From NCBI RefSeq assembly GCF_004799665.1, contig NZ_CP031310.1, positions 612,887-676,886 on the forward strand: a stretch of DNA of 64,000 nucleotides, read 5' to 3'. Shown here piece after piece: positions 1 to 64,000 of the stretch. Source of the stretch: Halapricum salinum (GTDB lineage: Archaea; Halobacteriota; Halobacteria; Halobacteriales; Haloarculaceae). Position 1 is the first letter of the stretch; each line of letters begins with the position of its first letter. A program made the position numbers and the translations under genes. The notes beneath the pieces are model-generated. The model was not told where the DNA came from. It searched no databases and saw only the letters and a list, made by a program, of their open reading frames with translations.

Positions 1-1
1 G

Positions 2-109
2 CGCGTCTACGACGAAGAGACCGACGATCTCCGGCGCTATCAGCTCATCGCGATCGGCGCGATCGTCCTGCTGTATTTCAGCCTTCTCATCGTCTACGCA
101 CTCATTTGA
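2..109 (+). CDS. C-terminal end of a membrane protein (partial)
   Basis: Only the last 35 codons are inside the window. The reading frame ends at a TGA at 107-109. The visible residues start with a charged stretch (RVYDEETDDLRRYQ) and finish with one hydrophobic segment (LIAIGAIVLLYFSLLIVYAL) with almost no tail after it. That is the pattern of a protein whose last transmembrane helix ends at the C-terminus. Nothing about its function can be said; the gene starts outside the window. Confidence 0.6.
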   Translation, partial: RVYDEETDDLRRYQLIAIGAIVLLYFSLLIVYALI

Positions 110-261
110 TCGAATATATTCCATTATACACTACGTTCGTGAAATAGGTCCGTTTCGAGAGTCGTCATTCCAAACCATCCGGCCAAATGTCGACCAGTCG
201 ATAGAGCCTCCGAAACGACGTTTCTCGATGGAAAATAGCCAAGAATATTAATACCCTTATT

Positions 262-275
262 TGGCTTTAATACTC
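262..275 (+). promoter_or_regulatory. Candidate promoter region of gltB
   Basis: Positions 110-328 hold no convincing gene. The stretch 240-300 is AT-rich for this genome and contains TTAATA-type boxes near 246-251 and 265-271 that could be archaeal TATA elements. A GTGAGG stretch a few bases before the ATG at 329 could act as a ribosome binding site, implying a short leader of about 30 nt. The exact start site cannot be told from sequence. Confidence 0.35.
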
Positions 276-328
276 CCTTACCCCTTGAAGGATACCCTCT
301 TATTACTGGAGACGTAAGTGAGGCGCAC

Positions 329-3300
329 ATGGCTGGACATCGATCAGGCGATGCTCCGGGCGGAGCCGGACCCGGGGTATCACAACTGGACGAACGGTCG
401 AATTGCGGCGTCGGGGTCGTGATGGACCTCGACGGCGGTCGCGACCACTGGGTCGTCGCGGACGGCCTCGAACTGCTGGAGAACCTCGAACACCGCGGGA
501 CCACCGGCGCCGAGGAGAATACGGGCGACGGCGCAGGGATCAAACTCCAGATCCCGCACGAATTCTTCGCCGACGAAGTCGACGCCGAGCTGCCCGACCC
601 TGGGGCCTACGCTGTCGGGACGATCTTCTTCCCCCAGGACGACAGCGCGAGAGCTGAACTCCAGACGCTCGTCGAGGAACAACTCGCTACGGAAGGACTG
701 GACGTGCTGGCGTGGCGAGAGGTCCCCACCGTCAACGGCGACCTCGGGGCGACCGCACTGGAGTCCGAGCCGGCCGTCTGTCAGGTATTCGTCGAGTCTT
801 CGCTGGGCAACACTGGCGAGCAACTCAGCCGCCAGCTCTACGTCGGTCGCCGCGCCGTCGAGAACGGAATCGAGTCCCTCGCCGGCGACCAAGAGGGCGT
901 CGAGCGCTTCTACTTCGTCTCGCTGGATCACAAGACCGTCGACTACAAGGGTCTGCTCAAGGCCGAGCAACTCCCCGTCTACTACCCCGACCTGACCGAC
1001 GAGCGCTTCGAGTCGACGTTCGCGATGGTCCACGCCCGCTTCTCGACGAACACGCTCGGTGCGTGGCACCTCGCTCACCCCTACCGGCGGATCATCCACA
1101 ACGGCGAGTTCAACACCATCGAGGGCAACATCAACTGGATGCGTGCTCGGGAAACCGACCTCGACAGCGATGTCTTCGAGAGCGCGGTCCCGGACGACGA
1201 GACGCCGGCCATCGAGAAGATCAAACCCATCATCGACGATCCGGACCAGTCCGACACCGCCAGCGTCGACAACGCGCTGGAACTCCTGCTGGAGTCGGGT
1301 CGTGATCTCCCCCACGCCCTCCGGATGTTGATTCCCGAGGCCTGGCGTCACGAAGACAACGACGTACCCGAGAAGCGCCGGGAGTTCTACGACTACCACG
1401 CCTCGCTGGTCGAACCGTGGGACGGTCCCGCACTCGTCGCGGCGACTGACGGCGAGCGGATCGGCGCCGTCCTCGATCGCAACGGCCTGCGGCCCTGTCG
1501 GTACGACCTGCTGGAAGACAACACGCTGGTCATGGCCAGCGAGATGGGCGCACTCCAGTACGACGAGAGCGAGATCCGCGAGCGCGGCCGTCTCCAGCCT
1601 GGCCAGTGTTTCCTCGCCGATCCAGAGGAAGGCCGGATCGTCCCCGACGAGGAGGTCTTCGAGGGGCTGATCGACGACAAATACGGCGAGTGGGTCGACC
1701 AGGAGCAGGTTCGGCTCCCCGAGATCGCCGCACAGGAAGATCACGGCCTTCACAACGACGTCCCGGGACTGCGTAACCAGCAGGCCCTGTTTGGCTACAC
1801 CTACGACGAGGTCGACCACCTGATCGAGCCGATGGCCGAGAAGGGCAAGGACCCGATCGGCTCGATGGGCGACGACACGCCGCTGTCGGTACTCAGTCAG
1901 CACAACCGCCCCCTGTTTAGCTACTTCAAACAGCTGTTCGCACAGGTGACGAACCCGCCGCTCGACTACATCCGCGAGGAGGTCGTCACCAGTCTGGAGT
2001 CACGCATCGGCTTCCAGCGCAACTTCCTCGACGAGACCCAGGATCACGCCCGCCAGCTCGTCGCTGACTCGCCGATCCTCACCGACGCCGAGATGGCCGC
2101 GATCAAAGAGATCGACGCCAACGGGATGGAAAGCGCAGTCGTCGACATCACCTTCGACCCGGAGACTGACCTCCGGACGGCCGTCGAGGACGCTCGCGAG
2201 GCCGCGACCAACGCGGCCACCGAGGCCGACATCCTCGTGCTCTCGGACACGGACGCCGGCGACGATCGTCTGCCGATCCCGAGTCTGCTTGCGGTCGGCG
2301 CGATCCACCATCACCTCGTCCGCAACGGCCTGCGCAACCACGTCGGACTCGTGCTGGAGTCGGGCGACCCCCGGACGGTCCATCACCACGCGACGCTGGT
2401 GGGTTACGGTGCCGACGCGATCAATCCGTATCTGGCCTACCAGACCATCGAGGATCTGGTGGCCGGGCCGGACGGCGCCGAGTTAGAGGAGGCCATCCGG
2501 GCGTACGTCACTGCGCTGGAGGATGGCCTTCTCAAGACGATGGCCAAGATGGGGATCTCGACAGTCGAAAGCTACCAGGGCGCCCAGATCTTCGAGGCCG
2601 TGGGGCTCTCTTCGGACTTCGTCGCGGAGTACTTCGAGGGGACGACGACCCGGACGGAAGGGATCGACGTCGCGGACGTCGAGGACGATCTCCGCAAGCG
2701 CTACGCGGTCGCGTTCGCCGAGGACGCCGACATGGAACGCCAGGGCGAGTACGAGTTCCGCTCCGGCGGGATCCACCACCAGTGGAACCCCCAGACGACG
2801 GGCGCGCTCCAGCAGGCGGTCCGGATGGGCGACTACGAGCGCTATCAGGAGTTCGCCGAGATGATCAACGACCAGCAGGAGAAACTCCAGACCCTCCGGG
2901 GCCTGCTGGAATTCGACACCGAGGGTCGCGAATCGATCCCGATCAAGGCGGTCGAGCCGATCGAAGATATCGTCGATCGGTTCGAGTCGGCCGCCATCTC
3001 GCTCGGTTCGATCTCGCCCGAAGCCCACGAGAACCTCGCGATTGCGATGAACCGACTCGGTGCGAACTCCAACACCGGCGAGGGCGGCGAACCGCCCGAG
3101 CGCTTCCACACCGAGAAGGAATCGAAGACCAAGCAGGTCGCCTCGGGCCGGTTCGGGGTCACCTCCGATTACCTCTCGGCCGCCGAGGAGCTCCAGATCA
3201 AGATGGCCCAGGGTTCCAAGCCTGGCGAAGGCGGCCACCTCCCGGGGAAGAAGGTCAACGAGATGATCGCCCACGTCAGGTACGCGACCCCGGGCGTGGC

Positions 3301-4909
3301 GCTGATCTCGCCCCCGCCGCTACACGACATCTACTCCATCGAGGACCTCAAGCAACTGATCCACGACCTGAAGGCCGGCAATCCCGAAGCGGACATCAAC
3401 GTCAAGCTCGTCGCCGAGGACGGCATCGGGACCATCGCGGCGGGTGTCGCGAAGGCCAACGCGGACGTGGTTCACATCTCCGGGGACTCCGGTGGAACCG
3501 GGGCCTCCCCGAAGACCTCGATCAAGAACGCGGGCCTGCCCTGGGAACTCGGCCTCGCGGAAGCGAACCGGATGCTCCGGGCGACCGGACTCCGATCTCG
3601 GATCAAGGTCACGACCGACGGCGGGCTGAAGACCGGCCGGGACGTCGCCGTCGCCGCCCTGCTGGGCGCGGAGGGCTACGTCTTCGGAACCGCGCCGCTC
3701 GTCACGGAGGGCTGTGTGATGGCCCGGCAGTGTCACGAGAACACCTGTCCTGTCGGCGTGGCAACCCAGAAGGAGAAACTGCGCGAGCGCTTCCCTGGCC
3801 AGCCCGAGCACGTCATCAACTACATGACGTTCATGGCCCAGGAATTGCGGGAGATCATGGCCGAACTCGGCTTCGCCGAGCTGGACGAGATGATCGGTCG
3901 GACCGAGTTACTCAGCCAGCGCGAGGACGTCACCCATCCCAAGGCGAAGAAACTCGACCTCTCGGTGATCACCGAGTCGCCGCCAGACGGCGACGACCGG
4001 ATCAAGACCCGCGAGCAGAACCACGACGTCGACGAGCAGTTGGACTGGGACCTGCTGGACGAGATCGGCGATTCGATCGAGACGGGCGAACCCGTCGCAC
4101 TCGACACCGAGATCAGCAACGTCGACCGTGCCGTGGGGGCGACGCTGTCGAACGCGATCTCGAACGAGTACGGCACGGAGGGGCTGCCCGACGACACGAT
4201 CCACGTCGACTTCGACGGGACCGCCGGCCAGAGCTTCGGCGCCTTCTTGCAGGACGGCGCGACCTTCGAACTCACGGGCACCGGCAACGACTACGTCGGC
4301 AAGGGCCTCTCCGGCGGGAAGCTGATCGTCCACACGCCCGAGCAAGCGCCCTACGAGCCGACCGAGAACGTCCTGATCGGCAACGTCGCGCTCTACGGCG
4401 CGACTCAGGGCGAGGTGTACGTCAACGGGATGGCCGGCGAGCGCTTCGCCGTGCGCAACTCCGGTGTGAAAGGCGTCGTCGAGGGCGTCGGCGACCACGG
4501 CTGTGAGTACATGACAGGCGGCGCGATCGCCGTCATCGGCGACACGGGCAAGAACTTCGCCGCGGGGATGTCCGGCGGGGTCGCCTACGTCTGGGATCCC
4601 GCTGAGGAGTTCGAATCCGACGCCAACACCGGGATGGTGACGCTCTCTGACACCCTCGAAGAGACGGATCGGCAGCTGCTCCGGCGACTGCTGGAGAACC
4701 ACGTCGCGTACACCGACTCCGCGCGCGCGGAGGCGCTGCTGGAAGACTGGGAGCAGACTCGCTCGGAGTTCGTCCGCGTCATGCCCGACGCCTACGCGGA
4801 GATCATCGAGGAACGCGAAGGCGACGACGTCAGGAACGAACTCCCGCCGGCCGCGACGCCTGTTGTCAGCTCTGACGGCACCGACTTCCAAGCGTCGAGC
4901 GACGACTGA
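329..4909 (+). CDS. gltB: Glutamate synthase, large (alpha) subunit
   Basis: 1526 aa, the full length of the family. It moves the amide nitrogen of glutamine onto 2-oxoglutarate to give two glutamates, the second half of the GS-GOGAT ammonia assimilation route. Visible order: a short propeptide ending before Cys26 (SNCGVG), which would become the N-terminal nucleophile of the class II glutaminase domain (about 26-430); a central linking domain; the FMN/synthase barrel (about 850-1200); a 3Fe-4S site formed by Cys1129, Cys1135 and Cys1140 in GCVMARQCHENTCPVG; and the C-terminal beta-helix with its GxGxG-type repeats. No small subunit (gltD) lies next to it, so ferredoxin rather than NAD(P)H may be the electron donor; this is inference. 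It has its own promoter region and a T-rich tract (ATATTTTTCG) just after the stop. Confidence 0.95.
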   Translation: MAGHRSGDAPGGAGPGVSQLDERSNCGVGVVMDLDGGRDHWVVADGLELLENLEHRGTTGAEENTGDGAGIKLQIPHEFFADEVDAELPDPGAYAVGTIFFPQDDSARAELQTLVEEQLATEGLDVLAWREVPTVNGDLGATALESEPAVCQVFVESSLGNTGEQLSRQLYVGRRAVENGIESLAGDQEGVERFYFVSLDHKTVDYKGLLKAEQLPVYYPDLTDERFESTFAMVHARFSTNTLGAWHLAHPYRRIIHNGEFNTIEGNINWMRARETDLDSDVFESAVPDDETPAIEKIKPIIDDPDQSDTASVDNALELLLESGRDLPHALRMLIPEAWRHEDNDVPEKRREFYDYHASLVEPWDGPALVAATDGERIGAVLDRNGLRPCRYDLLEDNTLVMASEMGALQYDESEIRERGRLQPGQCFLADPEEGRIVPDEEVFEGLIDDKYGEWVDQEQVRLPEIAAQEDHGLHNDVPGLRNQQALFGYTYDEVDHLIEPMAEKGKDPIGSMGDDTPLSVLSQHNRPLFSYFKQLFAQVTNPPLDYIREEVVTSLESRIGFQRNFLDETQDHARQLVADSPILTDAEMAAIKEIDANGMESAVVDITFDPETDLRTAVEDAREAATNAATEADILVLSDTDAGDDRLPIPSLLAVGAIHHHLVRNGLRNHVGLVLESGDPRTVHHHATLVGYGADAINPYLAYQTIEDLVAGPDGAELEEAIRAYVTALEDGLLKTMAKMGISTVESYQGAQIFEAVGLSSDFVAEYFEGTTTRTEGIDVADVEDDLRKRYAVAFAEDADMERQGEYEFRSGGIHHQWNPQTTGALQQAVRMGDYERYQEFAEMINDQQEKLQTLRGLLEFDTEGRESIPIKAVEPIEDIVDRFESAAISLGSISPEAHENLAIAMNRLGANSNTGEGGEPPERFHTEKESKTKQVASGRFGVTSDYLSAAEELQIKMAQGSKPGEGGHLPGKKVNEMIAHVRYATPGVALISPPPLHDIYSIEDLKQLIHDLKAGNPEADINVKLVAEDGIGTIAAGVAKANADVVHISGDSGGTGASPKTSIKNAGLPWELGLAEANRMLRATGLRSRIKVTTDGGLKTGRDVAVAALLGAEGYVFGTAPLVTEGCVMARQCHENTCPVGVATQKEKLRERFPGQPEHVINYMTFMAQELREIMAELGFAELDEMIGRTELLSQREDVTHPKAKKLDLSVITESPPDGDDRIKTREQNHDVDEQLDWDLLDEIGDSIETGEPVALDTEISNVDRAVGATLSNAISNEYGTEGLPDDTIHVDFDGTAGQSFGAFLQDGATFELTGTGNDYVGKGLSGGKLIVHTPEQAPYEPTENVLIGNVALYGATQGEVYVNGMAGERFAVRNSGVKGVVEGVGDHGCEYMTGGAIAVIGDTGKNFAAGMSGGVAYVWDPAEEFESDANTGMVTLSDTLEETDRQLLRRLLENHVAYTDSARAEALLEDWEQTRSEFVRVMPDAYAEIIEEREGDDVRNELPPAATPVVSSDGTDFQASSDD

Positions 4910-5208
4910 CCGACGGCATATTTTTCGTTGTGATGCAGCGTCTGTTGAAGGGATAGTTTGCCCCTATATCCTTGTTAGGGAGTCTCTAGGGAGGAGATTT
5001 GCGGTCGACTACCCCTGAAAAATGAGGAACAAATACCACAATACTTTTGCACAGGTGGCAAAACTCTTCGGACGTGCGATTGGACATACTCGGTGGCGAC
5101 ACTACGCGGACGGTTCACGGCGAGCGAGCAGGAGGCGGGCACAGACTGGCGAACGCGACCAGAGGCGAGCGAACGCAACCGAGTACGGCCAATCGTTATG
5201 AGTAATCC
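4910..5208 (+). other. Intergenic region between gltB and the GH13 gene
   Basis: About 300 bases without a credible gene. The first part has a T-rich tract (about 4919-4927) that may end gltB transcription. The middle, about 4950-5060, is AT-rich and could hold the promoter of the next gene. The part 5085-5185 is a purine-rich, low-complexity run built on GCGAGC/GCGAAC words, a pattern also present just after the GH13 gene (about 10623-10680). A 4-codon open frame (ATG AGT AAT CCA TGA, 5198-5212) overlaps the GH13 start codon. Confidence 0.5.
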
Positions 5209-8200
5209 ATGAAACGAAGAGAGTATCTTACAGGACTTGCAGGACTTGGCGCACTGTCGGCAGCGACAGGACAAGTTGGGGCTGAGACGGGAGTCCGACG
5301 GCTTGGGCTCAGTGCAGTCGGCGACAGTCACCACCCGGGGCCGCCCCGGTTCGGGCACGTCGGAGAAACGTTCTACGACCGGCCAATCACGGACTTCAGC
5401 GTCGACCACGCGGGTGGCAAAGACCGTGACAGCTTCGCGCCGCGAATCGTCGATTCGATCGACGAGGACCCGGAGAACTACAGTGCAGAGGACTTCTCGT
5501 GGTCGATCGTCGAATCACCCGATGACAGCTCGGCCGCTCTGGAGTATCGCCCGCCGGACGACAACGCGGGCGTCGAGCAGTACGATCCGGGCAAAAACAA
5601 CGTCGCGGAGTTCGCGCCCGACGTTCCGGGACGATACGTCTTCGAAGTCGACGCACCCGACGGGACCCACCAGCAGGTCCTCCACATCTTCCCGGAAGAC
5701 AGTGGCGAGGGTGGACCACCACGACTCTCGCTCGACGGGGAGTACGACAGCGAGGCCGGCGCGTTCGTGATCGAATCCAACGCGATGCTCGCGCCCAACA
5801 GCCCGCGGTCGCCGTCCGATATCGAAGTCGGGTGGATCGCGGACAACCGCGACGCGCTCGCGGATGCAGACGTTCAGATCAGCGACGACACGCTGACCGC
5901 GACCATCCCGGAGAGCGCACTCGACGGGGAGACGGCGCGCCTGCACGCCTGCCCATACGACGGCGCGAGAGCGGGCCACAGCGACACGATCAACCTCGAT
6001 CCCGAGAACCAGACGATCGAGCATCCCACGCATCCGCCCGAGTGGATGCAGGACGGGATCATGTACGAAATCTTCCCGCGGTCGTTCGGTGGGCCGCCGG
6101 AAGAAGGCGAGTGGCCCTTCGAGAACTCCAACGGGAACTTCGCCACGATCGAAGAACGGCTGGACCACGTCGAGTCACTGAACATCGACGTCATCTGGTT
6201 CACGCCCGTGGTGCCCGCGGAGAGTTCCAACTGGAAGCCCCAGGCGTACCTCGACGGCGACGAGCGCTCCCGCTTCAAGTTCGTCGGCGGCGGCCCGCAC
6301 GGCTACGACGCGCTGTCGTACACCCAGATCGCCGAGGACCTCACCTCGGAGTACTCGATCCAGGACTACTACGACGAGCCGTGGCCCTACGAGGAAGGCT
6401 ACGACCCTGACAACAACGTCCGGGAGGACGCCCGCGCGAGCGCGCTGGAAGAGTTCAGGAGCTTCGTCGAAGAGGCCCACAGCCGTGACATCAAGGTCTG
6501 CTTCGACTTCGTGATCAACCACTGTGGGCGCCACCACGAGATGTTCCAGAACACGATCGGAGCAGAAGGCGACTTCACGCCGGAAGGGTGGACCTACAGC
6601 TCCATCGAGTCGTGGAACGAGGACTCGAAGTACTTCGACTGGTTCAACCGCACGACCAGTCCGAACAGCACTGACGACGGCACCGTCGTCGATCCGGCAC
6701 CGGCTCCGACCGGATTCTCGGGGCTTCGCGTCATGCCCGAGTGGAACTACAACAACGTCGCCGCACGCGAGCACATCCTCGCGACAGCCGACTTCCTCTC
6801 GAACGACGTCGGCATCGACGCGTTCCGGTGTGACATCGCCTACGGTGTCCCCCACAGCTTCTGGAAGGAAGTCCGAGACGTCGTTCGGTCGAACGACAGC
6901 GACTTCATGATGCTCGACGAGACGATCCCGAACGACCCCGACTTCGCCGAAAACGAGTTCGGCGTCCACTTCGACACGGCGGACTTCATGAAGACTGCCG
7001 GACACGGCGTCGTCAACGGCGGCGACCCGATGCAGCTGTACGACGCCGTCGCCAAGCGCAAGCGCGAGGGCTGGCCGGACCACACGCTGCTGATGAACAC
7101 GACGGAGAACCACGACGAGCAGCGACTCTACAAAGTCGCCAGAGACGGGACCCGCGAGGACCCGGCGAAGGCCCAGCGTGCAGTCTGGGCGGCCGGTGTC
7201 ACCCTCCCCGGCGTCCCGTTCATCTACTACGGCCAGGAACACCTCATCACCGAGCACGGCCACCAGCGCTACGACTTCGACGGCTCGGGCGAGGACGGCC
7301 GCACCGGTGACGTCAGTTCCACCGTCTACAAGCGTTCGTTCATGAACTGGGCGGACAACGGCGACGAGGTGCCCGAAGACCACCTCGAGTTCTACCAGAA
7401 CGTCACCCAGTTCTACAAGGACAACGAGATTCTCCACCCCCACGTCGACGCCCAGAAGACGTGGTTCCAGTCCGACGACAGCGTGCTGGTGTTCGGCCGG
7501 TCGATGGAGACTGACGACGGCGAACAGAACGTCGTCGTCATGGTCCACTTCGATCCCGGGACTGCGCAGATCGATCTGCTCCCCGGGACGGAGACGACCG
7601 ACATGTTCACGGGCGAGGACATCAGCGTCGACACCGACAGCGAGGGCGTCTCCCTCGAATTCGACACGCTCGCAGTCGTCGAGACCGACACGCTGTTCAG
7701 CGTCGGCGAGAAGATCGCCGAATTCGACGAGCCGACCGGTGACGACACCGGACCCGGCAGCTACACCTACCCGACCGGCGACGCCTACAACGACGGTGCG
7801 TTCGACATCTCGGCGATGTCGGTGCACACGAACGCGGAGTCGGTCCAGTTCCGCGCCGCTATCGACGGCAACCTGACGAATCCCGAGGGATACAGCGGTG
7901 GTATCACCGCCCAGCACCTGCAGGTCTACATTCGCGATCCCGAATCGGACGAAGGTGCCACCCAGGGACGGACGGGCACGAACGTCACCTTCGAAGACCC
8001 ATACCATTACCGCGTGGTCGCAAACGGCGAGAACGGAGTCGTCGTCGAAGATCACCAGGGTAACGAGGTCGCCGAGGGGACGCTCATGGCCAACCAGGTC
8101 GCCGACGAGATCGTCGTCGAGATCCCCCAGGAGATCCTCAGTGGATCGCTCCGCTCGTATCAGGTCGCGCCGCTGCTGTTCGGCTATCACCCCGACGGCG

Positions 8201-10587
8201 ACGGTGGCGTGATGCCTGTCCAGTCCGAGGCCGGCGAGATGGCCTTCGGTGGAGCCGAGACGCCCGAGAATGCACCACGTGTCATCGACATGGTCGTCCC
8301 GTCGACGTCCTCGCAGTCCGACGCGCTGAGCTACTCGGGCGATTCGATGGCGACGCTACCGTACACGACACTGGCCAGCGAGTACGAACAGATCGGCCAG
8401 GCCACCGATCCGGAAGGCGACGACAACGGTCCCGGGAACTTCCAGTACCCGTCCGGGCCGGAGAGCGAACACTACGAGGGAATGTGGGACATCACGAGCG
8501 TCCAGGTGTACGAGAGCCGATCGCGGACCCGCTTCGAGTACACCATGGCGACCGAGATCCAGAACGTCTGGGGTCTCAACGGTATCTCCCAGCAGTTCCC
8601 GCAGGTCTACATCCGCGACCCTGACGCCGGCGAGGACGTACCGTCCTCGACAGAGGCTCGAGACGGACTCAAAATCTCGTTCGACGAGCCGTACCACTAC
8701 CGCGTCGTCGTTCACGGCGAAGGGACGACACAGGTCGAAAACGCCAACGGCGAGGTCATCACCGGGAACGTGAACCTCGCGGCTCAGGGAAGCAACATCA
8801 TGTTCGACTTCCCGACGAGCGCGATCGGTGGCTCGGTCGAAGGAGCACAGATCGCGGCGCTGGTCGCCCCGTACGACGGCTACGGGACCGCCGGTGTGCG
8901 TCAGTCTTTCGCCGCCGAACCCGCCGATTACACGATCGGCACGAGCGGCGAACCTACCGAAAATGCCCCGCGTGTCATGGACATGGTCACGCCCGACGGG
9001 ACCAGCCAGGAACAAGCGCTCGCGTACACCGAGTCGGCGACCGCACAGGTTCCGCTCGCCGGCTGGGAGAGTACGTACGTCCAGACCGAGGGACTCCCCT
9101 CGATCACCGATCCCGAAGGGGACGGCAACGGTCCGGGCACGTACACGTATCCGACTTCGGATCAGATTCCGGAAGGCTGTTACGACGTGTCTGAAGTCGA
9201 AATCGAGAGTACGACCCAGTACTGGAACTTCACGGTTCACATCAACGGCCCCCTCGAGAACCCGTGGGGCGGCGAAGCCGGGTTCAGCGTCCAGGCGATC
9301 CACGCCTACATCCAGGATCCCAACGCGGGCGAAGACGTAGAGTCGAGTGCGTCCCCGCGTAGTGGTGTCGTCTCGTCGTTCCAGGAAGGATACCACTACC
9401 GCGTCGCCATCCACGGCGAGAACGGTCCGAAAGTCGTCGAGACCGCCACCGGGGAGACGCTCGCGGAAGGGATTCCGGCCGAAGCCAGCCAGGAGAACGA
9501 CACGATCAGCTTCAGCGTCCCCAAGACGCACTTCCAGACCGAGAACCTCAGGGAGATGAAGATGACGATGATGATGCTCCCGGTCGACGGCTTCGGGACC
9601 GGCGGCATTCGACAGAACTTCGGCCAGGAAGCCGCACAGTGGGCGTTCGGCGGCGCGAAGGCCGACACGTCCGAAACCGCTCCGCGGATCATCGACCTCA
9701 TCGGGCCGGAGGACGTCGTCAAACAGGAAGAGGCGCTCTCGTACTCGGCTGATTCAGCACCGACGATCCCGCTGTACACGGTCGAGTCGCTCGTAACGGG
9801 CGAAGTCGAGAGCAGTCTGCAGGCGCTCGCACCCCCCGTCGGAGACGTGTGGGCTGGCCAACAGGCCCAGATGGACGCGTCGAACTCCTCGGATCCGGAC
9901 GGGCAGACGCTGACCTTCTCCTGGACCCAGACCGGCGGTCCGAGCGTCGAACTCTCGGGCGCCGACACGGCCCAGCCGACGTTCACCGCACCCGACGTCG
10001 ACGAAGAGACCTCGCTCGGGTTCGAGGTCACCGTCACAGACCCCGATGGCAACAGCGCGAGTGCGACGACCTCCGCGACGGTCGTCCCGCAGTCGGCAAA
10101 CGACGCCCCGGTCGCGGAAGTTGCCAACGGCGATCGAACGGTCGACCCCGGCGAGATCGTCCTGCTGGACGGTGCGCCTTCGGACGACCCCAACGGCGGC
10201 GAGTTGAGCTTCCAGTGGGAGCAGACCGGCGGCAGCCCATCGGTCGAACTGTCCAACGCCCAGACGTCGGGCGCGGCGTTCACCGCTCCCGAGGTCGACA
10301 GCGAGACCACCCTGACGTTCACGCTCACCGTCGACGACGGCCAGGGCAAGACAGGGTCCACCGACGTCAACATCACCATCGCCGGCAGCGGCGGTGGCAC
10401 CGAGACCGAAGACGGAGACGGCGGCGATACCGGCTCCGGATTCGGTCCCGGCTTCGGTGTCGTCTCCGGTGCGCTCGGCACCGCTGGCGGGGCGGCCTAC
10501 GCTGCCAAGCGCCTCCTCGGTGAGGACGGCCCCGCACAGCCTGACGACGTCGACGTCGACGACGTCGAAGAACCAGCCGACGACTAA
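5209..10587 (+). CDS. Secreted multidomain GH13 (alpha-amylase family) glycosidase
   Basis: 1792 aa. The N-terminus has a Tat signal (KRREYL, Arg3-Arg4, then a mild hydrophobic stretch, probable cleavage after VGA near residue 25), so it is exported folded. Residues about 40-280 are beta-rich (PKD/CBM-like). The GH13 barrel spans about 280-830, with region I DFVINH (Asp433-His438), nucleophile Asp542 in FRCDIA, acid/base Glu571 in LDETIP and the third acid Asp636 in NHDEQR. Three copies of a module of about 235 aa follow (about 840-1064, 1065-1298, 1298-1535), each opening with a GDxxGPGxxxYP motif; this matches the glucodextranase C-terminal (DOMON-like) family. Two PKD/REJ-like domains (about 1542-1630, 1631-1725), a Gly-rich linker, one membrane-spanning helix (about 1745-1765) and an acidic tail end the protein. 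The likely role is degradation of alpha-glucans at the cell surface; exact substrate unknown. It stands alone, with a T-run terminator after it. Confidence 0.88.
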   Translation: MKRREYLTGLAGLGALSAATGQVGAETGVRRLGLSAVGDSHHPGPPRFGHVGETFYDRPITDFSVDHAGGKDRDSFAPRIVDSIDEDPENYSAEDFSWSIVESPDDSSAALEYRPPDDNAGVEQYDPGKNNVAEFAPDVPGRYVFEVDAPDGTHQQVLHIFPEDSGEGGPPRLSLDGEYDSEAGAFVIESNAMLAPNSPRSPSDIEVGWIADNRDALADADVQISDDTLTATIPESALDGETARLHACPYDGARAGHSDTINLDPENQTIEHPTHPPEWMQDGIMYEIFPRSFGGPPEEGEWPFENSNGNFATIEERLDHVESLNIDVIWFTPVVPAESSNWKPQAYLDGDERSRFKFVGGGPHGYDALSYTQIAEDLTSEYSIQDYYDEPWPYEEGYDPDNNVREDARASALEEFRSFVEEAHSRDIKVCFDFVINHCGRHHEMFQNTIGAEGDFTPEGWTYSSIESWNEDSKYFDWFNRTTSPNSTDDGTVVDPAPAPTGFSGLRVMPEWNYNNVAAREHILATADFLSNDVGIDAFRCDIAYGVPHSFWKEVRDVVRSNDSDFMMLDETIPNDPDFAENEFGVHFDTADFMKTAGHGVVNGGDPMQLYDAVAKRKREGWPDHTLLMNTTENHDEQRLYKVARDGTREDPAKAQRAVWAAGVTLPGVPFIYYGQEHLITEHGHQRYDFDGSGEDGRTGDVSSTVYKRSFMNWADNGDEVPEDHLEFYQNVTQFYKDNEILHPHVDAQKTWFQSDDSVLVFGRSMETDDGEQNVVVMVHFDPGTAQIDLLPGTETTDMFTGEDISVDTDSEGVSLEFDTLAVVETDTLFSVGEKIAEFDEPTGDDTGPGSYTYPTGDAYNDGAFDISAMSVHTNAESVQFRAAIDGNLTNPEGYSGGITAQHLQVYIRDPESDEGATQGRTGTNVTFEDPYHYRVVANGENGVVVEDHQGNEVAEGTLMANQVADEIVVEIPQEILSGSLRSYQVAPLLFGYHPDGDGGVMPVQSEAGEMAFGGAETPENAPRVIDMVVPSTSSQSDALSYSGDSMATLPYTTLASEYEQIGQATDPEGDDNGPGNFQYPSGPESEHYEGMWDITSVQVYESRSRTRFEYTMATEIQNVWGLNGISQQFPQVYIRDPDAGEDVPSSTEARDGLKISFDEPYHYRVVVHGEGTTQVENANGEVITGNVNLAAQGSNIMFDFPTSAIGGSVEGAQIAALVAPYDGYGTAGVRQSFAAEPADYTIGTSGEPTENAPRVMDMVTPDGTSQEQALAYTESATAQVPLAGWESTYVQTEGLPSITDPEGDGNGPGTYTYPTSDQIPEGCYDVSEVEIESTTQYWNFTVHINGPLENPWGGEAGFSVQAIHAYIQDPNAGEDVESSASPRSGVVSSFQEGYHYRVAIHGENGPKVVETATGETLAEGIPAEASQENDTISFSVPKTHFQTENLREMKMTMMMLPVDGFGTGGIRQNFGQEAAQWAFGGAKADTSETAPRIIDLIGPEDVVKQEEALSYSADSAPTIPLYTVESLVTGEVESSLQALAPPVGDVWAGQQAQMDASNSSDPDGQTLTFSWTQTGGPSVELSGADTAQPTFTAPDVDEETSLGFEVTVTDPDGNSASATTSATVVPQSANDAPVAEVANGDRTVDPGEIVLLDGAPSDDPNGGELSFQWEQTGGSPSVELSNAQTSGAAFTAPEVDSETTLTFTLTVDDGQGKTGSTDVNITIAGSGGGTETEDGDGGDTGSGFGPGFGVVSGALGTAGGAAYAAKRLLGEDGPAQPDDVDVDDVEEPADD

Positions 10588-10599
10588 CACGGCAGTCGC

Positions 10600-10617
10600 G
10601 CTTTTCGGTCTTTTTTC
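10600..10617 (+). terminator. T-rich terminator after the GH13 gene
   Basis: Two T-runs, CTTTTCGG and TTTTTTC (10611-10616), lie 13-30 bases after the stop codon at 10585-10587. Archaeal transcription ends at such oligo-T tracts without needing a hairpin. Nothing else is visible between here and the next gene apart from a purine-rich low-complexity stretch. Confidence 0.55.
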
Positions 10618-10683
10618 AGTAGCTAGCGAGTGAGGACCCAGCCGGAACCGAAGACAGCGTCGCGACCGAAGCGAGCAGAGCCT

Positions 10684-12129
10684 TCAGGAGAGTTGCGCGG
10701 CGACGATCGTGTCGGCCTCGTCGAGGAACGCATCCTCACTGCCGGCGGGAATCGTCGCGCCCGCGGCGACGTCGTGACCACCGCCGTCGCCACCGACGGC
10801 GCGCGCGGCCTCGCCGACGACGACCGAGAGATCCAGCCCCTTCCCGACGAGGACGCCCGTCCCGCGGGCCGAAACTTTCACCTCCTCGTCGTTCTTGGCC
10901 GCGAACGCGACGATCGGCTTCGATCGAGAGACGCCCTCGCTACCCAGCGCCATCCCGGCAACGATGCCGACGATCGTCTCGCGGATCCGGTCACCCGAAT
11001 CGAAGTACTGGACGTGCTCGCGCTGGGAGACGCCCTGGTCGGTGACCCACTCGATCCCTTCCGAGAGGTTTCGTCTGTGGTTCTGCAGGAGTCTCCGGGC
11101 CCGTTCGAGCGGCTCGCCACGCTCGCCCAGACACACAGCCAGCCCCACGTCGGCTCTTTCATATCGCGCTGTAGCGTTTAAGAGCGTCGAGAACTCGCTG
11201 GCGTCTCGCAGTTCCGTGCCTTCGGGTTCGGCCGGAAACGTGTACGTCGTGGCGACGAGCCGGTCGATCTTGTTCGCGGGGACGCCACGAGAGACGGCGC
11301 GTTTGACGAGTGCGCTCGCGACGGTCTGTTTCTCGCTATCGGTGAGATCGACCCAGCGTCGCCACTCCGAGCCCTCCCTGAGGTCGAGGCCCAGATCCTC
11401 CAGAAACGCGATCGCGCCGGATTCGTCGTTGGATATCCCCGGGATATGGACGTCGCTGGCGTATTCGAGAAGCTTCGGAAGCGGGCGCGTCTGTTTGCCG
11501 TAGAGCGCGAGATCTCTGGTTTCGGTGACGACGCCCGCCTCGACGCCGTCGGCGACGATTCCCTGGTTCGCGCCGACGAGTTCCCCGCCCGTCGCCTGCA
11601 TGTCTCCGACGGCACCGACGACGGCGAGTGCGGCGAGGTCACGATTGGACTCTCCGCCGAGTGCGCGCGCGAGGACGTAACTCGCGCCTGCCCCCGAGAG
11701 TTCCGACGCGCCGTCGATCCCTTCGAGCAGTGGGTTGAGGTGACACTCGAAGTCGGCGTAGCCGTCGGTATCGCTGACGACGGACGCACAGTCGTCGGGG
11801 TCGGCCGGCTGATGGTGGTCGGCGATCACACAGTCAAAGTCACCCGACGCGACGTGCTGACTGATGCTGTCGAGCTGTCCACTGCCGAAGTCAGTAAAGA
11901 GGACGGTTTCGTAGTCAGTTGCGGCGATCGAGGCGATTTCCGTGGCGTCGAGTTGCTTCTTGAAGATAACCTCGTGAGCCAGTCCAGCGCGCTCGAGCGC
12001 CGTCGAGGCGATCGCCGCACTGGTCAACCCGTCGGCGTCGATGTGGCTCGCGAGCAGGACGCGATCGGCCGCCCGGAGACGGTCCGCAGCGGCCTGTGCG
12101 CGCTCGTCGAGTTCCGGTACCGGTCCCAT
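10684..12129 (-). CDS. recJ: DHH-family single-strand nuclease, archaeal RecJ-like
   Basis: 481 aa. The DHH phosphoesterase core is clear: HIDADG at residues 29-34 (motif I, metal-binding His29, Asp31, Asp33), FTDFGSG near 78-84, and the DHH signature itself at 104-106 (VIADHHQP). The C-terminal part carries the GGGxxxA-type DHHA1 motif (VGGDGGGHDVAAG) near 450. Archaeal relatives (RecJ1/GAN type) degrade single-stranded DNA 5' to 3' and can associate with the GINS complex at the replication fork; that role is family knowledge, not seen here. The ATG at 12129 fits a leaderless transcript: on the minus strand a GGCTTAAACC box lies about 29 nt upstream (12154-12163). It is a single-gene unit. 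Confidence 0.85.
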   Translation of the reverse strand: MGPVPELDERAQAAADRLRAADRVLLASHIDADGLTSAAIASTALERAGLAHEVIFKKQLDATEIASIAATDYETVLFTDFGSGQLDSISQHVASGDFDCVIADHHQPADPDDCASVVSDTDGYADFECHLNPLLEGIDGASELSGAGASYVLARALGGESNRDLAALAVVGAVGDMQATGGELVGANQGIVADGVEAGVVTETRDLALYGKQTRPLPKLLEYASDVHIPGISNDESGAIAFLEDLGLDLREGSEWRRWVDLTDSEKQTVASALVKRAVSRGVPANKIDRLVATTYTFPAEPEGTELRDASEFSTLLNATARYERADVGLAVCLGERGEPLERARRLLQNHRRNLSEGIEWVTDQGVSQREHVQYFDSGDRIRETIVGIVAGMALGSEGVSRSKPIVAFAAKNDEEVKVSARGTGVLVGKGLDLSVVVGEAARAVGGDGGGHDVAAGATIPAGSEDAFLDEADTIVAAQLS

Positions 12130-12153
12130 CGTCCCGGGGTTGGGGCGGGATCG

Positions 12154-12163
12154 GGTTTAAGCC
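12154..12163 (-). promoter_or_regulatory. TATA box of the recJ-like gene
   Basis: Read on the minus strand the sequence is GGCTTAAACC, centred about 29 nt upstream of the ATG at 12129. This is the spacing expected for a haloarchaeal promoter whose transcript begins at or next to the start codon. Confidence 0.55.
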
Positions 12164-12348
12164 TCCGGACCCATTGATACACTGTATTTCGCGATAGCAA
12201 ATCGACCAGGTGGAGTCGGGACCCTACGCACTGCGGAACTGGCGTCAAGTGGAGTCTATCGAGGTTCGAACGTCGTCCCCCCACACAGCACAGATTCCGA
12301 ACCAGTGGATGCGTAGTATTATGGCATTTCACCTGTATCTTTCAGAGA

Positions 12349-12972
12349 GTGCCAAGTAAGAAACTAGCCAAAGAGGACGCCACAGAGGTGCTCTTCGTCA
12401 AGGAAGCGCTGGGAGACGATCCCACCTACGGCGTGAACGTCGAGCGGGTGTTGAACCATCCAGAGATGGGGTGGGTCGTATTCGAATTTCTGAAGTTGGG
12501 AGGGCCGTTCACCGATCCGCCGTACAAGTGGCGCGATCGCCTCGCTGTTCACGAGAGCCATCCGAACAACTACTGGCACAGAAACGGTCGGAAGTTCGTC
12601 TCACTCTGGCAGCTGACCCAGGCACTCGACGGCGTGCTGTTTCTCGTGAACTACTCGGTCAGGGAAACCGAGACCGAAGCGGAGGTTCCAGACGGCTGTG
12701 TTCCCCAGCCATACGTGCGGATTCCGCCCGGAGCCGACGACGAAGAACAGGTGTACTATTACATCGACAAAGACAAAGGTGCACACGTGATGGCAGTCGA
12801 CGACGTCGACCTCGATGCCGACTTCGATCGGGCGACCGCAAGTCCGATCGATACCCACCCCCTTCCCCGATCGAAGGGTGGGATGGACTGGGAGACGTTC
12901 AGTGAGTGGTTCAGGAAGATCAACCGCGAAAGTCGGAGTGACCCCCGGACGCTGTGGCGTCCGGACGAGTGA
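12349..12972 (+). CDS. Uncharacterised 207-aa protein beside the methyltransferase gene
   Basis: Start is GTG (12349); the upstream in-register frame offers no ATG, and an AT-rich TAGTATTATGG box lies about 30 nt upstream, consistent with a leaderless GTG start. I do not recognise the family. The protein is soluble and acidic, with no signal peptide or membrane segment. Conserved-looking blocks are MGWVVFEFLKL (about 43-53), WRDRLAVHESHPNNYW (about 62-77), RKFVSLWQLTQAL (about 81-93) and LFLVNYSV (about 97-104). An acidic residue, a lysine/arginine-rich block and a following hydrophobic strand could belong to a PD-(D/E)XK-like fold, but the canonical (D/E)xK is not evident. It ends 4 bases from the convergent stop of the Type IIG-like gene, so the two could form one cassette; this is inference. 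Confidence 0.7.
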   Translation: MPSKKLAKEDATEVLFVKEALGDDPTYGVNVERVLNHPEMGWVVFEFLKLGGPFTDPPYKWRDRLAVHESHPNNYWHRNGRKFVSLWQLTQALDGVLFLVNYSVRETETEAEVPDGCVPQPYVRIPPGADDEEQVYYYIDKDKGAHVMAVDDVDLDADFDRATASPIDTHPLPRSKGGMDWETFSEWFRKINRESRSDPRTLWRPDE

Positions 12973-12976
12973 CTGG

Positions 12977-15900
12977 TCAGAGGATGTCCTCGACGACCGC
13001 GACTTCGTGGGCGTTCGAAATCTGTGCAGTGTTCCACTGAGCGACGGTTTCGACCGTCGAGTTCACGATTGCTTCGATGTCGTCCCAGTACTGTTCTGGA
13101 GTGCCCTCCGCAGTGGCGAATCGTTCGGTGTAGAATCGTTCGAACAACGCTCGAACAGTCGGAACGTCCGTACCGTCGAGGGTGTCACACCAGCGCTCGG
13201 CTGCCTCCGTGTGAATATTCAGATACAGTGCGCTGAGGATCGCGTTCAGGCCAGTCTGGAGGGTCTGCACCTGTTCGGAGAGCGCGCGATCGGAATCGAA
13301 GTCGAGCTGTCTGGCCAGTGTGAGCGTCCACGCGAGCCGTGCCACTGCGGTTTCGGCGGGAGCGGACACCTCGGGGATCGGAATCGGTTTCGAGTATTGT
13401 CCGTCCATCACTCGTGCGCTCTCGGTCGTCTCCGAGAAGATCGCTTTCTGCAGGTAGTACGACGCACACGGATGATTGAGAGCCGCGTACACGAACGCGA
13501 TTTCCTCGGGACGACTGTCTTCGAGCGGGACGTTGACGAGCTTCTCCGTCCCGACCACCTCACCGTTTGGGTCGAGCCACGCCCGGAGTCGGGTGCCCCG
13601 GAGTACCTTCAACATGACGCGCGGGACGGCGTATTCGGTGACGGACTCCCGGTAGTCGCTGAGGTCTCTGTGCCAGATGTCCTCCAGGTAGAACTCCTGG
13701 ACCCAGGGGTTCTTGTTGATGTAGTGGTCGTCTCCGTCGTCCAGCTGCTGCTTGTTGCTGTCGGGGATGTACAACTGTCTCGTGGTATCTCCGGTCGACA
13801 TCACGTCGCCGAGACGACGGCCGTGAGCGCGCAGGCGTTCCAGCACGTCGCTCTGGTCGTCGGTGATCGGTCGGAAGATGATCGTGTTCGAGTCCAGCAT
13901 GAACGCCTGATCGACCCACCCGAGGTGGACTGGCTGGTTCGCGGTCGTGTTCCGAAGATCGCTACTCCGATGCACTGTCGGGGAACTCGACCGGCCGTCA
14001 CTGCCGAGGGTGTGGACGAGCGCGATGGTTTCGAGATTGACACCGACGAACCCGAGACCGACGTCGAAGACGTGCGTGAGTTCGGTTTCTTCCAGCAGTC
14101 GCGCTCGGATGTCCGACCACGAGCTGTAGAAGGCGATGCTCTTGGTGACGATGTACGAGACGACACCGTCGTCGTGAACGAGATCGAGGGCCCGTTCGTA
14201 GAACCACTCACAGGAGTCACTGGTCCCCTGGCACTCGTAGTTGGCCGCGTTGTTCAACAGGGGTTCGGCTTCGGGACGCAGTGACGCCCCGTAGGGAGGG
14301 TTGCTGATGACGACGTCGAACCCGCCGTTCTCGAGGAAGACGAGCGGGAATTCCAGCGGCCAGTGACACGCGTCCAGGTTCTCTTCTCGGAAGTCCCAGC
14401 CGGCGTACTCGCGTTCGACGAGAACACGCCAGTCGTCAGGGTCCGAGAAGTGCTCACGAAGGGTGTCGAAGATCGACCCGACACCGTGCTCGTCGAGTGT
14501 CGGGCTGTCCAATCGCGCCTTGTACGTGTAGGTGGTGAACCCGCGGCCGTCGAGATAGTCGTCGATCGGGTCGGGAATCCCGCCAGGAATTTCGACGCTG
14601 AGCGTCGTCGAAGACCGCGGCGTTACGTGCAGGCTCTCCCAGGCCGCATCGGCGGTCTCGACGGAGTCGGGGATCGTGAGCGGGCTGTCGTCCGAATCGC
14701 GCTGCGTGTTGGCGTAGCGCTCGTCGAGCGTCTCTTTCAAGCTCTCGTACCGGCGGTCGAGGTCTCGCTGTGTCTCTCTGGGAGAGCCGCTGGCGTCGCG
14801 TTGCGCTCGAACGTCCTCGCCGTACTGGCGGAGTCGACTCTCTATGGCGGAAGATTCCAGGGCGTGTTGCTGGCCAATCTCGGTGAGTCCGAGGAGACTG
14901 TCGCCGGTCCGGATGTTGAACGTGACGTCCGGGAGCGGTGGAATCTCCGCACGGTCGGTGACGGGTGCGCCGTCGGCCGTGTCGACTGACGTCGCGCTGA
15001 GCACCCATAGCCACAGCCGAAGCTTGCAGATCTCCGTCGCGCCCTCCAGAATGTCGACGCCGAAGACGTTCCGGGTGACGATCTGTCGACGGAGGACAGA
15101 CGCGTCCGTCTCGGGCCGGCACATCGAGCGCCACTCGAACAGCGTGTTCGCCACCGCGAGCGCGAACGAGCCACTCCCGACTGCGGGATCACACACGCGC
15201 AACTGTCGGAGCTTCGAATCCAGGTACTCCAGGACGGCTGGAGACGAACTGTACGCCTCGTAGAGGACGTCGAATCCGTCCTGCTGCTCGGATTCGACCG
15301 CTTCGTGTCGATCCTCGCCGGGCCGGTAGAGATCCGCGGGGTCGAGCGCTGCCGGGGCGGTGCCGTCGTCGAGGTCGTCGTCTATCTTCTCACGAAGTCC
15401 TTCCCACAGCGCACGGCGAGCCTTGAAGTCGGTGATGTCGTCGCCGGTGTAGTACGCGCCGACGTCGCTGTTGCCCTCCGAGAGGAGGTCATCTCGCTCC
15501 GAGGCGTCCAGATCGCCGAGGGTGACGTCCTCGCCGATCTTACTCACCGAGATCACGAACTTTTCGAAGATGTATCCCAGGACGGCAGGGGTGAGGGTCC
15601 CAGCCGTCTCAGCGTCGTCTTCGTCCACCTGTTCGAGCCCGTCCAGACGCCAGTCGTACTCGTTGAGTTTGCTGACGAGCGCGCCCCAGTCGAACCCCTC
15701 GACGAGGAGGGCCTGGTCCTCAGAGACGACCGTCCCATCCGTCGTGGTGAGAGCAGCAGGCTGGAAGAGCCCGCCGTCGAGGTACGGGACGTGGAGGCGG
15801 GAGGTGTCGGTCAACGGGACGTCGTCGGCGTTGCGGTCGGTCAACCGCTCGAAGAAGACGGTCCGAAGCAGCGCCCAGACGTCCTCGTGTTCGCTCACGA

Positions 15901-16576
15901 GCGTCTCGAAGATACTGTCCGTTCGCTCGGGGACCATCTCACCGGCGTCGTCGACGGGGACGACGACACCACGATCGACGAGGAAGTAGAGGAAGACGAG
16001 ACGGTCGATGATCCGCTGGGCAGCCAGCAGTGCCTCTCGCTCGCCGAGTTCGTCGCCGGTCGTCGTCGTGAGCGCGTCCGCGAGGTGTGACCGGTGATCC
16101 CAAAGTTCCCGGTAGAACCGGTCGACGACCGCCGAGTAGTCGAAGAGGGCGTCGATGTCATCGGGGACACGGTCCAGCTTTTCGAGTTTGCGCTGGGCCG
16201 TCGCCCCCGTGTGAACCGCGGGCGTGTAGCTGAACTGGAAGTTGCCGCGGGAGGCACGAAAGACTCGGACACGACGGGTCTCCGGGTCGGAGAACCAGAC
16301 GTATTGCAGACGAGTGTGTCGCTTCAGTCGACGGACGATCGTCGCCGGCATATCCTGCGGAACGTCCGCCATCGGGAGTTCGAAGTACGCGATTCGAACG
16401 GGGCCACGACTACTGCGGCGGTACTCGACATCGTAGTCGGAGCCGTACGATACCGTATCCGAAGACGGGTCGTCGAAATAGCCGGCGTCGACGAGAAACT
16501 CATAGTTATAGCCGTCGGTGGCGGCTTCCGTTGGCGTCGCGTCCAGCGTGTTCGGATCGTTCGTGGCGTCAGTCAT
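12977..16576 (-). CDS. Large Eco57I/Type IIG-like N6-adenine DNA methyltransferase (restriction-modification)
   Basis: 1199 aa. Two methyltransferase motifs are plain: motif I DPAVGSGSF at 463-471 (AdoMet binding) and the catalytic NPPYG at 759-763, both in the order of gamma-type N6-adenine methylases. About 460 residues precede motif I, of which 1-150 are beta-rich and could be a restriction domain, followed by a helical linker (about 150-450). Residues about 850-1150 after NPPY would be the target-recognition part. This size and order match Type IIG enzymes such as Eco57I, which cut and methylate with one chain, and also PglX-like methylases of phage-exclusion systems. I cannot point to a clear D..ExK nuclease site in the N-terminus, so modification-only action is possible. 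No separate S, R or helicase gene is nearby. It is divergently transcribed from the small membrane protein gene at 16677. Confidence 0.82.
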   Translation of the reverse strand: MTDATNDPNTLDATPTEAATDGYNYEFLVDAGYFDDPSSDTVSYGSDYDVEYRRSSRGPVRIAYFELPMADVPQDMPATIVRRLKRHTRLQYVWFSDPETRRVRVFRASRGNFQFSYTPAVHTGATAQRKLEKLDRVPDDIDALFDYSAVVDRFYRELWDHRSHLADALTTTTGDELGEREALLAAQRIIDRLVFLYFLVDRGVVVPVDDAGEMVPERTDSIFETLVSEHEDVWALLRTVFFERLTDRNADDVPLTDTSRLHVPYLDGGLFQPAALTTTDGTVVSEDQALLVEGFDWGALVSKLNEYDWRLDGLEQVDEDDAETAGTLTPAVLGYIFEKFVISVSKIGEDVTLGDLDASERDDLLSEGNSDVGAYYTGDDITDFKARRALWEGLREKIDDDLDDGTAPAALDPADLYRPGEDRHEAVESEQQDGFDVLYEAYSSSPAVLEYLDSKLRQLRVCDPAVGSGSFALAVANTLFEWRSMCRPETDASVLRRQIVTRNVFGVDILEGATEICKLRLWLWVLSATSVDTADGAPVTDRAEIPPLPDVTFNIRTGDSLLGLTEIGQQHALESSAIESRLRQYGEDVRAQRDASGSPRETQRDLDRRYESLKETLDERYANTQRDSDDSPLTIPDSVETADAAWESLHVTPRSSTTLSVEIPGGIPDPIDDYLDGRGFTTYTYKARLDSPTLDEHGVGSIFDTLREHFSDPDDWRVLVEREYAGWDFREENLDACHWPLEFPLVFLENGGFDVVISNPPYGASLRPEAEPLLNNAANYECQGTSDSCEWFYERALDLVHDDGVVSYIVTKSIAFYSSWSDIRARLLEETELTHVFDVGLGFVGVNLETIALVHTLGSDGRSSSPTVHRSSDLRNTTANQPVHLGWVDQAFMLDSNTIIFRPITDDQSDVLERLRAHGRRLGDVMSTGDTTRQLYIPDSNKQQLDDGDDHYINKNPWVQEFYLEDIWHRDLSDYRESVTEYAVPRVMLKVLRGTRLRAWLDPNGEVVGTEKLVNVPLEDSRPEEIAFVYAALNHPCASYYLQKAIFSETTESARVMDGQYSKPIPIPEVSAPAETAVARLAWTLTLARQLDFDSDRALSEQVQTLQTGLNAILSALYLNIHTEAAERWCDTLDGTDVPTVRALFERFYTERFATAEGTPEQYWDDIEAIVNSTVETVAQWNTAQISNAHEVAVVEDIL

Positions 16577-16638
16577 CGGTAGTCGGGAAGCGCCGCCAGT
16601 CCACTAGCAGCGGGCTTGGAGTCTCTTTCTCCGACGCT

Positions 16639-16648
16639 CGATTAATCG
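16639..16648. promoter_or_regulatory. Palindromic promoter element between the methyltransferase and a small membrane protein gene
   Basis: CGATTAATCG is a perfect 10-bp palindrome at the AT-rich centre of the 100-bp divergent intergenic space. On the plus strand its ATTAATC part is about 33 nt upstream of the ATG at 16677. On the minus strand it is about 65 nt upstream of the methyltransferase start. It may serve as TATA element and/or operator for one or both genes. Confidence 0.4.
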
Positions 16649-16676
16649 TTTCCCATTCCGGAGAGTGATCACGACC

Positions 16677-16838
16677 ATGGCACCCGACCAGGCCGCCGGC
16701 GACGGCAGTTCCGGGCGTGTGCTCCTGCTCGTCGTCGTGGCCGTGCTGGCAGTCGCAATCACGGCCGTCGCGCTGTGGCTCCGCGCGAGAGAAGATTCGG
16801 AAGACGAAAGAGACGACGGCGAGTCGAACGACGACTAG
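16677..16838 (+). CDS. 53-aa single-span membrane protein
   Basis: Begins ATG GCA CCC GAC and ends TAG at 16836-16838. The protein has a short polar N-terminus (MAPDQAAGDGSSGR), one clear hydrophobic helix (VLLLVVVAVLAVAITAVALW) and an acidic C-terminal tail rich in Asp and Glu (REDSEDERDDGESNDD). A GGAGAGTGA stretch sits about ten bases before the ATG and could be a ribosome binding site. The gene overlaps the convergent hemG-like gene by 4 bases. Function unknown; the gene is plausible because the composition is that of a haloarchaeal small membrane protein and not of a random frame. Confidence 0.6.
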   Translation: MAPDQAAGDGSSGRVLLLVVVAVLAVAITAVALWLRAREDSEDERDDGESNDD

Positions 16839-18100
16839 GCGTCCAGCACGGCCTCGGCCGTCCGCTGGGCGTCCCGAAGACGGCCCGGAATGCCGGCCCG
16901 TTCGGCGAAGGTGGCACACACGTGGACGCCCTCGGGGAATGACGTGCGCTCCAGTGCGTCCCAGGTTCGATCGTAGGCCGGCATCCCGGGGTCCCAGCGT
17001 GCGACGTGCAGCGGTTCTGCAGAGACCTCGGTGATCGCCTCGAACTCACGGGCGGCCAGCTCACCCAGTGGTTCGTCGCTCTCCGCGACGATCTCGGGCG
17101 AGCGCGACCCGCCGAGATAGGAAGTGAAGACGCCCTCCCTGTCGAGCATGCTGGCGTTCCAGGTCATCCCCAGTGTCTCGTAACCCTCGCTGTCGAGGAT
17201 CTGACAGCCGTGGCCCTCGCGGTCGTACGCGGATTCGAGGTGCACTACCGCCAGGGGGTTGTACGTGAGATCACCGATGACGTCGGCGAGGCGGCTGTCG
17301 AGTGGGTCGAGGATGTCGGCGGTGACCGGTGCGGGTGTGGTCACGACGACCCGATCGACCGCGGTGGTCCCGTCGCTTGTCTCGATCTCGAACCCATCGC
17401 CGTCCTCGCGGACGGCTTCGACGGGCGTCTCGAAGTGGATCGAGTCGCTGTAGCGCTCGGCGATGGCTTCGGGGAGGATCTGGAGGCCGTCCTCGAAGGA
17501 GACGATCGGCGGCACGTCGATTCCGTCGATCAGCTTGCGAGCGATCGCCAGCAGGATCGAGCGATCGATCCCGTGGCGGTCCAGTGCCTTCCCGACGGAG
17601 TGGCGGACCAGCATCTTGTCGGCGTTCGCGCCGTAGAGGCCGGTGTAGAGCGGGCAAAACAGCGTTCGAGCAGCCTCCTCGCCGAACTTCCGCGAGAACA
17701 GCGACTCGACGCTCTCGTCAGCCTGAGCCGGCGCAGTGAGGGGTTCGGCCAGGAGCCGGGCCTTGCCGCGCCAGGAGATGAGATCGGTCGTGATCGCCTC
17801 GCGTATGGAGAGGGGAGCGACCCGTAATTTCCCGTCGCGCAGGATGTAGAGTGGCTGGTCGTCGTGGCCCTCGAAGCGCTGCCTGCGGAGGTCGAACTCG
17901 TCGATCCAGTCCTCGATGAGTTTCGACCCGCGCAGGCGCTGCGGGCCGAGTTCGAGGAGGTGTCCGTCGACCTGACAGCTCTGCATGACGCCGCCCGGCT
18001 CTCCCGTGGCCTCGAAGGTCTCGACGCCCGCGCCGCGCTCGCGGAGTTCGTGTGTCGTTGCCAGTCCCGAGATGCCCGCGCCGATTACACCGACGTTCAT
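16835..18100 (-). CDS. hemG: Protoporphyrinogen oxidase-like FAD-dependent amine oxidase
   Basis: 421 aa. The N-terminus is a Rossmann FAD site (VGVIGAGISGLATTHEL) followed by GGVMQS and a GPQRLRGS block, as in oxygen-dependent protoporphyrinogen/coproporphyrinogen oxidases (HemY/CgoX type). A CPLYTGLYGANADKM stretch (about 144-158) corresponds to the PLxxGIYAGDPxxLS region of that family. The C-terminal FAD contact (IPGRLRDAQRTAEAVL) is also in place. The protein is slightly shorter than bacterial HemY (about 450-470 aa). It is the last gene of a minus-strand run hemC-cobA-hemD-small protein-hemG, which supports a role in tetrapyrrole synthesis. The true substrate (coproporphyrinogen III or protoporphyrinogen IX) or even another amine-oxidase reaction is open. 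Confidence 0.75.
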   Translation of the reverse strand: MNVGVIGAGISGLATTHELRERGAGVETFEATGEPGGVMQSCQVDGHLLELGPQRLRGSKLIEDWIDEFDLRRQRFEGHDDQPLYILRDGKLRVAPLSIREAITTDLISWRGKARLLAEPLTAPAQADESVESLFSRKFGEEAARTLFCPLYTGLYGANADKMLVRHSVGKALDRHGIDRSILLAIARKLIDGIDVPPIVSFEDGLQILPEAIAERYSDSIHFETPVEAVREDGDGFEIETSDGTTAVDRVVVTTPAPVTADILDPLDSRLADVIGDLTYNPLAVVHLESAYDREGHGCQILDSEGYETLGMTWNASMLDREGVFTSYLGGSRSPEIVAESDEPLGELAAREFEAITEVSAEPLHVARWDPGMPAYDRTWDALERTSFPEGVHVCATFAERAGIPGRLRDAQRTAEAVLDA

Positions 18101-18188
18101 GGATTGAGGGGGTGCGCGGTCGGTCGCCGACCGCGTCGTTGGTCCCCGGGAGTTCGGGGCCGACGCTTATTCGTGTGTCGAGACGCGC

Positions 18189-18395
18189 TCACGAGGACCG
18201 CCTGCTGTACCAGTCGTACCCGACCAGCAGCAGGACGATGGCGGCGACGCCGGTGGTGTACCAGGCCTCGACTGGTGGCGCCCCGATCTGGGTCACCAGC
18301 AGCGCCACGAGGACGGCGAAGACGGCGACGGCGAGCGCGGCCACGGCGACGGGCGAGTCACGGACCCGCTCGATGTGGCCGGTCGAAGTGGGCAT
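18189..18395 (-). CDS. 68-aa two-helix membrane protein in the heme cluster
   Basis: Starts at ATG 18395 and sits 42 bases after the hemD stop and 88 bases before the hemG-like start, on the same strand. Two hydrophobic segments are visible (AVAALAVAVFAVLVALLV and TTGVAAIVLLLVGYDWY) separated by a short loop with QIGAPPVEAW; the C-terminus is basic (SRRSS). There is no recognisable domain. Its position inside the cluster suggests co-transcription, but nothing links it mechanistically to heme synthesis. Confidence 0.7.
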   Translation of the reverse strand: MPTSTGHIERVRDSPVAVAALAVAVFAVLVALLVTQIGAPPVEAWYTTGVAAIVLLLVGYDWYSRRSS

Positions 18396-18437
18396 ACAGT
18401 GACTCGAGCCCGGATCAGCAAAAGCAGTGGGACGGAT

Positions 18438-19193
18438 TCAATCGTGAAAGGTCGGCGAAGCTTGCTCGACGGCCGCACAGGCCAGTTCCTCGAAGTCCGC
18501 ATTCTCGGGAACGACGTCGACGTCGATGCCGTGGCTCGCGGCCGTCTCGCGGGTCGGAGCGCCGATCGTTCCCACGACGGCCTCGTTCAGGCCGGCGACG
18601 GCTGCCTCCCGAACCCCCCGTTCGGCCGCGGCCTCGAGGAAGTGCTCAACGGTGAGCGATGACGTGAACAGTGCGACGTCCAGGTCGCCCGCGGCCGCGA
18701 GGGCGGCCGACTCGCCGGCCCCCTCGGGACGGACCAGACGATAGAGCACTGTCTCGTGGACATAGGCGCCGGCGTCGAACAACCCCTCGATCAATACGGT
18801 GCTGCCGTGGTCGCTACGGGCGACTTCGACGAGTTGTCCGTCGACCCTGCCGTCGAGAGCCGCGACCAGCCCCGCAGAGGTGTAGGTCTCGGGGACGATG
18901 TCGACGGTGTAGCCGGCCGCTCGGAGTGCGGCGGCCGTCGACTCGCCGATGGCACAGACGGTCGACTCGCCGGGCGTCCACCCCGAATCGGCGACGAGTT
19001 CGACGCCGGTCTTGCTCGTGAAGACGACGAAGTCGGCATCATCTCGGGGGGAAGCGTCGGCGGGCCGGACTTCGAGCATCGGGTCGGCGACGGGTGTCGC
19101 GCCCAGTGAGTCGAGCAGTTCGACAGCGTCTTCGAGTCGGTCGTCGTCCGGTCGAAATACCGCAACGCGGAGTCGTGGATCTGGGTCAGTCAT
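18438..19193 (-). CDS. hemD: Uroporphyrinogen-III synthase
   Basis: 251 aa, family length. It closes hydroxymethylbilane with inversion of ring D to give uroporphyrinogen III, the branch point to siroheme, cobalamin and heme. The sequence has the two-lobed HemD pattern: VAVFRPDDDR at the N-terminus, FTSKTGVE near 55, then VCAIGESTAAALRAAG near 80, and in the second lobe LFTSSLTVEHFLEAA and VGTIGAPTRETAASHG. The family is poorly conserved, so context matters: its start overlaps the cobA stop by 8 bases and hemC is immediately before that. Confidence 0.9.
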   Translation of the reverse strand: MTDPDPRLRVAVFRPDDDRLEDAVELLDSLGATPVADPMLEVRPADASPRDDADFVVFTSKTGVELVADSGWTPGESTVCAIGESTAAALRAAGYTVDIVPETYTSAGLVAALDGRVDGQLVEVARSDHGSTVLIEGLFDAGAYVHETVLYRLVRPEGAGESAALAAAGDLDVALFTSSLTVEHFLEAAAERGVREAAVAGLNEAVVGTIGAPTRETAASHGIDVDVVPENADFEELACAAVEQASPTFHD

Positions 19194-19956
19194 CGTTTCC
19201 CTCCAGGGAATTGCGTACGTCTTCGCGGATACCCGCGACCCCGCCGATGATCGTCAGCGCAGGTGGAGTGATCCCCACCTCGTCGCGGGCCTCGACGATC
19301 GTTTCGAGTGTGCCAGTGGCGACCTGCTGGTCGGGCCAGGTCGCACGTTCGACCATCGCCACCGGCGTCTCGGGGTCCATCCCGGCGTCGATCAGCGCCT
19401 GGGTGTACTGTGGGAGACGGGTGACACCCATCAGGACGACGATGGTACCGCCGGCCGCTGCGAGTGTCTCCCAGTCGACCGCTGACTCGTCTTTCGTGGG
19501 GTCTTCGTGGCCAGTGACGATCGTCACGCTGGAAGCGTAGTCGCGGTGGGTGATCGGGATGCCAGCGACCCCGGGGCCGGCGATGGCCGAAGTCATCCCG
19601 GGGACGATCTCGAAGGGGATGCCGTGCTCGGCGAGGTAGGTCATCTCCTCGCCACCGCGGGCGAAGACGGTGGGATCGCCGCCCTTGAGTCGGACGACAG
19701 TCTTGCCCTCGCGGGCGTGTTCGACCATCGCGAGGTTGATCGCCGACTGGGGCGTGCGCTCGCCGTGGGCGCGCTTTCCAACGTCGACGCGGGCGTGCTC
19801 TGGAATGAGCGCGATGATGTTCGGACCCGGGAGCTTGTCGTGGAGGACGACGTCGGCCTCACGGAGCAGGCGGCGCGCCTTCACCGTGAGGTACTCGGGA
19901 TCGCCGGGACCGCTCCCGACGAGGTAGACTTTGCCTCGCTCACCGGCGTCGCTCAT
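19186..19956 (-). CDS. cobA: Uroporphyrinogen-III C-methyltransferase (SUMT)
   Basis: 256 aa. It transfers two methyl groups from AdoMet to uroporphyrinogen III to form precorrin-2, feeding siroheme, cobalamin and the archaeal siroheme-dependent heme route. Family motifs are complete: VGSGPGDPEYLTVKA near the N-terminus, VVRLKGGDPTVFARGGEE (about 84-101), PGMTSAIAGPGVAGIPITHR (about 117-136) and VVLMGVTRLPQY. The start chosen is ATG 19956, which overlaps the hemC stop in ATGA; the open frame runs further upstream inside hemC but that part has no resemblance to the family. Confidence 0.93.
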   Translation of the reverse strand: MSDAGERGKVYLVGSGPGDPEYLTVKARRLLREADVVLHDKLPGPNIIALIPEHARVDVGKRAHGERTPQSAINLAMVEHAREGKTVVRLKGGDPTVFARGGEEMTYLAEHGIPFEIVPGMTSAIAGPGVAGIPITHRDYASSVTIVTGHEDPTKDESAVDWETLAAAGGTIVVLMGVTRLPQYTQALIDAGMDPETPVAMVERATWPDQQVATGTLETIVEARDEVGITPPALTIIGGVAGIREDVRNSLEGNDD

Positions 19957-21092
19957 TCCTCGTCTGCCTCCCCGCCGCGGGCCGCAGTGTCCGTCTCCTC
20001 GGCTTCTCGGGTGGCCTGTTCGATCAACTCGGCCGCGCCCTCTTCGCGGAGGTCGTCGGCGAACTCGCGGGCTGCTTTCGGATGGCGATGGGCCGGCAGG
20101 TCCCTGGTCGCCGCGACCTCCTCGCTGCCATCCTGGCTCAAGACCCGAGCCGTCACACGGACGACACTCCCCTGAAGGGTCGCGTGGACGCCGATGGGCG
20201 CGATACAGCCACCGCCCAGCGTCGCCAGAACCGTGCGCTCGACTGTAGTCGCGACTCTGGTCGGCGGGTGATCGATGGCGTCGTTGATCTCCTCGGCCGT
20301 CTCGCCGTCGAGTGCGGTGACTGCGAGTGCGCCCTGCCCAGGCGCGGGGACGAACCGCTCGGGATCGAGTTCCGTGGCATGGACGTGGTGGCGAAGGCCG
20401 ATCCGGTCGAGGCCCGCCGCGGCGAGGACGATGGCGTCGTACGCGACGTCGACATCGCGTTCGAGCGCGAGCCGTTCGATCTCCGCGAGGTCGTCGAACC
20501 ACTCCTCGACCGTGCGGTCGTAGGGGAACTCGTAGTCCTCGTCGTCGACCTTTTCTTTACCTTCCTTGTCGGCGTCGCTCCGGTCCTCGTGTTCGCGCTG
20601 GAGCCCCGGCGCGAGCAATTTCTGGAGTCGCGTGTCGACGTTGCCCCGGAGCGGTTCGATATCGAGGTCGGGCCGTTCGGCCTGCAGTTGTGCGCCGCGG
20701 CGCAGGCTGGACGTCCCGACGACTGCGCCTTCGGGGAGTTCGTCGAGGGTCTTGCCGTCGGGCGTCACCAGCAGGTCGCCCGCGTCGGCGCGGCCGGGGA
20801 CGCCCGCGACGACGAGTTCTTCGGGCATCTCGGTCGGCATGTCCTTCATCGAGTGGACGGCCGCGTCGACCTCGCCGTCCATGACTTTCTGGTCGAGACT
20901 GCGGACGAACGCGCCGGTCTTGCCGAGGCGGTGGATCAGTTCGTCCCGGACCTGGTCGCCCGTGGTCTCGACTTCCACGAGTTCGACCGAGCGGCGTCTG
21001 GTTTCGAGTGTCTCTTTGACCGCGTAGGCCTGCCGGAGAGCGAGATCGGAGCCGCGAGTCGCGAGTCGAAGTGTCCTGCCGCGAGAGGTCAT
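19953..21092 (-). CDS. hemC: Porphobilinogen deaminase (hydroxymethylbilane synthase)
   Basis: 379 aa. It condenses four porphobilinogens into hydroxymethylbilane. Visible: LRLATRGSDLALRQA at the start, VHSMKDMP, GTSSLRRGAQL, RGNVDTRLQKL, and Cys in GGGCIAPIG, which carries the dipyrromethane cofactor. After RGNVDTRLQKL there is an acidic, low-complexity insertion of about 40 residues (HEDRSDADKEGKEKVDDEDY), which makes the protein longer than bacterial HemC (about 310 aa); a long acidic tail ends it. ATG 21092 is preferred to an upstream ATG at 21128 because homology begins at LRLATRG directly after it. First gene of the hemC-cobA-hemD run; a CTTTTCAC box lies about 25 nt upstream on the minus strand. 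Confidence 0.93.
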   Translation of the reverse strand: MTSRGRTLRLATRGSDLALRQAYAVKETLETRRRSVELVEVETTGDQVRDELIHRLGKTGAFVRSLDQKVMDGEVDAAVHSMKDMPTEMPEELVVAGVPGRADAGDLLVTPDGKTLDELPEGAVVGTSSLRRGAQLQAERPDLDIEPLRGNVDTRLQKLLAPGLQREHEDRSDADKEGKEKVDDEDYEFPYDRTVEEWFDDLAEIERLALERDVDVAYDAIVLAAAGLDRIGLRHHVHATELDPERFVPAPGQGALAVTALDGETAEEINDAIDHPPTRVATTVERTVLATLGGGCIAPIGVHATLQGSVVRVTARVLSQDGSEEVAATRDLPAHRHPKAAREFADDLREEGAAELIEQATREAEETDTAARGGEADEE

Positions 21093-21161
21093 TGCATGGG
21101 TGTCCGCGGCCAGGAGTGAAAAGCCCACCAGTTCGCGATTTTCGACGGCCGCTTCGATCGA

Positions 21162-21707
21162 CTACCAGGGTTCGTCTTTGAGCCCGAGTCTGTACGCGAT
21201 CACGTTCGTCCCGACGTGCAAAATCGGGGTCACCACGATCACGACGACCAGCACCGGGATTGTGAACGTCTCGCCGAACCAGCCCGGGACGGCGAGGGCA
21301 GTCGGGAGGAGGGCGCCGACGACGAAATCCAACTGGTCGAGTCCCGGGAAGGCCGCACCGCGCTCACGGCCCGACCGGCGCTTGAGAAACGAGGCCGTGA
21401 TGTCTCCCAACATTGCCCCACCAGCCAGCGTGATCGCGGCGACGATCGGGAACTCGGGAATCGCGAAGCCGAGGGTGTCGGCTGCGCTGGGCTGGATCGC
21501 GTTGAGGCCGAGGGCGAGGGCGACGCCCGTGAGGGTGCCGCCGAGGGTCCCGCGCCAGGTCTTGCCGTCACCGAGGAGACGGCGGTCGCCCCAGGTTCGG
21601 CCGGCGTCGATCGGTCGGCCGCCGCCGAAGAGGACGGCGGCGTTGTTCGGGACGTAGGCGGGCAACATCGCCCAGAACGCGACGACGACTGTCTCGATAG
21701 GCTCCAT
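21162..21707 (-). CDS. carS: CDP-archaeol synthase
   Basis: 181 aa, integral membrane enzyme that joins CTP and 2,3-bis-O-geranylgeranyl-glycerol 1-phosphate to CDP-archaeol, the precursor of archaeal phospholipids. It belongs to the DUF46/CarS family: [17 protein letters not shown] near the N-terminus, [12 protein letters not shown] (about 47-58) and [17 protein letters not shown] with GLDQLDF (about 98-127) are the signature blocks of the cytidylyltransferase fold. Four to five hydrophobic segments are present. A GATTAAGT box on the minus strand (about 21733-21740) lies about 29 nt before the ATG at 21707, fitting a leaderless transcript. It is followed by hemC in the opposite reading direction only by proximity (69 bp gap upstream of hemC start), same strand. 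Confidence 0.92.
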
Positions 21708-21810
21708 CTAGCACGTTCGTTGGCGGGGGTCGACTTAATCGGCCGGGGTTTCAGGTGCGTCTCTGGAAGATGGTCGCTATGCAACAACGCCGCCGTCATC
21801 AACAACGTCT

Positions 21811-21942
21811 CGAAAGCCCTCTCCACGCTCGCTAGGAGTCGGAGACCATCCCGCCGCTACTTCTTCGAAAGCCCTCACCACGTTCGCTAGGAGTCGGAGA
21901 CCATCCCGCCGCTACTTCTTCGAAAGCCCTCACCACGTTCGC
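21811..21942. repeat. 55-bp tandem direct repeat (2.4 copies)
   Basis: Units start at 21811, 21866 and 21921, each beginning CGAAAGCCCTC. Units 1 and 2 differ at only two of 55 positions (the 12th and 18th bases); the third copy is cut after 22 bases at CACGTTCGC and continues into unrelated GC-rich sequence. The repeat does not code for a convincing peptide. It forms the left edge of island 1. Confidence 0.9.
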
Positions 21943-22088
21943 GGTCGCTGAGCGACATATCCTCGCTCCCTGCGGTCGCTTCGGATAGGGGCCGCTCAGA
22001 CGACTCCACTCGCTCACGGGTCGCTTCGCTCCCCGTTCGCGTTGTCGAGACGTTCCCTTGGGTCACGTCTCGCTTTCGTCGCGACTAG

Positions 22089-22109
22089 TGAGAGAGCAAA
22101 GCTCTCTCA
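22089..22109. repeat. Hairpin TGAGAGAGC-AAA-GCTCTCTCA
   Basis: Perfect 9-bp inverted repeat with a 3-base loop inside island 1. Island 2 holds a hairpin of the same style with complementary loop (GCGAGAGC-TTT-GCTCTCGC, 54824-54842). Confidence 0.8.
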
Positions 22110-22114
22110 GACCA

Positions 22115-22141
22115 TTCGAGCGGGCCGGCGGCCCGCTCGAA
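22115..22141. repeat. Hairpin with 12-bp perfect stem, loop GGC
   Basis: Arms TTCGAGCGGGCC (22115-22126) and GGCCCGCTCGAA (22130-22141). It is the strongest hairpin of island 1 and directly follows the 22089-22109 hairpin after five bases. Confidence 0.85.
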
Positions 22142-22211
22142 GACGTGCTTCGCCCTTTCATTCCTCCAGGGACTGCACCACAACAGCAGTCTTGTGGCCG
22201 GGAACGAGTGT

Positions 22212-22231
22212 CGCGCGCAGAACTGCGCGCG
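22212..22231. repeat. Hairpin CGCGCGCAG-AA-CTGCGCGCG, shared with island 2
   Basis: Perfect 9-bp arms. Island 2 contains the same palindrome in the opposite orientation (loop TT, extended to 11-bp arms, 54986-55009), showing that the two islands use common modules. Confidence 0.85.
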
Positions 22232-22507
22232 GCCGAGTGACCCGGGGAAGGGCAGGCCTGCTGTGCGGTCGCAGTGCGGTAGTAGCCTGGTGGACTGAAA
22301 GGGCGAGACTCGCCTCGGGCCGGAGTGGAGTCGCTAAGCGGGCTCTATTCGAGTGAACGAAGTGAACGAGAATATCCCGCTTAGCGGCCCCGAGCGAGTC
22401 GAGGGCTTTCCATGCTTGGTAACGCTGCAGTCACCGGTTCCTAGTCAGCGAGTCGGGGGCTTTCCAAACTCGTCGTCTCCACCAGCCGGACACGATTCTA
22501 GTGAGTA

Positions 22508-22518
22508 TCCCTATACGG
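22508..22518 (+). promoter_or_regulatory. TATA box of putA
   Basis: CCCTATACGG is centred about 27 nt before the ATG at 22540, the spacing expected for a leaderless haloarchaeal transcript. This supports the ATG at 22540 over the in-frame GTG at 22501. Confidence 0.5.
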
Positions 22519-22539
22519 AAGCGGCCCCAAGGGCGAGTC

Positions 22540-23376
22540 ATGATACCGCCACTCGCGCGGCGGTTCGTCGCGGGCGAGACGGAAGCGACGGCCCTCGAAC
22601 ACGCCCGACAGTTGAACCAGCGAGACGTCGGCGCGATACTGAATCTCCTGGGCGAACACTACCACTCCAGACCGCCGGCAGACAGAGACACTGACACCTA
22701 CTGCCGGCTCGTCGAGGACATCGGGAACACGAATCTGGAGGCCTGTATCTCGGTCAAACCCTCGCAACTGGGCCTCGATATCGAGGCAGGCGTCTTCCGG
22801 GCGAACCTCGAACGGATCGTCGAGACAGCAGCGAGTGAGGGCGTCTTCGTCTGGATCGACATGGAGGATCACACGACGACCGACGTGACCCTCGATGCGT
22901 TCGAGACACTGGCCCGCGAGTCCGACGCTGGCGTCGGCGTCTGCGTGCAGGCCAACCTCGAACGCACCCCGAAAGACCTGGAAGTGCTGGCGACTGTCCC
23001 CGGAAAAGTCCGACTGGTCAAGGGCGCGTACGACCCGCCCGAAGGCGTCGGCTTCACCGAGAAATCCCGGGTCGACGAGGCCTATCGGTCGTGTCTGGAG
23101 ACGATGTTCGAGACCTTCGAGGAGGGGATCGCCGTCGGGAGTCACGATCCGGCGATGATCGACTACGCCGCCGAGTTGCACGCGGAGTACGGCACGCCCT
23201 ACGAGGTCCAAATGTTGATGGGCGTGCGCGAGGACGCCCAGACCGATCTCGCCCGCGAGCGGGCGGTCTGGCAGTACGTCCCCTACGGCGGGAAGTGGCT
23301 GTCGTACTTCTACCGGCGAGTGCGCGAGCGAAAGGAGAATGCACTGTTCGCGGCGCGAGCGCTCCTCTCGGGATGA
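22540..23376 (+). CDS. putA: Proline dehydrogenase
   Basis: 278 aa, the length of monofunctional (PRODH) enzymes such as those of Thermus and Bacillus, not the long bifunctional PutA. It oxidises proline to 1-pyrroline-5-carboxylate with FAD. The TIM-barrel pattern is visible: ISVKPSQLGLDIE, FVWIDMEDHTTTDVTL, VRLVKGAYDPPEGVGF (the LVKGAY motif), AVGSHDPAMIDYA, YEVQMLMGVRE and, at the end, YGGKWLSYFYRRVRERKEN with the two arginines that bind the proline carboxylate. ATG 22540 is chosen because a TATA box lies 27 nt upstream and homology starts right after. No pyrroline-5-carboxylate dehydrogenase is adjacent. Confidence 0.9.
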   Translation: MIPPLARRFVAGETEATALEHARQLNQRDVGAILNLLGEHYHSRPPADRDTDTYCRLVEDIGNTNLEACISVKPSQLGLDIEAGVFRANLERIVETAASEGVFVWIDMEDHTTTDVTLDAFETLARESDAGVGVCVQANLERTPKDLEVLATVPGKVRLVKGAYDPPEGVGFTEKSRVDEAYRSCLETMFETFEEGIAVGSHDPAMIDYAAELHAEYGTPYEVQMLMGVREDAQTDLARERAVWQYVPYGGKWLSYFYRRVRERKENALFAARALLSG

Positions 23377-23428
23377 TCCCGGTGCGAAGAAACAAGGCTC
23401 ATTACTGGTCCGCGAGAGGGGTCAGGTA

Positions 23429-24097
23429 ATGTCGGCGACTTGGAAGCGTGATTTCGCGAGCGGACTGGTGATCCTGGTCCCGATCATCGTCACGCTCTAC
23501 ATCATCGCGTACCTCTACGGCGTCATCGCGTCGACGCCGTTTCTGGTCCTCATCGACGCGGCGCTACTCGAACAGTTCCTCCCGGCCGGCCTCGTCACGC
23601 CCCGGACGGTCACGTTCACGCGGGTATTGCTGACCGTCTTCGTGTTCATCCTGATGGTGTTCTCGGTGGGCTATCTCATGCGGACCGCGATCGGAACCCT
23701 CGTCGAGGCCGGGATCGACGATCTGATGAATAGATTACCCGGTCTTCGAGTCGTCTACAACGCCTCGAAGATGGCCGTCGAGACGGCTCTCGGCGGGACA
23801 GACGAACTCCAGGAGCCGGTGAAAATCGAGACCTGGGACGGCCTGCGGATGACCGCGTTCAAGACCGGGCAGCGCGCCGCAGACGGCCGCGAGTTGCTCT
23901 TTCTACCCACAGCGCCGAACATCACGACCGGATTCGTCATCGAGGTCGAACCCGACCAGTACGAAGAGACCGACGAGACCGTCGAGGACGCCCTGACGCG
24001 GATCCTCAGCGCCGGCTTCGGCGAAGCCAACGACAAGGAAGTCTCCCTGGAGATGCTGGCCGGCAAAAGCGACGACGACAGCGGCGATCAGACGTAG
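23429..24097 (+). CDS. DUF502 family membrane protein
   Basis: 222 aa. Two strong transmembrane helices lie in the first half (about 10-32 and 64-86, the latter VLLTVFVFILMVFSVGYL). They are followed by the family's conserved soluble part: RLPGLRVVYNASKMAVETAL, then an ETWDGLRMTAFKTG strand and LLFLPTAPNITTGFVIEVEP, which matches the PTxPNPTSG signature of DUF502 proteins. The C-terminus is acidic. The role of DUF502 proteins is not established. ATG 23429 is preceded by GAGGGGTCAGGT, which may be a ribosome binding site. The 3' end overlaps the convergent ilvE by 10 bases. Confidence 0.8.
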   Translation: MSATWKRDFASGLVILVPIIVTLYIIAYLYGVIASTPFLVLIDAALLEQFLPAGLVTPRTVTFTRVLLTVFVFILMVFSVGYLMRTAIGTLVEAGIDDLMNRLPGLRVVYNASKMAVETALGGTDELQEPVKIETWDGLRMTAFKTGQRAADGRELLFLPTAPNITTGFVIEVEPDQYEETDETVEDALTRILSAGFGEANDKEVSLEMLAGKSDDDSGDQT

Positions 24098-25020
24098 TCG
24101 AACCAGCGTTCGGGCTCGCCTTCCTCGACGACCTCGAAGAAGCGCGTCTGAATCTCGTCGGTGATCGGGCCCTTCGTGCCCTTGCCGATCTCGTTGTCGT
24201 CGACAGTTCGGATCGGTGTGACCTCCGCCGCCGTGCCCGTGAAGAACAGTTCGTCGGCGGTATAGAGTTCGCCACGGGAGATGGTGGCGTCGTCGTGAAC
24301 GGTGTATCCCATGTCTCGGGCGAGTTCGATCACGGTACGGCGGGTGATCCCGTCGAGGATCGATTCCGCGAGTCCAGTCGTGTAGATCTCGCCGTCCCGG
24401 ACGAGAAAGAGGTTCTCGCCGGGGCCCTCGGCGACGTTGCCCTCCTTGTTGAGGACGATCGCCTCCTCGTAGCCGTTGCCCTTGGCTTCCAGGCTGGCGA
24501 GGACGCTGTTGACGTACGTCCCCGTCGTCTTGGCGTTGGTCGGGATCTGACTGGAGGCGTACTTTCGCCACGAAGAGATGGCGGTGTCGACGCCCTCTTC
24601 GAGCGCTTCCTCGCCCAGATACGCGCCCCACGGCCAGACCGCAATGGCGACCTGCTCGGGGGATTTCCCGGGATTGAGCCCGAGCGGACCGTATCCGTAG
24701 AATGCGATCGGGCGGATGTAACACGATTGCAGCCCCTCACGGTCGATCAGTTCGCGCGTCGCCTCGTCGAGTTCGCGTTTCGAGAAGGGGATGTCGATGT
24801 CGTAGACCTCCGCGGAGTTGAACAGGCGATCGAGGTGTTCCTCCCAGCGGAAGATCGCCGGCCCCTCGGCGGTGTCGTAACAGCGGACGCCCTCGAAGAC
24901 GCCAGTCCCGTAGTGCAGCGCGTGGGTCAGGACGTGGACCTGCGCGTCCTCGAAGTCGACGAACTCGCCGTCCATCCAGATCTCCTCGACGCCCTCGAAC
25001 ATCTCGGGTCGGTCTGTCAT
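24088..25020 (-). CDS. ilvE: Branched-chain amino acid aminotransferase
   Basis: 310 aa, PLP fold type IV. It interconverts Leu, Ile, Val and their 2-oxo acids. Family markers: IWMDGEFVDFEDAQVHVLTH at the start, HYGTGVFEGVRCY, the PLP lysine in NAKTTGTYVNS (about 158-168), EAIVLNKEGNVAEGPGENLF, ITRRTVIELARDMG and FFTGTAAEVTPI. The ATG at 25020 is where homology begins; the open frame extends much further upstream, but that part lies antisense to another gene. A CGTTCTTAACGG box (minus strand, about 25091-25102) may be the promoter, leaving a leader of about 50 nt with a small CCCC/GGGG hairpin. Confidence 0.93.
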   Translation of the reverse strand: MTDRPEMFEGVEEIWMDGEFVDFEDAQVHVLTHALHYGTGVFEGVRCYDTAEGPAIFRWEEHLDRLFNSAEVYDIDIPFSKRELDEATRELIDREGLQSCYIRPIAFYGYGPLGLNPGKSPEQVAIAVWPWGAYLGEEALEEGVDTAISSWRKYASSQIPTNAKTTGTYVNSVLASLEAKGNGYEEAIVLNKEGNVAEGPGENLFLVRDGEIYTTGLAESILDGITRRTVIELARDMGYTVHDDATISRGELYTADELFFTGTAAEVTPIRTVDDNEIGKGTKGPITDEIQTRFFEVVEEGEPERWFDYV

Positions 25021-25132
25021 CGATTGACCCCCCGACTGTACGCTCCAAGCGATGTCGTCTCGCCGTGCATACTCTCCCCAAAGAGGGGGACCGTTAAGAA
25101 CGTTCACGGTCCCGGGTGAGCGAGTGGCAGGG

Positions 25133-26557
25133 TCAGGATAGATCGAACGCGAATACCGACCCATCACGAGCGGTGGCGTACGCTCGATTACCGGTGACGA
25201 TCGGTTCGTGAAGGAACCGATCGCTCTCGAAGCGCCAGCGTTCAGCCCCATCTGAGCCATACGAGAGCAAGACAGATCGCTCCTCGCTCGACTCGAACAC
25301 CAGTGGCCCATCGGCGGTCGCGATTGGGGCGGCCAGATCAGGGACCGACTGTCGCCAGCGCTCGCTCCCGTCGGCCGGATCGAGCGCGTACAGGGTCGCG
25401 GTGTCGTCGGTGACGTAGACCGATTCGCCGACGATCGGACCGGCGTTGTTCGTCGCCTCCATCCCGAAACGCCAGCGTTCGCTGCCCGTATCGTCGAGTG
25501 CGAACACCGTCCCGCCGTACTCCGTACAGACGATCGAATAGTCCGCGTCGGCTGGCGTCGGCAAGGCTGCGACTGCGGTCGGGACGAAGTTGTCGGTCCA
25601 CGGCGGATCGTAGCGCCACTGCTCGGCCCCGGTCGCGACCGAGCGGGCGATGATGGCCCCCTCGTCGTCGAGTTCCGGCGGTGTGACGAAACAGTGACCG
25701 CCAGCGACGAGCGGCGGTTCGTTCGGTGCTCGAAGCCCCCGGCCCTCCCGTTGCCAGTGTCGATCCCCGGTCGCGGGATCGTATGCGGCCATCGCTTGCA
25801 CCCCGGCTCGATAGAGCAATCGTCCATCGACGAGTTGTGCGCCCATCGCATCGCCGGCCTCGGATTCCCACTCGATAGAACCGTCGGGAGCGAGTGCGTA
25901 CAGCGTCCGGCCGCTGGAGCGGGGCGCGTCGGTACTGTCGCCTGCGAACACTGTCCCGTCCCGCCCTGCGACGAAGTGAGGCGTGAAGAGGTCAGTTCGT
26001 TCCCACTGCCGAGTTCCGCCCTGGTCGAACGCGACGACTCGGGGCCGATCACGGTATGAATTACTCGCCGTGGTGAGGTGGACGCGTCCGTCGTGTACGA
26101 ACGGCGGATTCGCGACGGGTGCTCTGGTGACCGACCGCCACGCGACGGTGCCGTCCGTGCTTTCGAACGCCACGACACCGCCGAACGGATCGGGGTCATC
26201 AGAACCAACGGGTGCGAACGATGGGGGGCCTGCCCCGACGTAGACCCGGCCGGTTCGCGGATCGTGAGCCGGCGGATGTTGAACGGGTTCGGAAAGTTGC
26301 ATCGACCAGCGGAGACGTGGGTGTCGAGCGGTGCGCCGCTGGACGTCGATCTCCTCATCGGGCAACGGGCGTGGTGTGTCCGTTGGTTCGGGTGTCTCCT
26401 GGGGCGTGGAACGGGCTGTCGGTCGCCGGGTCGTCGGTGTCGGCGTCTCTGACAGCCTTGTGGTTCGATCGGAGGTGGGCGGCGACTCTCGTTCCCCGGT
26501 CGAACAGCCAGCGAGAACACCTGCAAGCGCGAGGAGATACGATCGTCGGCTCGACAT
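25133..26557 (-). CDS. PQQ-repeat beta-propeller lipoprotein (Tat-exported)
   Basis: 474 aa. The N-terminus MSSRRSYLLALAGVLAGC combines a twin-arginine (Arg4-Arg5) with a lipobox (LAGC, Cys18), the usual haloarchaeal Tat lipoprotein signal. A Thr/Pro-rich linker follows (about 20-75). From about 85 to the end there are seven or so repeats of the PQQ/WD40-like kind, seen as recurring motifs GTVAWRS, GTRQWERT, GSIEWESE, GDRHWQRE, GAEQWRYDP, GSERWRFG, GSERWRQS and GAERWRFE, each spaced by YALxPxDG-like strands. Such propellers act as ligand-binding or scaffolding lipoproteins on the outside of the membrane; no catalytic residues for an alcohol dehydrogenase are seen. ATG 26557 is preferred over an upstream ATG (26650) because it places the signal peptide at the start. 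Confidence 0.85.
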   Translation of the reverse strand: MSSRRSYLLALAGVLAGCSTGERESPPTSDRTTRLSETPTPTTRRPTARSTPQETPEPTDTPRPLPDEEIDVQRRTARHPRLRWSMQLSEPVQHPPAHDPRTGRVYVGAGPPSFAPVGSDDPDPFGGVVAFESTDGTVAWRSVTRAPVANPPFVHDGRVHLTTASNSYRDRPRVVAFDQGGTRQWERTDLFTPHFVAGRDGTVFAGDSTDAPRSSGRTLYALAPDGSIEWESEAGDAMGAQLVDGRLLYRAGVQAMAAYDPATGDRHWQREGRGLRAPNEPPLVAGGHCFVTPPELDDEGAIIARSVATGAEQWRYDPPWTDNFVPTAVAALPTPADADYSIVCTEYGGTVFALDDTGSERWRFGMEATNNAGPIVGESVYVTDDTATLYALDPADGSERWRQSVPDLAAPIATADGPLVFESSEERSVLLSYGSDGAERWRFESDRFLHEPIVTGNRAYATARDGSVFAFDLS

Positions 26558-26616
26558 GAGTCGATACTGGACAGACGATCGGTAAAAATCCAACGGGAAA
26601 CAGTAGAAATGAATAG

Positions 26617-27504
26617 CTACAGCTCCCGCCAGGAGTTCCGAGGCTCCCACCCCAGCACCTCCTCTGCCCGCTGCGTGTCGATCAGCGCCTCGTGGCCCCC
26701 GAAGTCCGTCCGCACCTCGGCCCCGGGATAGCGTCGCTCGATCACCTCGCTCGTCGGCGTCTCACAGGAGGTATTCGGCGCAGAGAGGAAGATCGGTTCG
26801 TGGCCCTCGAAGTCGGCCTCGGCGGCCAGCCGGACCGCGCGGGCGGCGTCGTCGATATCGAGATACGAAAAGAGCGTGTTGTGGTCGGCGTGCATCCGGC
26901 CCGCGGCCTCGATCCCCTGCAGTCGGCGGTCGGCCTGGACGAACGTCTCCCACTGCTCCTCCCGGGAGGTCACCCACGGGAACCGCAACGAGGTGACCGT
27001 CCGCGGCGACCGATCCCGACGGCCGAAGCCAGCAGCGACCGTCTCCAGAGTCTGCTTGCCCATTCCGTAGGGGTTCGAGGGCGTCAGATCGATCGACTCG
27101 TCGATCGGCAGAAACGCGGGTGCCAGCGGCTCGGATTCGAAACCTGCGCCCATCGCGCTGAGACTCGACGCCAGCACCACTGACTCGACGCCGAGCGCCT
27201 GGACAGCTTCGAGTACGTAGTAGGAACTCATCGCGTTGCTCTCGAAGACCGCGTGTTCGGGATGGTGATCCGGCGTCGGGAGCATCCCCAGGTGGACCAC
27301 AGCGTCGGGTTCGGCGGCGGAGAGTGAGCCGTAGACCTCTCCTGGGTCGGTGAGATCCGTGGTTCGATAGGCGTCTTCGGGCCCGCCCGAAGGTTTGCCG
27401 CGGTTGCAGTTCACAGTCTGGAAACCGTGGTCGTTCAGTTCGGCGAGGGTGGCCTTCCCGATCGTACCGCTGCCGCCGGTGACGACGACGGTGTCGATAG
27501 CCAT
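26617..27504 (-). CDS. NAD-dependent epimerase/dehydratase (extended SDR)
   Basis: 295 aa. Rossmann motif TGGSGTIG (residues 9-16) binds NAD(P); VVHLGMLPTP corresponds to the conserved HLA-type strand, and YGMGKQ gives the catalytic YxxxK, with SSLSAMGAG holding the serine. It resembles UronD/epimerase-type SDRs acting on sugars or sugar acids, but the substrate cannot be read from sequence. It is separated from the lipoprotein gene by 59 bp and lies 59 bp after ribB on the same strand. The ATG at 27504 is used since homology starts at once there. Confidence 0.82.
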   Translation of the reverse strand: MAIDTVVVTGGSGTIGKATLAELNDHGFQTVNCNRGKPSGGPEDAYRTTDLTDPGEVYGSLSAAEPDAVVHLGMLPTPDHHPEHAVFESNAMSSYYVLEAVQALGVESVVLASSLSAMGAGFESEPLAPAFLPIDESIDLTPSNPYGMGKQTLETVAAGFGRRDRSPRTVTSLRFPWVTSREEQWETFVQADRRLQGIEAAGRMHADHNTLFSYLDIDDAARAVRLAAEADFEGHEPIFLSAPNTSCETPTSEVIERRYPGAEVRTDFGGHEALIDTQRAEEVLGWEPRNSWREL

Positions 27505-27563
27505 AGCGACGAATGCCGACCCGGAGAAATGAGAGTGACGGCCCGAATCAGCTCGGGACCCGC

Positions 27564-28238
27564 TCAACCAAGCTGCTCGACCAGATCCCGGCCCTCGACG
27601 TAGACGAGATCGTGTTCGGCCGCGTATTCGCGGGCGTCGGCGGGCGAGCGCGCGAGGCCGGTCTCGTCGTCGAGCATCTCACAGACGACGACCGCCGACG
27701 GCAAGCCAGCAGCCTCGGCGAGCGCGATCCCGAGTTCGGTGTGCCCTTTCCGGTCGGCGAGCAATCCGGGCGCGGCCCGGAGCAAGTGGACGTGGCCGGG
27801 CGAGCGGAACGACCCCGCAAAGTCGAAGTCGGCGGGATCGGCCGCGGCGTCGGCGAGTGCGGTGATCGTCAGCGCGCGGTCCTCGTCGGTGATTCCAGTG
27901 TACGTATCGCGGTGGTTGACCGTCAGCGAGAACGACGAGCGCTCGTCGTAGCCGAGTTCGTGATCCGCCGCGGTCGGATGGTCGAGCAGCTCCTGGGCGA
28001 AGGGCAGATCGAAGGTCGCGGCTACGCTATCGGCGAGCGCGACACAGACCAATCCACCGGCGTCGTTTCGCATCCGGGCGACCGCCTCGGGTGTCACCGC
28101 GCCGGCGGGGTAGATCAGGTCAGTCTCGCCCTCTCGGTCGGCGGCGTCGTGGACGAGGACCGGCTGGCCCTCGCGGAACGCGGTGATCGCGTGGTCGATG
28201 CTCGCTGCGGCGGTGGGGAAATCGTCACTCGTGGACAT
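27564..28238 (-). CDS. ribB: 3,4-dihydroxy-2-butanone 4-phosphate synthase
   Basis: 224 aa, single-domain (no GTP cyclohydrolase II part). It turns ribulose 5-phosphate into the four-carbon unit of riboflavin plus formate. Motifs: [19 protein letters not shown] (DxxxREgE active-site loop), [33 protein letters not shown] (HRDTxTGIsa), [12 protein letters not shown] and the C-terminal [14 protein letters not shown] with VVCEML. It starts 14 bases inside the end of ribK on the same strand, so both are translated from one transcript; two successive riboflavin/FMN genes support each other. Confidence 0.93.
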
Positions 28239-28920
28239 GGATAGTGATGGTGTCGCCGTCGTCGGCGTCGAATTGCTCGCGGAGTTTGTCGGGCGCGATC
28301 ACTTCGAGCTGGTCGTCGCCGTGATGGGTGCGCTCGGGTGCGATGACGTGGGCCTGGTCGTAGGTCCCGGCGTCGAACTCGACCGTCGCGGGGTAGCAGT
28401 AGGCCGGCCCGTAGGTTCGTTCCTCGTCCTCCCAGCCCTCGATGACGGTCGGATCGAGTGCATCCATCCGAGCACGCTCGCGGACGCTCTCGGCGTCGAG
28501 ATCGACGTTCAGCGTCCCCGCAAACGGTTCGTAGCCCAGCTTTTCGGTGAACTGGCGCATATAGCCAGGCAGTGTGATGTAGTGGCCGCCCTCGTTCATC
28601 CCGCTCGTGAGCGCGCCCGTGAGCGTCACGCCGACCTGGGACTCGAAGATGCGCTGGTAGTGTGCGTACTCCCGCTGGAGCAGCGCCTCACCTTCGCTGG
28701 TGATCGAGACCCACTGGCCGTCGCTGACGATCTCGCGCTCGACCAGCCCCTCCTCGTCGAGACGCTGGAGACGCCGTGAGGCGGTCTGTGTCGAGGCGTC
28801 GAGTTTGCCAGCCAGTCCCGAACAGGAGACTTTCGACTCCCCGCCCAGCGCTCCGGCCAGTGCCAGCATCTTCAGCGTCCGGAGTTCGTCATATCCGACA
28901 GTCCGTCCCGACAGGTCCAT
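28225..28920 (-). CDS. ribK: CTP-dependent riboflavin kinase with N-terminal HTH domain
   Basis: 231 aa. Archaeal RibK phosphorylates riboflavin to FMN using CTP. Residues about 1-90 are a winged helix-turn-helix ([33 protein letters not shown]), while about 95-231 carry the DUF120 kinase domain with [31 protein letters not shown] and VIAPERTHH. The fused HTH occurs in many archaeal RibK proteins and suggests that the enzyme also represses riboflavin genes when flavin is plentiful; that is family knowledge. Here it heads the ribK-ribB pair, so autoregulation of the pair is a reasonable inference. Confidence 0.92.
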
Positions 28921-29020
28921 ACTCGAACTGGGGAATCGCCACTCATAAGCATACCGGAGATTGTACGCTTCTCAGAATTGGAATGGGAGATCGTGAGGGA
29001 TTTCGGGGATAATTTCCGAA

Positions 29021-30004
29021 TCAGTCGCCGTATTCCACGAGCGGGTCGTCGGCCCAGAAGTCGCTCTGCTTTTTGAGTTTCGGGACCCAGGTGTCGTTTT
29101 CAGTCGAGAGCATCGCGACGCGGGACTCGGGGACCTCCTTGATCTCGTCGTGGGCGGGGAGGAATCGCTGCATCTCCTCGGCGAATTCGACGACGTCGTC
29201 GTGGTCGAGCATCGAATTCCTGTCCAGTCGACCGCGGGAGTGGCCGATGTGCATGTAGGCTTTGAGTTCGACGAAGTCCGCGTTCGCGCGGTCGCACATC
29301 GCGGCGTACCACTCGGGGTGGTGGACGTTCTCGCCACCCACGAGAGTCGTCCGAATGACAGTCCGCGTGTCGTCCTTTGCAGCGAGGACGTCCAGCGTCT
29401 CGATCAGGCGTTCCCAGAGGTCCTCCTCGACAGGCTTGACCGTGTTCTCGAAGGTGCCTCGGTCGGGTGCGTCGACCGAGACGTATAGCTGGGTGGGATC
29501 ACAGCGCTCGAGCACCTCGGGGTTGGTGCCGTTGCTGACGAGGAAGGTCGTGATGTCCCGCGCGTGAAACTCCTCGATGAGTTCGGGGAGATAGGGATAG
29601 AGCGTGGGTTCGCCGTCGAGACTGATGGCGACGTGGCGTGGTTCCATCGCCTGCTCGAAGACGTCGTCGGGGACGTTGTCGTTACCGCCGTAGCCCGACA
29701 GGAGTTTTCGCTGGAGGTCGATAGAGGCGTCGACGACGGCCTCGGGGTCGTCCCACTCGACATCGCCGAGTTCGTAGGCGTGGCCGGCGTGATCGCGCCA
29801 GCAGAAGACACAGCGCTCGTTACACTTGACGACGGGCGTCATCTGCATGCAGCGATGGCTCTCGATACCGTAGAAGACGTACTTGTAACATTTGCCCTCC
29901 CCCTGGAGGGCGTTGTCGGTCCAGCCGCAGGTCTGGGCCGCAGTGTGGTTGACACTGTGGTAGTCGGGGTCGTCGACCTGTTTCGGCCCGTCCGACTCGC
30001 TCAT
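29021..30004 (-). CDS. taw1: tRNA 4-demethylwyosine synthase (radical SAM)
   Basis: 327 aa. Taw1/TYW1 builds the tricyclic wyosine base at G37 of tRNA-Phe from N1-methylguanosine and pyruvate. The radical SAM site is CNERCVFCWR, and the extra cysteines in TAAQTCGW, GKCYKY and SHRCMQM fit the second iron-sulfur cluster of the family. AISLDGEPTLYPYLPELIEE and FLVSNGTNPEVL are conserved core blocks. ATG 30004 is chosen over 30031 because homology starts with the Cys-rich part and the first residues are non-conserved either way. It stands alone, read from its own promoter. Confidence 0.92.
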   Translation of the reverse strand: MSESDGPKQVDDPDYHSVNHTAAQTCGWTDNALQGEGKCYKYVFYGIESHRCMQMTPVVKCNERCVFCWRDHAGHAYELGDVEWDDPEAVVDASIDLQRKLLSGYGGNDNVPDDVFEQAMEPRHVAISLDGEPTLYPYLPELIEEFHARDITTFLVSNGTNPEVLERCDPTQLYVSVDAPDRGTFENTVKPVEEDLWERLIETLDVLAAKDDTRTVIRTTLVGGENVHHPEWYAAMCDRANADFVELKAYMHIGHSRGRLDRNSMLDHDDVVEFAEEMQRFLPAHDEIKEVPESRVAMLSTENDTWVPKLKKQSDFWADDPLVEYGD

Positions 30005-30078
30005 ACGCCTCTCAAGAATGCCAACACGCAAAAACAGCAGGGTATCGGAACGGCGAACACGGACGTAGTGTCGAGTAC

Positions 30079-31038
30079 CTACGACGACGCGTCGGACTCA
30101 TCGACCCAGTCCGGTTGTGTGATCGTGACGGCGTCGTAGCCGACAGTCAGATCGCTGCCGTACGTCCCGCTCGGCGTTTCGAACAGGACAGTAATCGACT
30201 GAATCCGTCCATCAGCGGTGACGACCATCTCGCCATCGACCGACTGGATTCGATCCTGATCGAACTCGAGCTCCAGATTCTCGTTGCTGTTCAACGCGGT
30301 CTGGTTCAGTGAATCGCTCTCGTAGACGTAGGCGGTCTCTCCATCGACCGACGTGGTTCCAGTCTGGTCCCACTCGACGATTCCAGCGTACGCGATGCCA
30401 CCGATGATCGTGAACGCAGCCAGGAAATTGACGCCGACACCGACGTTCCCGCCGCGCTCACCGTAGCGAATCTCGCCACTGGTGCTGTTCCGGTAGGCGA
30501 CGTAGTCGGGCGTCGTGTAGAGCGCTAACTCCTCACCGGACGGTCTCGAGACTCGGAGAAACTCCGTATTGGTTCCTGAATCGTTTTGCAAGTGGAGGCC
30601 GATTTCCTGGGATCCGTTGTACAGCGTCAGGTCCAACTGGGTAGCGTTCGCGAAGGGGTCGGAAGCGTTGAGACCGGACACGACGCTCGATGGCTCCGGT
30701 TCCGAATCGTCCGTCCCGTCGCCCGGCTCCGGCGTGTCCTCCGGCGTCGGCGTGTCTTCCGGCGTCTCATCTGAATCGTCCGGCGTCGGTGTATCCTCTG
30801 GAGTCGGTGTATCCCCCGGTGTCGGCGTGTCGTCTGAATCGTCCTCGTCCGGCGTCTCATCTGAATCGTCCGGTGTCGGCGTGCCATCCGGCGTCGGCGT
30901 GGAATCCATCGCCGGGTCGTCCGTCGTCTGTCCGTCCATCGGCGACTCTGTCGGTGACGCAGTGCCGCCACCACCGCCCCCGCTACAGCCCGCGAGCAAC
31001 ACCATCACGACGGTCAGAATCGTGAGTGTCTTTCGCAT
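30079..31038 (-). CDS. Secreted lipoprotein with Thr/Pro/Asp-rich linker
   Basis: 319 aa. The signal peptide MRKTLTILTVVMVLLAGC ends in a lipobox with Cys18, followed by a Gly run. Residues about 25-105 are a low-complexity linker built on TPTP, DETP and EDTP words, the type of spacer that lifts a domain off the membrane and is a glycosylation target in haloarchaea. The C-terminal 200 residues form a folded domain with alternating strands (SQEIGLHLQN, EFLRVSRPSGEELALYTTP, GEIRYGERG, GEMVVTADGRIQSITVLF), like other haloarchaeal lipoproteins of unknown role (DUF7537-like, unverified). A short hydrophobic patch (VNFLAAFTIIGGIAYAGIVEW) is inside the domain. Confidence 0.8.
   Translation of the reverse strand: MRKTLTILTVVMVLLAGCSGGGGGGTASPTESPMDGQTTDDPAMDSTPTPDGTPTPDDSDETPDEDDSDDTPTPGDTPTPEDTPTPDDSDETPEDTPTPEDTPEPGDGTDDSEPEPSSVVSGLNASDPFANATQLDLTLYNGSQEIGLHLQNDSGTNTEFLRVSRPSGEELALYTTPDYVAYRNSTSGEIRYGERGGNVGVGVNFLAAFTIIGGIAYAGIVEWDQTGTTSVDGETAYVYESDSLNQTALNSNENLELEFDQDRIQSVDGEMVVTADGRIQSITVLFETPSGTYGSDLTVGYDAVTITQPDWVDESDASS
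30690..30910. repeat. Degenerate coding repeats of the lipoprotein linker
   Basis: The DNA is made of recurring GGCGTCGGCGTGTC, CCGGCGTCTCATC and TGAATCGTCCGG words (plus strand), coding for the TPTP/DETP/EDTP linker. Such in-frame repeats expand or shrink readily, so the linker length probably varies between strains. Confidence 0.75.
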
Positions 31039-31247
31039 GCAACGATATTTCAAAACACACTACAAATAGATGATGGAAAAGGTAACATTTCACTAGTCGA
31101 TCTAGTCGGAAAAGCCGATAGTCGCTCCGGTGAGACGCGAACGCGGTCCGTGCTCGGGGCCGCGAGGACGACTGTCGAAGATTCGCCGGTCGGAGCAGTG
31201 GCGTTTCGGCACGCGAAGAAACGGAGAAAACGTTTTCAACCGAGTCT

Positions 31248-31718
31248 ATGAACATCGATACTGTGAGTCCTGCGAACGAACAGGCGCGTGTGACACTCGA
31301 CGTCTGCCTTCGCTCGGCAGTGGCAGGCGTCACCGAAGCGCGACAGGAGGAGGTGCTGGATCGCGTCCAACAGCTCAGTCGAACCGGGATCATCGACGAG
31401 GTGACTGTCCACTACTGGGGCGGCCGCGTCGCGGCCCCGAACGACGGGACGCGCAACGACAGCGGCACGCCGGACATCGTCACGGAGTTGTACGACGTCA
31501 CCGAAGACAGTGACATCACTCTGGAGCCGTTCTTCCGCGAGAAGGCGGGGGACCGCGAAAATCGGACGGTGCTCTTTTTGCCCGTCGTCTGCCTGGTGGT
31601 CCGTCGCGACGAGGAGATCGCAGCCGTCTATCCCTCGACCGACGGAGACGAACACCGGACCCTGCAGGACGGACTGGCAGCGCTCGCCGAGGACGAGACG
31701 TGGGCGAATCTGGCCTGA
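31248..31718 (+). CDS. Small HTH-like haloarchaeal protein, function unknown
   Basis: 156 aa, no signal or membrane segment. The first half looks like a small regulatory or ligand-binding fold: a strand (QARVTLDVCLRSAVAGV), a helix with paired arginine and leucine residues (RQEEVLDRVQQLSRTGII) and another strand (VTVHYWGGRVA). This pattern recurs in haloarchaeal small proteins annotated as HTH_63, but I cannot confirm the assignment. The second half has FLPVVCLVVRRDEEIAAVYP and an acidic tail. It ends 39 bases before the RecA-fold gene on the same strand, though that gene has its own TATA-like box, so the pair may be partly independent. Confidence 0.65.
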   Translation: MNIDTVSPANEQARVTLDVCLRSAVAGVTEARQEEVLDRVQQLSRTGIIDEVTVHYWGGRVAAPNDGTRNDSGTPDIVTELYDVTEDSDITLEPFFREKAGDRENRTVLFLPVVCLVVRRDEEIAAVYPSTDGDEHRTLQDGLAALAEDETWANLA

Positions 31719-31757
31719 CGCGAAGGCTTATCAAGACGGACCGAAATTACTGCCCCG

Positions 31758-32633
31758 ATGCCGTACCATCCAGCACGGGCCAGGGAACTCAGCAACAGCA
31801 TCGGACGGATTCCGTTCGGGTTTCCGACGCTCGATAGTCGGTTCGACGGACTGCCGGCCGGAACGGCGACGTTGCTCGTCGGCGCGCCCGACGCCGGGAC
31901 CGACGCCTACGCTTTCACCCACGCCGCACAGCTGCTGTTGTTGAAACACGCCCCGCGGTACACGGACCGGAAGATCAACGACGCTGTCCGCCAACGCATC
32001 CCGAGTTCAGTCCACTACGTGACACTCAACCACCCGCCTGAACGCGTCCTCGACGGGATGGACGCGGTCTTGTCGGCCCGGCAGTTCAACATCCTCGCCG
32101 AGCACCTGGAGATTACGGACTTCTCGGACGACTTCTTCGATCTCGCGCCCGTTCCCGACCCACTTCGTCGAGCAGCCCACGAGAAAGAAGCCGAGGACCT
32201 CCCCGAGGAACCGGCGACCGAGGCGTCGTTCGAGCGACTCCTGAATCGTCTCGCCGAGCACCTCGAAGGCGTCGGCGACGACACGCTCATCTTCGTCGAC
32301 TCGCTGACCGCCTTCGAGCGCGGTCGCCACTTCGGCGTCGAGTGGGGAGACGTGCTGGGCCTGCTCGAGGGACTGCGCCACGCCGCCTCCGAGTGGGGCG
32401 GCCTCGTGAACGTCCTCTATCACGCTCGTCCGGAGAAAGTCCGCAGCGACGAGACGATCAACACCGCGCTGGACGGCTGTCTGTACTTCTACGTCAACGA
32501 CCGCGGGACAAACGCTCGAAAGACGATGCGGATCGGCGACTTCAACGGCGCGCTGAGTCGCCGCCACCAGGTCGTCTACGAGACCAAAGTCGGCGACACC
32601 GGCTTCGGCGTCTCCTCCAGTCGGAACGTCTGA
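31758..32633 (+). CDS. RecA-fold (KaiC/RadA-like) protein with a degenerate Walker A
   Basis: 291 aa. The RecA superfamily layout is visible: FGFPTLDSRFDGLPAGTATLLVG (the entry to the P-loop), then a hydrophobic Walker B strand TLIFVDSLTAF near 180 and the ArgS-proximal strand VLYHARPE. However the P-loop itself reads GAPDAGTD (42-49) where a GxxxxGK(S/T) is required: the lysine is Thr48 and the Ser/Thr is Asp49, so ATP binding by the usual means is not expected. The protein belongs with haloarchaeal 'HTR-like' RecA-fold proteins of unknown role. Its start has a GCTTATCA box about 29 nt upstream. It is followed by argS after 45 bases. Confidence 0.75.
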   Translation: MPYHPARARELSNSIGRIPFGFPTLDSRFDGLPAGTATLLVGAPDAGTDAYAFTHAAQLLLLKHAPRYTDRKINDAVRQRIPSSVHYVTLNHPPERVLDGMDAVLSARQFNILAEHLEITDFSDDFFDLAPVPDPLRRAAHEKEAEDLPEEPATEASFERLLNRLAEHLEGVGDDTLIFVDSLTAFERGRHFGVEWGDVLGLLEGLRHAASEWGGLVNVLYHARPEKVRSDETINTALDGCLYFYVNDRGTNARKTMRIGDFNGALSRRHQVVYETKVGDTGFGVSSSRNV

Positions 32634-32646
32634 TCCCAACCCGTTA

Positions 32647-32656
32647 CCCCTATACC
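32647..32656 (+). promoter_or_regulatory. TATA box of argS
   Basis: CCCCTATACC is centred about 27 nt upstream of the argS ATG (32679), the standard spacing for a leaderless transcript. Confidence 0.5.
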
Positions 32657-32678
32657 CGCCGCTGGAAAACGACTGGAT

Positions 32679-34433
32679 ATGTTCATCTCCTTGCGCGCGG
32701 AGGTCGAAGACGCCCTCACGGCGGCGCTTGCGTCCCTCGACCTCCCGACCGACGACCTGGGTATCGAACGCCCGCCCGAGGACGTGCCCGCCGTCCTCGC
32801 GTCGAGTGCGTCCTATCGCCTCGCTGGCGAAGCCGGCGCACCGCCGCCGAAGATCGCTGCCGACATCGCCGCCGCGATCGATTCCGACGAGTACGACTTC
32901 GTCGGTGAGGTGACCACCCAGGGGCCGTACGTCAACTTCCTGGCGAGCGACCAGTACCTCGAAGCCACCGTCGAAGCCGCCCAGAGAGAGGACTTCGGTC
33001 ACCTGCCCGACAAGGAGACCAGCGTCGTCGTCGAACACACCTCGGCCAATCCGACGGGGCCGGTCCACGTCGGCCGCGCCCGCAACCCGATCATCGGTGA
33101 CGCGCTGGCGCGAGTCCTCGAGTACGCGGGCTACGACGTCGAGACCAACTACTACGTCAACGACGCCGGTCGCCAGATCGCCGTGTTCACGTGGGCCTAC
33201 GAGACCTTCGACGACAGCGACCTGCCGGAACCCGAACGCGACTCACCCGAGTACGAGATGGTCCGGTACTACCGCAAGGGCAACAGCTACCTCGAAGACG
33301 CCGGCGAAGACGCCGGCGAACAGGCAGAAGCCGAGATCGCGGCGATCCTCCAGGGACTGGAAGACGGCGACGAAGAAACCTTCGAGCGCGTGAGCGAGGT
33401 CGTCGACACCGTCCTCGAAGGGATGACGGGCACGCTCGAACGCCTTCCTGCGACGTTCGACGAGTTCGTCAAGGAGACGCGGTTCATGCGCGACGGGAGC
33501 ACCGACGACGTGGTCGCCCGACTGAAGGAACTCGACTGTGCCGTCTACGAGGAAGACGCCTGGCAACTCGACCTGCCGGACTTCGAGAAGAACCTCGTCT
33601 TCCTGCGCGCGGACGGAACGTCGCTCTACACCACGCGAGATCTGGCTCACCACGAGTGGAAGTTCGAGCACTTCGACCGTGCGGTGACAGTGCTCGGTGA
33701 GGATCACAAACTCCAGGCCGACCAGCTCTCCTCGACCCTGGAGTTGCTGGGCCACGACACCGACCAGCTCGAACAGGTCTTCTACTCGTGGGTCAACCTC
33801 CCGGAGGGCGGGATGAGCACCCGAAAGGGGACCGGTGTCGATCTGGACGACCTGCTCGACGAGGCCATCGACCGCGCCCGCCAGGAGGTCGAGGACCGCC
33901 TGGACGACCGCCTGCGTGGGGACGACCTGAGCGACGAAGACGTCGAGCGCATCGCCCACCAGGTCGGAATCGGCGCGGTGCGGTACGACATCGTCTCCAA
34001 ACAGCCCACCAAGGGGATCACCTTCGAGTGGGAGCGCGCGCTGGACTTCGAGGCCCAGTCCGCGCCGTACGTCCAGTACGTCCACGCGCGGTGCTGTGGA
34101 ATTCTGGACGAAGGTGTATCGGCTGGCCACGAGGTCCCAGACCGGGTCGACGCCGACGCGCTCGACGCCGAGGAGAGCGCCGCGTTGATCCGCGAGATCG
34201 CCCGGTTCGAAGAGGTCGTCGAGCGCGCCGCCGACGAACATCGCCCGCACGTCGTCGCGACGTACACCCGCGACATCGCCGAGACGTTCAACACCTTCTA
34301 CCGGGAGTGTCCCGTTCTCACTGCCGACGATCCCGAGACGCGGGCGGCACGACTGGCAGTCGTGGCCGCTGCGAAGACCGCGGTCGCGAACGCGCTAGAC
34401 GCGCTGGGCGTCGCCGCGCCCGAGTCGATGTGA
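32679..34433 (+). CDS. argS: Arginyl-tRNA synthetase
   Basis: 584 aa, class I synthetase. The HIGH motif appears as HVGR in [15 protein letters not shown] (about 122-136) and the KMSKS loop as MSTRKGT (about 381-387), the relaxed form typical of archaeal ArgRS. The N-terminal tRNA-binding (Add1) domain (about 1-110) contains [12 protein letters not shown], and the C-terminal DALR anticodon-binding domain carries [15 protein letters not shown] and [20 protein letters not shown]. It has its own TATA box and is monocistronic; the next genes are on the other strand. Confidence 0.96.
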
Positions 34434-34451
34434 GGGTGGCGATACGAGGAG

Positions 34452-34859
34452 TCACGCAGGTGGCAACCGGATCGCGCGCCGGCCGGCGTCCCAGACGAGC
34501 GTCACACCGATCGAACAGGCCGCCGCGGCGACCAGATCGACCGCTTCGAACGTCGCCACACCGGTGAGTGCCTGTCCGGCTTCGAGAAGACAGGCCAGCG
34601 AGAGCACGAAAATCGGGACGAAAAGTGGCGAAATCGTTCCGGAACTGCTGGCCGGCGAGATCGCGTACAGGAGTGTCAGCGTCAACACCCCGTAGGAGGC
34701 GCCTTCGACCCAGGTTCGTTCGTCCAGCAGTCCGAGCGGGCCAGGTCGAGTGACGGCCGACTCGGGCCGCCAGAACGCCGCGACGAGCACGAGCCCCAGG
34801 ACGATGGCCACAATGAACCAGCGGACGACGCCCGGCACGTATGCCTCCTCGCTGGACAT
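34452..34859 (-). CDS. VanZ-like membrane protein A
   Basis: 135 aa with ATG 34859; an in-frame ATG at 34886 would add nine residues. Four hydrophobic helices are visible: WFIVAIVLGLVLVAAFW, GVLTLTLLYAIS, PIFVLSLACLLEAGQAL and LVAAAACSIGVTLVW. The LLEAGQALTG stretch with its acidic residue in a helix corresponds to the family's conserved ExxQ. It lies directly downstream of a second VanZ-like gene of the same strand, probably an old tandem duplication. VanZ-like proteins confer low teicoplanin resistance in bacteria; what they do in archaea, which lack peptidoglycan, is not known. Confidence 0.7.
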   Translation of the reverse strand: MSSEEAYVPGVVRWFIVAIVLGLVLVAAFWRPESAVTRPGPLGLLDERTWVEGASYGVLTLTLLYAISPASSSGTISPLFVPIFVLSLACLLEAGQALTGVATFEAVDLVAAAACSIGVTLVWDAGRRAIRLPPA

Positions 34860-34907
34860 GTCACCAGATACCACGCCCAGCGACATAACGGTATCCCGGA
34901 CGACAGG

Positions 34908-35297
34908 TCAGCGCAGGCGGACGACGAGGGACCAGCAGATCAGTGCGAAGACCACACCGACAGCGTTGGCCAGTGCGTCCGCGAGACTGCCCGTTCGGTA
35001 GGGAACCAGCAGTTGAACGCCTTCTAACAGGAGGCCGTAGCCGACGACAGCCACCGGCGTTGCCCGGATGGGAAGCGGTGGATCCGAGTCACCGGCAATC
35101 GCAGCGAGGGCAGTTACTTCCAGGGCGGCATACCCGATCGCGTGTAACCAGAGATCGAGCCGGATCCCGAACGGCCCAGTGCGAGCCACGGTATCGCCAG
35201 TCGGAAGGACCGCCGCCACCAGCAGGGCCGCCGCCACAGCACCGACCAGCAGCCAGCGCGGGCCGATCGGCCGATAGCGTTGTCGGACCATACTCAT
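34908..35297 (-). CDS. VanZ-like membrane protein B
   Basis: 129 aa starting at ATG 35297, which overlaps the stop of the upstream kinase gene in ATGA. Helices: WLLVGAVAAALLVAAVL, WLHAIGYAALEVTALAAI, VAVVGYGLLLEGVQLLVPY and VGVVFALICWSLVVRL. The LLLEGVQLLVPYRTGSLADALANAVG part is the VanZ family signature (E..Q..xxxR..xxxDxxxNxxG). It keeps the full motif better than its neighbour at 34452. Translation coupled to the kinase gene suggests the two products are made together. Confidence 0.75.
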   Translation of the reverse strand: MSMVRQRYRPIGPRWLLVGAVAAALLVAAVLPTGDTVARTGPFGIRLDLWLHAIGYAALEVTALAAIAGDSDPPLPIRATPVAVVGYGLLLEGVQLLVPYRTGSLADALANAVGVVFALICWSLVVRLR

Positions 35298-36253
35298 CGA
35301 ATAGTCGCCAGCAACCGAGACATCTCCGCGTCGATCCATGCGGCCAGTTCGTCACGGGGTTCGTCGTGGAACTCGGCGATCCGTTCGACGTGCCCGGAGA
35401 TTCCCAGATGGTTGACGGCCTCGTAGACCGGCAGCCGGTCGTCGAATCCCTCCGGAAGGCCTCCGGCCTGCTCGCGGTAGCCGTCGTAAAAGGCGGTCAC
35501 GAGTCTCTCGGGACCGGACGATCTGAGCGAGTCGAAGTGCTGGTCGCGCGTGTACTGGAGGTCGCGAACGGGGTCGCCGACGTGGGCGATCTCCCAGTCC
35601 AGAAAGCCGATCCGCTCGTCCGCCCGGAAGCAGTTCGGGACGGCCGTGTCGCCGTGCAACAGCGCCGCCGGGGCCGAATCCAGTAGATCACGGGCGTCCT
35701 CGACGGCCGCGATGACGTCGTCGAAGTGGTGATCGAACTGGTCGTCCGGCGTGATCTCGCGGAGGTCCTCGATCGTGTCCACGAGGACGTCCGTCCACGG
35801 CCCGGCGTCGAGTTCGAGTCCGGCGGCCCCGCCGCCGACGACGTGTCCGTGCCGGTCGAAGCGCTGGTCGTGCACTCGTGCAAGACTCTCGCCGACCTCC
35901 CGGGCGAACTGTTCCCGCTGGGCCTCCCCCGCGTCGTCCCACCGGGAGAGAAAGTCCGCGGCCGGCACGGGAGCGGTCGCCAGATACGGGATCTCGTGCT
36001 CGGGGTCACTTGCCAGCACCGTCGGGACCGGAATCCGGTAGTTGGCCCCGACGTACGGGATCACCGCGCTCTCTCGGACGACGCCGGACGGATCGCCGTC
36101 GACGGCGAGCTTCAGATAGATCGTCTCGCCGTCGGCGAACGTGACCTGGACCGTCCGGTTCTGCTCGTTCCAGGACGGCCCCGGCGGCGACGTCTCGGCG
36201 ACCTCGCGGTCCGGAAAGGCCTCGTCGAGGACGCTCGCAAGCCGACTGTCCAT
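35294..36253 (-). CDS. Aminoglycoside phosphotransferase (APH)-family kinase
   Basis: 319 aa. Kinase-like fold with Brenner's motif LLHGDTAVPNCF (HxDxxxxN, catalytic Asp) and the metal-binding GFLDWEIA (DxE), plus ETIYLKLAV with the ATP lysine near the N-terminus and the VPYLATAPVPAADF hinge. The family name comes from antibiotic resistance, but most archaeal members phosphorylate unknown small alcohols such as choline-like, homoserine-like or sugar compounds. It starts the three-gene minus-strand unit with the two VanZ-like genes. Confidence 0.82.
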   Translation of the reverse strand: MDSRLASVLDEAFPDREVAETSPPGPSWNEQNRTVQVTFADGETIYLKLAVDGDPSGVVRESAVIPYVGANYRIPVPTVLASDPEHEIPYLATAPVPAADFLSRWDDAGEAQREQFAREVGESLARVHDQRFDRHGHVVGGGAAGLELDAGPWTDVLVDTIEDLREITPDDQFDHHFDDVIAAVEDARDLLDSAPAALLHGDTAVPNCFRADERIGFLDWEIAHVGDPVRDLQYTRDQHFDSLRSSGPERLVTAFYDGYREQAGGLPEGFDDRLPVYEAVNHLGISGHVERIAEFHDEPRDELAAWIDAEMSRLLATIR

Positions 36254-36323
36254 ACAGGGTGCGCGACCGACGGATGGAAGGCTCTTGTGGTGAACCTGGG
36301 ACAGCGGCGGTTCGACGCGCCAG

Positions 36324-36701
36324 TCACCTGTCGTCGTTCGGCGAGACCAGCGCGCCGACCAGTCCGCCGAGCGCGCTGTCGATCGCGAAGACGAACGCGA
36401 TCACGATCCCGACGACGAAGACGCCGAGCCCGCCGAGGAGACCCCCGACGGGGCCCACAGTGACGCCGCCGATGAGGCCGGCGATCGGGACGATCAACAC
36501 GACGATGACGAGCCCGTCGAGCGCCCCCGCGAGGAGTCCGTGCCACGCACCGCTGCGGAAGCCACCGCCGGCGAGATAGCCGGCGACGAAACCCGCGATG
36601 AGTCCCGCGCCGACGTGTCCGACGACCGGGATCACGAACGCGAGCAGACCTGCGACGATCCCGACCACGAATCCCCACAGCACTGCAGACCAATCAGTCA
36701 T
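36324..36701 (-). CDS. DUF5518 membrane protein
   Basis: 125 aa, almost wholly hydrophobic with many glycines: four helices, for example VVGIVAGLLAFVIPVVG, AGLIAGFVAGYLAGGG, DGLVIVVLIVPIAGLIGG and VFVVGIVIAFVFAID. GFxAGYLAGG-type small-residue helices are the hallmark of DUF5518 proteins, which are abundant in haloarchaea and have no known role. It lies alone between the kinase gene and arcS. Confidence 0.75.
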   Translation of the reverse strand: MTDWSAVLWGFVVGIVAGLLAFVIPVVGHVGAGLIAGFVAGYLAGGGFRSGAWHGLLAGALDGLVIVVLIVPIAGLIGGVTVGPVGGLLGGLGVFVVGIVIAFVFAIDSALGGLVGALVSPNDDR

Positions 36702-36763
36702 ACCTGTCGAGAGGAATCCCAGACTGAAAAGGCGTTTCCGGCGGTGCTGACAGGTCGAGCGGT

Positions 36764-38512
36764 CTACTTCTCCTCGGTGTGGCGGACTTCGCTGGCGATC
36801 CCGCGCGTGCTCTCGGCCATCTCCGGGCCGGACATCTCCGCGCGGCCGATCGAGAGGGCTCTGGGCCCCTCGAAGACGACCTCGTCGCCGGGTCGGATGT
36901 CGTCGTCAGCGTCGACGATGCCCGGCGCGAGGACGCTTCCCTGCGGGACGAACGCGTCGATCTCGGCGGTCTTGGTCGGGAGGTCGCTATCGAGCCAGCG
37001 TTTCGCACCCGCGATGGTCAGCGACAGCGTCCCGTAGTTGGGGACGAGCGCCGCCAGTTGCTCGCCGTCGCTGTCGTGGGCCCGGAGTTTGGGATAGCGA
37101 CTCTCTATCTGGAGATCGTGGAACAGTGCCTCTCCAGCGCCTTCGCCGAACTGGTAGTCCGCGATCGCTTTGATGGTGTTGTGCTGGCGCTCGCGTTTCT
37201 GATACCGTTGCTCGCCCGCGAGCGTGCTGGAGAGATTCGCCAGCGATTCGGTGTCGGTGGGATGGTCGACCACAGTGTACTCGAAGTCGATTCCTAAACT
37301 GCGCTCGACGCGCTCGACGATCGGCTGGTAGTCCTCGGGGAGATGGGCGATGTACCGCGGGTACTCGTTGCGTTCGAGATAGGCTTCGAGCACGTCCGCG
37401 ACGAACTCGATCTCGGTGGCGGTCCAGCGGCCCGTCACGACCGAGTCGTAGTGCTGGGCGGGGTAGGTGAGTTCGAGTTCCTGCGGGACGACGCCGATGG
37501 GAGAGGTCATCGAGACGGTGTGGCCGCGGAACTGGATCGAATCGTGAAACTGACCGTGGCTGTTGGACTCGCTGTAGGGCTTGCGAGCCGAGCACGGAAC
37601 CAGAACGAGGGGGTTGTCGAAGCGGTTGGTGTAGCGGCCAGTCACGCGCTCGGCGAAGCGCTGAATCTCGACGCGTCGGAGGGTGTCGTCGCTGGCGGCC
37701 GTGAGTTCGGCCCCGCGGACGATCGGCGTCCGTTCTTCGAGATAGCCGTACTGCTGGTCGAGTCGACGGAAGGTGGCAGTGAGCCACTGCTCGTGGCGGG
37801 CCTGGCCCTCGATGTAGTCACGCAGGCGGCCGGCGCGAATCCGCTCGCGGACGCGGGCGAGTTCCGCGCGGAGGGCGTTGACGTTGTGCTCGACGCAGTC
37901 GGCGCGCTCGACCGTCTCGGCCGGTTGCTGGCAGGCCGGACAGGCACACGGAAGCTCTTCCAGATCCTCCAGAAAGACCTCGCCGTCGCTGGTGAGGTAC
38001 TTGCCCTGGGTGCCCTTGATGACGGCGCGGTCGGTGTCGACGAGGTCGACGCCGGCGTAGACGAGCGTCGCGACGTTGGCGGGCGTGGCGATTCCGGGGA
38101 GATAGAGTGCGCTGTCAGCCGGGATCGACTCGCGAACGTCGATCATCGTCTCGACGAGGGCCGCGGCGTGGCCGGCGATCCCCTGTGCCCCTGACAGGAC
38201 GTAGGCGTCCGCGCCGAAGTTCTCGACTGTGTCCGGCGAGACGACGACGGCGTTGGGGTAGTCGACCTCGGGGTAGTCGGGGGCGAAGGCGTCGGCGACT
38301 TCTTCGGGGGTACCGCTGGGGAGGCCGCGATGGGGCAGGATCGTCAACTCGTTCTCGTCGCCCTCGGGCAGCTCGCGGGCCTCGGGCCACTCGCTGCCGG
38401 CGTCCACAGTAATATCGTCGGCCAGCGTCGGCGTCCGCACCGGATCGGCGAGACGGAGTTCACCCACTCGCGCGGCCCCGTCGCGGTGGTGGACTTCGAA
38501 GTAGTCGGTCAT
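36764..38512 (-). CDS. arcS: Archaeosine synthase subunit alpha (ArcS, formerly TgtA2)
   Basis: 582 aa. ArcS adds lysine to preQ0 in tRNA position 15 on the way to archaeosine (G+); the partner is the radical SAM protein RaSEA, not seen here. Motifs: TGT-like N-terminal domain with [10 protein letters not shown] and a reduced zinc site CACPAC; the ArcS signature [18 protein letters not shown] (about 328-345) which distinguishes it from true TGT; and a C-terminal PUA domain ([27 protein letters not shown]). The ATG at 38512 shares its bases with the tgtA stop (ATGA), so both are translated together from one transcript. Confidence 0.93.
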
Positions 38513-40008
38513 ACCGATTCCTCCGTCTTCTCGGAGTAACTGTCCGTCGATTCGACCCGTATGTCGTCTGGCAGCGTCTCCAGCACGTCGTCGGGCCAAT
38601 CCCACAACGCCACGGTGAACTCGGCATCGGGATTGACAGCGACCAGCCGCCGGATTCCCTCGGCGGCGGCCGCGTAGGCCTGCCGTTCGAATCGCTCTGG
38701 AACCTCCGCCGTCAGCGGATAGGCCTCCGAGAGCGCGGGCGGGTAGGGACCAAAGGGCGGCGTCACGGCCCATCGCTCGTCGAACTCGCGGTCGAGCGCC
38801 CCACGGTCGGTCGCGAGCAGGATCTCACCGTCGAGATCGAAGCGGTCGAGGCGTTCGTGGTGGCGAACGACTTCGGGCCGGCGCGAACTCTCGGTCGAGA
38901 CGTGGAAGAACGCGTCCTTGCTCGCAGGGTCGCTCGCCTCCAGGCGGTCGACACCGTCGAGGAGGGTGCGATAGCCGTCGAGCATCGTCGGGTGGTTTCG
39001 CGCGCGCTGCTCGACGAGTTCGAACAGGCTTCCCTCTTTGATGGCCTGCTTGATCGTCCGCATCTCACCGAATGAGACGTGGAGGTTGTGCTCGGCCAGC
39101 AGGTCCTCGGCGGCCTGGTCGTCCATCTTCCGGAGTTCCGCGGGCGTGTAGTCGCTACAGATCGGGCAGTGACACGGGAAATATTCGAGGTCTTCGAGGT
39201 GTTCGGTCCCCCTGACTGTGAGATAGCGTTCATCCCGTGCATAGAGGGCGTAGGCCGCCGAGTCGAACAGGTCACATCCCATCGCGACCGCCAGCGCGAA
39301 CATCATCGGGTGGCCCGCACCGAACAGGTGGACCGGGGCGTCCCCGCCGAGGCCGCGCTTGACCGAATCGACGATCTCGGCCACGTCGGCGTAGCGATAG
39401 CTGTTCAGGAGGGGCACGACCGCGCCGATCGGGAAGACGTCCAGAGAGGTACTGTAGGCGTGCTCGGCTGCCTCCCGTCGCAGATCAGTATACGTCGAGC
39501 CCTGGATGGGCGCGTTGACCAGCATCTCGCCCACGTCGACGCCTTCTGCGATTTCGAGTCGTTCTTGCGTCGTGTTGAGTTCGGATTCGGCCTGCTCGCG
39601 CTCGACGTCCGGCGGCGTCGGGATGTCGACGGGCGTGCCGATGTCGCTGCCGATGTCGTGCTGGAACTGGAGGATCTCGGGCGTGGTGACGTCGATCTCG
39701 CCGTACTCGGCCAACTGAAAGGAGCCAGAGTCGGTCATGATCGCTCCGTCGAACCCGAGCATGTCGTGCAACCCCTCTTCGAGGACGGTGTCGCGGAGGT
39801 CCCCGCTACCGTGGAGGATGTAGCTGTTGGTAATCATGATCTCCGCGCCGAACTCCGACTGGAGTCGGGACGGCTCGAGGGTCTGGACGTGCGGGTTGAC
39901 GACCGGGAGGAGAGCGGGTGTCTCGACGGTCACGTCGGCCCGGGGGACCGTCAACTCGCCCAGTCGGCCGGCCCCGTCGTAGGTCCGCACTTCGAAGACG
40001 TCGCGCAT
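38509..40008 (-). CDS. tgtA: Archaeosine tRNA-guanine transglycosylase
   Basis: 499 aa. It exchanges guanine-15 in the D-loop of tRNA for preQ0. Visible: [24 protein letters not shown] with the first catalytic Asp (IMTDSGSF), [20 protein letters not shown] (IQGS), [33 protein letters not shown] with the nucleophile Asp, and the zinc site FPCHCPIC with a later His (AEHNLH). The C-terminal C1/C2 part is present but without a PUA domain, which ArcS carries instead. ATG 40008 is used since homology starts at [11 protein letters not shown]. tgtA and arcS form a two-gene operon. Confidence 0.95.
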
Positions 40009-40059
40009 TAGTCCTGCTTCGGGCGAGCGCGTCACTAAGGCTTGCGTTCCGTCGAGCGC

Positions 40060-40740
40060 CTACTCGCGGTACTCCTCGACTGCTTCGAGAAAGCCGTCGG
40101 CGTAACTCGCGTCGGTCACGCGGTCGGCCGCGGCCAGCGCGGCGTCGTCGGCGTTTCTGACCGCGATGGCCTCGCCGGCGATCGCGAACGTCGAAACGTC
40201 GTTCGCGGAGTCGCCGACCGCCAGGAAGTCCGCGGGATCGAAACCGAGTTCGCTCGCGGCGGTCCGCAGGGCGTTGCCCTTGCTCATTTCGGGGTCTTTG
40301 ACGTGGTAGGCGTAGCCGGTGTCGACCACTTCGAGGCCGTGGTCGGCGGCGATATCTTCCAGCGGTTCGAGTGGCTGCTCGCGGGCGACGGCGACCTCGG
40401 TCTCGCGCCAGCGATTGACGAAGTCGGTCTCGCGCCAGCCCGGGCTGTGGCCTGCCGCGACGTACTCGTCGAGGACTGCCTGGGCGGCCTCGCGGTCGCC
40501 ATCGTAGACGATTGCGTCGGTGTCGGCGATGGCGGTGACGCCGCCGTTCTCGGCGATCACTCTCGTCGGGATCCCGGCGAACTGACAGAGCGCGACCGGA
40601 TACGGCAGCGATTTTCCGGTGGCGACGACCACAGGTGCGTCCCAATTCCGGAGGACAGGCAGGACGCGGGGGTCGACGGCCTGCTGGCCGTCGGTCAGCG
40701 TCCCGTCGACGTCGACGGCCAGCGGCGGCGTGTCGGTCAT
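40060..40740 (-). CDS. HAD phosphatase, archaeal phosphoglycolate phosphatase type
   Basis: 226 aa. HAD motif I is DVDGTL (residues 10-15; nucleophile Asp10), motif II VVVATGKS, motif III Lys in MSKGNALR and motif IV VGDSANDVSTF. The inserted cap (about 85-155, C2b type) and the ordering fit the archaeal phosphoglycolate phosphatase/sucrose-phosphatase-like group (SPP), which hydrolyses 2-phosphoglycolate. ATG 40740 is chosen because an upstream ATG (40794) would add residues unlike the family. It is on the same strand as tgtA but 51 bp upstream, so it may be read in the same transcript. Confidence 0.83.
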   Translation of the reverse strand: MTDTPPLAVDVDGTLTDGQQAVDPRVLPVLRNWDAPVVVATGKSLPYPVALCQFAGIPTRVIAENGGVTAIADTDAIVYDGDREAAQAVLDEYVAAGHSPGWRETDFVNRWRETEVAVAREQPLEPLEDIAADHGLEVVDTGYAYHVKDPEMSKGNALRTAASELGFDPADFLAVGDSANDVSTFAIAGEAIAVRNADDAALAAADRVTDASYADGFLEAVEEYRE

Positions 40741-40777
40741 AGAATAGCGTCGGGGGTGGAGTGCTATCGGACTTGCG

Positions 40778-41614
40778 TTAGAGGTCCGCGCCACGGAGTT
40801 TGAGATAGCCCGCAGTCACGGGCAGGACGACCCACGCCAGCACGACGAGCGCCCCGAACCAGGGTTCGGTGTAGACTGGTTGTGACTCGGGGATCGAGTT
40901 TGCAAACGCCGACAGGGCAGGGGCGAGATCGGGGAACACGTCCACGCTCAGGTTTCTGAGGGCTGCAATCGGCTGGAGATGTCCCCAGGCTTTCGCCCAG
41001 GATGGCGTTGCACCGGTCGGACTCGAAAAGCCGTTGAGGACGTACCGCACGATTCCAGGAAGCTGTCCCCACAGGAACAGGACGACGATGAAGATTCCGA
41101 AGGAGCCTGCGGCCGCCCGTGCGGTGTTCTCCGACCCCGCCGAGAGGCCGACAGCGAGGCTGACGAAGACGCCCAGCAGCACGCTCGCGAGAACAATCGC
41201 GCCTAGTAGCGGCGCGACGCCGACGGGTGCGCCTCTGAGAAACGCCAGTCCGGCCGCAACGACCAGCGTGACGATTGACATGGTCGCGAGAAGTGCCCAT
41301 CGTCCGAAGAACGAGCCGTATACGACGTCTCGCCGCGAGAACGGGAGGCTGAGCAACACCCGAAGCTCCCCGGAGCTACGCTTGCCGACGATCTGGTTCT
41401 GGGACAGCGCGACTGCCGCGAGCGTGCCGATGAACGTCAGACCCGCAAGCGAGCCGAACGCCACCGAAGCGCCGTCGGCCTGCTCTGGACTTCCCCCGAC
41501 GATGTAGCCGATTGCCAGCCCCAGCAGCAGGAACAGCGCCCCAGCGACGTACAACTCGCGGTCTCTGGCAGCGTCTCTGAAGTCCTTCCGTGCGATCTGC
41601 AACAATCGATTCAT
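40778..41614 (-). CDS. ABC-2 type transporter permease (copy 1)
   Basis: 278 aa with six hydrophobic helices. MNRLLQIARKDFRDAARDREL at the N-terminus is the usual cytoplasmic opening of ABC-2/NosY permeases, followed by the GKRSSGELRVLLSLPFSRRDVVYG block that marks the coupling region (E..G....LLxxPxSRxxxxxGK). The C-terminus is a short basic tail. Its start codon touches the stop of the ATPase gene (TGATG). It is paralogous to the permease at 42562, sharing the same length and block order. Substrate unknown. Confidence 0.85.
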   Translation of the reverse strand: MNRLLQIARKDFRDAARDRELYVAGALFLLLGLAIGYIVGGSPEQADGASVAFGSLAGLTFIGTLAAVALSQNQIVGKRSSGELRVLLSLPFSRRDVVYGSFFGRWALLATMSIVTLVVAAGLAFLRGAPVGVAPLLGAIVLASVLLGVFVSLAVGLSAGSENTARAAAGSFGIFIVVLFLWGQLPGIVRYVLNGFSSPTGATPSWAKAWGHLQPIAALRNLSVDVFPDLAPALSAFANSIPESQPVYTEPWFGALVVLAWVVLPVTAGYLKLRGADL

Positions 41615-42519
41615 CAGGCTCCACCTCCCGTGTAGGAGACGAACAGATCCTCCAGCGAGGCCTCGCTGGTCTCGACGTCCTCGACCGTTCCGGCCTCGTA
41701 GCAGCGGTGGACGACCGCGCCCTTCGCGGGGTTCTCACACCCTGCGACGAGCGTCCCGTCCGTGATCGAGACGCTATTGACGCCGTCGAGGCCCTCGATC
41801 GTCTCGATCAGCCCGTCCGGAACGGCATCCATCGTCACTCGGACCTGCCCGGTCGCGCCGGCGGCCTCTCGGAGGCCGTCAATGGTGTCGACGGCCGCGA
41901 GGTGGCCCTGATTGAGGATGCCTACGCGATCACAGACGGCCTCGACCTGTTCGAGGATGTGACTGGAGAAGAAGACCGTCGCGCCGCGGTCGGCCTCTTC
42001 CTGGACGATCTTGCGCATCGTCCGCGCGCCGTTGGGGTCCAGCCCGGTCGTGGGTTCGTCCAGGATGAGCAGTTCGGGATCGCCGGCCAGCGCCATCGCG
42101 AGCATGAGTCGCTGTTTCATCCCCTTGGAGTAGTCGACCGCTCGTCGATCCGCCGCGCCGGTGATCCCGACCCGTTCGAGCAGTGCGTCGGGGTCACCGC
42201 CTGCGCCCTTGGCTTCGAGCGCGAACTCAACGTGCGTGCGACCGGTCATCTGTCCGAGCGGCCCGTAGCCTTCGGGAAGGACGCCCGTGCGCTCGCGGAT
42301 CGAGACGGACTGGTCCTGGGCGTCCATGCCGAAGACGCGCGCCGAGCCGGCCGTCGGTCGGACGTGATCGAGCAGGATATCGATCGTGGTTGACTTGCCC
42401 GCGCCGTTTGGCCCGAGAAAGCCGAACACTTCGCCGTCCTCGACCGTGAGGTCGAGGTTCTGGAGGGCTGTGACGCCACCGAACTGCTTGGTGACACCAC
42501 TGACGTCTATCGCAGCCAT
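41614..42519 (-). CDS. ABC transporter ATP-binding protein (copy 1)
   Basis: 301 aa. Walker A GPNGAGKST (about 38-46), signature YSKGMKQRL, Walker B LLILDEPTTGLDP and the switch His in FFSSHIL. The C-terminal 80 residues (AAGATGQVRVTMDAVPDG...) form the extra domain of ABC-2/CcmA-type exporter ATPases. It would power the permease encoded by the next gene, with which it overlaps by one base. Closely related to the ATPase at 43395. Confidence 0.92.
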   Translation of the reverse strand: MAAIDVSGVTKQFGGVTALQNLDLTVEDGEVFGFLGPNGAGKSTTIDILLDHVRPTAGSARVFGMDAQDQSVSIRERTGVLPEGYGPLGQMTGRTHVEFALEAKGAGGDPDALLERVGITGAADRRAVDYSKGMKQRLMLAMALAGDPELLILDEPTTGLDPNGARTMRKIVQEEADRGATVFFSSHILEQVEAVCDRVGILNQGHLAAVDTIDGLREAAGATGQVRVTMDAVPDGLIETIEGLDGVNSVSITDGTLVAGCENPAKGAVVHRCYEAGTVEDVETSEASLEDLFVSYTGGGA

Positions 42520-42561
42520 AATTCCGCGTTCAAAGGGGCGTGTGAAAGGTATTGCCTTTCG

Positions 42562-43398
42562 TCAGAGGTCGGCCTTCGAGAAGCGCCAGTAGCCGAGAGC
42601 GGCGGGGACGACCAGCCAGAACAGGAGGACGACCGCGCCGAGCCACGGCGTCGCGTAGAAGGCGTCGATGTCGGCCGCGTTCCCGGAGGCACCCGGGACG
42701 AGGGCGTACAGGAACGTAGTGTACGCGCCACTGGGCGGGACCTGATTCACGACGAAGATCCAGTCGGGATACGCGGCCGTACTCTGGGGGAGACTGAACC
42801 CGTTCGAGGCCCAGACGATCCCGATAGAGACGATCCCCCAGAGGAACTCGAACAGGACGAAGAAGCCGATGGTCAACATCGACGCGCGAGTCGTCGACCC
42901 GGTGATCGCCGACAGCCCCACGATCACGCTGACGTACGCGAACGTGAAGACCAGCGAGACGACCAGGAGTGCGAGCAGTGCCTGGGCGGCGACCTCACCG
43001 AGCATCGCGCTGCCCACGACCGCACCGATCGCGAGCGCGACGACGACGGGAATCGCGAGGACGGCTCCGCGGCCGAGGACCTTCCCGAGGAGGACGTCCC
43101 GGCGAGTGTGCGGGAGCGACAGCAGGATCTTGAGCGAGCCGCTCTCGCGCTCGCCAGCGATCGACTTGTAGGCGATGACCAGCGCCGTGATCGAGACGAA
43201 CAGCGTGATGTTGCTCGCCAGGAAGAACACCAGCCCCTCAGCAGTGACTTCCTCGGTCCCCAGCTGGTCGGCGCTGAACGACCCGTAGACGTACGCGATG
43301 ACGACCGACAGCAGGATGAACACCACCGAAATCGCCCAGATCGCCCGCGAGCGAAGCGCGTCCGTGAAGTCCTTCTTGGCGACGGCGCTCCAGCTCAT
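42562..43398 (-). CDS. ABC-2 type transporter permease (copy 2)
   Basis: 278 aa, six helices; N-terminal MSWSAVAKKDFTDALRSRAIW and the coupling block GERESGSLKILLSLPHTRRDVLLGKVLGR, which is nearly the same as in copy 1. Loop regions differ, so the duplication is not recent. Its start overlaps the end of the ATPase of the same pair by 4 bases (ATGA). Confidence 0.85.
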   Translation of the reverse strand: MSWSAVAKKDFTDALRSRAIWAISVVFILLSVVIAYVYGSFSADQLGTEEVTAEGLVFFLASNITLFVSITALVIAYKSIAGERESGSLKILLSLPHTRRDVLLGKVLGRGAVLAIPVVVALAIGAVVGSAMLGEVAAQALLALLVVSLVFTFAYVSVIVGLSAITGSTTRASMLTIGFFVLFEFLWGIVSIGIVWASNGFSLPQSTAAYPDWIFVVNQVPPSGAYTTFLYALVPGASGNAADIDAFYATPWLGAVVLLFWLVVPAALGYWRFSKADL

Positions 43399-44312
43399 GC
43401 GTCCACCTCCTCGTCGGTGTAGGACAGGAACAGCTCTTCGAGGGAGGCTTCCTCCGTCTCGAAGTCGTTCACGGCCACACCGCGGTCTTCAAGCGTCGTG
43501 AGGACGCTCGTCTTCGATCCGTCGGCGACCGAGACGATCAGTTCGCCGTCGCGTTGCTGGACCTCCGAGACGCCCTCCAGCGCGCGGACAGCCTCGACGT
43601 CTTCGGGTTCGTACTCCCCGACACTGATCCGGAGTCGTGCCTCGGTCCCGGCGGCGTCACGAAGCCCCTCGACGGTGTCGACGGCGACCAGTTCGCCTTT
43701 GCGGAGGATGCCGACGCGGTCACAGACCGCTTCGACCTGACTCAGAATGTGACTCGAGAAGAAGACCGTCGTTCCGCGATCCGATTCCTCCTTGACGATC
43801 CGCCTGACGTCCTGAACACCCGAAGGGTCGAGTCCGGTCGAGGGTTCGTCCAGGATGAGCAGGTCGGGGTCGCCGACCAGCGCCATCCCCAGCGTGAGGC
43901 GCTGTTTCATCCCTTTAGAGTAGTCGCCGGCCTTTCGGTCGGCGGCGTCTTCGATCCCGACGCGTTCGAGAATCTCGTCGGCGTAGTCGTCGGCGTCCTT
44001 GGACTCGATCACGAACTCGACGTGCTGGCGACCCGTCAGACGGCTGTAGACCGTGTATCCCTCCGGGAGGACGCCGGTTCGGCGCCGAACCTCCTGGGTG
44101 TCGTCCTGGGCGTCCAGCCCGAGCACGCGGGCCGACCCCCCACTCGGCCGGACGAAGTCCAGCAGGATGTTGATCGTCGTCGACTTCCCGGCCCCGTTCG
44201 GCCCCAGAAATCCGAATATCTCACCATCTCGGACGTCGAGATCGATTCCCCGCAGCGCCGTCACGCCCCCGCTGTACTCCTTGGCGAGGCCGTCCAGCTC
44301 GATTGCTGCCAT
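43395..44312 (-). CDS. ABC transporter ATP-binding protein (copy 2)
   Basis: 305 aa from ATG 44312. Walker A GPNGAGKST, signature YSKGMKQRL, Walker B LLILDEPSTGLDP, switch His FFSSHIL. The order VRPSGGSARVLGLDAQDD mirrors VRPTAGSARVFGMDAQDQ of the other copy. The C-terminal domain includes LRISVGEYEPEDVEAVRALEG. First gene of the four-gene run ATPase-permease-ATPase-permease. The upstream ATG at 44339 is less likely because it adds residues before the conserved IELDGL start. Confidence 0.92.
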   Translation of the reverse strand: MAAIELDGLAKEYSGGVTALRGIDLDVRDGEIFGFLGPNGAGKSTTINILLDFVRPSGGSARVLGLDAQDDTQEVRRRTGVLPEGYTVYSRLTGRQHVEFVIESKDADDYADEILERVGIEDAADRKAGDYSKGMKQRLTLGMALVGDPDLLILDEPSTGLDPSGVQDVRRIVKEESDRGTTVFFSSHILSQVEAVCDRVGILRKGELVAVDTVEGLRDAAGTEARLRISVGEYEPEDVEAVRALEGVSEVQQRDGELIVSVADGSKTSVLTTLEDRGVAVNDFETEEASLEELFLSYTDEEVDA

Positions 44313-44377
44313 ATCCGGTTCGTTTCGCGCGACCAGCATATAAAAAGCGGGCGACTTTCAGGGTCTGAAACTCGTGC

Positions 44378-45451
44378 TCACTGCATCGCGCCCGTCCGGA
44401 GGTCGGGATTCGCCCTGAGGTACGCCACCAGTGCGTCGACGTACGAGCCGAGCGGCGGACACTCGATACACGATCCAGCCAGATCCCGGCGCGTGTTCGG
44501 GCAGACGTACTGCGTCGGGTGCGAAAAGTACGGAACAGTGTCGGGATCGACGCCCGTCAGTGCCGCCGCGCCCGGAATCCACCGCAGCGACCCCTCGACG
44601 AGCCGCCGGGGCAGTGGGACTGTGTGGACCGTCCGCCCGGTCGCGTTCGCGAACAGGTCGACCGTCTCCGCGACCGTCGGCGGGTTCGGGTCACAGAGCT
44701 GGTAGACCTCACCTGCCGAGCCGTCGAGACCGCTCAGGTGCTCGATCGCGTCGACCACGAAGTCCCGCGGGACGAGGTTGACCTCGTACGTCTCGGCCCC
44801 GGCCATCCGCGGCAGGACCGCGTGGCGAGGCTGGCACAGTAGAAACCGAAGGATTCCGTAGGGACCGTCGTACTTCTCGGTCGCGCCCGTCTCGCTGTCG
44901 CCGACGACGATCGCCGGCCGGTAGATCGTCGCCTTCAGACTGTGCATCCGTTCCTTCACACGCTTCTCGGCCTCGAACTTCGTCGCCTCGTAGTGGTTGG
45001 TGAACGTCTGGCCGACGTCCAGATCGGCCTCGGAGAAGACGCCGTCGTACCGGCCGCTGACGTAGCAGGTGCTGACGTAGTGCAGGCGCGGCGTTTCGCA
45101 GCCTTCGACGAAATTCAGCACGTGTTCGGTGCCGTCGACGTTGACGGCCTCGGCCACCGCCCGGGAGACGCCGAGATCGTAGACGGCCGCGAGATGGAAC
45201 GTCTCGACAGTACGGTCCTGGATCTCCCGGGCTGTGTCGGCGTCGAGGCCGAGATCCGGCTCGGTGATGTCGCCCACGTGGAGCGCGATCCGCTCGGGCC
45301 AGTCGTCGCCGGCAATCTGCTCGGCCCGCCGCTGGGCCTGCTCGCGATACCGGGCCTGGATCAGACAGTCGACTCGATCCGTGCGCTCAAGCAAGCGCTC
45401 GACCAGCGCCGAGCCGAGAAAGCCGGGAAACCCGGTCAGAAAGACGCTCAC
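44378..45451 (-). CDS. Extended SDR, thioester-reductase-like (NAD(P)-dependent)
   Basis: 357 aa. It starts with GTG at 45451, which forms a GTGA overlap with the stop of the aldehyde dehydrogenase gene. Rossmann motif TGFPGFLGS (residues 5-13), DITEPDLGLDAD, then YVSTCYVSGR with the serine and HYEATKFEAE with the catalytic Tyr-x3-Lys. This layout belongs to the thioester reductase/fatty acyl-CoA reductase group (TIGR01746-like), which reduces acyl thioesters to aldehydes. The C-terminus has a Cys-containing block (YVCPNTRRDLAGSCIECPP) unlike most SDRs, perhaps a metal or disulfide site. With the aldehyde dehydrogenase it forms a two-gene operon for aldehyde chemistry (inference). Confidence 0.8.
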   Translation of the reverse strand: MSVFLTGFPGFLGSALVERLLERTDRVDCLIQARYREQAQRRAEQIAGDDWPERIALHVGDITEPDLGLDADTAREIQDRTVETFHLAAVYDLGVSRAVAEAVNVDGTEHVLNFVEGCETPRLHYVSTCYVSGRYDGVFSEADLDVGQTFTNHYEATKFEAEKRVKERMHSLKATIYRPAIVVGDSETGATEKYDGPYGILRFLLCQPRHAVLPRMAGAETYEVNLVPRDFVVDAIEHLSGLDGSAGEVYQLCDPNPPTVAETVDLFANATGRTVHTVPLPRRLVEGSLRWIPGAAALTGVDPDTVPYFSHPTQYVCPNTRRDLAGSCIECPPLGSYVDALVAYLRANPDLRTGAMQ

Positions 45452-46989
45452 GGCCACCACCGCGAGAGTCTGTTCCAGGCTCGGAGCGTCGCGTTCATCG
45501 TGCGGGCCCACAGCCCGTTCGAGGCCCACGAGGGCTTCAGTGGGAGGCTGCGCTGGACGGCGACAGTCTGGCTGTCGGTGTACTTCTCGATACCCTGGCG
45601 GCCGTGTCGGCGACCGATCCCCGAGTCCTTGCGCCCGCCCATCGGCGCGTCGACGCTCACCCACGCGGTCCGATAGGTCCCGTTGACGCTGACAGTCCCA
45701 CACTCGATCTGTCTGGCGAGTTGCTCGCCCCGCTCGCGGTCGCCGCTCCAGACAGTGGCGTTGAGTCCATAGGGGGTGTCGTTGGCCCGCTCGACGGCCG
45801 TCTCGGCGTCCGGGACGGATTCGAGTCGAACCACCGGCCCGAACGTCTCCTCGTCAGTGAGGTCGGCGTCAGTGGGCACGTCGGTCAGCACCGTCGGTTC
45901 GTAGACGAACGGCCCGACGTCGGGGCGGTGGCGACCCCCAGTCAGCAGCGACGCACCACGGTCGAGCGCGTCGTCGACGTGAGCCTGCACGCGCTCGAGC
46001 TGGTCGGCCGACTGCAACGACCCCACGTCGACGTCCCAGTCGGTCCCGACACCGAGTGTCAGCTGGCGGGTCTCCGCGACGAAAGCGTCCCGGAACGCCT
46101 CGAAATTCGCCTGTTCGACGTAGATGCGCTCGATCGAGACACAGAGTTGCCCCGCGTTGGCGAAACAGTCCTCGACGGCCTGGGCGGCCGCCGTCTCGGA
46201 ATCTACGTCGGCCAGTACGAGCATGGGATTCTTCCCGCCGAGTTCTAACGAGGCCGGCGTCAGGTGTCGCCCGGCCGCCTCGGCGACGACCCGGCCCGTC
46301 TCCGTGCTCCCGGTAAAGCCGATCATATCGACAGCCTCGATCAGTGGCTCCCCGAGCGTCGAGCCAGTTCCTGTGACGACCTGGAAACAGTCTTCGGGGA
46401 GGCCCGCTTCGCGGAGGAGTCGCGCCGCAGCCAGGGCAGTATAGGGCGTCGACGCTGCGGGCTTGCAGACGACGGCGTTGCCCGCCAAGAGTGCGGGTAG
46501 CGCGTCCGAGAGCGCGAGTGTCAGCGGGTAGTTCCAGGGGACGATCAGCCCGACGACACCCTTCGGGTAGCGGTGTTCGACCGTCTTTGTCGCCAGCGGG
46601 ACACCACCGCGGCGTCGCGTGGGGCTGAGCAGCGAGTCGGCCTCGCTGGCGTAGTAGCGGGCGTTGATCGCGACGTCGAACACCTCCTCGACGGCGTCGA
46701 CTCTCGCTTTGCCCGTTTCTGCCTGCAAAACGTCCAGCAGCCACGACTGTTCGTCGAGGACGCGGTCCGCGACGTCCCGCAGGACGGCGACTCGCTCGTC
46801 CAGGGGTCGATCTGCCCACGCTCGCTGGGCGTCCCGAGCACGCTCGACGGCAGCAGTGACGTCTTCGGGCTGGCCGCGCGGGACGTGTCCCAGCCGCTCG
46901 CCAGTCGCAGGCGCGATCACCTCGCGCTGTTCACGCTCGGATTCGGTGGCGATCGCGGCACCCAGCGACTCTGTCTCGACCGTCGGCAT
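45448..46989 (-). CDS. Aldehyde dehydrogenase (succinate-semialdehyde-dehydrogenase-like)
   Basis: 513 aa, NAD(P)-dependent ALDH superfamily. The catalytic Cys is in ANAGQLCVSIERIYV and the general-base Glu in SLELGGKNPML; IVPWNYPLTLALSDALPALLAGN and GFTGSTETGR are the cofactor-binding blocks. It is nearest to succinic semialdehyde dehydrogenase/GabD-type enzymes, but the substrate cannot be fixed from sequence. It is directly followed by the thioester-reductase-like SDR with a 4-base overlap. Confidence 0.88.
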   Translation of the reverse strand: MPTVETESLGAAIATESEREQREVIAPATGERLGHVPRGQPEDVTAAVERARDAQRAWADRPLDERVAVLRDVADRVLDEQSWLLDVLQAETGKARVDAVEEVFDVAINARYYASEADSLLSPTRRRGGVPLATKTVEHRYPKGVVGLIVPWNYPLTLALSDALPALLAGNAVVCKPAASTPYTALAAARLLREAGLPEDCFQVVTGTGSTLGEPLIEAVDMIGFTGSTETGRVVAEAAGRHLTPASLELGGKNPMLVLADVDSETAAAQAVEDCFANAGQLCVSIERIYVEQANFEAFRDAFVAETRQLTLGVGTDWDVDVGSLQSADQLERVQAHVDDALDRGASLLTGGRHRPDVGPFVYEPTVLTDVPTDADLTDEETFGPVVRLESVPDAETAVERANDTPYGLNATVWSGDRERGEQLARQIECGTVSVNGTYRTAWVSVDAPMGGRKDSGIGRRHGRQGIEKYTDSQTVAVQRSLPLKPSWASNGLWARTMNATLRAWNRLSRWWP

Positions 46990-47053
46990 ATCCCATCCAA
47001 CGTTACGGAGGCGTATAAACTATGGACGCGAGGATCGTTTCCAGCTCCGGGAG

Positions 47054-48721
47054 CTATCGTTTCTGTCGGAGGCGGCCGACGACGAACTCCCGATCGAGTT
47101 TCGCGAGGAACGGCCCGAGTTTCGGCCCCTCTTCGAGGTCGAAAAACAGGCGGTAGCCCGCGCTGAACAGGTCTGCGACCCCGACGTCGTGGTCCTCAGC
47201 GGCCTCGTAGATCGCTGCCTGAATCGTGTCGCCGTCACCACCCGACTCGACGACGGCGGCGACATCGTCGAGGGCTGCCGCGGTCGCGTCGTCGAAGTCG
47301 ACCGCGGGAATCGACCCGCGTCTGAGTTCGTAGTTGAACTCGTTGTCGGTGCGTCGCGCCCAGTTGCGCGCTCGCTCGACTCTCGCGAGCGCTCCCTCGA
47401 CAGCCCACTCGGGGGCGTCCTCGGGAATGTGCCCCTCGCGCCGGGCAATCTCTTCGCGGAGGTCGGGGTCGTCAGTCATCCCCAGCACCGCGGCGAAGGT
47501 GTACGGAATACGGATCCGATCTTCTCGAATCTCGTCGACGACCATGGGATAGGCTCGTTCGGCCAGTGCTGCCTCGCGCTCGGTGAGTTCGGCCTCGCGG
47601 TCGCTTCCCGAGTCCTGTTGGCCGAAGTAGACGCGCTCGAAGCGATCGAACTCGTCGACGAGCTGGTCGAGGTGCTCGATCGAGAAGTCCCGCGCCTTCG
47701 TCGGGTTCTTCACGAAGAAGTACCGCAACACTTCGACTTCGAGCAGCTCCAGCACTTCGTCGACAGTGACGATGTTACCCGACGACGACGAGAGCGCCTC
47801 GCCGTCGAGCGTGAACCACTCGTAGACCATCGGCACCGGAGGTTCGATCTCGAAGACGTTTCGCGCGATATCCTCACCGGAGGGCCAGGAGCCTTCGGCG
47901 TGGTCCTTGCCGAAGGGCTCGAAGTCCACACCGAGAATCTCCCACTGGGCGGGCCACTCGAAGCGCCACGGCAGTTTGCCCTCGCGGATCGAGACTGTTC
48001 CCTCGTGACCGCAACCCTCGATGGTGTCGTCGCCGGCCTCGACGTCCTCGCAGACGTACGAGACGGTGCCCGCGTCGAGATCCACACTCGTTATGCCCTC
48101 CGTGAGATTGCCACACTCCTCGCACTGGGCCTGGAAGGGGACGTAGGTCTCGTCGACCTTGTCTTGGTACTCGCTGAGTACCTCGCGTGCGCGACCCTGG
48201 TTCGCCAGCACGTGCTCGATGGCGTCGTCGAACTCCCCCGATTCGTAGAGGTCGGTGTTCGAGACGAACTCGATGGGAACCCCGAGGGCCTCGGCGCTGT
48301 CCTGCAGGATTGTCGTGAAGTGCGCTCCATAGGAGTCACAGCAGCCGAAGGGGTCGGGGATGTCGGTGTAGGGTTTGCCCAGATTCCGCCCGAGTGCACC
48401 GGCGTCGACCTCGCCCAGACCGACGATATTCCCGTCCAGATCCGCGAGTCGGCGTGGAATCTTCCGCAGGCGGTCTTTGTCGTCGCTCGTGAAGACCTGC
48501 CGGACCTCGTGACCGCGTTCGCGCAGCGCCTCGGCGACGAAGTACCCACGCATAATCTCGTTGACGTGGCCCAGGTGCGGGACGCCCGACGGCGAGACAC
48601 CACCTTTGATCACGATCGGGTCCTCGGGATCACGCGCCTCGATCACGTCGGCGACGGCGTCGGCCCAGAACGCCTGCTCGCTGTCTCGCCCCACCTCGTA
48701 GGGGTCGATCGGTTCGCTCAT
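47054..48721 (-). CDS. lysS: Lysyl-tRNA synthetase, class I
   Basis: 555 aa. Class I LysRS is the archaeal form, unrelated to the bacterial class II enzyme. The HIGH motif is in GVPHLGHVNE (about 42-51) and the KMSKS loop is degenerate, LSSSSGN (about 285-291), as is usual here. A zinc-ribbon insertion (CEECGNL ... YVCEDVEAGDDTIEGCGHEG, about 178-215) and the C-terminal alpha-helix cage (DLFSAGYRLFFDLEEGPKLGPFL) complete it. It starts one base after the pyrH stop; the two are probably co-transcribed. Confidence 0.95.
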   Translation of the reverse strand: MSEPIDPYEVGRDSEQAFWADAVADVIEARDPEDPIVIKGGVSPSGVPHLGHVNEIMRGYFVAEALRERGHEVRQVFTSDDKDRLRKIPRRLADLDGNIVGLGEVDAGALGRNLGKPYTDIPDPFGCCDSYGAHFTTILQDSAEALGVPIEFVSNTDLYESGEFDDAIEHVLANQGRAREVLSEYQDKVDETYVPFQAQCEECGNLTEGITSVDLDAGTVSYVCEDVEAGDDTIEGCGHEGTVSIREGKLPWRFEWPAQWEILGVDFEPFGKDHAEGSWPSGEDIARNVFEIEPPVPMVYEWFTLDGEALSSSSGNIVTVDEVLELLEVEVLRYFFVKNPTKARDFSIEHLDQLVDEFDRFERVYFGQQDSGSDREAELTEREAALAERAYPMVVDEIREDRIRIPYTFAAVLGMTDDPDLREEIARREGHIPEDAPEWAVEGALARVERARNWARRTDNEFNYELRRGSIPAVDFDDATAAALDDVAAVVESGGDGDTIQAAIYEAAEDHDVGVADLFSAGYRLFFDLEEGPKLGPFLAKLDREFVVGRLRQKR

Positions 48722-48722
48722 C

Positions 48723-49421
48723 TCACACCCCGTCCGGGACGATCCGGGTCCCGTCGAACTCGCCGTCGAGCAGCGCACGCTCGACTGCGCTCGGATCTGT
48801 GCCGTCGAGCACGATGGCGTCGATGCCCGAGCGTTTGATCACCTTCGCCGCGAGCAGGTCGATCGGCGCGTTCGAGCCGGCCGAGCCGAGCGACTCGCCG
48901 CGGGCGATCAGGTCGACCAGTTCGCTCGCTTCGATCTCGTCGTAGCGTTCGGCGTCGGGGTCCTCGTTCGGGTCGGCGTCGAAGACGCCGGGGACCGATG
49001 TCGCGAAGACGAGTCGGTCGGCGTCGACGTATTCAGCGAGTGCGGCGGAGACGGCGTCGGTCGTCTGTGCCGGGACGACCCCGCCCATGACGACGACGCT
49101 GTCGCGGTGGAGTGCTTCGGCGGCCTGTTCGTAGTTCTCGGGGATCGAGGGGGCGGCCAGATCCTCGTCCAGCGCCGCGAGCAAGAGGCGCGCGTTCAGG
49201 CGCGTGGTGTCGATTCCGAGCTGGTCGAGCTCGCCCTCGTTCGCGCCGAGATCGCGGGCCGCGCCGATGTACTGTCGTGCGACCGGGCCGCCACCGACGA
49301 CGATTCCCAGGTTCTGGCCAGCCTCGGCGAGCGATTCGACGACGTCGGCGAACTCCTCGACCCGGCCCGCATCGAGGTCGGGCACGAGCACGCTCCCGCC
49401 GATAGAGACGACTGTCTTCAT
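48723..49421 (-). CDS. pyrH: UMP kinase (archaeal type)
   Basis: 232 aa, amino acid kinase family. It phosphorylates UMP to UDP. VVSIGGSVLVPDL at the N-terminus is the kinase glycine loop; LGIVVGGGPVARQYIGAARDLGA and VVVMGGVVPAQTTDAVSA are the nucleotide blocks, and SAGSNAPIDLLAAKVIKRSGI the family's C-terminal signature. ATG 49421 begins the homology. It lies upstream of lysS, one base apart. Confidence 0.93.
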   Translation of the reverse strand: MKTVVSIGGSVLVPDLDAGRVEEFADVVESLAEAGQNLGIVVGGGPVARQYIGAARDLGANEGELDQLGIDTTRLNARLLLAALDEDLAAPSIPENYEQAAEALHRDSVVVMGGVVPAQTTDAVSAALAEYVDADRLVFATSVPGVFDADPNEDPDAERYDEIEASELVDLIARGESLGSAGSNAPIDLLAAKVIKRSGIDAIVLDGTDPSAVERALLDGEFDGTRIVPDGV

Positions 49422-49519
49422 TGGGTCGGGGTAGCCGCGAGCCACTCTTAAGAATTGTCAACCCTGTCGCGCACCCGCGAGGCCGAACTCTCAAGCCCTC
49501 TCCCGTCCTCTCCTCGGGT

Positions 49520-50344
49520 ATGTACGTACTGGGTGCGGTCGGTCACTCCGACACGGGGAAGACGACCCTCGTCGAGCGACTGGCCGACCGTCTCGAATCA
49601 CGGGGCCGCGTCGCGACGATCAAACACCTCCACGACTTCGACGTCGACACCGAGGGCAAAGACACCGCGCGCCATCGCGCGGCCGGCGCGGATCGAACCT
49701 ACGGTCTCACCGACCGGGGCGAGTGGTTCGCCACAGGTGAGAATCGGACGCTTCGCGGGACGCTCGAAGATCTCGCGCCCGAGTTCGACTACACGCTCGT
49801 CGAAGGGTACAGCGACGCCGCGATTCCGCAGGTGGTCCTCGGCGGTCGCGAGCACGCTGGCGAGGCGATCGCGAACGCGCCGAACGCGGACGCGGTCGAC
49901 ATCGAGGCGGTCATCGAGGCATTGCACGATACCGACCCCTTCGAGACGCTCGACTCGCTCGTTCAGTCCGTCAAACGCGACCCCGTAGCAGCAGAGGCGG
50001 GTGCGATCGCGACTTTTACAGGGCAAGTGCGCGCAAAAGACCACCCCGAAGACGACCGGACCGAACATCTGGCCTTCGAGAAGTACGAGGGCGTCGCCGA
50101 GGATCGGCTGGAAGACATCGAAGCGGAACTCACTGGCAGAGACGGCGTGAAAGCCGTCCGACTCCACCACCGTACCGGCGTCATCGAGGCCGGCGAGGAC
50201 ATCGTCTTCGTCGTCGTGCTCGCGGGCCACCGCGAGGAAGCGTTCGAAACCGTCTCGGACGGCATCGACCGACTGAAAGACGAAGTCCCCATCTTCAAAA
50301 AGGAAGTCACCGTCGAAGACGCGTTCTGGGTCCACGAACGATGA
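49520..50344 (+). CDS. MobB-MoaE fusion protein (molybdenum cofactor synthesis)
   Basis: 274 aa joining two enzymes. Residues about 1-125 are MobB: P-loop GHSDTGKTTLVERLADRL, IKHLHDFDVDTEGKDTARHR and DYTLVEGYSD. Residues about 145-274 are MoaE, the large subunit of molybdopterin synthase: GAIATFTGQVRAKDH, HLAFEKYEGVAE with the catalytic Lys, AVRLHHRTGVIEAGE and VPIFKKEVTVEDAFWVHE. MoaE moves sulfur onto precursor Z; MobB helps load GTP for the guanylylated cofactor. Fused forms of these two occur in haloarchaea. It stands alone after divergent pyrH. The first in-frame ATG at 49421 lies antisense to pyrH, so 49520 is taken. Confidence 0.9.
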   Translation: MYVLGAVGHSDTGKTTLVERLADRLESRGRVATIKHLHDFDVDTEGKDTARHRAAGADRTYGLTDRGEWFATGENRTLRGTLEDLAPEFDYTLVEGYSDAAIPQVVLGGREHAGEAIANAPNADAVDIEAVIEALHDTDPFETLDSLVQSVKRDPVAAEAGAIATFTGQVRAKDHPEDDRTEHLAFEKYEGVAEDRLEDIEAELTGRDGVKAVRLHHRTGVIEAGEDIVFVVVLAGHREEAFETVSDGIDRLKDEVPIFKKEVTVEDAFWVHER

Positions 50345-50627
50345 TATTCGCCCTCCACAGTCGCCACTTCGATACCTGAGAACGCTGTTTGATTCTCTCC
50401 CAAGCGGCCCTAAAACAGCTTTCGGCAGTGAATTGTCAGACAATATACCAACTATGATATTTTGAGAAATAAGTACAGAGAGACAGTTTTAAAATATCTA
50501 AAGGATTCTCGTGCAGTGTTGAAAAATTACTTCGACCCTCACCAGTCGCTAAAATCGGTCGAAGCAGTCCAAAGCTTCTCCCCTTTATATGACCCTCCGG
50601 CAGATAAGGGTGAGTGAGGTGACTCAG
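50345..50627 (+). other. AT-rich intergenic region with promoter of the small DUF7123-like gene
   Basis: 283 bases with no gene. It is markedly AT-rich around 50436-50535 (several TATA-like words) in a genome that is otherwise GC-rich. Close to its end an inverted repeat GAAGC...GCTTC (50561-50578, 8-base loop) lies directly before the TATA box TTTATAT at 50584-50590; a regulator or repressor site is possible. A GTGAGGTGAC stretch before the ATG (50628) resembles a ribosome binding site. Confidence 0.5.
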
Positions 50628-50897
50628 ATGAGCGCGACGACACAGCCCTCCACCGAACGTGCCGACGCCGAATCGACTGACTCCAAAGAGGAGCGCCTTC
50701 GCTCGTACCTGCGGGAGAAGGCGACCAACGACGGCGGTGAACTCTACTTCAAGAGCAAGTTCATCGCCGACGAAGTCGATCTCTCCCCCAAAGAGATCGG
50801 TGCACTGATGGTCAAACTCAAAGATTCGGCGACAGACATCGAGGTCGAGAAGTGGTCGTACACGAGCGCGACCACCTGGCGAGTCGAGGCTGCGTAA
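50628..50897 (+). CDS. Small conserved haloarchaeal protein (DUF7123-like)
   Basis: 89 aa starting at ATG 50628, which is preferred because a TATA box lies about 40 nt upstream and a GAGGTGA ribosome-binding-like stretch directly before it. The protein has a polar N-terminus and then RLRSYLREKATNDGGELYFKSKFIADEVDLSPKEIGALM, which reads as a small winged helix-turn-helix with the conserved KSKFIADE and LSPKEIG blocks, ending in WSYTSATTWRVEAA. It looks like a DNA-binding protein by fold but has no known target. Confidence 0.7.
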   Translation: MSATTQPSTERADAESTDSKEERLRSYLREKATNDGGELYFKSKFIADEVDLSPKEIGALMVKLKDSATDIEVEKWSYTSATTWRVEAA

Positions 50898-51056
50898 CGA
50901 TCCTCTGGCATGGTGTGAACGTATCGGGTCCCCGCCCGCGCCGACCCGGTCGCTTGGGGCGGTCATCGAGACGGCCACCCTGGCTGGGTCACCCGTTCCC
51001 CCTACTTCGCCCGTACCGTCGGGATTTTATGAACCACTGTCCAAACAGGGACACGA

Positions 51057-52217
51057 ATGCCTCCGAGCGATCCGTTGGACGACGCGCCCGCGCCGGAGGC
51101 TCTGGCATCCTTCTACGACGTGACTGCCGTCCACCGTGACGGCGATCGCCTCCTCTACATCGGCGAGCCACAGGTCCCCCCAGTCGAGGTCGAACGCGAA
51201 CTCGAACCACTGTTCGACGAACGAGGCTACGAGATCCAGTTGCAAGCACGCTACCACGACGGCGGTGTCCTCCCGGCGGCCGAACACGTGCTGGTCGCTC
51301 GCGAGCGCTCGATCGGGATCGACGGCATCCCCTGGAAGATCGACGGCATCCCCTGGAAGAACGTCGCGCTCGCGCTCGCGACCGTCCTGACGACGCTCTA
51401 TGCAGGCACGGTCTGGTATCACATCGACGTCGGCGAGGACCCCCTGAACATGCTCCACGCCTGGCCGTTCTCGCTCGCGGTCCTGACGATCCTCGGGATC
51501 CACGAGTTCGGCCACTACGCCATGAGCCGGCTCCACCGCGTCGACGCCAGTCTGCCCTACTTCATCCCGATCCCGCCGCCGTTCGGGACCGCCGGCGCGA
51601 TCATCCGCATGCGTGGCCGGATCCCGAGTCGGAAAGCCCTGCTCGATATCGGCGCTGCCGGGCCGCTGGCCGGGATCGTCGCGACCGTCGTCGTCACCGT
51701 GGTCGGACTCTTCCTGGGGCCGATCTCGGTGCCGCCACCCTCGCCCGGCAGCGACGCCGCGCAGATCCAGTTCGCCGAGCCGCTACTGCTTCGTGGGCTG
51801 GCGGTTCTGACCGGCCAGCCGCTCGCCTATTCGGATCCGACCCAGCAGCTCAATCCGGTCGTCTTCGCCGGCTGGCTCGGCATGCTCGTCACGTTCCTCA
51901 ATCTCCTGCCCGTCGGCCAACTGGACGGCGGCCACGTCCTGCGCGCGCTGATCGGGCCACGACAGGAGACCGTCGCCGCGCTGATCCCGGCCGCGCTGTT
52001 CGCCCTCGCCGGCATGCTCTTTCTGTGGGGCGACGTCACCGTCGAGATCGGTATCTGGATCGTCTGGGGGCTGTTCGCGACGGCGCTGGCCTACGCCGGC
52101 CCAGCAGACCCGATTCGTGAGACACCACTCGACCCGAAACGGCGGGCGATTGCGCTGCTGACGTTCCTCGTCGGCATCCTCTGTTTCATGCCGATCCCCT
52201 TCCGTATCGTCGCCTGA
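51057..52217 (+). CDS. Intramembrane metalloprotease, M50 (site-2 protease) family
   Basis: 386 aa with six or more helices. The zinc motif HEFGH sits at 149-153 in a membrane helix (VLTILGIHEFGHYAMSRL), and the second metal site is LLPVGQLDGGHVLRAL (about 283-298, the NxxPxxxxDG-like block with the Asp). A soluble N-terminal part of about 85 residues precedes the first helix. Such proteins cut regulatory proteins or anti-sigma-like partners within the membrane. Oddity: the heptapeptide IDGIPWK occurs twice in a row from a perfect 21-bp duplication (51318-51359) just before the first membrane helix. Monocistronic; thiL follows on the opposite strand. Confidence 0.85.
   Translation: MPPSDPLDDAPAPEALASFYDVTAVHRDGDRLLYIGEPQVPPVEVERELEPLFDERGYEIQLQARYHDGGVLPAAEHVLVARERSIGIDGIPWKIDGIPWKNVALALATVLTTLYAGTVWYHIDVGEDPLNMLHAWPFSLAVLTILGIHEFGHYAMSRLHRVDASLPYFIPIPPPFGTAGAIIRMRGRIPSRKALLDIGAAGPLAGIVATVVVTVVGLFLGPISVPPPSPGSDAAQIQFAEPLLLRGLAVLTGQPLAYSDPTQQLNPVVFAGWLGMLVTFLNLLPVGQLDGGHVLRALIGPRQETVAALIPAALFALAGMLFLWGDVTVEIGIWIVWGLFATALAYAGPADPIRETPLDPKRRAIALLTFLVGILCFMPIPFRIVA
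51318..51359. repeat. Perfect 21-bp tandem duplication inside the M50 protease gene
   Basis: ATCGACGGCATCCCCTGGAAG appears twice back to back, adding seven residues (IDGIPWK) in frame just before the first transmembrane helix. The two copies are identical, which points to a recent slippage event. Confidence 0.9.
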
Positions 52218-52222
52218 GCCGT

Positions 52223-53098
52223 TCAGTCACCACGATGGGTGTACCCGCGGTCGGGCATCGGATCGCCATCGAGCGTCACGCCGCTGTCGACGACGGTCCC
52301 GATCCGCGTCAGCGGCGTCGGAGAGGCGTCTCTCACTTCTGAGAGGCGATCCTCGGGGATCGTACAGACGAGTTCGAAATCCTCTCCGAAGTACGCACCC
52401 AGATCCAGCCGCTCGCGCTCGTCTGTGGCGACGTCGTCGACCGCCCCGTCGATCGGTAGCGGCGTCTCGACGGCCATCCCACAGTCGCTGGCTTCCGCAA
52501 GCTGGTGGAGCGACCGCGCCAGCCCGTCGCTCGAATCCATCATCGCGCTCGCGTGTGGAGCGAGTGCTCGTCCGGCCCCGATGCGAGGCTCGAACCGAAA
52601 GAGGTCGTTCGCGCGTTCGGTCGCGCCTTGCTCGAACAAGCGCAAGGCAGCCCCGCTGCGGCCCAGCGCCCCCGTCACACAGACCGCCTCACCAACCGCC
52701 GCCCCCGAGCGCAGGACCGGCTCGTCGGTCCGGCCGACGGCCGTCGTCGCCACCGTGAACTCCTCGTGGTGGTCGAGGTCACCACCGACGTATTCCGAAT
52801 CGACCGCCTCGCAGACGTCACAGGCCCCGTCGACGAAATCGATTACTTCACTCTCTTCGAACCGAGGGGCGCCGTAGACCGCGACCGCAGCGACGGCGTC
52901 GGCTCCCATCGCCGCGACGTCCGACAGGGAGGCCCCGACGGCCCGCCAGCCCGCCGTGTAGCGGGTCGTCCCCGGCGGGAAATCCGTCGTCTCGTGGAGC
53001 ATGTCCGTCGTCACCACGAGATCCTCGATTACGGCTGCATCGTCACCGGCGTGGGGAAGCCGGCCGGCGAGCACTCCCAGCGCCGTCCGTTCGTCCAT
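52223..53098 (-). CDS. thiL: Thiamine-monophosphate kinase
   Basis: 291 aa. It makes thiamine diphosphate from thiamine monophosphate and ATP. The AIR-synthase/ThiL fold is visible: VTTDMLHETTDF, GWRAVGASLSDVAAMGADAVAAV, EYVGGDLDHHEEF, RSGAAVGEAVCVTGALGRSGAAL and MMDSSDGLARSLHQLAEAS with the conserved DSSDGL. Promoter: an oligo-T box (minus strand, about 53121-53128) lies about 27 nt before the ATG at 53098. It converges on the M50 protease gene 5 bp away. Confidence 0.9.
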   Translation of the reverse strand: MDERTALGVLAGRLPHAGDDAAVIEDLVVTTDMLHETTDFPPGTTRYTAGWRAVGASLSDVAAMGADAVAAVAVYGAPRFEESEVIDFVDGACDVCEAVDSEYVGGDLDHHEEFTVATTAVGRTDEPVLRSGAAVGEAVCVTGALGRSGAALRLFEQGATERANDLFRFEPRIGAGRALAPHASAMMDSSDGLARSLHQLAEASDCGMAVETPLPIDGAVDDVATDERERLDLGAYFGEDFELVCTIPEDRLSEVRDASPTPLTRIGTVVDSGVTLDGDPMPDRGYTHRGD

Positions 53099-53186
53099 GC
53101 GGGCCGGTTGGCCTGCCAGTACAAAAAGCCCAACATCAGAAATCGACCGGAGGCTTCAAGCCGTCGTCGCCCAAGACATCAGTCGC

Positions 53187-54215
53187 ATGGACGGCGACCG
53201 CTGGATCACGATCGCCCTGTTTATCGCGGCACTGCTCGTGCTCGGGCTGCTCGTCTGGCTCGCTGGCGTCGAGGAGACCATCTCCGCGCTCGAACGTGCC
53301 CGGCTCTCGCTGGTCGCCGTCGTCCTCGCACTCGCAGTCTTCTGGCTCGCGTCCTGGGGGATGTCGTTGTACGTCGTCCTCGACGCGCTGGGTCACCCAA
53401 TCTCGGCCGTCAAGTCGATCCTGGTCTTCTCGGCCGCGATGTTCGCCAACAACATCACCCCCTTCGGTCAGGCCGGCGGGGAACCAGTCAGTGCCTTCCT
53501 CATCTCCGAAGCCGCCGATACCGAATACGAGAACGGGCTCGCGGCCATCGCCAGCGTCGACACGTTGCACTTCATGCCCTCGATCGGCATGGCCTTCACC
53601 GGCGTCGCCGTCTTCGCGCTCGACGCGACGCGACTGAGCCGAGACCTCTACCTGTCGGTCGCCGTCCTCGGCGTCTTGCTCGCCGTCTTCGTCTTGGTCG
53701 GCGTGTCAGGCTACCGCTACCGCCACCAGATCGAACACGCGATCGCCGTCGTCGTCACACCCATTCTCAGACTCGTCGCACGGGTGATTCCCGGTCGGGA
53801 ACCGCCGTCGCCGGAGGCGATCGAACATCGGATCGACGGCTTCTTCGGCGCGATCGAACGCATTGCGAGCGACCGCGAGGCGATCCTGAAAGCGACCACG
53901 TTCTCGGCCGCAGGCTGGGTCGCGCTCTCGGTCGCGCTGTGGGTCGCCGTCTCGGCCGTCGGCGGCTCTGTTCCGCTGGCGGCTGCGCTCATCGCTGTCC
54001 CGATCGGCTCGATCGCCGGCGTCACGCCGCTTCCGGGCGGCTCGGGCGCGATCGAGACCGCCTTCGCCGCCATCCTCGTCTCGATCGGCGGCATCCTCCA
54101 GGGGACGGCCGTCGCCGCCGTGCTCGTCCACCGCATCGCGACCTACTGGCTCCCGACGATCGTCGGCGGCCTGGTCGCCGCCAGTCTCGGCGCGAGTCGC
54201 GCTCGCACGGAGTGA
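53187..54215 (+). CDS. Flippase-like integral membrane protein (LPG synthase TM/UPF0104)
   Basis: 342 aa, about seven helices. FANNITPFGQAGGEPVSAFLI (about 90-110) is the family's NxxPxxxGGEP signature and VTPLPGGSGAIETAF (about 285-299) the second conserved loop (TPTPGGLGxxE type), so it belongs with lysylphosphatidylglycerol-synthase transmembrane and archaeal UPF0104 proteins. Members flip or export lipid-linked molecules; no soluble transferase domain follows. ATG 53187 is chosen as it precedes the first helix; an upstream open frame is antisense to thiL. Confidence 0.82.
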   Translation: MDGDRWITIALFIAALLVLGLLVWLAGVEETISALERARLSLVAVVLALAVFWLASWGMSLYVVLDALGHPISAVKSILVFSAAMFANNITPFGQAGGEPVSAFLISEAADTEYENGLAAIASVDTLHFMPSIGMAFTGVAVFALDATRLSRDLYLSVAVLGVLLAVFVLVGVSGYRYRHQIEHAIAVVVTPILRLVARVIPGREPPSPEAIEHRIDGFFGAIERIASDREAILKATTFSAAGWVALSVALWVAVSAVGGSVPLAAALIAVPIGSIAGVTPLPGGSGAIETAFAAILVSIGGILQGTAVAAVLVHRIATYWLPTIVGGLVAASLGASRARTE

Positions 54216-54281
54216 CGTGACCGACCCGAACCGGCGACGGCGTCGGTCCCCACCAGTCGTGATCGAGTCGAGACGACGCCC

Positions 54282-54287
54282 TTAAAT
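54282..54287 (+). promoter_or_regulatory. TATA box of rps19e
   Basis: TTAAAT in CCCTTAAATGAG is centred about 27 nt upstream of the rps19e ATG (54312), as in leaderless haloarchaeal genes. Confidence 0.6.
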
Positions 54288-54311
54288 GAGCGAGTGCAGT
54301 ATGCCTCTCCA

Positions 54312-54773
54312 ATGACGACACTCTACGACGTGCCCGCCGACGACCTCATCGAGGCCGTCGCGGACCGACTCGCCGACGACGGCGACGTCGAAGCACCCGA
54401 CTGGATCGAGTTCACCACCACTGGCGTCGGTCGCGAACTCCCGCCCGAGCAGGAGGACTTCTGGGCCACCCGCACCGCTAGCCTCCTCCGAAAGATCGCC
54501 GTCGACGGGCCGGTCGGCGTCGGCGCGCTCGCCACCGAGTACGGCTCCACGAAAGGCGGCTCCAACCGCTATCAGGTCCGCCCCCCGAGCCAGACCGACG
54601 GCTCCCGGAAGATCATCCGCACCGCCCTCCAGCAGCTCGAAGACGCCGACTACCTCCAGACCGAAGGCAACGACGGTCGCGTCGTCACCGCCGACGGCCG
54701 CCAGCTGCTCGACGAGGTCGCCGACGACGTGCTGGAAGAGCTCGACCGACCGGAACTCGAACGCTACGCCTGA
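54312..54773 (+). CDS. rps19e: 30S ribosomal protein S19e
   Basis: 153 aa, an archaeal-eukaryotic small-subunit protein. The family core is visible: TLYDVPADDLIEAVADRL, then DFWATRTASLLRKIAVDGPVG, YGSTKGGSNRYQVRPPSQTDGS and RKIIRTALQQLEDADYLQ, with the usual acidic haloarchaeal adaptation. ATG 54312 fits the TATA box 27 nt upstream. The stop codon TGA is also the first part of the bracket TGAAAGCCCTCG that opens palindromic island 2. Confidence 0.95.
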   Translation: MTTLYDVPADDLIEAVADRLADDGDVEAPDWIEFTTTGVGRELPPEQEDFWATRTASLLRKIAVDGPVGVGALATEYGSTKGGSNRYQVRPPSQTDGSRKIIRTALQQLEDADYLQTEGNDGRVVTADGRQLLDEVADDVLEELDRPELERYA

Positions 54774-54985
54774 AAGCCCTCGCAGCCGACTGGCGTCGGC
54801 TGCTCGCCCTTTTCATGTCCGCCGCGAGAGCTTTGCTCTCGCTAAGGCCCGCCGCGAGACGGCCAGCGGTCGCTGGCCGCTCGTATGGGCAACGCCAGCG
54901 CTTTCCGCAGTCGCGGGCAATTCGCCCGCGACAAACCGTCCGCAACTACACAGCTACCGCCTTATTGAGGCCCCAAACCTCCCCG

Positions 54986-55009
54986 GTCGCGCGCAGTTCT
55001 GCGCGCGAC
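54986..55009. repeat. Hairpin GTCGCGCGCAG-TT-CTGCGCGCGAC, shared with island 1
   Basis: Perfect 11-bp arms with a 2-base loop. Its inner part is the reverse complement of the palindrome at 22212-22231. Confidence 0.85.
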
Positions 55010-55132
55010 ACGCTTCCTGACCGCCGCGCGGTGGCCGTGAGCGCCTTTCATGGCGCGAGCCGGGGAAGGGCAGGCTAGCCGTTCGCGACTTCGCGAGCGG
55101 CTACAGAAAGCGTCGGCGTAACCCACGCGGAT

Positions 55133-55152
55133 GCCGCGCCGATCGGCGCGGC
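55133..55152. repeat. Perfect 20-bp palindrome
   Basis: GCCGCGCCGATCGGCGCGGC reads the same on both strands. It lies in the second half of island 2 between two further hairpins. Confidence 0.85.
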
Positions 55153-55175
55153 TCCCGCAAGGCGGTCCTGGCGGA

Positions 55176-55237
55176 ATACTAAGGGCGAGCGGCGAACGCC
55201 AGTTCGCCGCGAGGGCTTAGTAGTAGTAAGGCTTTCA
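55176..55237. repeat. Compound hairpin and repeat bracket at the right edge of island 2
   Basis: An outer stem TACTAAG (55177-55183)/CTTAGTA (55216-55222) encloses an inner 9-bp stem GCGGCGAAC (55189-55197)/GTTCGCCGC (55202-55210). The right arm runs into AGTAGTAGTAAG, a short trinucleotide run that splits the closing bracket CGAGGGC..TTTCA. Confidence 0.75.
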
Positions 55238-55264
55238 GTGGCGCGGCCAGTACTACCACGTACC

Positions 55265-55618
55265 ATGAGTGGCGAGCCATCAGACGACGAACTGGAGAAG
55301 CTCCGACAGGAGAAAATGGAACAGATGCGCGAACAGGCCGGCGGCGAGGGGCAGCAAGAGGCCCGCAAGGCACAGCAGGAACAGGCCGAGGCCCAGCGCA
55401 AGGCCGTCCTCCGTAAGCACCTCAGCGACGGCGCGCGCAAGCGACTGAACACCGTCAAGATGTCCAAGCCGGACGTCGCCGAGAAGGTCGAACAGCAGGT
55501 CGTCGCGCTGGCCCAGAGCGGCCGCCTCGGCGGCGAGCAGATCGACGAAGACCAGATGCGCGACCTGCTCAAAGAGCTCACGCCCGATTCGAAGAGCTTC
55601 AACATCCGCCACCGGTGA
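55265..55618 (+). CDS. PDCD5-family DNA-binding protein
   Basis: 117 aa, small, helical and charged. The N-terminal half is a Glu/Gln/Arg-rich coiled region ([21 protein letters not shown]), the C-terminal half has the family core [32 protein letters not shown] and [14 protein letters not shown] ending in SFNIRHR. Archaeal members are annotated as DNA-binding proteins; the eukaryotic relative PDCD5 takes part in tubulin folding and p53 control. ATG 55265 begins right after island 2; rps19e-PDCD5 is a common archaeal order, here interrupted by the island. Confidence 0.88.
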
Positions 55619-56208
55619 TGGACGCGGCCGTCTGCTTCAGCGGCGGGAAAGACTCGACGCTGGCGGCGCTGTTACTCGATCCGTTCTACGACGTGACGCT
55701 CGTCTGTGCGACCGCCGGCGTGACCGACAGCGCCGAGCACGCCCGCAGGGCCGCCGAATCGGTCGGCTTCCCCTTCCAGGCAGTCGAACTCGACGAGCAG
55801 GTGGTCCACGACGCGACCGAACAGATCGTCGCCGACGGCTTCCCACGCCACGGCATTCAAGACCTCCACGAACACGCACTGGAAGTCGTCGCCGGCCTGG
55901 AGTACGACGCCGTCGCCGACGGCACCCGCCGGGACGACCGCGTCCCGACGATACCCAGAGCCTTTGCCCAGAGTCTCGAAGACCGCCACGGGATCGACTA
56001 CCTCGCGCCGCTGTCAGGGTTCGGCCGGAGAGCCGTCGATCGACTCGTCGACAGTCATCTCGACGTCGAGACTGGCCCGAGCGAGCAGATTCCCAAGGGC
56101 GACTACGAGACAGAGATCCGGGCACTGATCGCCGACGAACACGGCGAAGACGTCGTCAGCGAGTGTTTCCCCGAGCACACCCAGACGCGAGTACGCGGAC
56201 GGCGATGA
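55618..56208 (+). CDS. PP-loop ATP-pyrophosphatase family protein
   Basis: 196 aa. The PP-loop SGGKDS is at residues 8-13 (CFSGGKDSTLAALLLD), followed by LVCATAGVTDSAEHARRAAESVG and the second motif AVADGTRRDDRVPTIPRAFAQSLED, where the RRDDR block contacts the substrate phosphate side in related enzymes. It is an alpha-subunit-like protein of the N-type ATP-pyrophosphatase group that activates a carbonyl or RNA base as adenylate; which one is unknown. The ATG at 55618 overlaps the stop of the PDCD5-like gene by one base (TGATG), so the two are co-translated; a GTG at 55615 is the alternative start. Confidence 0.82.
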   Translation: MDAAVCFSGGKDSTLAALLLDPFYDVTLVCATAGVTDSAEHARRAAESVGFPFQAVELDEQVVHDATEQIVADGFPRHGIQDLHEHALEVVAGLEYDAVADGTRRDDRVPTIPRAFAQSLEDRHGIDYLAPLSGFGRRAVDRLVDSHLDVETGPSEQIPKGDYETEIRALIADEHGEDVVSECFPEHTQTRVRGRR

Positions 56209-56227
56209 CGTTCTCGAAAAAATCAGA

Positions 56228-56275
56228 GTAGTACCTATAGTTTCGATGGTGGCGATACTATCAGGGTAGTACCTA
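56228..56275 (+). promoter_or_regulatory. Two direct GTAGTACCTA boxes upstream of a membrane protein gene
   Basis: GTAGTACCTA occurs at 56228-56237 and again at 56266-56275, 38 bp apart and just upstream of the ATG at 56305. The region is AT-rich (CTATAG, GATACTATCAGG). Two identical boxes at about four-turn spacing resemble a regulator binding site; no known regulator has this box to my knowledge. Confidence 0.4.
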
Positions 56276-56304
56276 CCAACCGCTTCTCTGAAGACTGAGG
56301 TACG

Positions 56305-56736
56305 ATGCGACCGAACATCAAACGGCAGTCAGGCCACGGACAGCACTTCCGAGCGGCGAACCCGGTACCGCAATCGTCGACGCAGACCACCAGATCCGCA
56401 CCGCCAGGGGTGAAGATCATCGCCGGACTGGGGTTTATCGGCAGTCTCTTCGGGCTATTCGGTGGACTCGCACTACTTCAGTCCGGTGCTATCGGGGGAC
56501 TGCTGGGCCTGGTCGTGGTCGGGATCAGCATCCTGCACGTGTTCGTCATGATCGGGCTCTTGTCGATGGAAGTGTGGGCACACGGGCTCGCGTTGCTCCT
56601 CTATGGGAGCGGGTTTCTGATCGACCTGGTGATGGCCAACTTCCTCGCGCTGGTGGTCGGGGGCGTGGTCATCCTCTACCTCTTTGCCATCAGCCACCGT
56701 TTCCATAGTACCAGCCGGCCAAGTGGAAAGGTGTAA
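56305..56736 (+). CDS. Small membrane protein, function unknown
   Basis: 143 aa. A polar N-terminus of about 35 residues (Pro/Thr/Gln-rich) is followed by four hydrophobic helices: [63 protein letters not shown] and [18 protein letters not shown]. The tail is basic. I do not recognise the family. The two GTAGTACCTA boxes upstream suggest regulated expression. atpD starts 26 bases after its stop. Confidence 0.7.
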
Positions 56737-56762
56737 GTCGGCGTAGCCGGAAACCTCGCGTA

Positions 56763-57443
56763 ATGGCCAAGGACGTCAAACCCACCCGGAAGAACCTCAT
56801 GGCGATCGAGGACCGGATCGAGCTCTCCGAGCGTGGGCACGACACCCTCGAGAAGAAACGCGACGGACTCATCATGGAGTTCATGGACATCCTGGACCAA
56901 GCCCAGGACGTCCGGTCGGATCTGGAGGACACCTACGAGCAGGCCCAGCATCGCATCAACATGGCCCGGGCGATGGACGGCGACGTCGCCGTGCGTGGCG
57001 CGGCCGCCGCGCTGAAGAACCACCCCGAGATCACCACCCAGTCGAAAAACATCATGGGCGTGGTCGTCCCGCAGATCGAGTCCACGAGCGTCCACAAGAA
57101 CCTCGACCAGCGTGGCTACGGCGTGCTCGGGACCTCCGCGCGGATCGACGAGGCCGCCGACGCCTACGAGGAGCTGCTCGAACAGATAATCCTCGCGGCG
57201 GAGGTCGAGACCGCGATGAAGGAACTGCTCGAAGAGATCGAGACGACCAAGCGTCGCGTCAACGCTCTGGAGTTCACACTGCTGCCGGAGCTCCACACCA
57301 ACAAGGAGTACATCGAGCAGAAACTCGAAGAGCAGGAACGCGAGGAGATCTTCCGCATGAAGAAGATCAAAGACAAGAAAGAGGAAGAAGAGCGCGCCGA
57401 GCGAGAAGCCGCCGAAGCCGAGCCGGTCACGGCCGACGATTGA
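56763..57443 (+). CDS. atpD: A-type (V/A) ATP synthase subunit D
   Basis: 226 aa, the central-stalk coiled-coil subunit that couples the catalytic A3B3 head to rotation. Long helices with heptad spacing are seen throughout ([85 protein letters not shown]), the last being the conserved C-terminal block. The acidic tail (about 205-226) is longer than in most relatives. The other ATP synthase genes are not in the window. Confidence 0.94.
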
Positions 57444-57477
57444 GAATGTCGGCCGGCAGTGCAGCCGGACGACTGAC

Positions 57478-57484
57478 TTTTTAC
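57478..57484 (+). promoter_or_regulatory. T-rich TATA-like box of the DUF6276 gene
   Basis: TTTTTAC is centred about 26 nt before the ATG at 57507, matching a leaderless promoter; the same T-run may serve as the atpD terminator (stop at 57443). Confidence 0.4.
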
Positions 57485-57506
57485 GCGCTGCGGTCGCAGT
57501 CCTCGT

Positions 57507-57899
57507 ATGGACTGCCCCGAGTGTAGTCACGCCGTACTTCGATTCGCAGTGCCGGACGATCTCACCGAGTATCTTCCTGGTGACGAGCCGGGTGTCGGAA
57601 TCTGCACGCACTGTCTCGCGCTGTCTCCAGTGACGGACCCGCCCGCAGAGACGCCCGACTTCCAGCGGATCAGTGACGCACTCCCCTCCAATCCCGACGC
57701 AGCAGTGCCGATGGTGCTGGCGCTGGGGTTGCTAGATCGATTCGCCCTCTACCGCTCGGAGATCGGAGCGCTGTTCGAACACGTCGAGCGAGCGGGAGCC
57801 GACCCGATGCTCGTCGTCGATCGACTGGCCAGCGACGAGACTGTCGACAGCCACGTCGACCTGGCAGGTCGTCGCCGTCAGCTCGAACAGTTGCTCTAG
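57507..57899 (+). CDS. DUF6276 zinc-ribbon-like protein
   Basis: 130 aa. Two CxxC pairs form a zinc ribbon: CPEC at 3-6 and CTHC near 34-37. The rest is helical, with PMVLALGLLDRFALYRSEIGALFEHVERAGADP, which fits the haloarchaeal DUF6276 family (family name from memory, not verified). No function is known. It is monocistronic and followed by a hairpin-plus-T terminator. Confidence 0.78.
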   Translation: MDCPECSHAVLRFAVPDDLTEYLPGDEPGVGICTHCLALSPVTDPPAETPDFQRISDALPSNPDAAVPMVLALGLLDRFALYRSEIGALFEHVERAGADPMLVVDRLASDETVDSHVDLAGRRRQLEQLL

Positions 57900-57925
57900 C
57901 CTATCTACTTTGGCTAGTTCGTTTT
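57896..57925 (+). terminator. Hairpin and T-run after the DUF6276 gene
   Basis: CTAGCC (57896-57901) and GGCTAG (57912-57917) form a 6-bp stem with a 10-base loop; the first arm includes the stop codon. It is followed by TTCGTTTTA, so it can act as a terminator. The next 150 bases, up to the prf1 end, hold no gene. Confidence 0.4.
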
Positions 57926-58048
57926 ATACTATCGTGACGAGCAAATAGATGCGGTGTCAGAACCGCTACGATCCCCCGAGCGCGAACGCGAATCTGCCCT
58001 GTTCAGCGACGTGCTGGCTGTCGGCCCGATTCCCGAATCCACACCCCT

Positions 58049-58071
58049 CGCGTGCCCGGTCCCGGCACGCG
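58049..58071 (-). terminator. Hairpin after the prf1 stop
   Basis: CGCGTGCC (58049-58056) and GGCACGCG (58064-58071) form an 8-bp stem with a 7-base loop. It lies just downstream of the prf1 stop codon on the minus strand (58076-58078) and may end or stabilise the transcript. Confidence 0.4.
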
Positions 58072-58075
58072 ATCC

Positions 58076-59329
58076 TTACACGCCAGTCGAGTACCGCAGA
58101 ATGCCCGCGACGCCACCGAACGCCGTCAGTAGCTGCTCGCCCTTCTCGAAGTCCGTCGAGATGAACACCGTCTCCGTGCCGCGCTGTTCGGCCAGTTCCA
58201 TCAGGTGCTCGATCGCGTCCTCGCGTTCGGCCGATTCGGCCGAGACGGTCTCGCCGCAGGTCGAACAATCGTGGGCCTCGGTGTCTGCGTTCCGGTTTAT
58301 CAGTTCGTAGTCGGTGTGGCCGTTGGGACACTCGTAAGTGACGGCATCCTTCCGCAAGTCTTCGCTGAGAAGGAGTTCTTCGACCGCACCCATGTTGAGG
58401 TTCTGGCGCGTCTGGTCGAACCCGTAGGTCGCCTTGTCGCCGTCGTGTAGTTGCTTGAAGAACTCCTCCATGACCTCCTTGTCCTGGAGGATCTCGTGTT
58501 CGGCCAGGACCTCGCTTGCGGCATCGACCAGATCGTACAGGCCGGACTCGTCGGTATAAGAGACGTCGAACTTCCCCAGCACCATGTCTTGCAGTTCGTG
58601 ATGGAGATAGTCGCCGTCGAGGAACTCGTCTTTCGTGGGCGAGGGACCACCGACGAGGATTCCATCGAGATCGTGGCGCTGCTCGACGAACAGATCGTTG
58701 GCCATCCCCGCGACCTCCTGATAGAAGTTGTCGATCGCTTCCAGTCGGAGCCGGGCGAATCGCTGGGCGGACTGACCCCCTTTGCGCTGTTTGCCCGGGA
58801 CCAGCGAGGAGGCGGACTTGACGGGCTCGACGCGCTTGCCCTTGAGCCAGCCGACGTTTGCCTCCCGGCGGTCCAGCACGATGAGCCCAAAGAGGCCCTT
58901 GTCCAGCAGCATGTCCTCGAGGGGCTCGGTCAGGAACTCCGCGTCGCAGTGATAGCGGAACGATTCGATGGGGTCGGGCGGGCTTTCGAGGACGCGCGTG
59001 ATCATGTCCGTCTGGCCGCCGCCGGCGTCGACAGCGCCCGAAAAGAGGACGACCCCGTTATCTGGCGGATAGACGTCGAAGTACCGGAGTCGGTCCTTGA
59101 TCGACTTCAGGGCGTCCTGAACGTTCGTGCGGGTCTCCTTGGACTTGATGTTCGACGCCTCGCTGTGCTCCTGGGTGACGTGGGCGACGACGTCGCTGAT
59201 CTGTTTGTCCTCGGGGATGTAGATGGTGACCAGTTGGGTTCCAGAGCCGCGGTAGTCCTGGAGTTCCTCGATCACCTTCTGGAACTCGTATTTTTGCCGA
59301 TCAGATTGCTCGGCGTCCTGCTCACTCAT
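58076..59329 (-). CDS. prf1: Peptide chain release factor aRF1
   Basis: 417 aa. It recognises all three stop codons and triggers peptide release. The stop-codon reading loop NIKSK is near residue 60 (EASNIKSKETR) and the peptidyl-transfer loop GGQ near 184 (GKQRKGGQSAQRF). The C-terminal domain 3 has a zinc-ribbon-like CPNGH/CSTCG pair. Length matches archaeal aRF1. It diverges from minD with 125 bp between start codons. Confidence 0.96.
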   Translation of the reverse strand: MSEQDAEQSDRQKYEFQKVIEELQDYRGSGTQLVTIYIPEDKQISDVVAHVTQEHSEASNIKSKETRTNVQDALKSIKDRLRYFDVYPPDNGVVLFSGAVDAGGGQTDMITRVLESPPDPIESFRYHCDAEFLTEPLEDMLLDKGLFGLIVLDRREANVGWLKGKRVEPVKSASSLVPGKQRKGGQSAQRFARLRLEAIDNFYQEVAGMANDLFVEQRHDLDGILVGGPSPTKDEFLDGDYLHHELQDMVLGKFDVSYTDESGLYDLVDAASEVLAEHEILQDKEVMEEFFKQLHDGDKATYGFDQTRQNLNMGAVEELLLSEDLRKDAVTYECPNGHTDYELINRNADTEAHDCSTCGETVSAESAEREDAIEHLMELAEQRGTETVFISTDFEKGEQLLTAFGGVAGILRYSTGV

Positions 59330-59417
59330 TGAGACCTACTAGTCCGATGGACCGTAAGTATGCTACGACCGCGTGCGCCGGCCTGACGTACCTGCTGACT
59401 GACACTGGACGGACGGC

Positions 59418-59424
59418 TTTATAT
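59418..59424 (+). promoter_or_regulatory. TATA box of minD
   Basis: TTTATAT is centred about 34 nt upstream of the minD ATG (59455), implying a transcript with a very short leader of under ten bases. Confidence 0.5.
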
Positions 59425-59454
59425 GGGTGCCAACTCTGTACCCAAACAGACCAA

Positions 59455-60270
59455 ATGACGGGACACGTCTTCACGATCGCAGGTGGCAAAGGCGGTGTCG
59501 GGAAGACGACGACCGCCGTCAACGTCGGTGTCGCGATGCAAGACGCCGGATACGACGTGGTCATCGTCGACGCCGACCTCGGGATGGCCAACCTCGCGGC
59601 CATGCTCGAGATCGACTACGACACCAGTCTGCACGAGGTGCTGGCCGAACGCGCGGCGATCAGCGACACCCTCACGGAGGGCCCCGGTGGCGTGACGCTC
59701 GTACCGGGCGAACAGAGCCTGGAAGCGTTCGCGGACGCGGACCCAGCCAAGCTCCGGAAGGTGATCAAGACGCTCTCGAACGCCTACGACGTCGTCCTCA
59801 TCGACACCGGAGCGGGGCTGAGCCACGAAGCGACAGTGCCGCTGGGGCTGGCAGACAGCGTCCTGCTGGTCACGACGCCCGACAGCGTCGCGATCGGTGA
59901 CGCCGGCAAGACCGCCCAGCTGGCAAAGCGCGTCGACGGCGAGGTTATCGGTGCGATCCTCACCCGGGCAGAGGCACAGGAAGAGATCGACGAGGTCGAG
60001 CGAGAGGTCGCCCACCCGCTGCTCGCGGTCATCCCGGAAGATAGCGAGGCGACGACGAACGAGCCGCTCGTGTTGAACTTCCCTGACAGTCCCGCTGCGG
60101 AAGCCTACCGCCGGCTCGCGACCGCGCTCGAACGGATTCTCAACGGCGAGCCAGTCGACACGATCGTCGAGGAAGAAACCGAGTGGTTCCCCTCCGGGGA
60201 CGAGGTCGACGAGAGTGAGGACGACGAAGACGACAGTGGCGGCGGCGTCCTCGGACTGTTCGGCGGGTAA
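59455..60270 (+). CDS. minD: MinD/ParA-family ATPase
   Basis: 271 aa. Deviant Walker A GGKGGVGKTTT (about 9-19), VIVDADLGMANLAAML with the switch region, VVLIDTGAGLS as Walker B, and TTPDSVAIGDAGKTAQLAKRV. The tail is acidic and Gly-rich and ends GVLGLFGG, possibly a short membrane-targeting helix. In archaea MinD paralogs place cell-surface structures such as archaella and pili or chemosensory arrays; they do not act with MinC/MinE. Which role this paralog has is unknown. ATG 59455 is used since homology and the TATA box fit; an earlier ATG (59329) lies over the prf1 start. Confidence 0.9.
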   Translation: MTGHVFTIAGGKGGVGKTTTAVNVGVAMQDAGYDVVIVDADLGMANLAAMLEIDYDTSLHEVLAERAAISDTLTEGPGGVTLVPGEQSLEAFADADPAKLRKVIKTLSNAYDVVLIDTGAGLSHEATVPLGLADSVLLVTTPDSVAIGDAGKTAQLAKRVDGEVIGAILTRAEAQEEIDEVEREVAHPLLAVIPEDSEATTNEPLVLNFPDSPAAEAYRRLATALERILNGEPVDTIVEEETEWFPSGDEVDESEDDEDDSGGGVLGLFGG

Positions 60271-60304
60271 GGTTCAGCGTGTCCCCGTTCGACGCCTCTT
60301 CTGC

Positions 60305-61561
60305 CTAGATCGCGTCTTCGAAGGTGACGCCCCACCGTTCGTCGTCGTAGCTGCGCTGGCGTTCGCTCTCGAAGCGGTGTTCGATCGTCTGCCGGAGCAT
60401 CTCCTTTCCCTCGCGATCGATCCGGGCGAGTTCGTCCGCCTTCGCCACAGGCAGGGGCGGGCCGCGCTCGGCGGCGATTTCCCCGAGCACGTGGCGGGTG
60501 AGGTTTTCACGGACGGTCTCGTCTTTCGTGACGGCGTAGGGGGCTTCGATCCGGTAGGTCAGATCGAGCCGCGGGTCGTAGACGACGAAAAACGTCACTT
60601 CGTAGGCCTCGGGATCGAGTTCGAACGCCAGCTCCAGGCCGTCGCCCTGCGGCGAGAGCACCCGATCGGTGCCCAATCGCGAGCGAAACCAGTTCGTGCA
60701 GGTCAGTGTGTCGGTGATGCGCTCGCCGTCGTCGTCGCGTCGTTCGAGGATCTGCCCGAAGAAGGCCGAATCGTTGGCCCAGGGAGCGTTGGTCTTCGAG
60801 CGCGCGACGCGAGTGATAGCGTTGCTCGCGCTGTTTTTGACGAATCCCACCAGGGGAACGTCCTTGGCGACGAAGCGCTCGACGAGGTCCACGTAGTTCT
60901 GGATGACACTCCGAGGGCGCTCGTGATCGTGCAGCAAGTCCGCCAGTTCCGGGTGGCGGTCGGCCCACTTCAGCAGGCCCGTGGGATAGATCGGTCCGTC
61001 GAGAATCAGGAGGTCATCGACGAGGTCGGCCTGCAGTTTGGCGTGGTGGCTCTCGGCGAGGTAGAGCGCGAGCGCGTGCACGACAGTCTGTGCGTAGCGA
61101 TCGACTCGCGGGACCTGGATGATGCGCTGTTTCGTGTAGCCTTCGTCGTAGCCCTGCCAGTCGTCCTCGTCGACGTCGATGGTCGCGTCGTTGGTGTGGG
61201 CACTGACGACGACCGTCCGGCCGCGGTGGAGATCCAGATCGGAGGGGACCGAACTCATCGCGGCCTGGGCGACGTCCAGCACGAGGCCGTTCTTGAACGT
61301 CGTCGGGTTGATCGTCCCCGAGTCCAGCCCGTGCTGTGTCTCGAATGCAGACTCGGTGAGTGCGGCGTCCTCGACGTCGATCACGCGGCGGCGCTGCTCG
61401 TCGAGGGGTTCGAGGACGGCTCTGCCGTCGACGACGAGCGGGTCGAGGAACTCCTGCCAGACCGTTTCGGCGAGGTCCCGGTGGTCGGTGTCGCTGACGC
61501 CGTCGCTGAGGCGGCCGGCGAGTCTCGCGATCCCGTCGACGTGCACCGGGTCGAGTGTCAT
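60305..61561 (-). CDS. nurA: NurA-domain DNA repair nuclease
   Basis: 418 aa. NurA works with the HerA translocase to resect DNA ends for homologous recombination. The NurA domain is visible between about 90 and 400: GRTVVVSAHTND near the metal strand, a QADLVDDLLILDGPIYPTG block whose Asp residues would bind metal, VQNYVDLVERFVAKDVPLVGFVKNSASNAITRV, and TFFVVYDPRLDLTYRIEAP towards the end. No HerA gene is next to it in this window. It lies 6 bp downstream of the haloarchaeal DUF gene at 61568 on the same strand, so the pair may be one transcript. Confidence 0.88.
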   Translation of the reverse strand: MTLDPVHVDGIARLAGRLSDGVSDTDHRDLAETVWQEFLDPLVVDGRAVLEPLDEQRRRVIDVEDAALTESAFETQHGLDSGTINPTTFKNGLVLDVAQAAMSSVPSDLDLHRGRTVVVSAHTNDATIDVDEDDWQGYDEGYTKQRIIQVPRVDRYAQTVVHALALYLAESHHAKLQADLVDDLLILDGPIYPTGLLKWADRHPELADLLHDHERPRSVIQNYVDLVERFVAKDVPLVGFVKNSASNAITRVARSKTNAPWANDSAFFGQILERRDDDGERITDTLTCTNWFRSRLGTDRVLSPQGDGLELAFELDPEAYEVTFFVVYDPRLDLTYRIEAPYAVTKDETVRENLTRHVLGEIAAERGPPLPVAKADELARIDREGKEMLRQTIEHRFESERQRSYDDERWGVTFEDAI

Positions 61562-61567
61562 GCGGTG

Positions 61568-61972
61568 CTACTGGTGTTCCCGGGACTCGACGTGTTCGTT
61601 GAGGATGCGCACGACGGCCTCGGCGACCTCCTCGAAGTCCTGCATGGTCACGTCGTCCGTGGTAAGAAGGACGCCGACGCGCTCGGTCCCCACGCGGAGA
61701 AGGTAGCCGTTCTCGAAGGCACGAATCGTGAAACGGTAGGGCCCGAGTTCCGTCTCGGAGGTCTGATAGGCGTTGTTCGTGTCGCGAAAGCCCCGCCACT
61801 CGTGGCCGACGAAGGTGTCGAGGTCGGCGTCGCGTTCCAGATCGTCCCGGAGATAGAGCTGTTCGAAGTTCGAGCGATTGAAGTAGATCACCGAGCGCAG
61901 GCTGTCGCCGATGCCCGTCCGAGAGATCGCGACGAGTTCCTCGGCGAGCGTATCAGACAGGATGTTCGCCAT
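61568..61972 (-). CDS. Conserved haloarchaeal protein (DUF7522-like)
   Basis: 134 aa from ATG 61972; a second in-frame ATG at 61993 adds seven residues. Soluble and acidic, with a repeated mixed alpha/beta pattern: AISRTGIGDSLRSVIYFNRSNFEQLYLRDD, GHEWRGFRDTNNAYQTSETELGPYRFTIRAFENGYLLRV and TTDDVTMQDFEEVAEAVVRIL. I think this is the DUF7522 family but cannot confirm it. It is upstream of nurA by 6 bp, suggesting co-transcription; function unknown. Confidence 0.72.
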   Translation of the reverse strand: MANILSDTLAEELVAISRTGIGDSLRSVIYFNRSNFEQLYLRDDLERDADLDTFVGHEWRGFRDTNNAYQTSETELGPYRFTIRAFENGYLLRVGTERVGVLLTTDDVTMQDFEEVAEAVVRILNEHVESREHQ

Positions 61973-62081
61973 GTCCGACTCGAAGAGGGCCACCTACAAA
62001 TATCTCCCCGTGGCCGCCCAGCACCTGCCAGTGCCTCCAAGATATGAAAACCTAATACGCCTCCGAGTACATTTTTTAGAT

Positions 62082-63602
62082 ATGGACATCGGACTCGTGA
62101 TTCTGGACGGCTGGGGACTCAACGACGACGAAACCGTACGCGACGCCGTCCGCGCGGCGGACACACCGAACTTCGACACGTACTGGAACGCTGGTGCGCA
62201 CAACCGCCTCGACGTCTCGGGCCGGCGGGTCGGTCTCCCCGAGGGCCAGTTCGGCAACAGCGAGGTGGGCCACCTCAACATCGGGGCGGGCCGCGTGGTC
62301 AAACAGGATACGACGCGGATCACCGACGACATCGAAGACGGCACCTTCTTCGAGAACGACGAACTCGTCGCCGCGATGGACTACGCCGACGAGCACGACG
62401 GCCAGGTCCACCTGATGGGGCTCGTCTCCGACGGCGGCGTCCACTCCCGACAGACTCACCTCCACGCGCTGATCGAGATGGCCGCCGACCGCGGCGTCGA
62501 GGCCGTCACCCACGCCTTCATGGACGGCCGTGACACCTCCCCGAAAGGCGGGGCGGGCTACCTCGTCGAGTTGCAGGACGTGATCGACGAGCAGGGGACT
62601 GGCGACGTGGCGACCGTCACGGGTCGGTACTACGCGATGGACCGTGACCAGAACTGGGAGCGCACCAAGCGTGCCTACGACGCGATCGTCTCCCGGGAGG
62701 GTGACCACCACGCCGAGACGGCCGTCGAAGCAGCCAACGAGTCCTACGAGCGCGAGACGACCGACGAATTCATCGAGCCGACGACGATCGAAGGCGGGGA
62801 GACGCTGGACGACGGCGACGCGGTGATCTTCTTCAACTTCCGCTCGGACCGCGCCCGGCAGCTGACACGGATGCTCAACAACGTCCGATCCGACGATTGG
62901 GAGTACGAGCTGTCGCCGCCGGAGACCCACTACGTCTGCATGACCCAGTACGACAAGACCTTCGACCTCCCGGTGGCCTACCCGCCGAACCAGCCCGAGA
63001 ACACGCTGGGTGAGGTCGTCTCGGCGGCCGGACTGACCCAGCTCCGCCTCGCCGAATCCGAGAAGTACCCCCACGTCACGTACTTCCTGAACGGCGGCCG
63101 CGAGGTCGAGTTCGAGGGCGAACACCGCGAGATCGTCGAGAGCCCGGACGTGCCGACCTACGACCTCCAGCCCGAGATGTCCGCCGAAGAGGTCACCGAC
63201 ACCGCCATCGAGTACATCGAGACGGAGGATCCGAACGTGCTCGTGCTCAACTACGCGAACCCAGACATGGTGGGCCACACCGGCGACTTCGACGCTGCGG
63301 TCGCCGCCGTCGAAACCGTCGACGCCGAACTCGGCAAGCTCGCGGAGGCGATCATGGCCGCCGGCGGCCACCTCCTGATCACGGCCGACCACGGCAACGC
63401 CGACGACATGGGCACCGAAGACGATCCCTACACGGCTCACACGCTCAATCCGGTCCCGATCATCTACCTCGACGACGAGGGGGCCGACGGCGGGCGCACA
63501 GTCAGAAGTGGCGGGACGTTGGCGGACATCGCGCCGACGATGCTCGAACTCCTGAGGATCGACAAACCGAGCGAGATGACCGGCGAGAGTCTGCTAGAAT
63601 AG
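62082..63602 (+). CDS. gpmI: Phosphoglycerate mutase, 2,3-bisphosphoglycerate-independent
   Basis: 506 aa, the iPGM of glycolysis/gluconeogenesis, which moves the phosphate between C3 and C2 of glycerate with two Mn2+. The nucleophile is Ser60 in EGQFGNSEVGHLNIGAGR, Asp9 (LILDGWGL) binds metal, and the second metal site is in HLLITADHGNADDMG with TAHTLNPVP. It matches the alkaline-phosphatase superfamily layout throughout. ATG 62082 starts the homology; an AT-rich stretch ATTTTTTAGATATGG precedes it and carries the promoter. The 3' end overlaps the convergent membrane-protein gene by 9 bases. Confidence 0.95.
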   Translation: MDIGLVILDGWGLNDDETVRDAVRAADTPNFDTYWNAGAHNRLDVSGRRVGLPEGQFGNSEVGHLNIGAGRVVKQDTTRITDDIEDGTFFENDELVAAMDYADEHDGQVHLMGLVSDGGVHSRQTHLHALIEMAADRGVEAVTHAFMDGRDTSPKGGAGYLVELQDVIDEQGTGDVATVTGRYYAMDRDQNWERTKRAYDAIVSREGDHHAETAVEAANESYERETTDEFIEPTTIEGGETLDDGDAVIFFNFRSDRARQLTRMLNNVRSDDWEYELSPPETHYVCMTQYDKTFDLPVAYPPNQPENTLGEVVSAAGLTQLRLAESEKYPHVTYFLNGGREVEFEGEHREIVESPDVPTYDLQPEMSAEEVTDTAIEYIETEDPNVLVLNYANPDMVGHTGDFDAAVAAVETVDAELGKLAEAIMAAGGHLLITADHGNADDMGTEDDPYTAHTLNPVPIIYLDDEGADGGRTVRSGGTLADIAPTMLELLRIDKPSEMTGESLLE

Positions 63603-63971
63603 CGGTTCACGGGAACCGATCGCACCGGCGATACCGCCGATGATGACGGGATAGGCGATACCCATGAGCAACAGCGCCGGGAGTAGTTCTGGCTGGATCG
63701 ACAGCGAGCCACCGCCGTAGTTGTTCGTCACGTCTACGGAGAAGACCGACAGCGCACCGAGCAGAGTCGCGGCCGCGTATCCGCCGGCCAGTGGGACGCC
63801 GACTGCGGCCCCGTCTTGCCACCGTTCGGGGGTCGGCCGCGCCCGGCGTACGACAGCCAGCCCGGCGAGATAAAGGACGACCATCGGGACGAGATAATAG
63901 AGGAAGTCGGGGACGGTCGTCGACGTGGAACTGTAGGCCTCGACGAGGTAGTTGGACGTCTGGCTCGTCAT
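63594..63971 (-). CDS. Small multi-pass membrane protein
   Basis: 125 aa. Hydrophobic helices: FLYYLVPMVVLYLAGLAVV, AGGYAAATLLGALSVFSVDV (about 65-84) and LLPALLLMGIAYPVIIGGIAGAIG near the end; perhaps four in total. The N-terminus is Ser/Thr-rich. No domain I recognise; it resembles other haloarchaeal small integral membrane proteins of unknown role. It overlaps the gpmI end by 9 bases tail to tail; its promoter lies beyond the window. Confidence 0.7.
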   Translation of the reverse strand: MTSQTSNYLVEAYSSTSTTVPDFLYYLVPMVVLYLAGLAVVRRARPTPERWQDGAAVGVPLAGGYAAATLLGALSVFSVDVTNNYGGGSLSIQPELLPALLLMGIAYPVIIGGIAGAIGSREPLF

Positions 63972-64000
63972 CCCTCTCGTGCTCGAGGTCGTCTCAGCGA

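Follow-up and report, generated by a model that had tools for sequence, protein, structure and literature searches.

The 490 bp that separate rps19e from the pdcd5-family gene in Halapricum represent one copy of a large family of repeated hairpin modules in haloarchaea, a family that appears not to have been described before. We analyzed a window of 64 kb taken from the single 3.45-Mb chromosome of this organism (genome G000). The family is dispersed and modular and its copies are intergenic, with stems that remain paired while their sequence changes and with end modules that lie at gene edges. In our preferred reading, held at about even confidence, the island in this spacer (island 2) belongs to a set of dispersed modular palindromic repeats of Halobacteriales spacers that would be mobile or exchangeable, carry no gene of their own, and in some cases act as transcription boundaries.

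Structure of island 2

Island 2 spans positions 54771–55222 and runs from the stop codon of rps19e (54312–54773, plus strand; NCBIfam NF006811) to 46 nt before the gene for the pdcd5-family DNA-binding protein (55265–55618, plus strand; NCBIfam NF003268), with its modules in the near-dyad order T-B-C-M1-C'-B'-T'. The TGA of rps19e (54771–54773) doubles as the foot of hairpin T, the left end module (54771–54815, core 54774–54811), which has a constant internal mismatch, CCCTC/TCGCC, and the loop TGGC. It is followed by a short inserted hairpin, GCGAGAGC-TTT-GCTCTCGC (54824–54842, from sequence and predicted fold), by the module B hairpin, GACGGCCAGCG-GTCGCTGGCC (54855–54884, from sequence, fold, and related loci), and by module C (54887–54932), in which GGGCAACGCCAGCGCTTTCCGCA is joined to the hairpin GTCGCGGGC-AATTC-GCCCGCGAC. 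Module M1 (54977–55075), matched in many copies, is a four-way structure whose first hairpin, P2, lies at 54986–55009; its core as defined by covariance model R1 occupies 55028–55075 (chromosome match 667914–667961, 75.1 bits), and the 16-mer CCGGGGAAGGGCAGGC, located by pattern search, is at 55060–55075. Beyond M1 lie the inverted modules C' (55076–55124) and B' (ATGCCGCGCCGATCGGCGCGGC, 55127–55158) and the CCTGGCGG box (55167–55174), a companion of T in nearly all copies; all features from T to this box are given on the plus strand. The right end is formed by T', the inverted T, on the minus strand (55177–55222, core 55181–55218), which ends 46 nt before the pdcd5 ATG. The 46-nt segment upstream of pdcd5 outside the T' core (55219–55264, plus strand) is presumably the promoter. 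T and T' are 84% complementary over 38 nt, and the region is predicted to fold better than its dinucleotide shuffles, by 13 SD on one strand and by 12 SD on the other.

A preliminary description had presented the spacer as a bracketed array of hairpins sharing two blocks with a second island in the window, and much of this stands. The brackets are present as TGAAAGCCCTCG from 54771 and a split CGAGGGCTT...GGCTTTCA at about 55210–55238, but that description had missed that the left one starts with the stop codon of rps19e. The exact 16-mer does occur in both islands, at 22242 in island 1 (M1 core 22191–22257, plus strand, the second copy in the window) and at 55060 in island 2. The palindrome CGCGCGCAG is likewise found in both, but as the last M1 hairpin of island 1 and as the first M1 hairpin of island 2; with a loop that is inverted between the two (GAAC versus GTTC), it is no simple homologous copy.

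A dispersed modular family at gene edges

The chromosome contains 22 exact copies of the 16-mer against 0.003 expected under a first-order Markov model, and the reversed pattern used as a control has no match in this genome. These numbers refute a chance resemblance of the two islands, to which we assign a negligible probability in spite of the high G+C content (65%) that would favor it. A covariance model of the M1 core finds 30 matches in this genome, the highest count among the genomes searched; of 146 haloarchaeal genomes, 34 have at least one match, representing 17 of 56 genera (E ≤ 0.001). Partial matches to the island modules are found across the chromosome and in relatives, and module copies are 76–89% identical. 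Each of three genomes from genus g25 has 35–48 T-type hairpins, against none for the reversed control; the T stem and loop in that genus are arbitrary, and its constant part consists of the flanking mismatch blocks only. Across 392 genomes the T pattern matches 101, but its reversed control also matches roughly 30, so single T matches there are not evidence.

The kit consists of T, B, C, M1, M2, and inverted copies of these. T is a 38-bp hairpin of the form AAGCCCTC-stem-TGGC-stem'-TCGCCCTT, followed by a TCCRCCAGG box, in which the internal mismatch is constant while the stems vary freely yet pair. B and C are hairpins joined by constant linkers. M1 is closed by CCTCCCC/GGGGAAGG, and the 3' strand of this pair is the 16-mer. 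M2 reads, from gene to spacer, CCACTTTTT...AAAAACNTGG...AAAAA, a hairpin with T-tracts and A-tracts that places T-tracts on both strands beside a GC hairpin. Depending on the locus, M1 is followed by M2 (for example at L034–L036, L042, L045–L048, and L055), by C'-B'-T', or by long type-I T arms, which supports modularity. The M1 copies examined are all intergenic and have no fixed orientation to the neighboring genes, and copies differ in the orientation of their hairpin loops, both being seen. What stays constant across families is the 16-mer block, the internal mismatch of T, and its CCRCCAGG box. The proposal of a family of modular intergenic elements is thus borne out by many copies, by their location, and by the different partners of M1.

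Several loci carry further elaborations of these modules. At L037 and L043–L046 the M1 hairpins are enlarged by nested palindromes (GAGAGC-AA-GCTCTC, CTGCGTCGCTTCGCTCCGCAG) inside their stems. Tandem repeats of ~60 bp (CGAAAGCCCTCACCACGCTCGCTAGGA...) lie outside the left T arm at 21810–21940 of the window and at type-I loci such as L039 and L041, with an inverted counterpart outside the right arm. Direct-tandem T hairpins about 52 bp apart are seen at L069 (positions 1501–1589) and L061 (two T cores), which suggests that T can accumulate or duplicate at one site.

We located the end modules relative to genes predicted by a simple codon-usage caller trained on this window. T starts no more than 9 nt from a same-strand stop codon in 31 of 46 distinct hairpins (within 2 nt in 19), and 12 lie upstream of an opposite-strand gene, nine of them with the start codon 40–46 nt away. 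Similarly, 18 of 35 M2 modules are within 12 nt of a stop codon and nine lie 38–55 nt before an opposite start. With a generous background of 15%, binomial probabilities are 1e-15 for T and 5e-7 for M2, figures that overstate independence because the loci include orthologues. The foot of T includes the stop codon itself, paired with a matching 3' arm (TGAAAG/CTTTTCA, TAAG/CTTAG), and T brings its hairpin, along with a short T-run, right up to this codon. Genus g25 differs in having M2 at the stop codon, with T located further inward; T there has no T-run, and is thus not a uniform terminator. Based on the T-tracts and the position, T and M2 are candidate boundaries or terminators. A T-type island is also found at a gyrB-like stop codon in the Halalkalicoccus group (L019 and L175), lying in L019 directly before a gyrA-like gene.

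The same sites in other genomes

In 15 other loci rps19e lies directly before pdcd5 with a module-free spacer of 40–47 nt (six loci) or 82–170 nt (nine loci). In two further genera this spacer contains islands with other end modules and the same edges as island 2: in one (G028), M2 lies at the stop codon of rps19e and T' about 46 nt ahead of pdcd5, and in the other (G024) an M2 ends about 43 nt before pdcd5. In four genomes (G001, G002, G003, and G005) pdcd5 lies apart from rps19e, yet T is found 45 nt upstream of it, pointing away. T occurs at the rpl10e stop codon in G000, G003, G005, and G007 and is missing in several relatives. At the G000 rpl10e end (L030, about 965–1040), a second copy of the last codons (ELLIA stop) lies ~60 nt past the stop, at hairpin T, as if an insertion had displaced the old gene end.

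A third site lies at the end of the gene encoding aCPSF1, the ribonuclease of archaeal termination (TIGR03675, 971 bits): a T-box-hairpin-M1 unit is found at its stop codon in Natrinema, Natronococcus, Haloterrigena, Halopiger, and Halalkalicoccus. In the aCPSF1 3' ends compared (L257, L262, L272, and L327–L332), the T-M1 unit is present in several genera and missing from close relatives. Among 88 genomes with a readable aCPSF1 3' end, regular expressions detect T in 19 and M2 in two; modules are present in six of six genomes of genus g34, in seven of 19 of family f7, and in some of f5 and f6, with no T or M2 detected by this search in f1, f4, f10, f12, or f17. The stem sequence of T differs between some of the six g34 genomes. 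The modules at aCPSF1 may reflect a regulatory link, or aCPSF1 may simply be one housekeeping gene that has them by chance.

That the same sites are empty in some genomes and filled in others implies that modules were gained or replaced. The preliminary description had proposed spread by duplication or transposition; the family is real, and we infer transposition from the module-free rps19e-pdcd5 spacers in other genera and the patchy presence at rpl10e and aCPSF1. A target duplication, which would be expected of a MITE along with termini like those of a resident transposon, was not recognized at rps19e-pdcd5, and no excision or other strain-level event was seen in the data compared. The precise abutment of modules and genes could result from targeted insertion, from adjacent deletions that stop at essential sequence, or from selection favoring a boundary there.

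Palindrome upkeep, origin, and related elements

The stems retain their pairing through complementary change. P2 has 135 of 140 Watson-Crick pairs and no G-U; pairs 1 and 2 of the T stem are 92% Watson-Crick, with GC, CG, AT, and TA all in use, and T stems contain 14 G-U and 31 A-C. In the M1 hairpin P4 we count 13 two-sided and no one-sided changes, with a covariation score above all 500 shuffles and every slid control. The near absence of G-U pairs, together with the hairpin loops seen in both orientations and the equal folding of the two strands against shuffles, suggests that the palindromes are kept at the DNA level. Conserved unpaired segments such as the 16-mer, on the other hand, suggest specific recognition, possibly as RNA. 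The modules might accordingly be read as a structured non-coding RNA or a 3'-UTR RNA element made from one strand, with the copies as RNA genes or processing sites, an interpretation that we consider unlikely. The strong predicted folds (z of −13), covarying stems, and conserved unpaired blocks are in keeping with it, as are the retention of modules at the aCPSF1 stop codon by several genera, the G-A/G-A mismatches that T' and M1 have at the base of stems on the M1-forward strand, and a mild bias of T-stem wobbles toward the same strand (31 versus 14, p = 0.016). However, G-U pairs make up 10% of the tRNA stems in these loci (only 10 tRNAs, with a program that shows only standard and G-U pairs) and are almost absent here, sense and antisense folds are equal against shuffles, T occurs in both orientations within one island, and the orientation to genes is not fixed. 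Raw energy had favored the antisense in 10 of 10 comparisons, a preference that disappears against shuffles, and the assignment of a possible RNA to that strand was dropped. A known Rfam family was likewise rejected, since neither the window nor 12 copies gave a match at the gathering score.

Under our preferred reading, the units would move or be exchanged as DNA hairpins, by way of some enzyme or through recombination between copies. Flanking non-functional DNA would then be lost until the unit met a stop codon or promoter, and some units may be retained thereafter, their end modules serving as putative two-way transcription boundaries. A search for Y1 transposases (PF01797), the sole mobilizer family covered, found none in G000; a Y1-driven REP or PATE was rejected on this basis. 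The 11 TnpB loci of this genome lack the module set, and the modules were rejected as TnpB omega-RNA ends. A viral or plasmid origin was also rejected: T is missing from viral contigs, where 16-mer matches lie in unrelated sequence, and no plasmid matches the modules. Alternatively, the islands may be neutral mobile or recombinational debris devoid of host function, with palindromes that last through template-switch correction and an edge rule produced only by deletion bias together with selection that removes insertions from other places. Such an origin agrees with the perfect palindromes lacking G-U intermediates, the inverted loops, the nested hairpins, and the patchy presence at the same sites. 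Against it stand the constancy of the 16-mer, the CCRCCAGG box, and the internal mismatch across families and the retention of T at aCPSF1 in all g34 genomes with a stem that varies between some of them, and tolerance alone does not predict a zero distance. We judge it unlikely, though marginally less so than the RNA interpretation.

Comparison with known systems gives partial likenesses. Known archaeal U-tract or aCPSF1-dependent terminators centre on a U-tract; M2 likewise puts T-tracts just past stop codons, but its T-tract is embedded in a complex repeat that is built of modules and has conserved blocks on its flanks. The BOX elements of Streptococcus pneumoniae are mosaics of a few exchangeable subunits with large foldbacks, and the islands share this exchangeable-subunit mosaic by description; we know of no gene-edge rule for BOX elements. 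REPs have a conserved stem sequence and a Y1 (RAYT) partner. Like the REP/BIME elements of enterobacteria, the islands are intergenic mismatch-bearing hairpins in inverted pairs, but their stems are arbitrary, G000 has no Y1 (RAYT) gene, and they follow a much stricter rule of position. In E. coli, about 11% of REPs lie within 15 nt of a stop codon (PMC12306157), and the text of this REP survey contains no match for "halo".

Closer at hand, Haloquadratum walsbyi has MITEs, PATEs, and SMRs, and both PATEs and SMRs resemble the islands in being transposase-free, non-coding, palindromic dispersed haloarchaeal repeats, often nested (PMC3119063). That the islands are themselves PATEs, transposase-free IS200/IS605 derivatives moved by a Y1 transposase, seems very improbable. 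PATEs are common in Haloquadratum, with near-terminal palindromes of heterogeneous sequence (PMC3119063), and Y1 transposases are present in four of six members of the Halapricum genus; G000, however, combines the lack of Y1 with the most M1 copies, its TnpB loci are without any combination of modules, and PATEs, related to IS605, are defined by absent terminal inverted repeats whereas the islands carry the inverted ends T and T', with no end palindromes shared with IS605-type elements seen at the 11 TnpB loci. SMR-A differs in being about 110 bp, homogeneous, and targeted to PATEs, and SMR copies are commonly >95% identical, as opposed to the modular islands at 76–89%. Our literature search found only the Haloquadratum PATE/SMR and general REP work on related repeats, and no description of a PATE or SMR at stop codons or with freely varying stems. 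We file the islands as a variant, apparently undescribed, of transposase-free palindromic repeats.

More speculatively, and with low confidence, haloarchaea may use standard interchangeable mobile boundary cassettes, with T or M2 ends and exchangeable cores, placed at stop codons and promoter edges where they would insulate genes; the aCPSF1 cassette in several families hints at autoregulation. Spacers of this haloarchaeal order share a kit, with end pieces that mark the limits of genes at nearly single-base precision, and it would be a mistake to interpret the hairpins in these spacers as individual RNA genes. If functional, the kit would offer a handle on archaeal gene insulation and termination and on the movement of palindromic DNA without a visible transposase.
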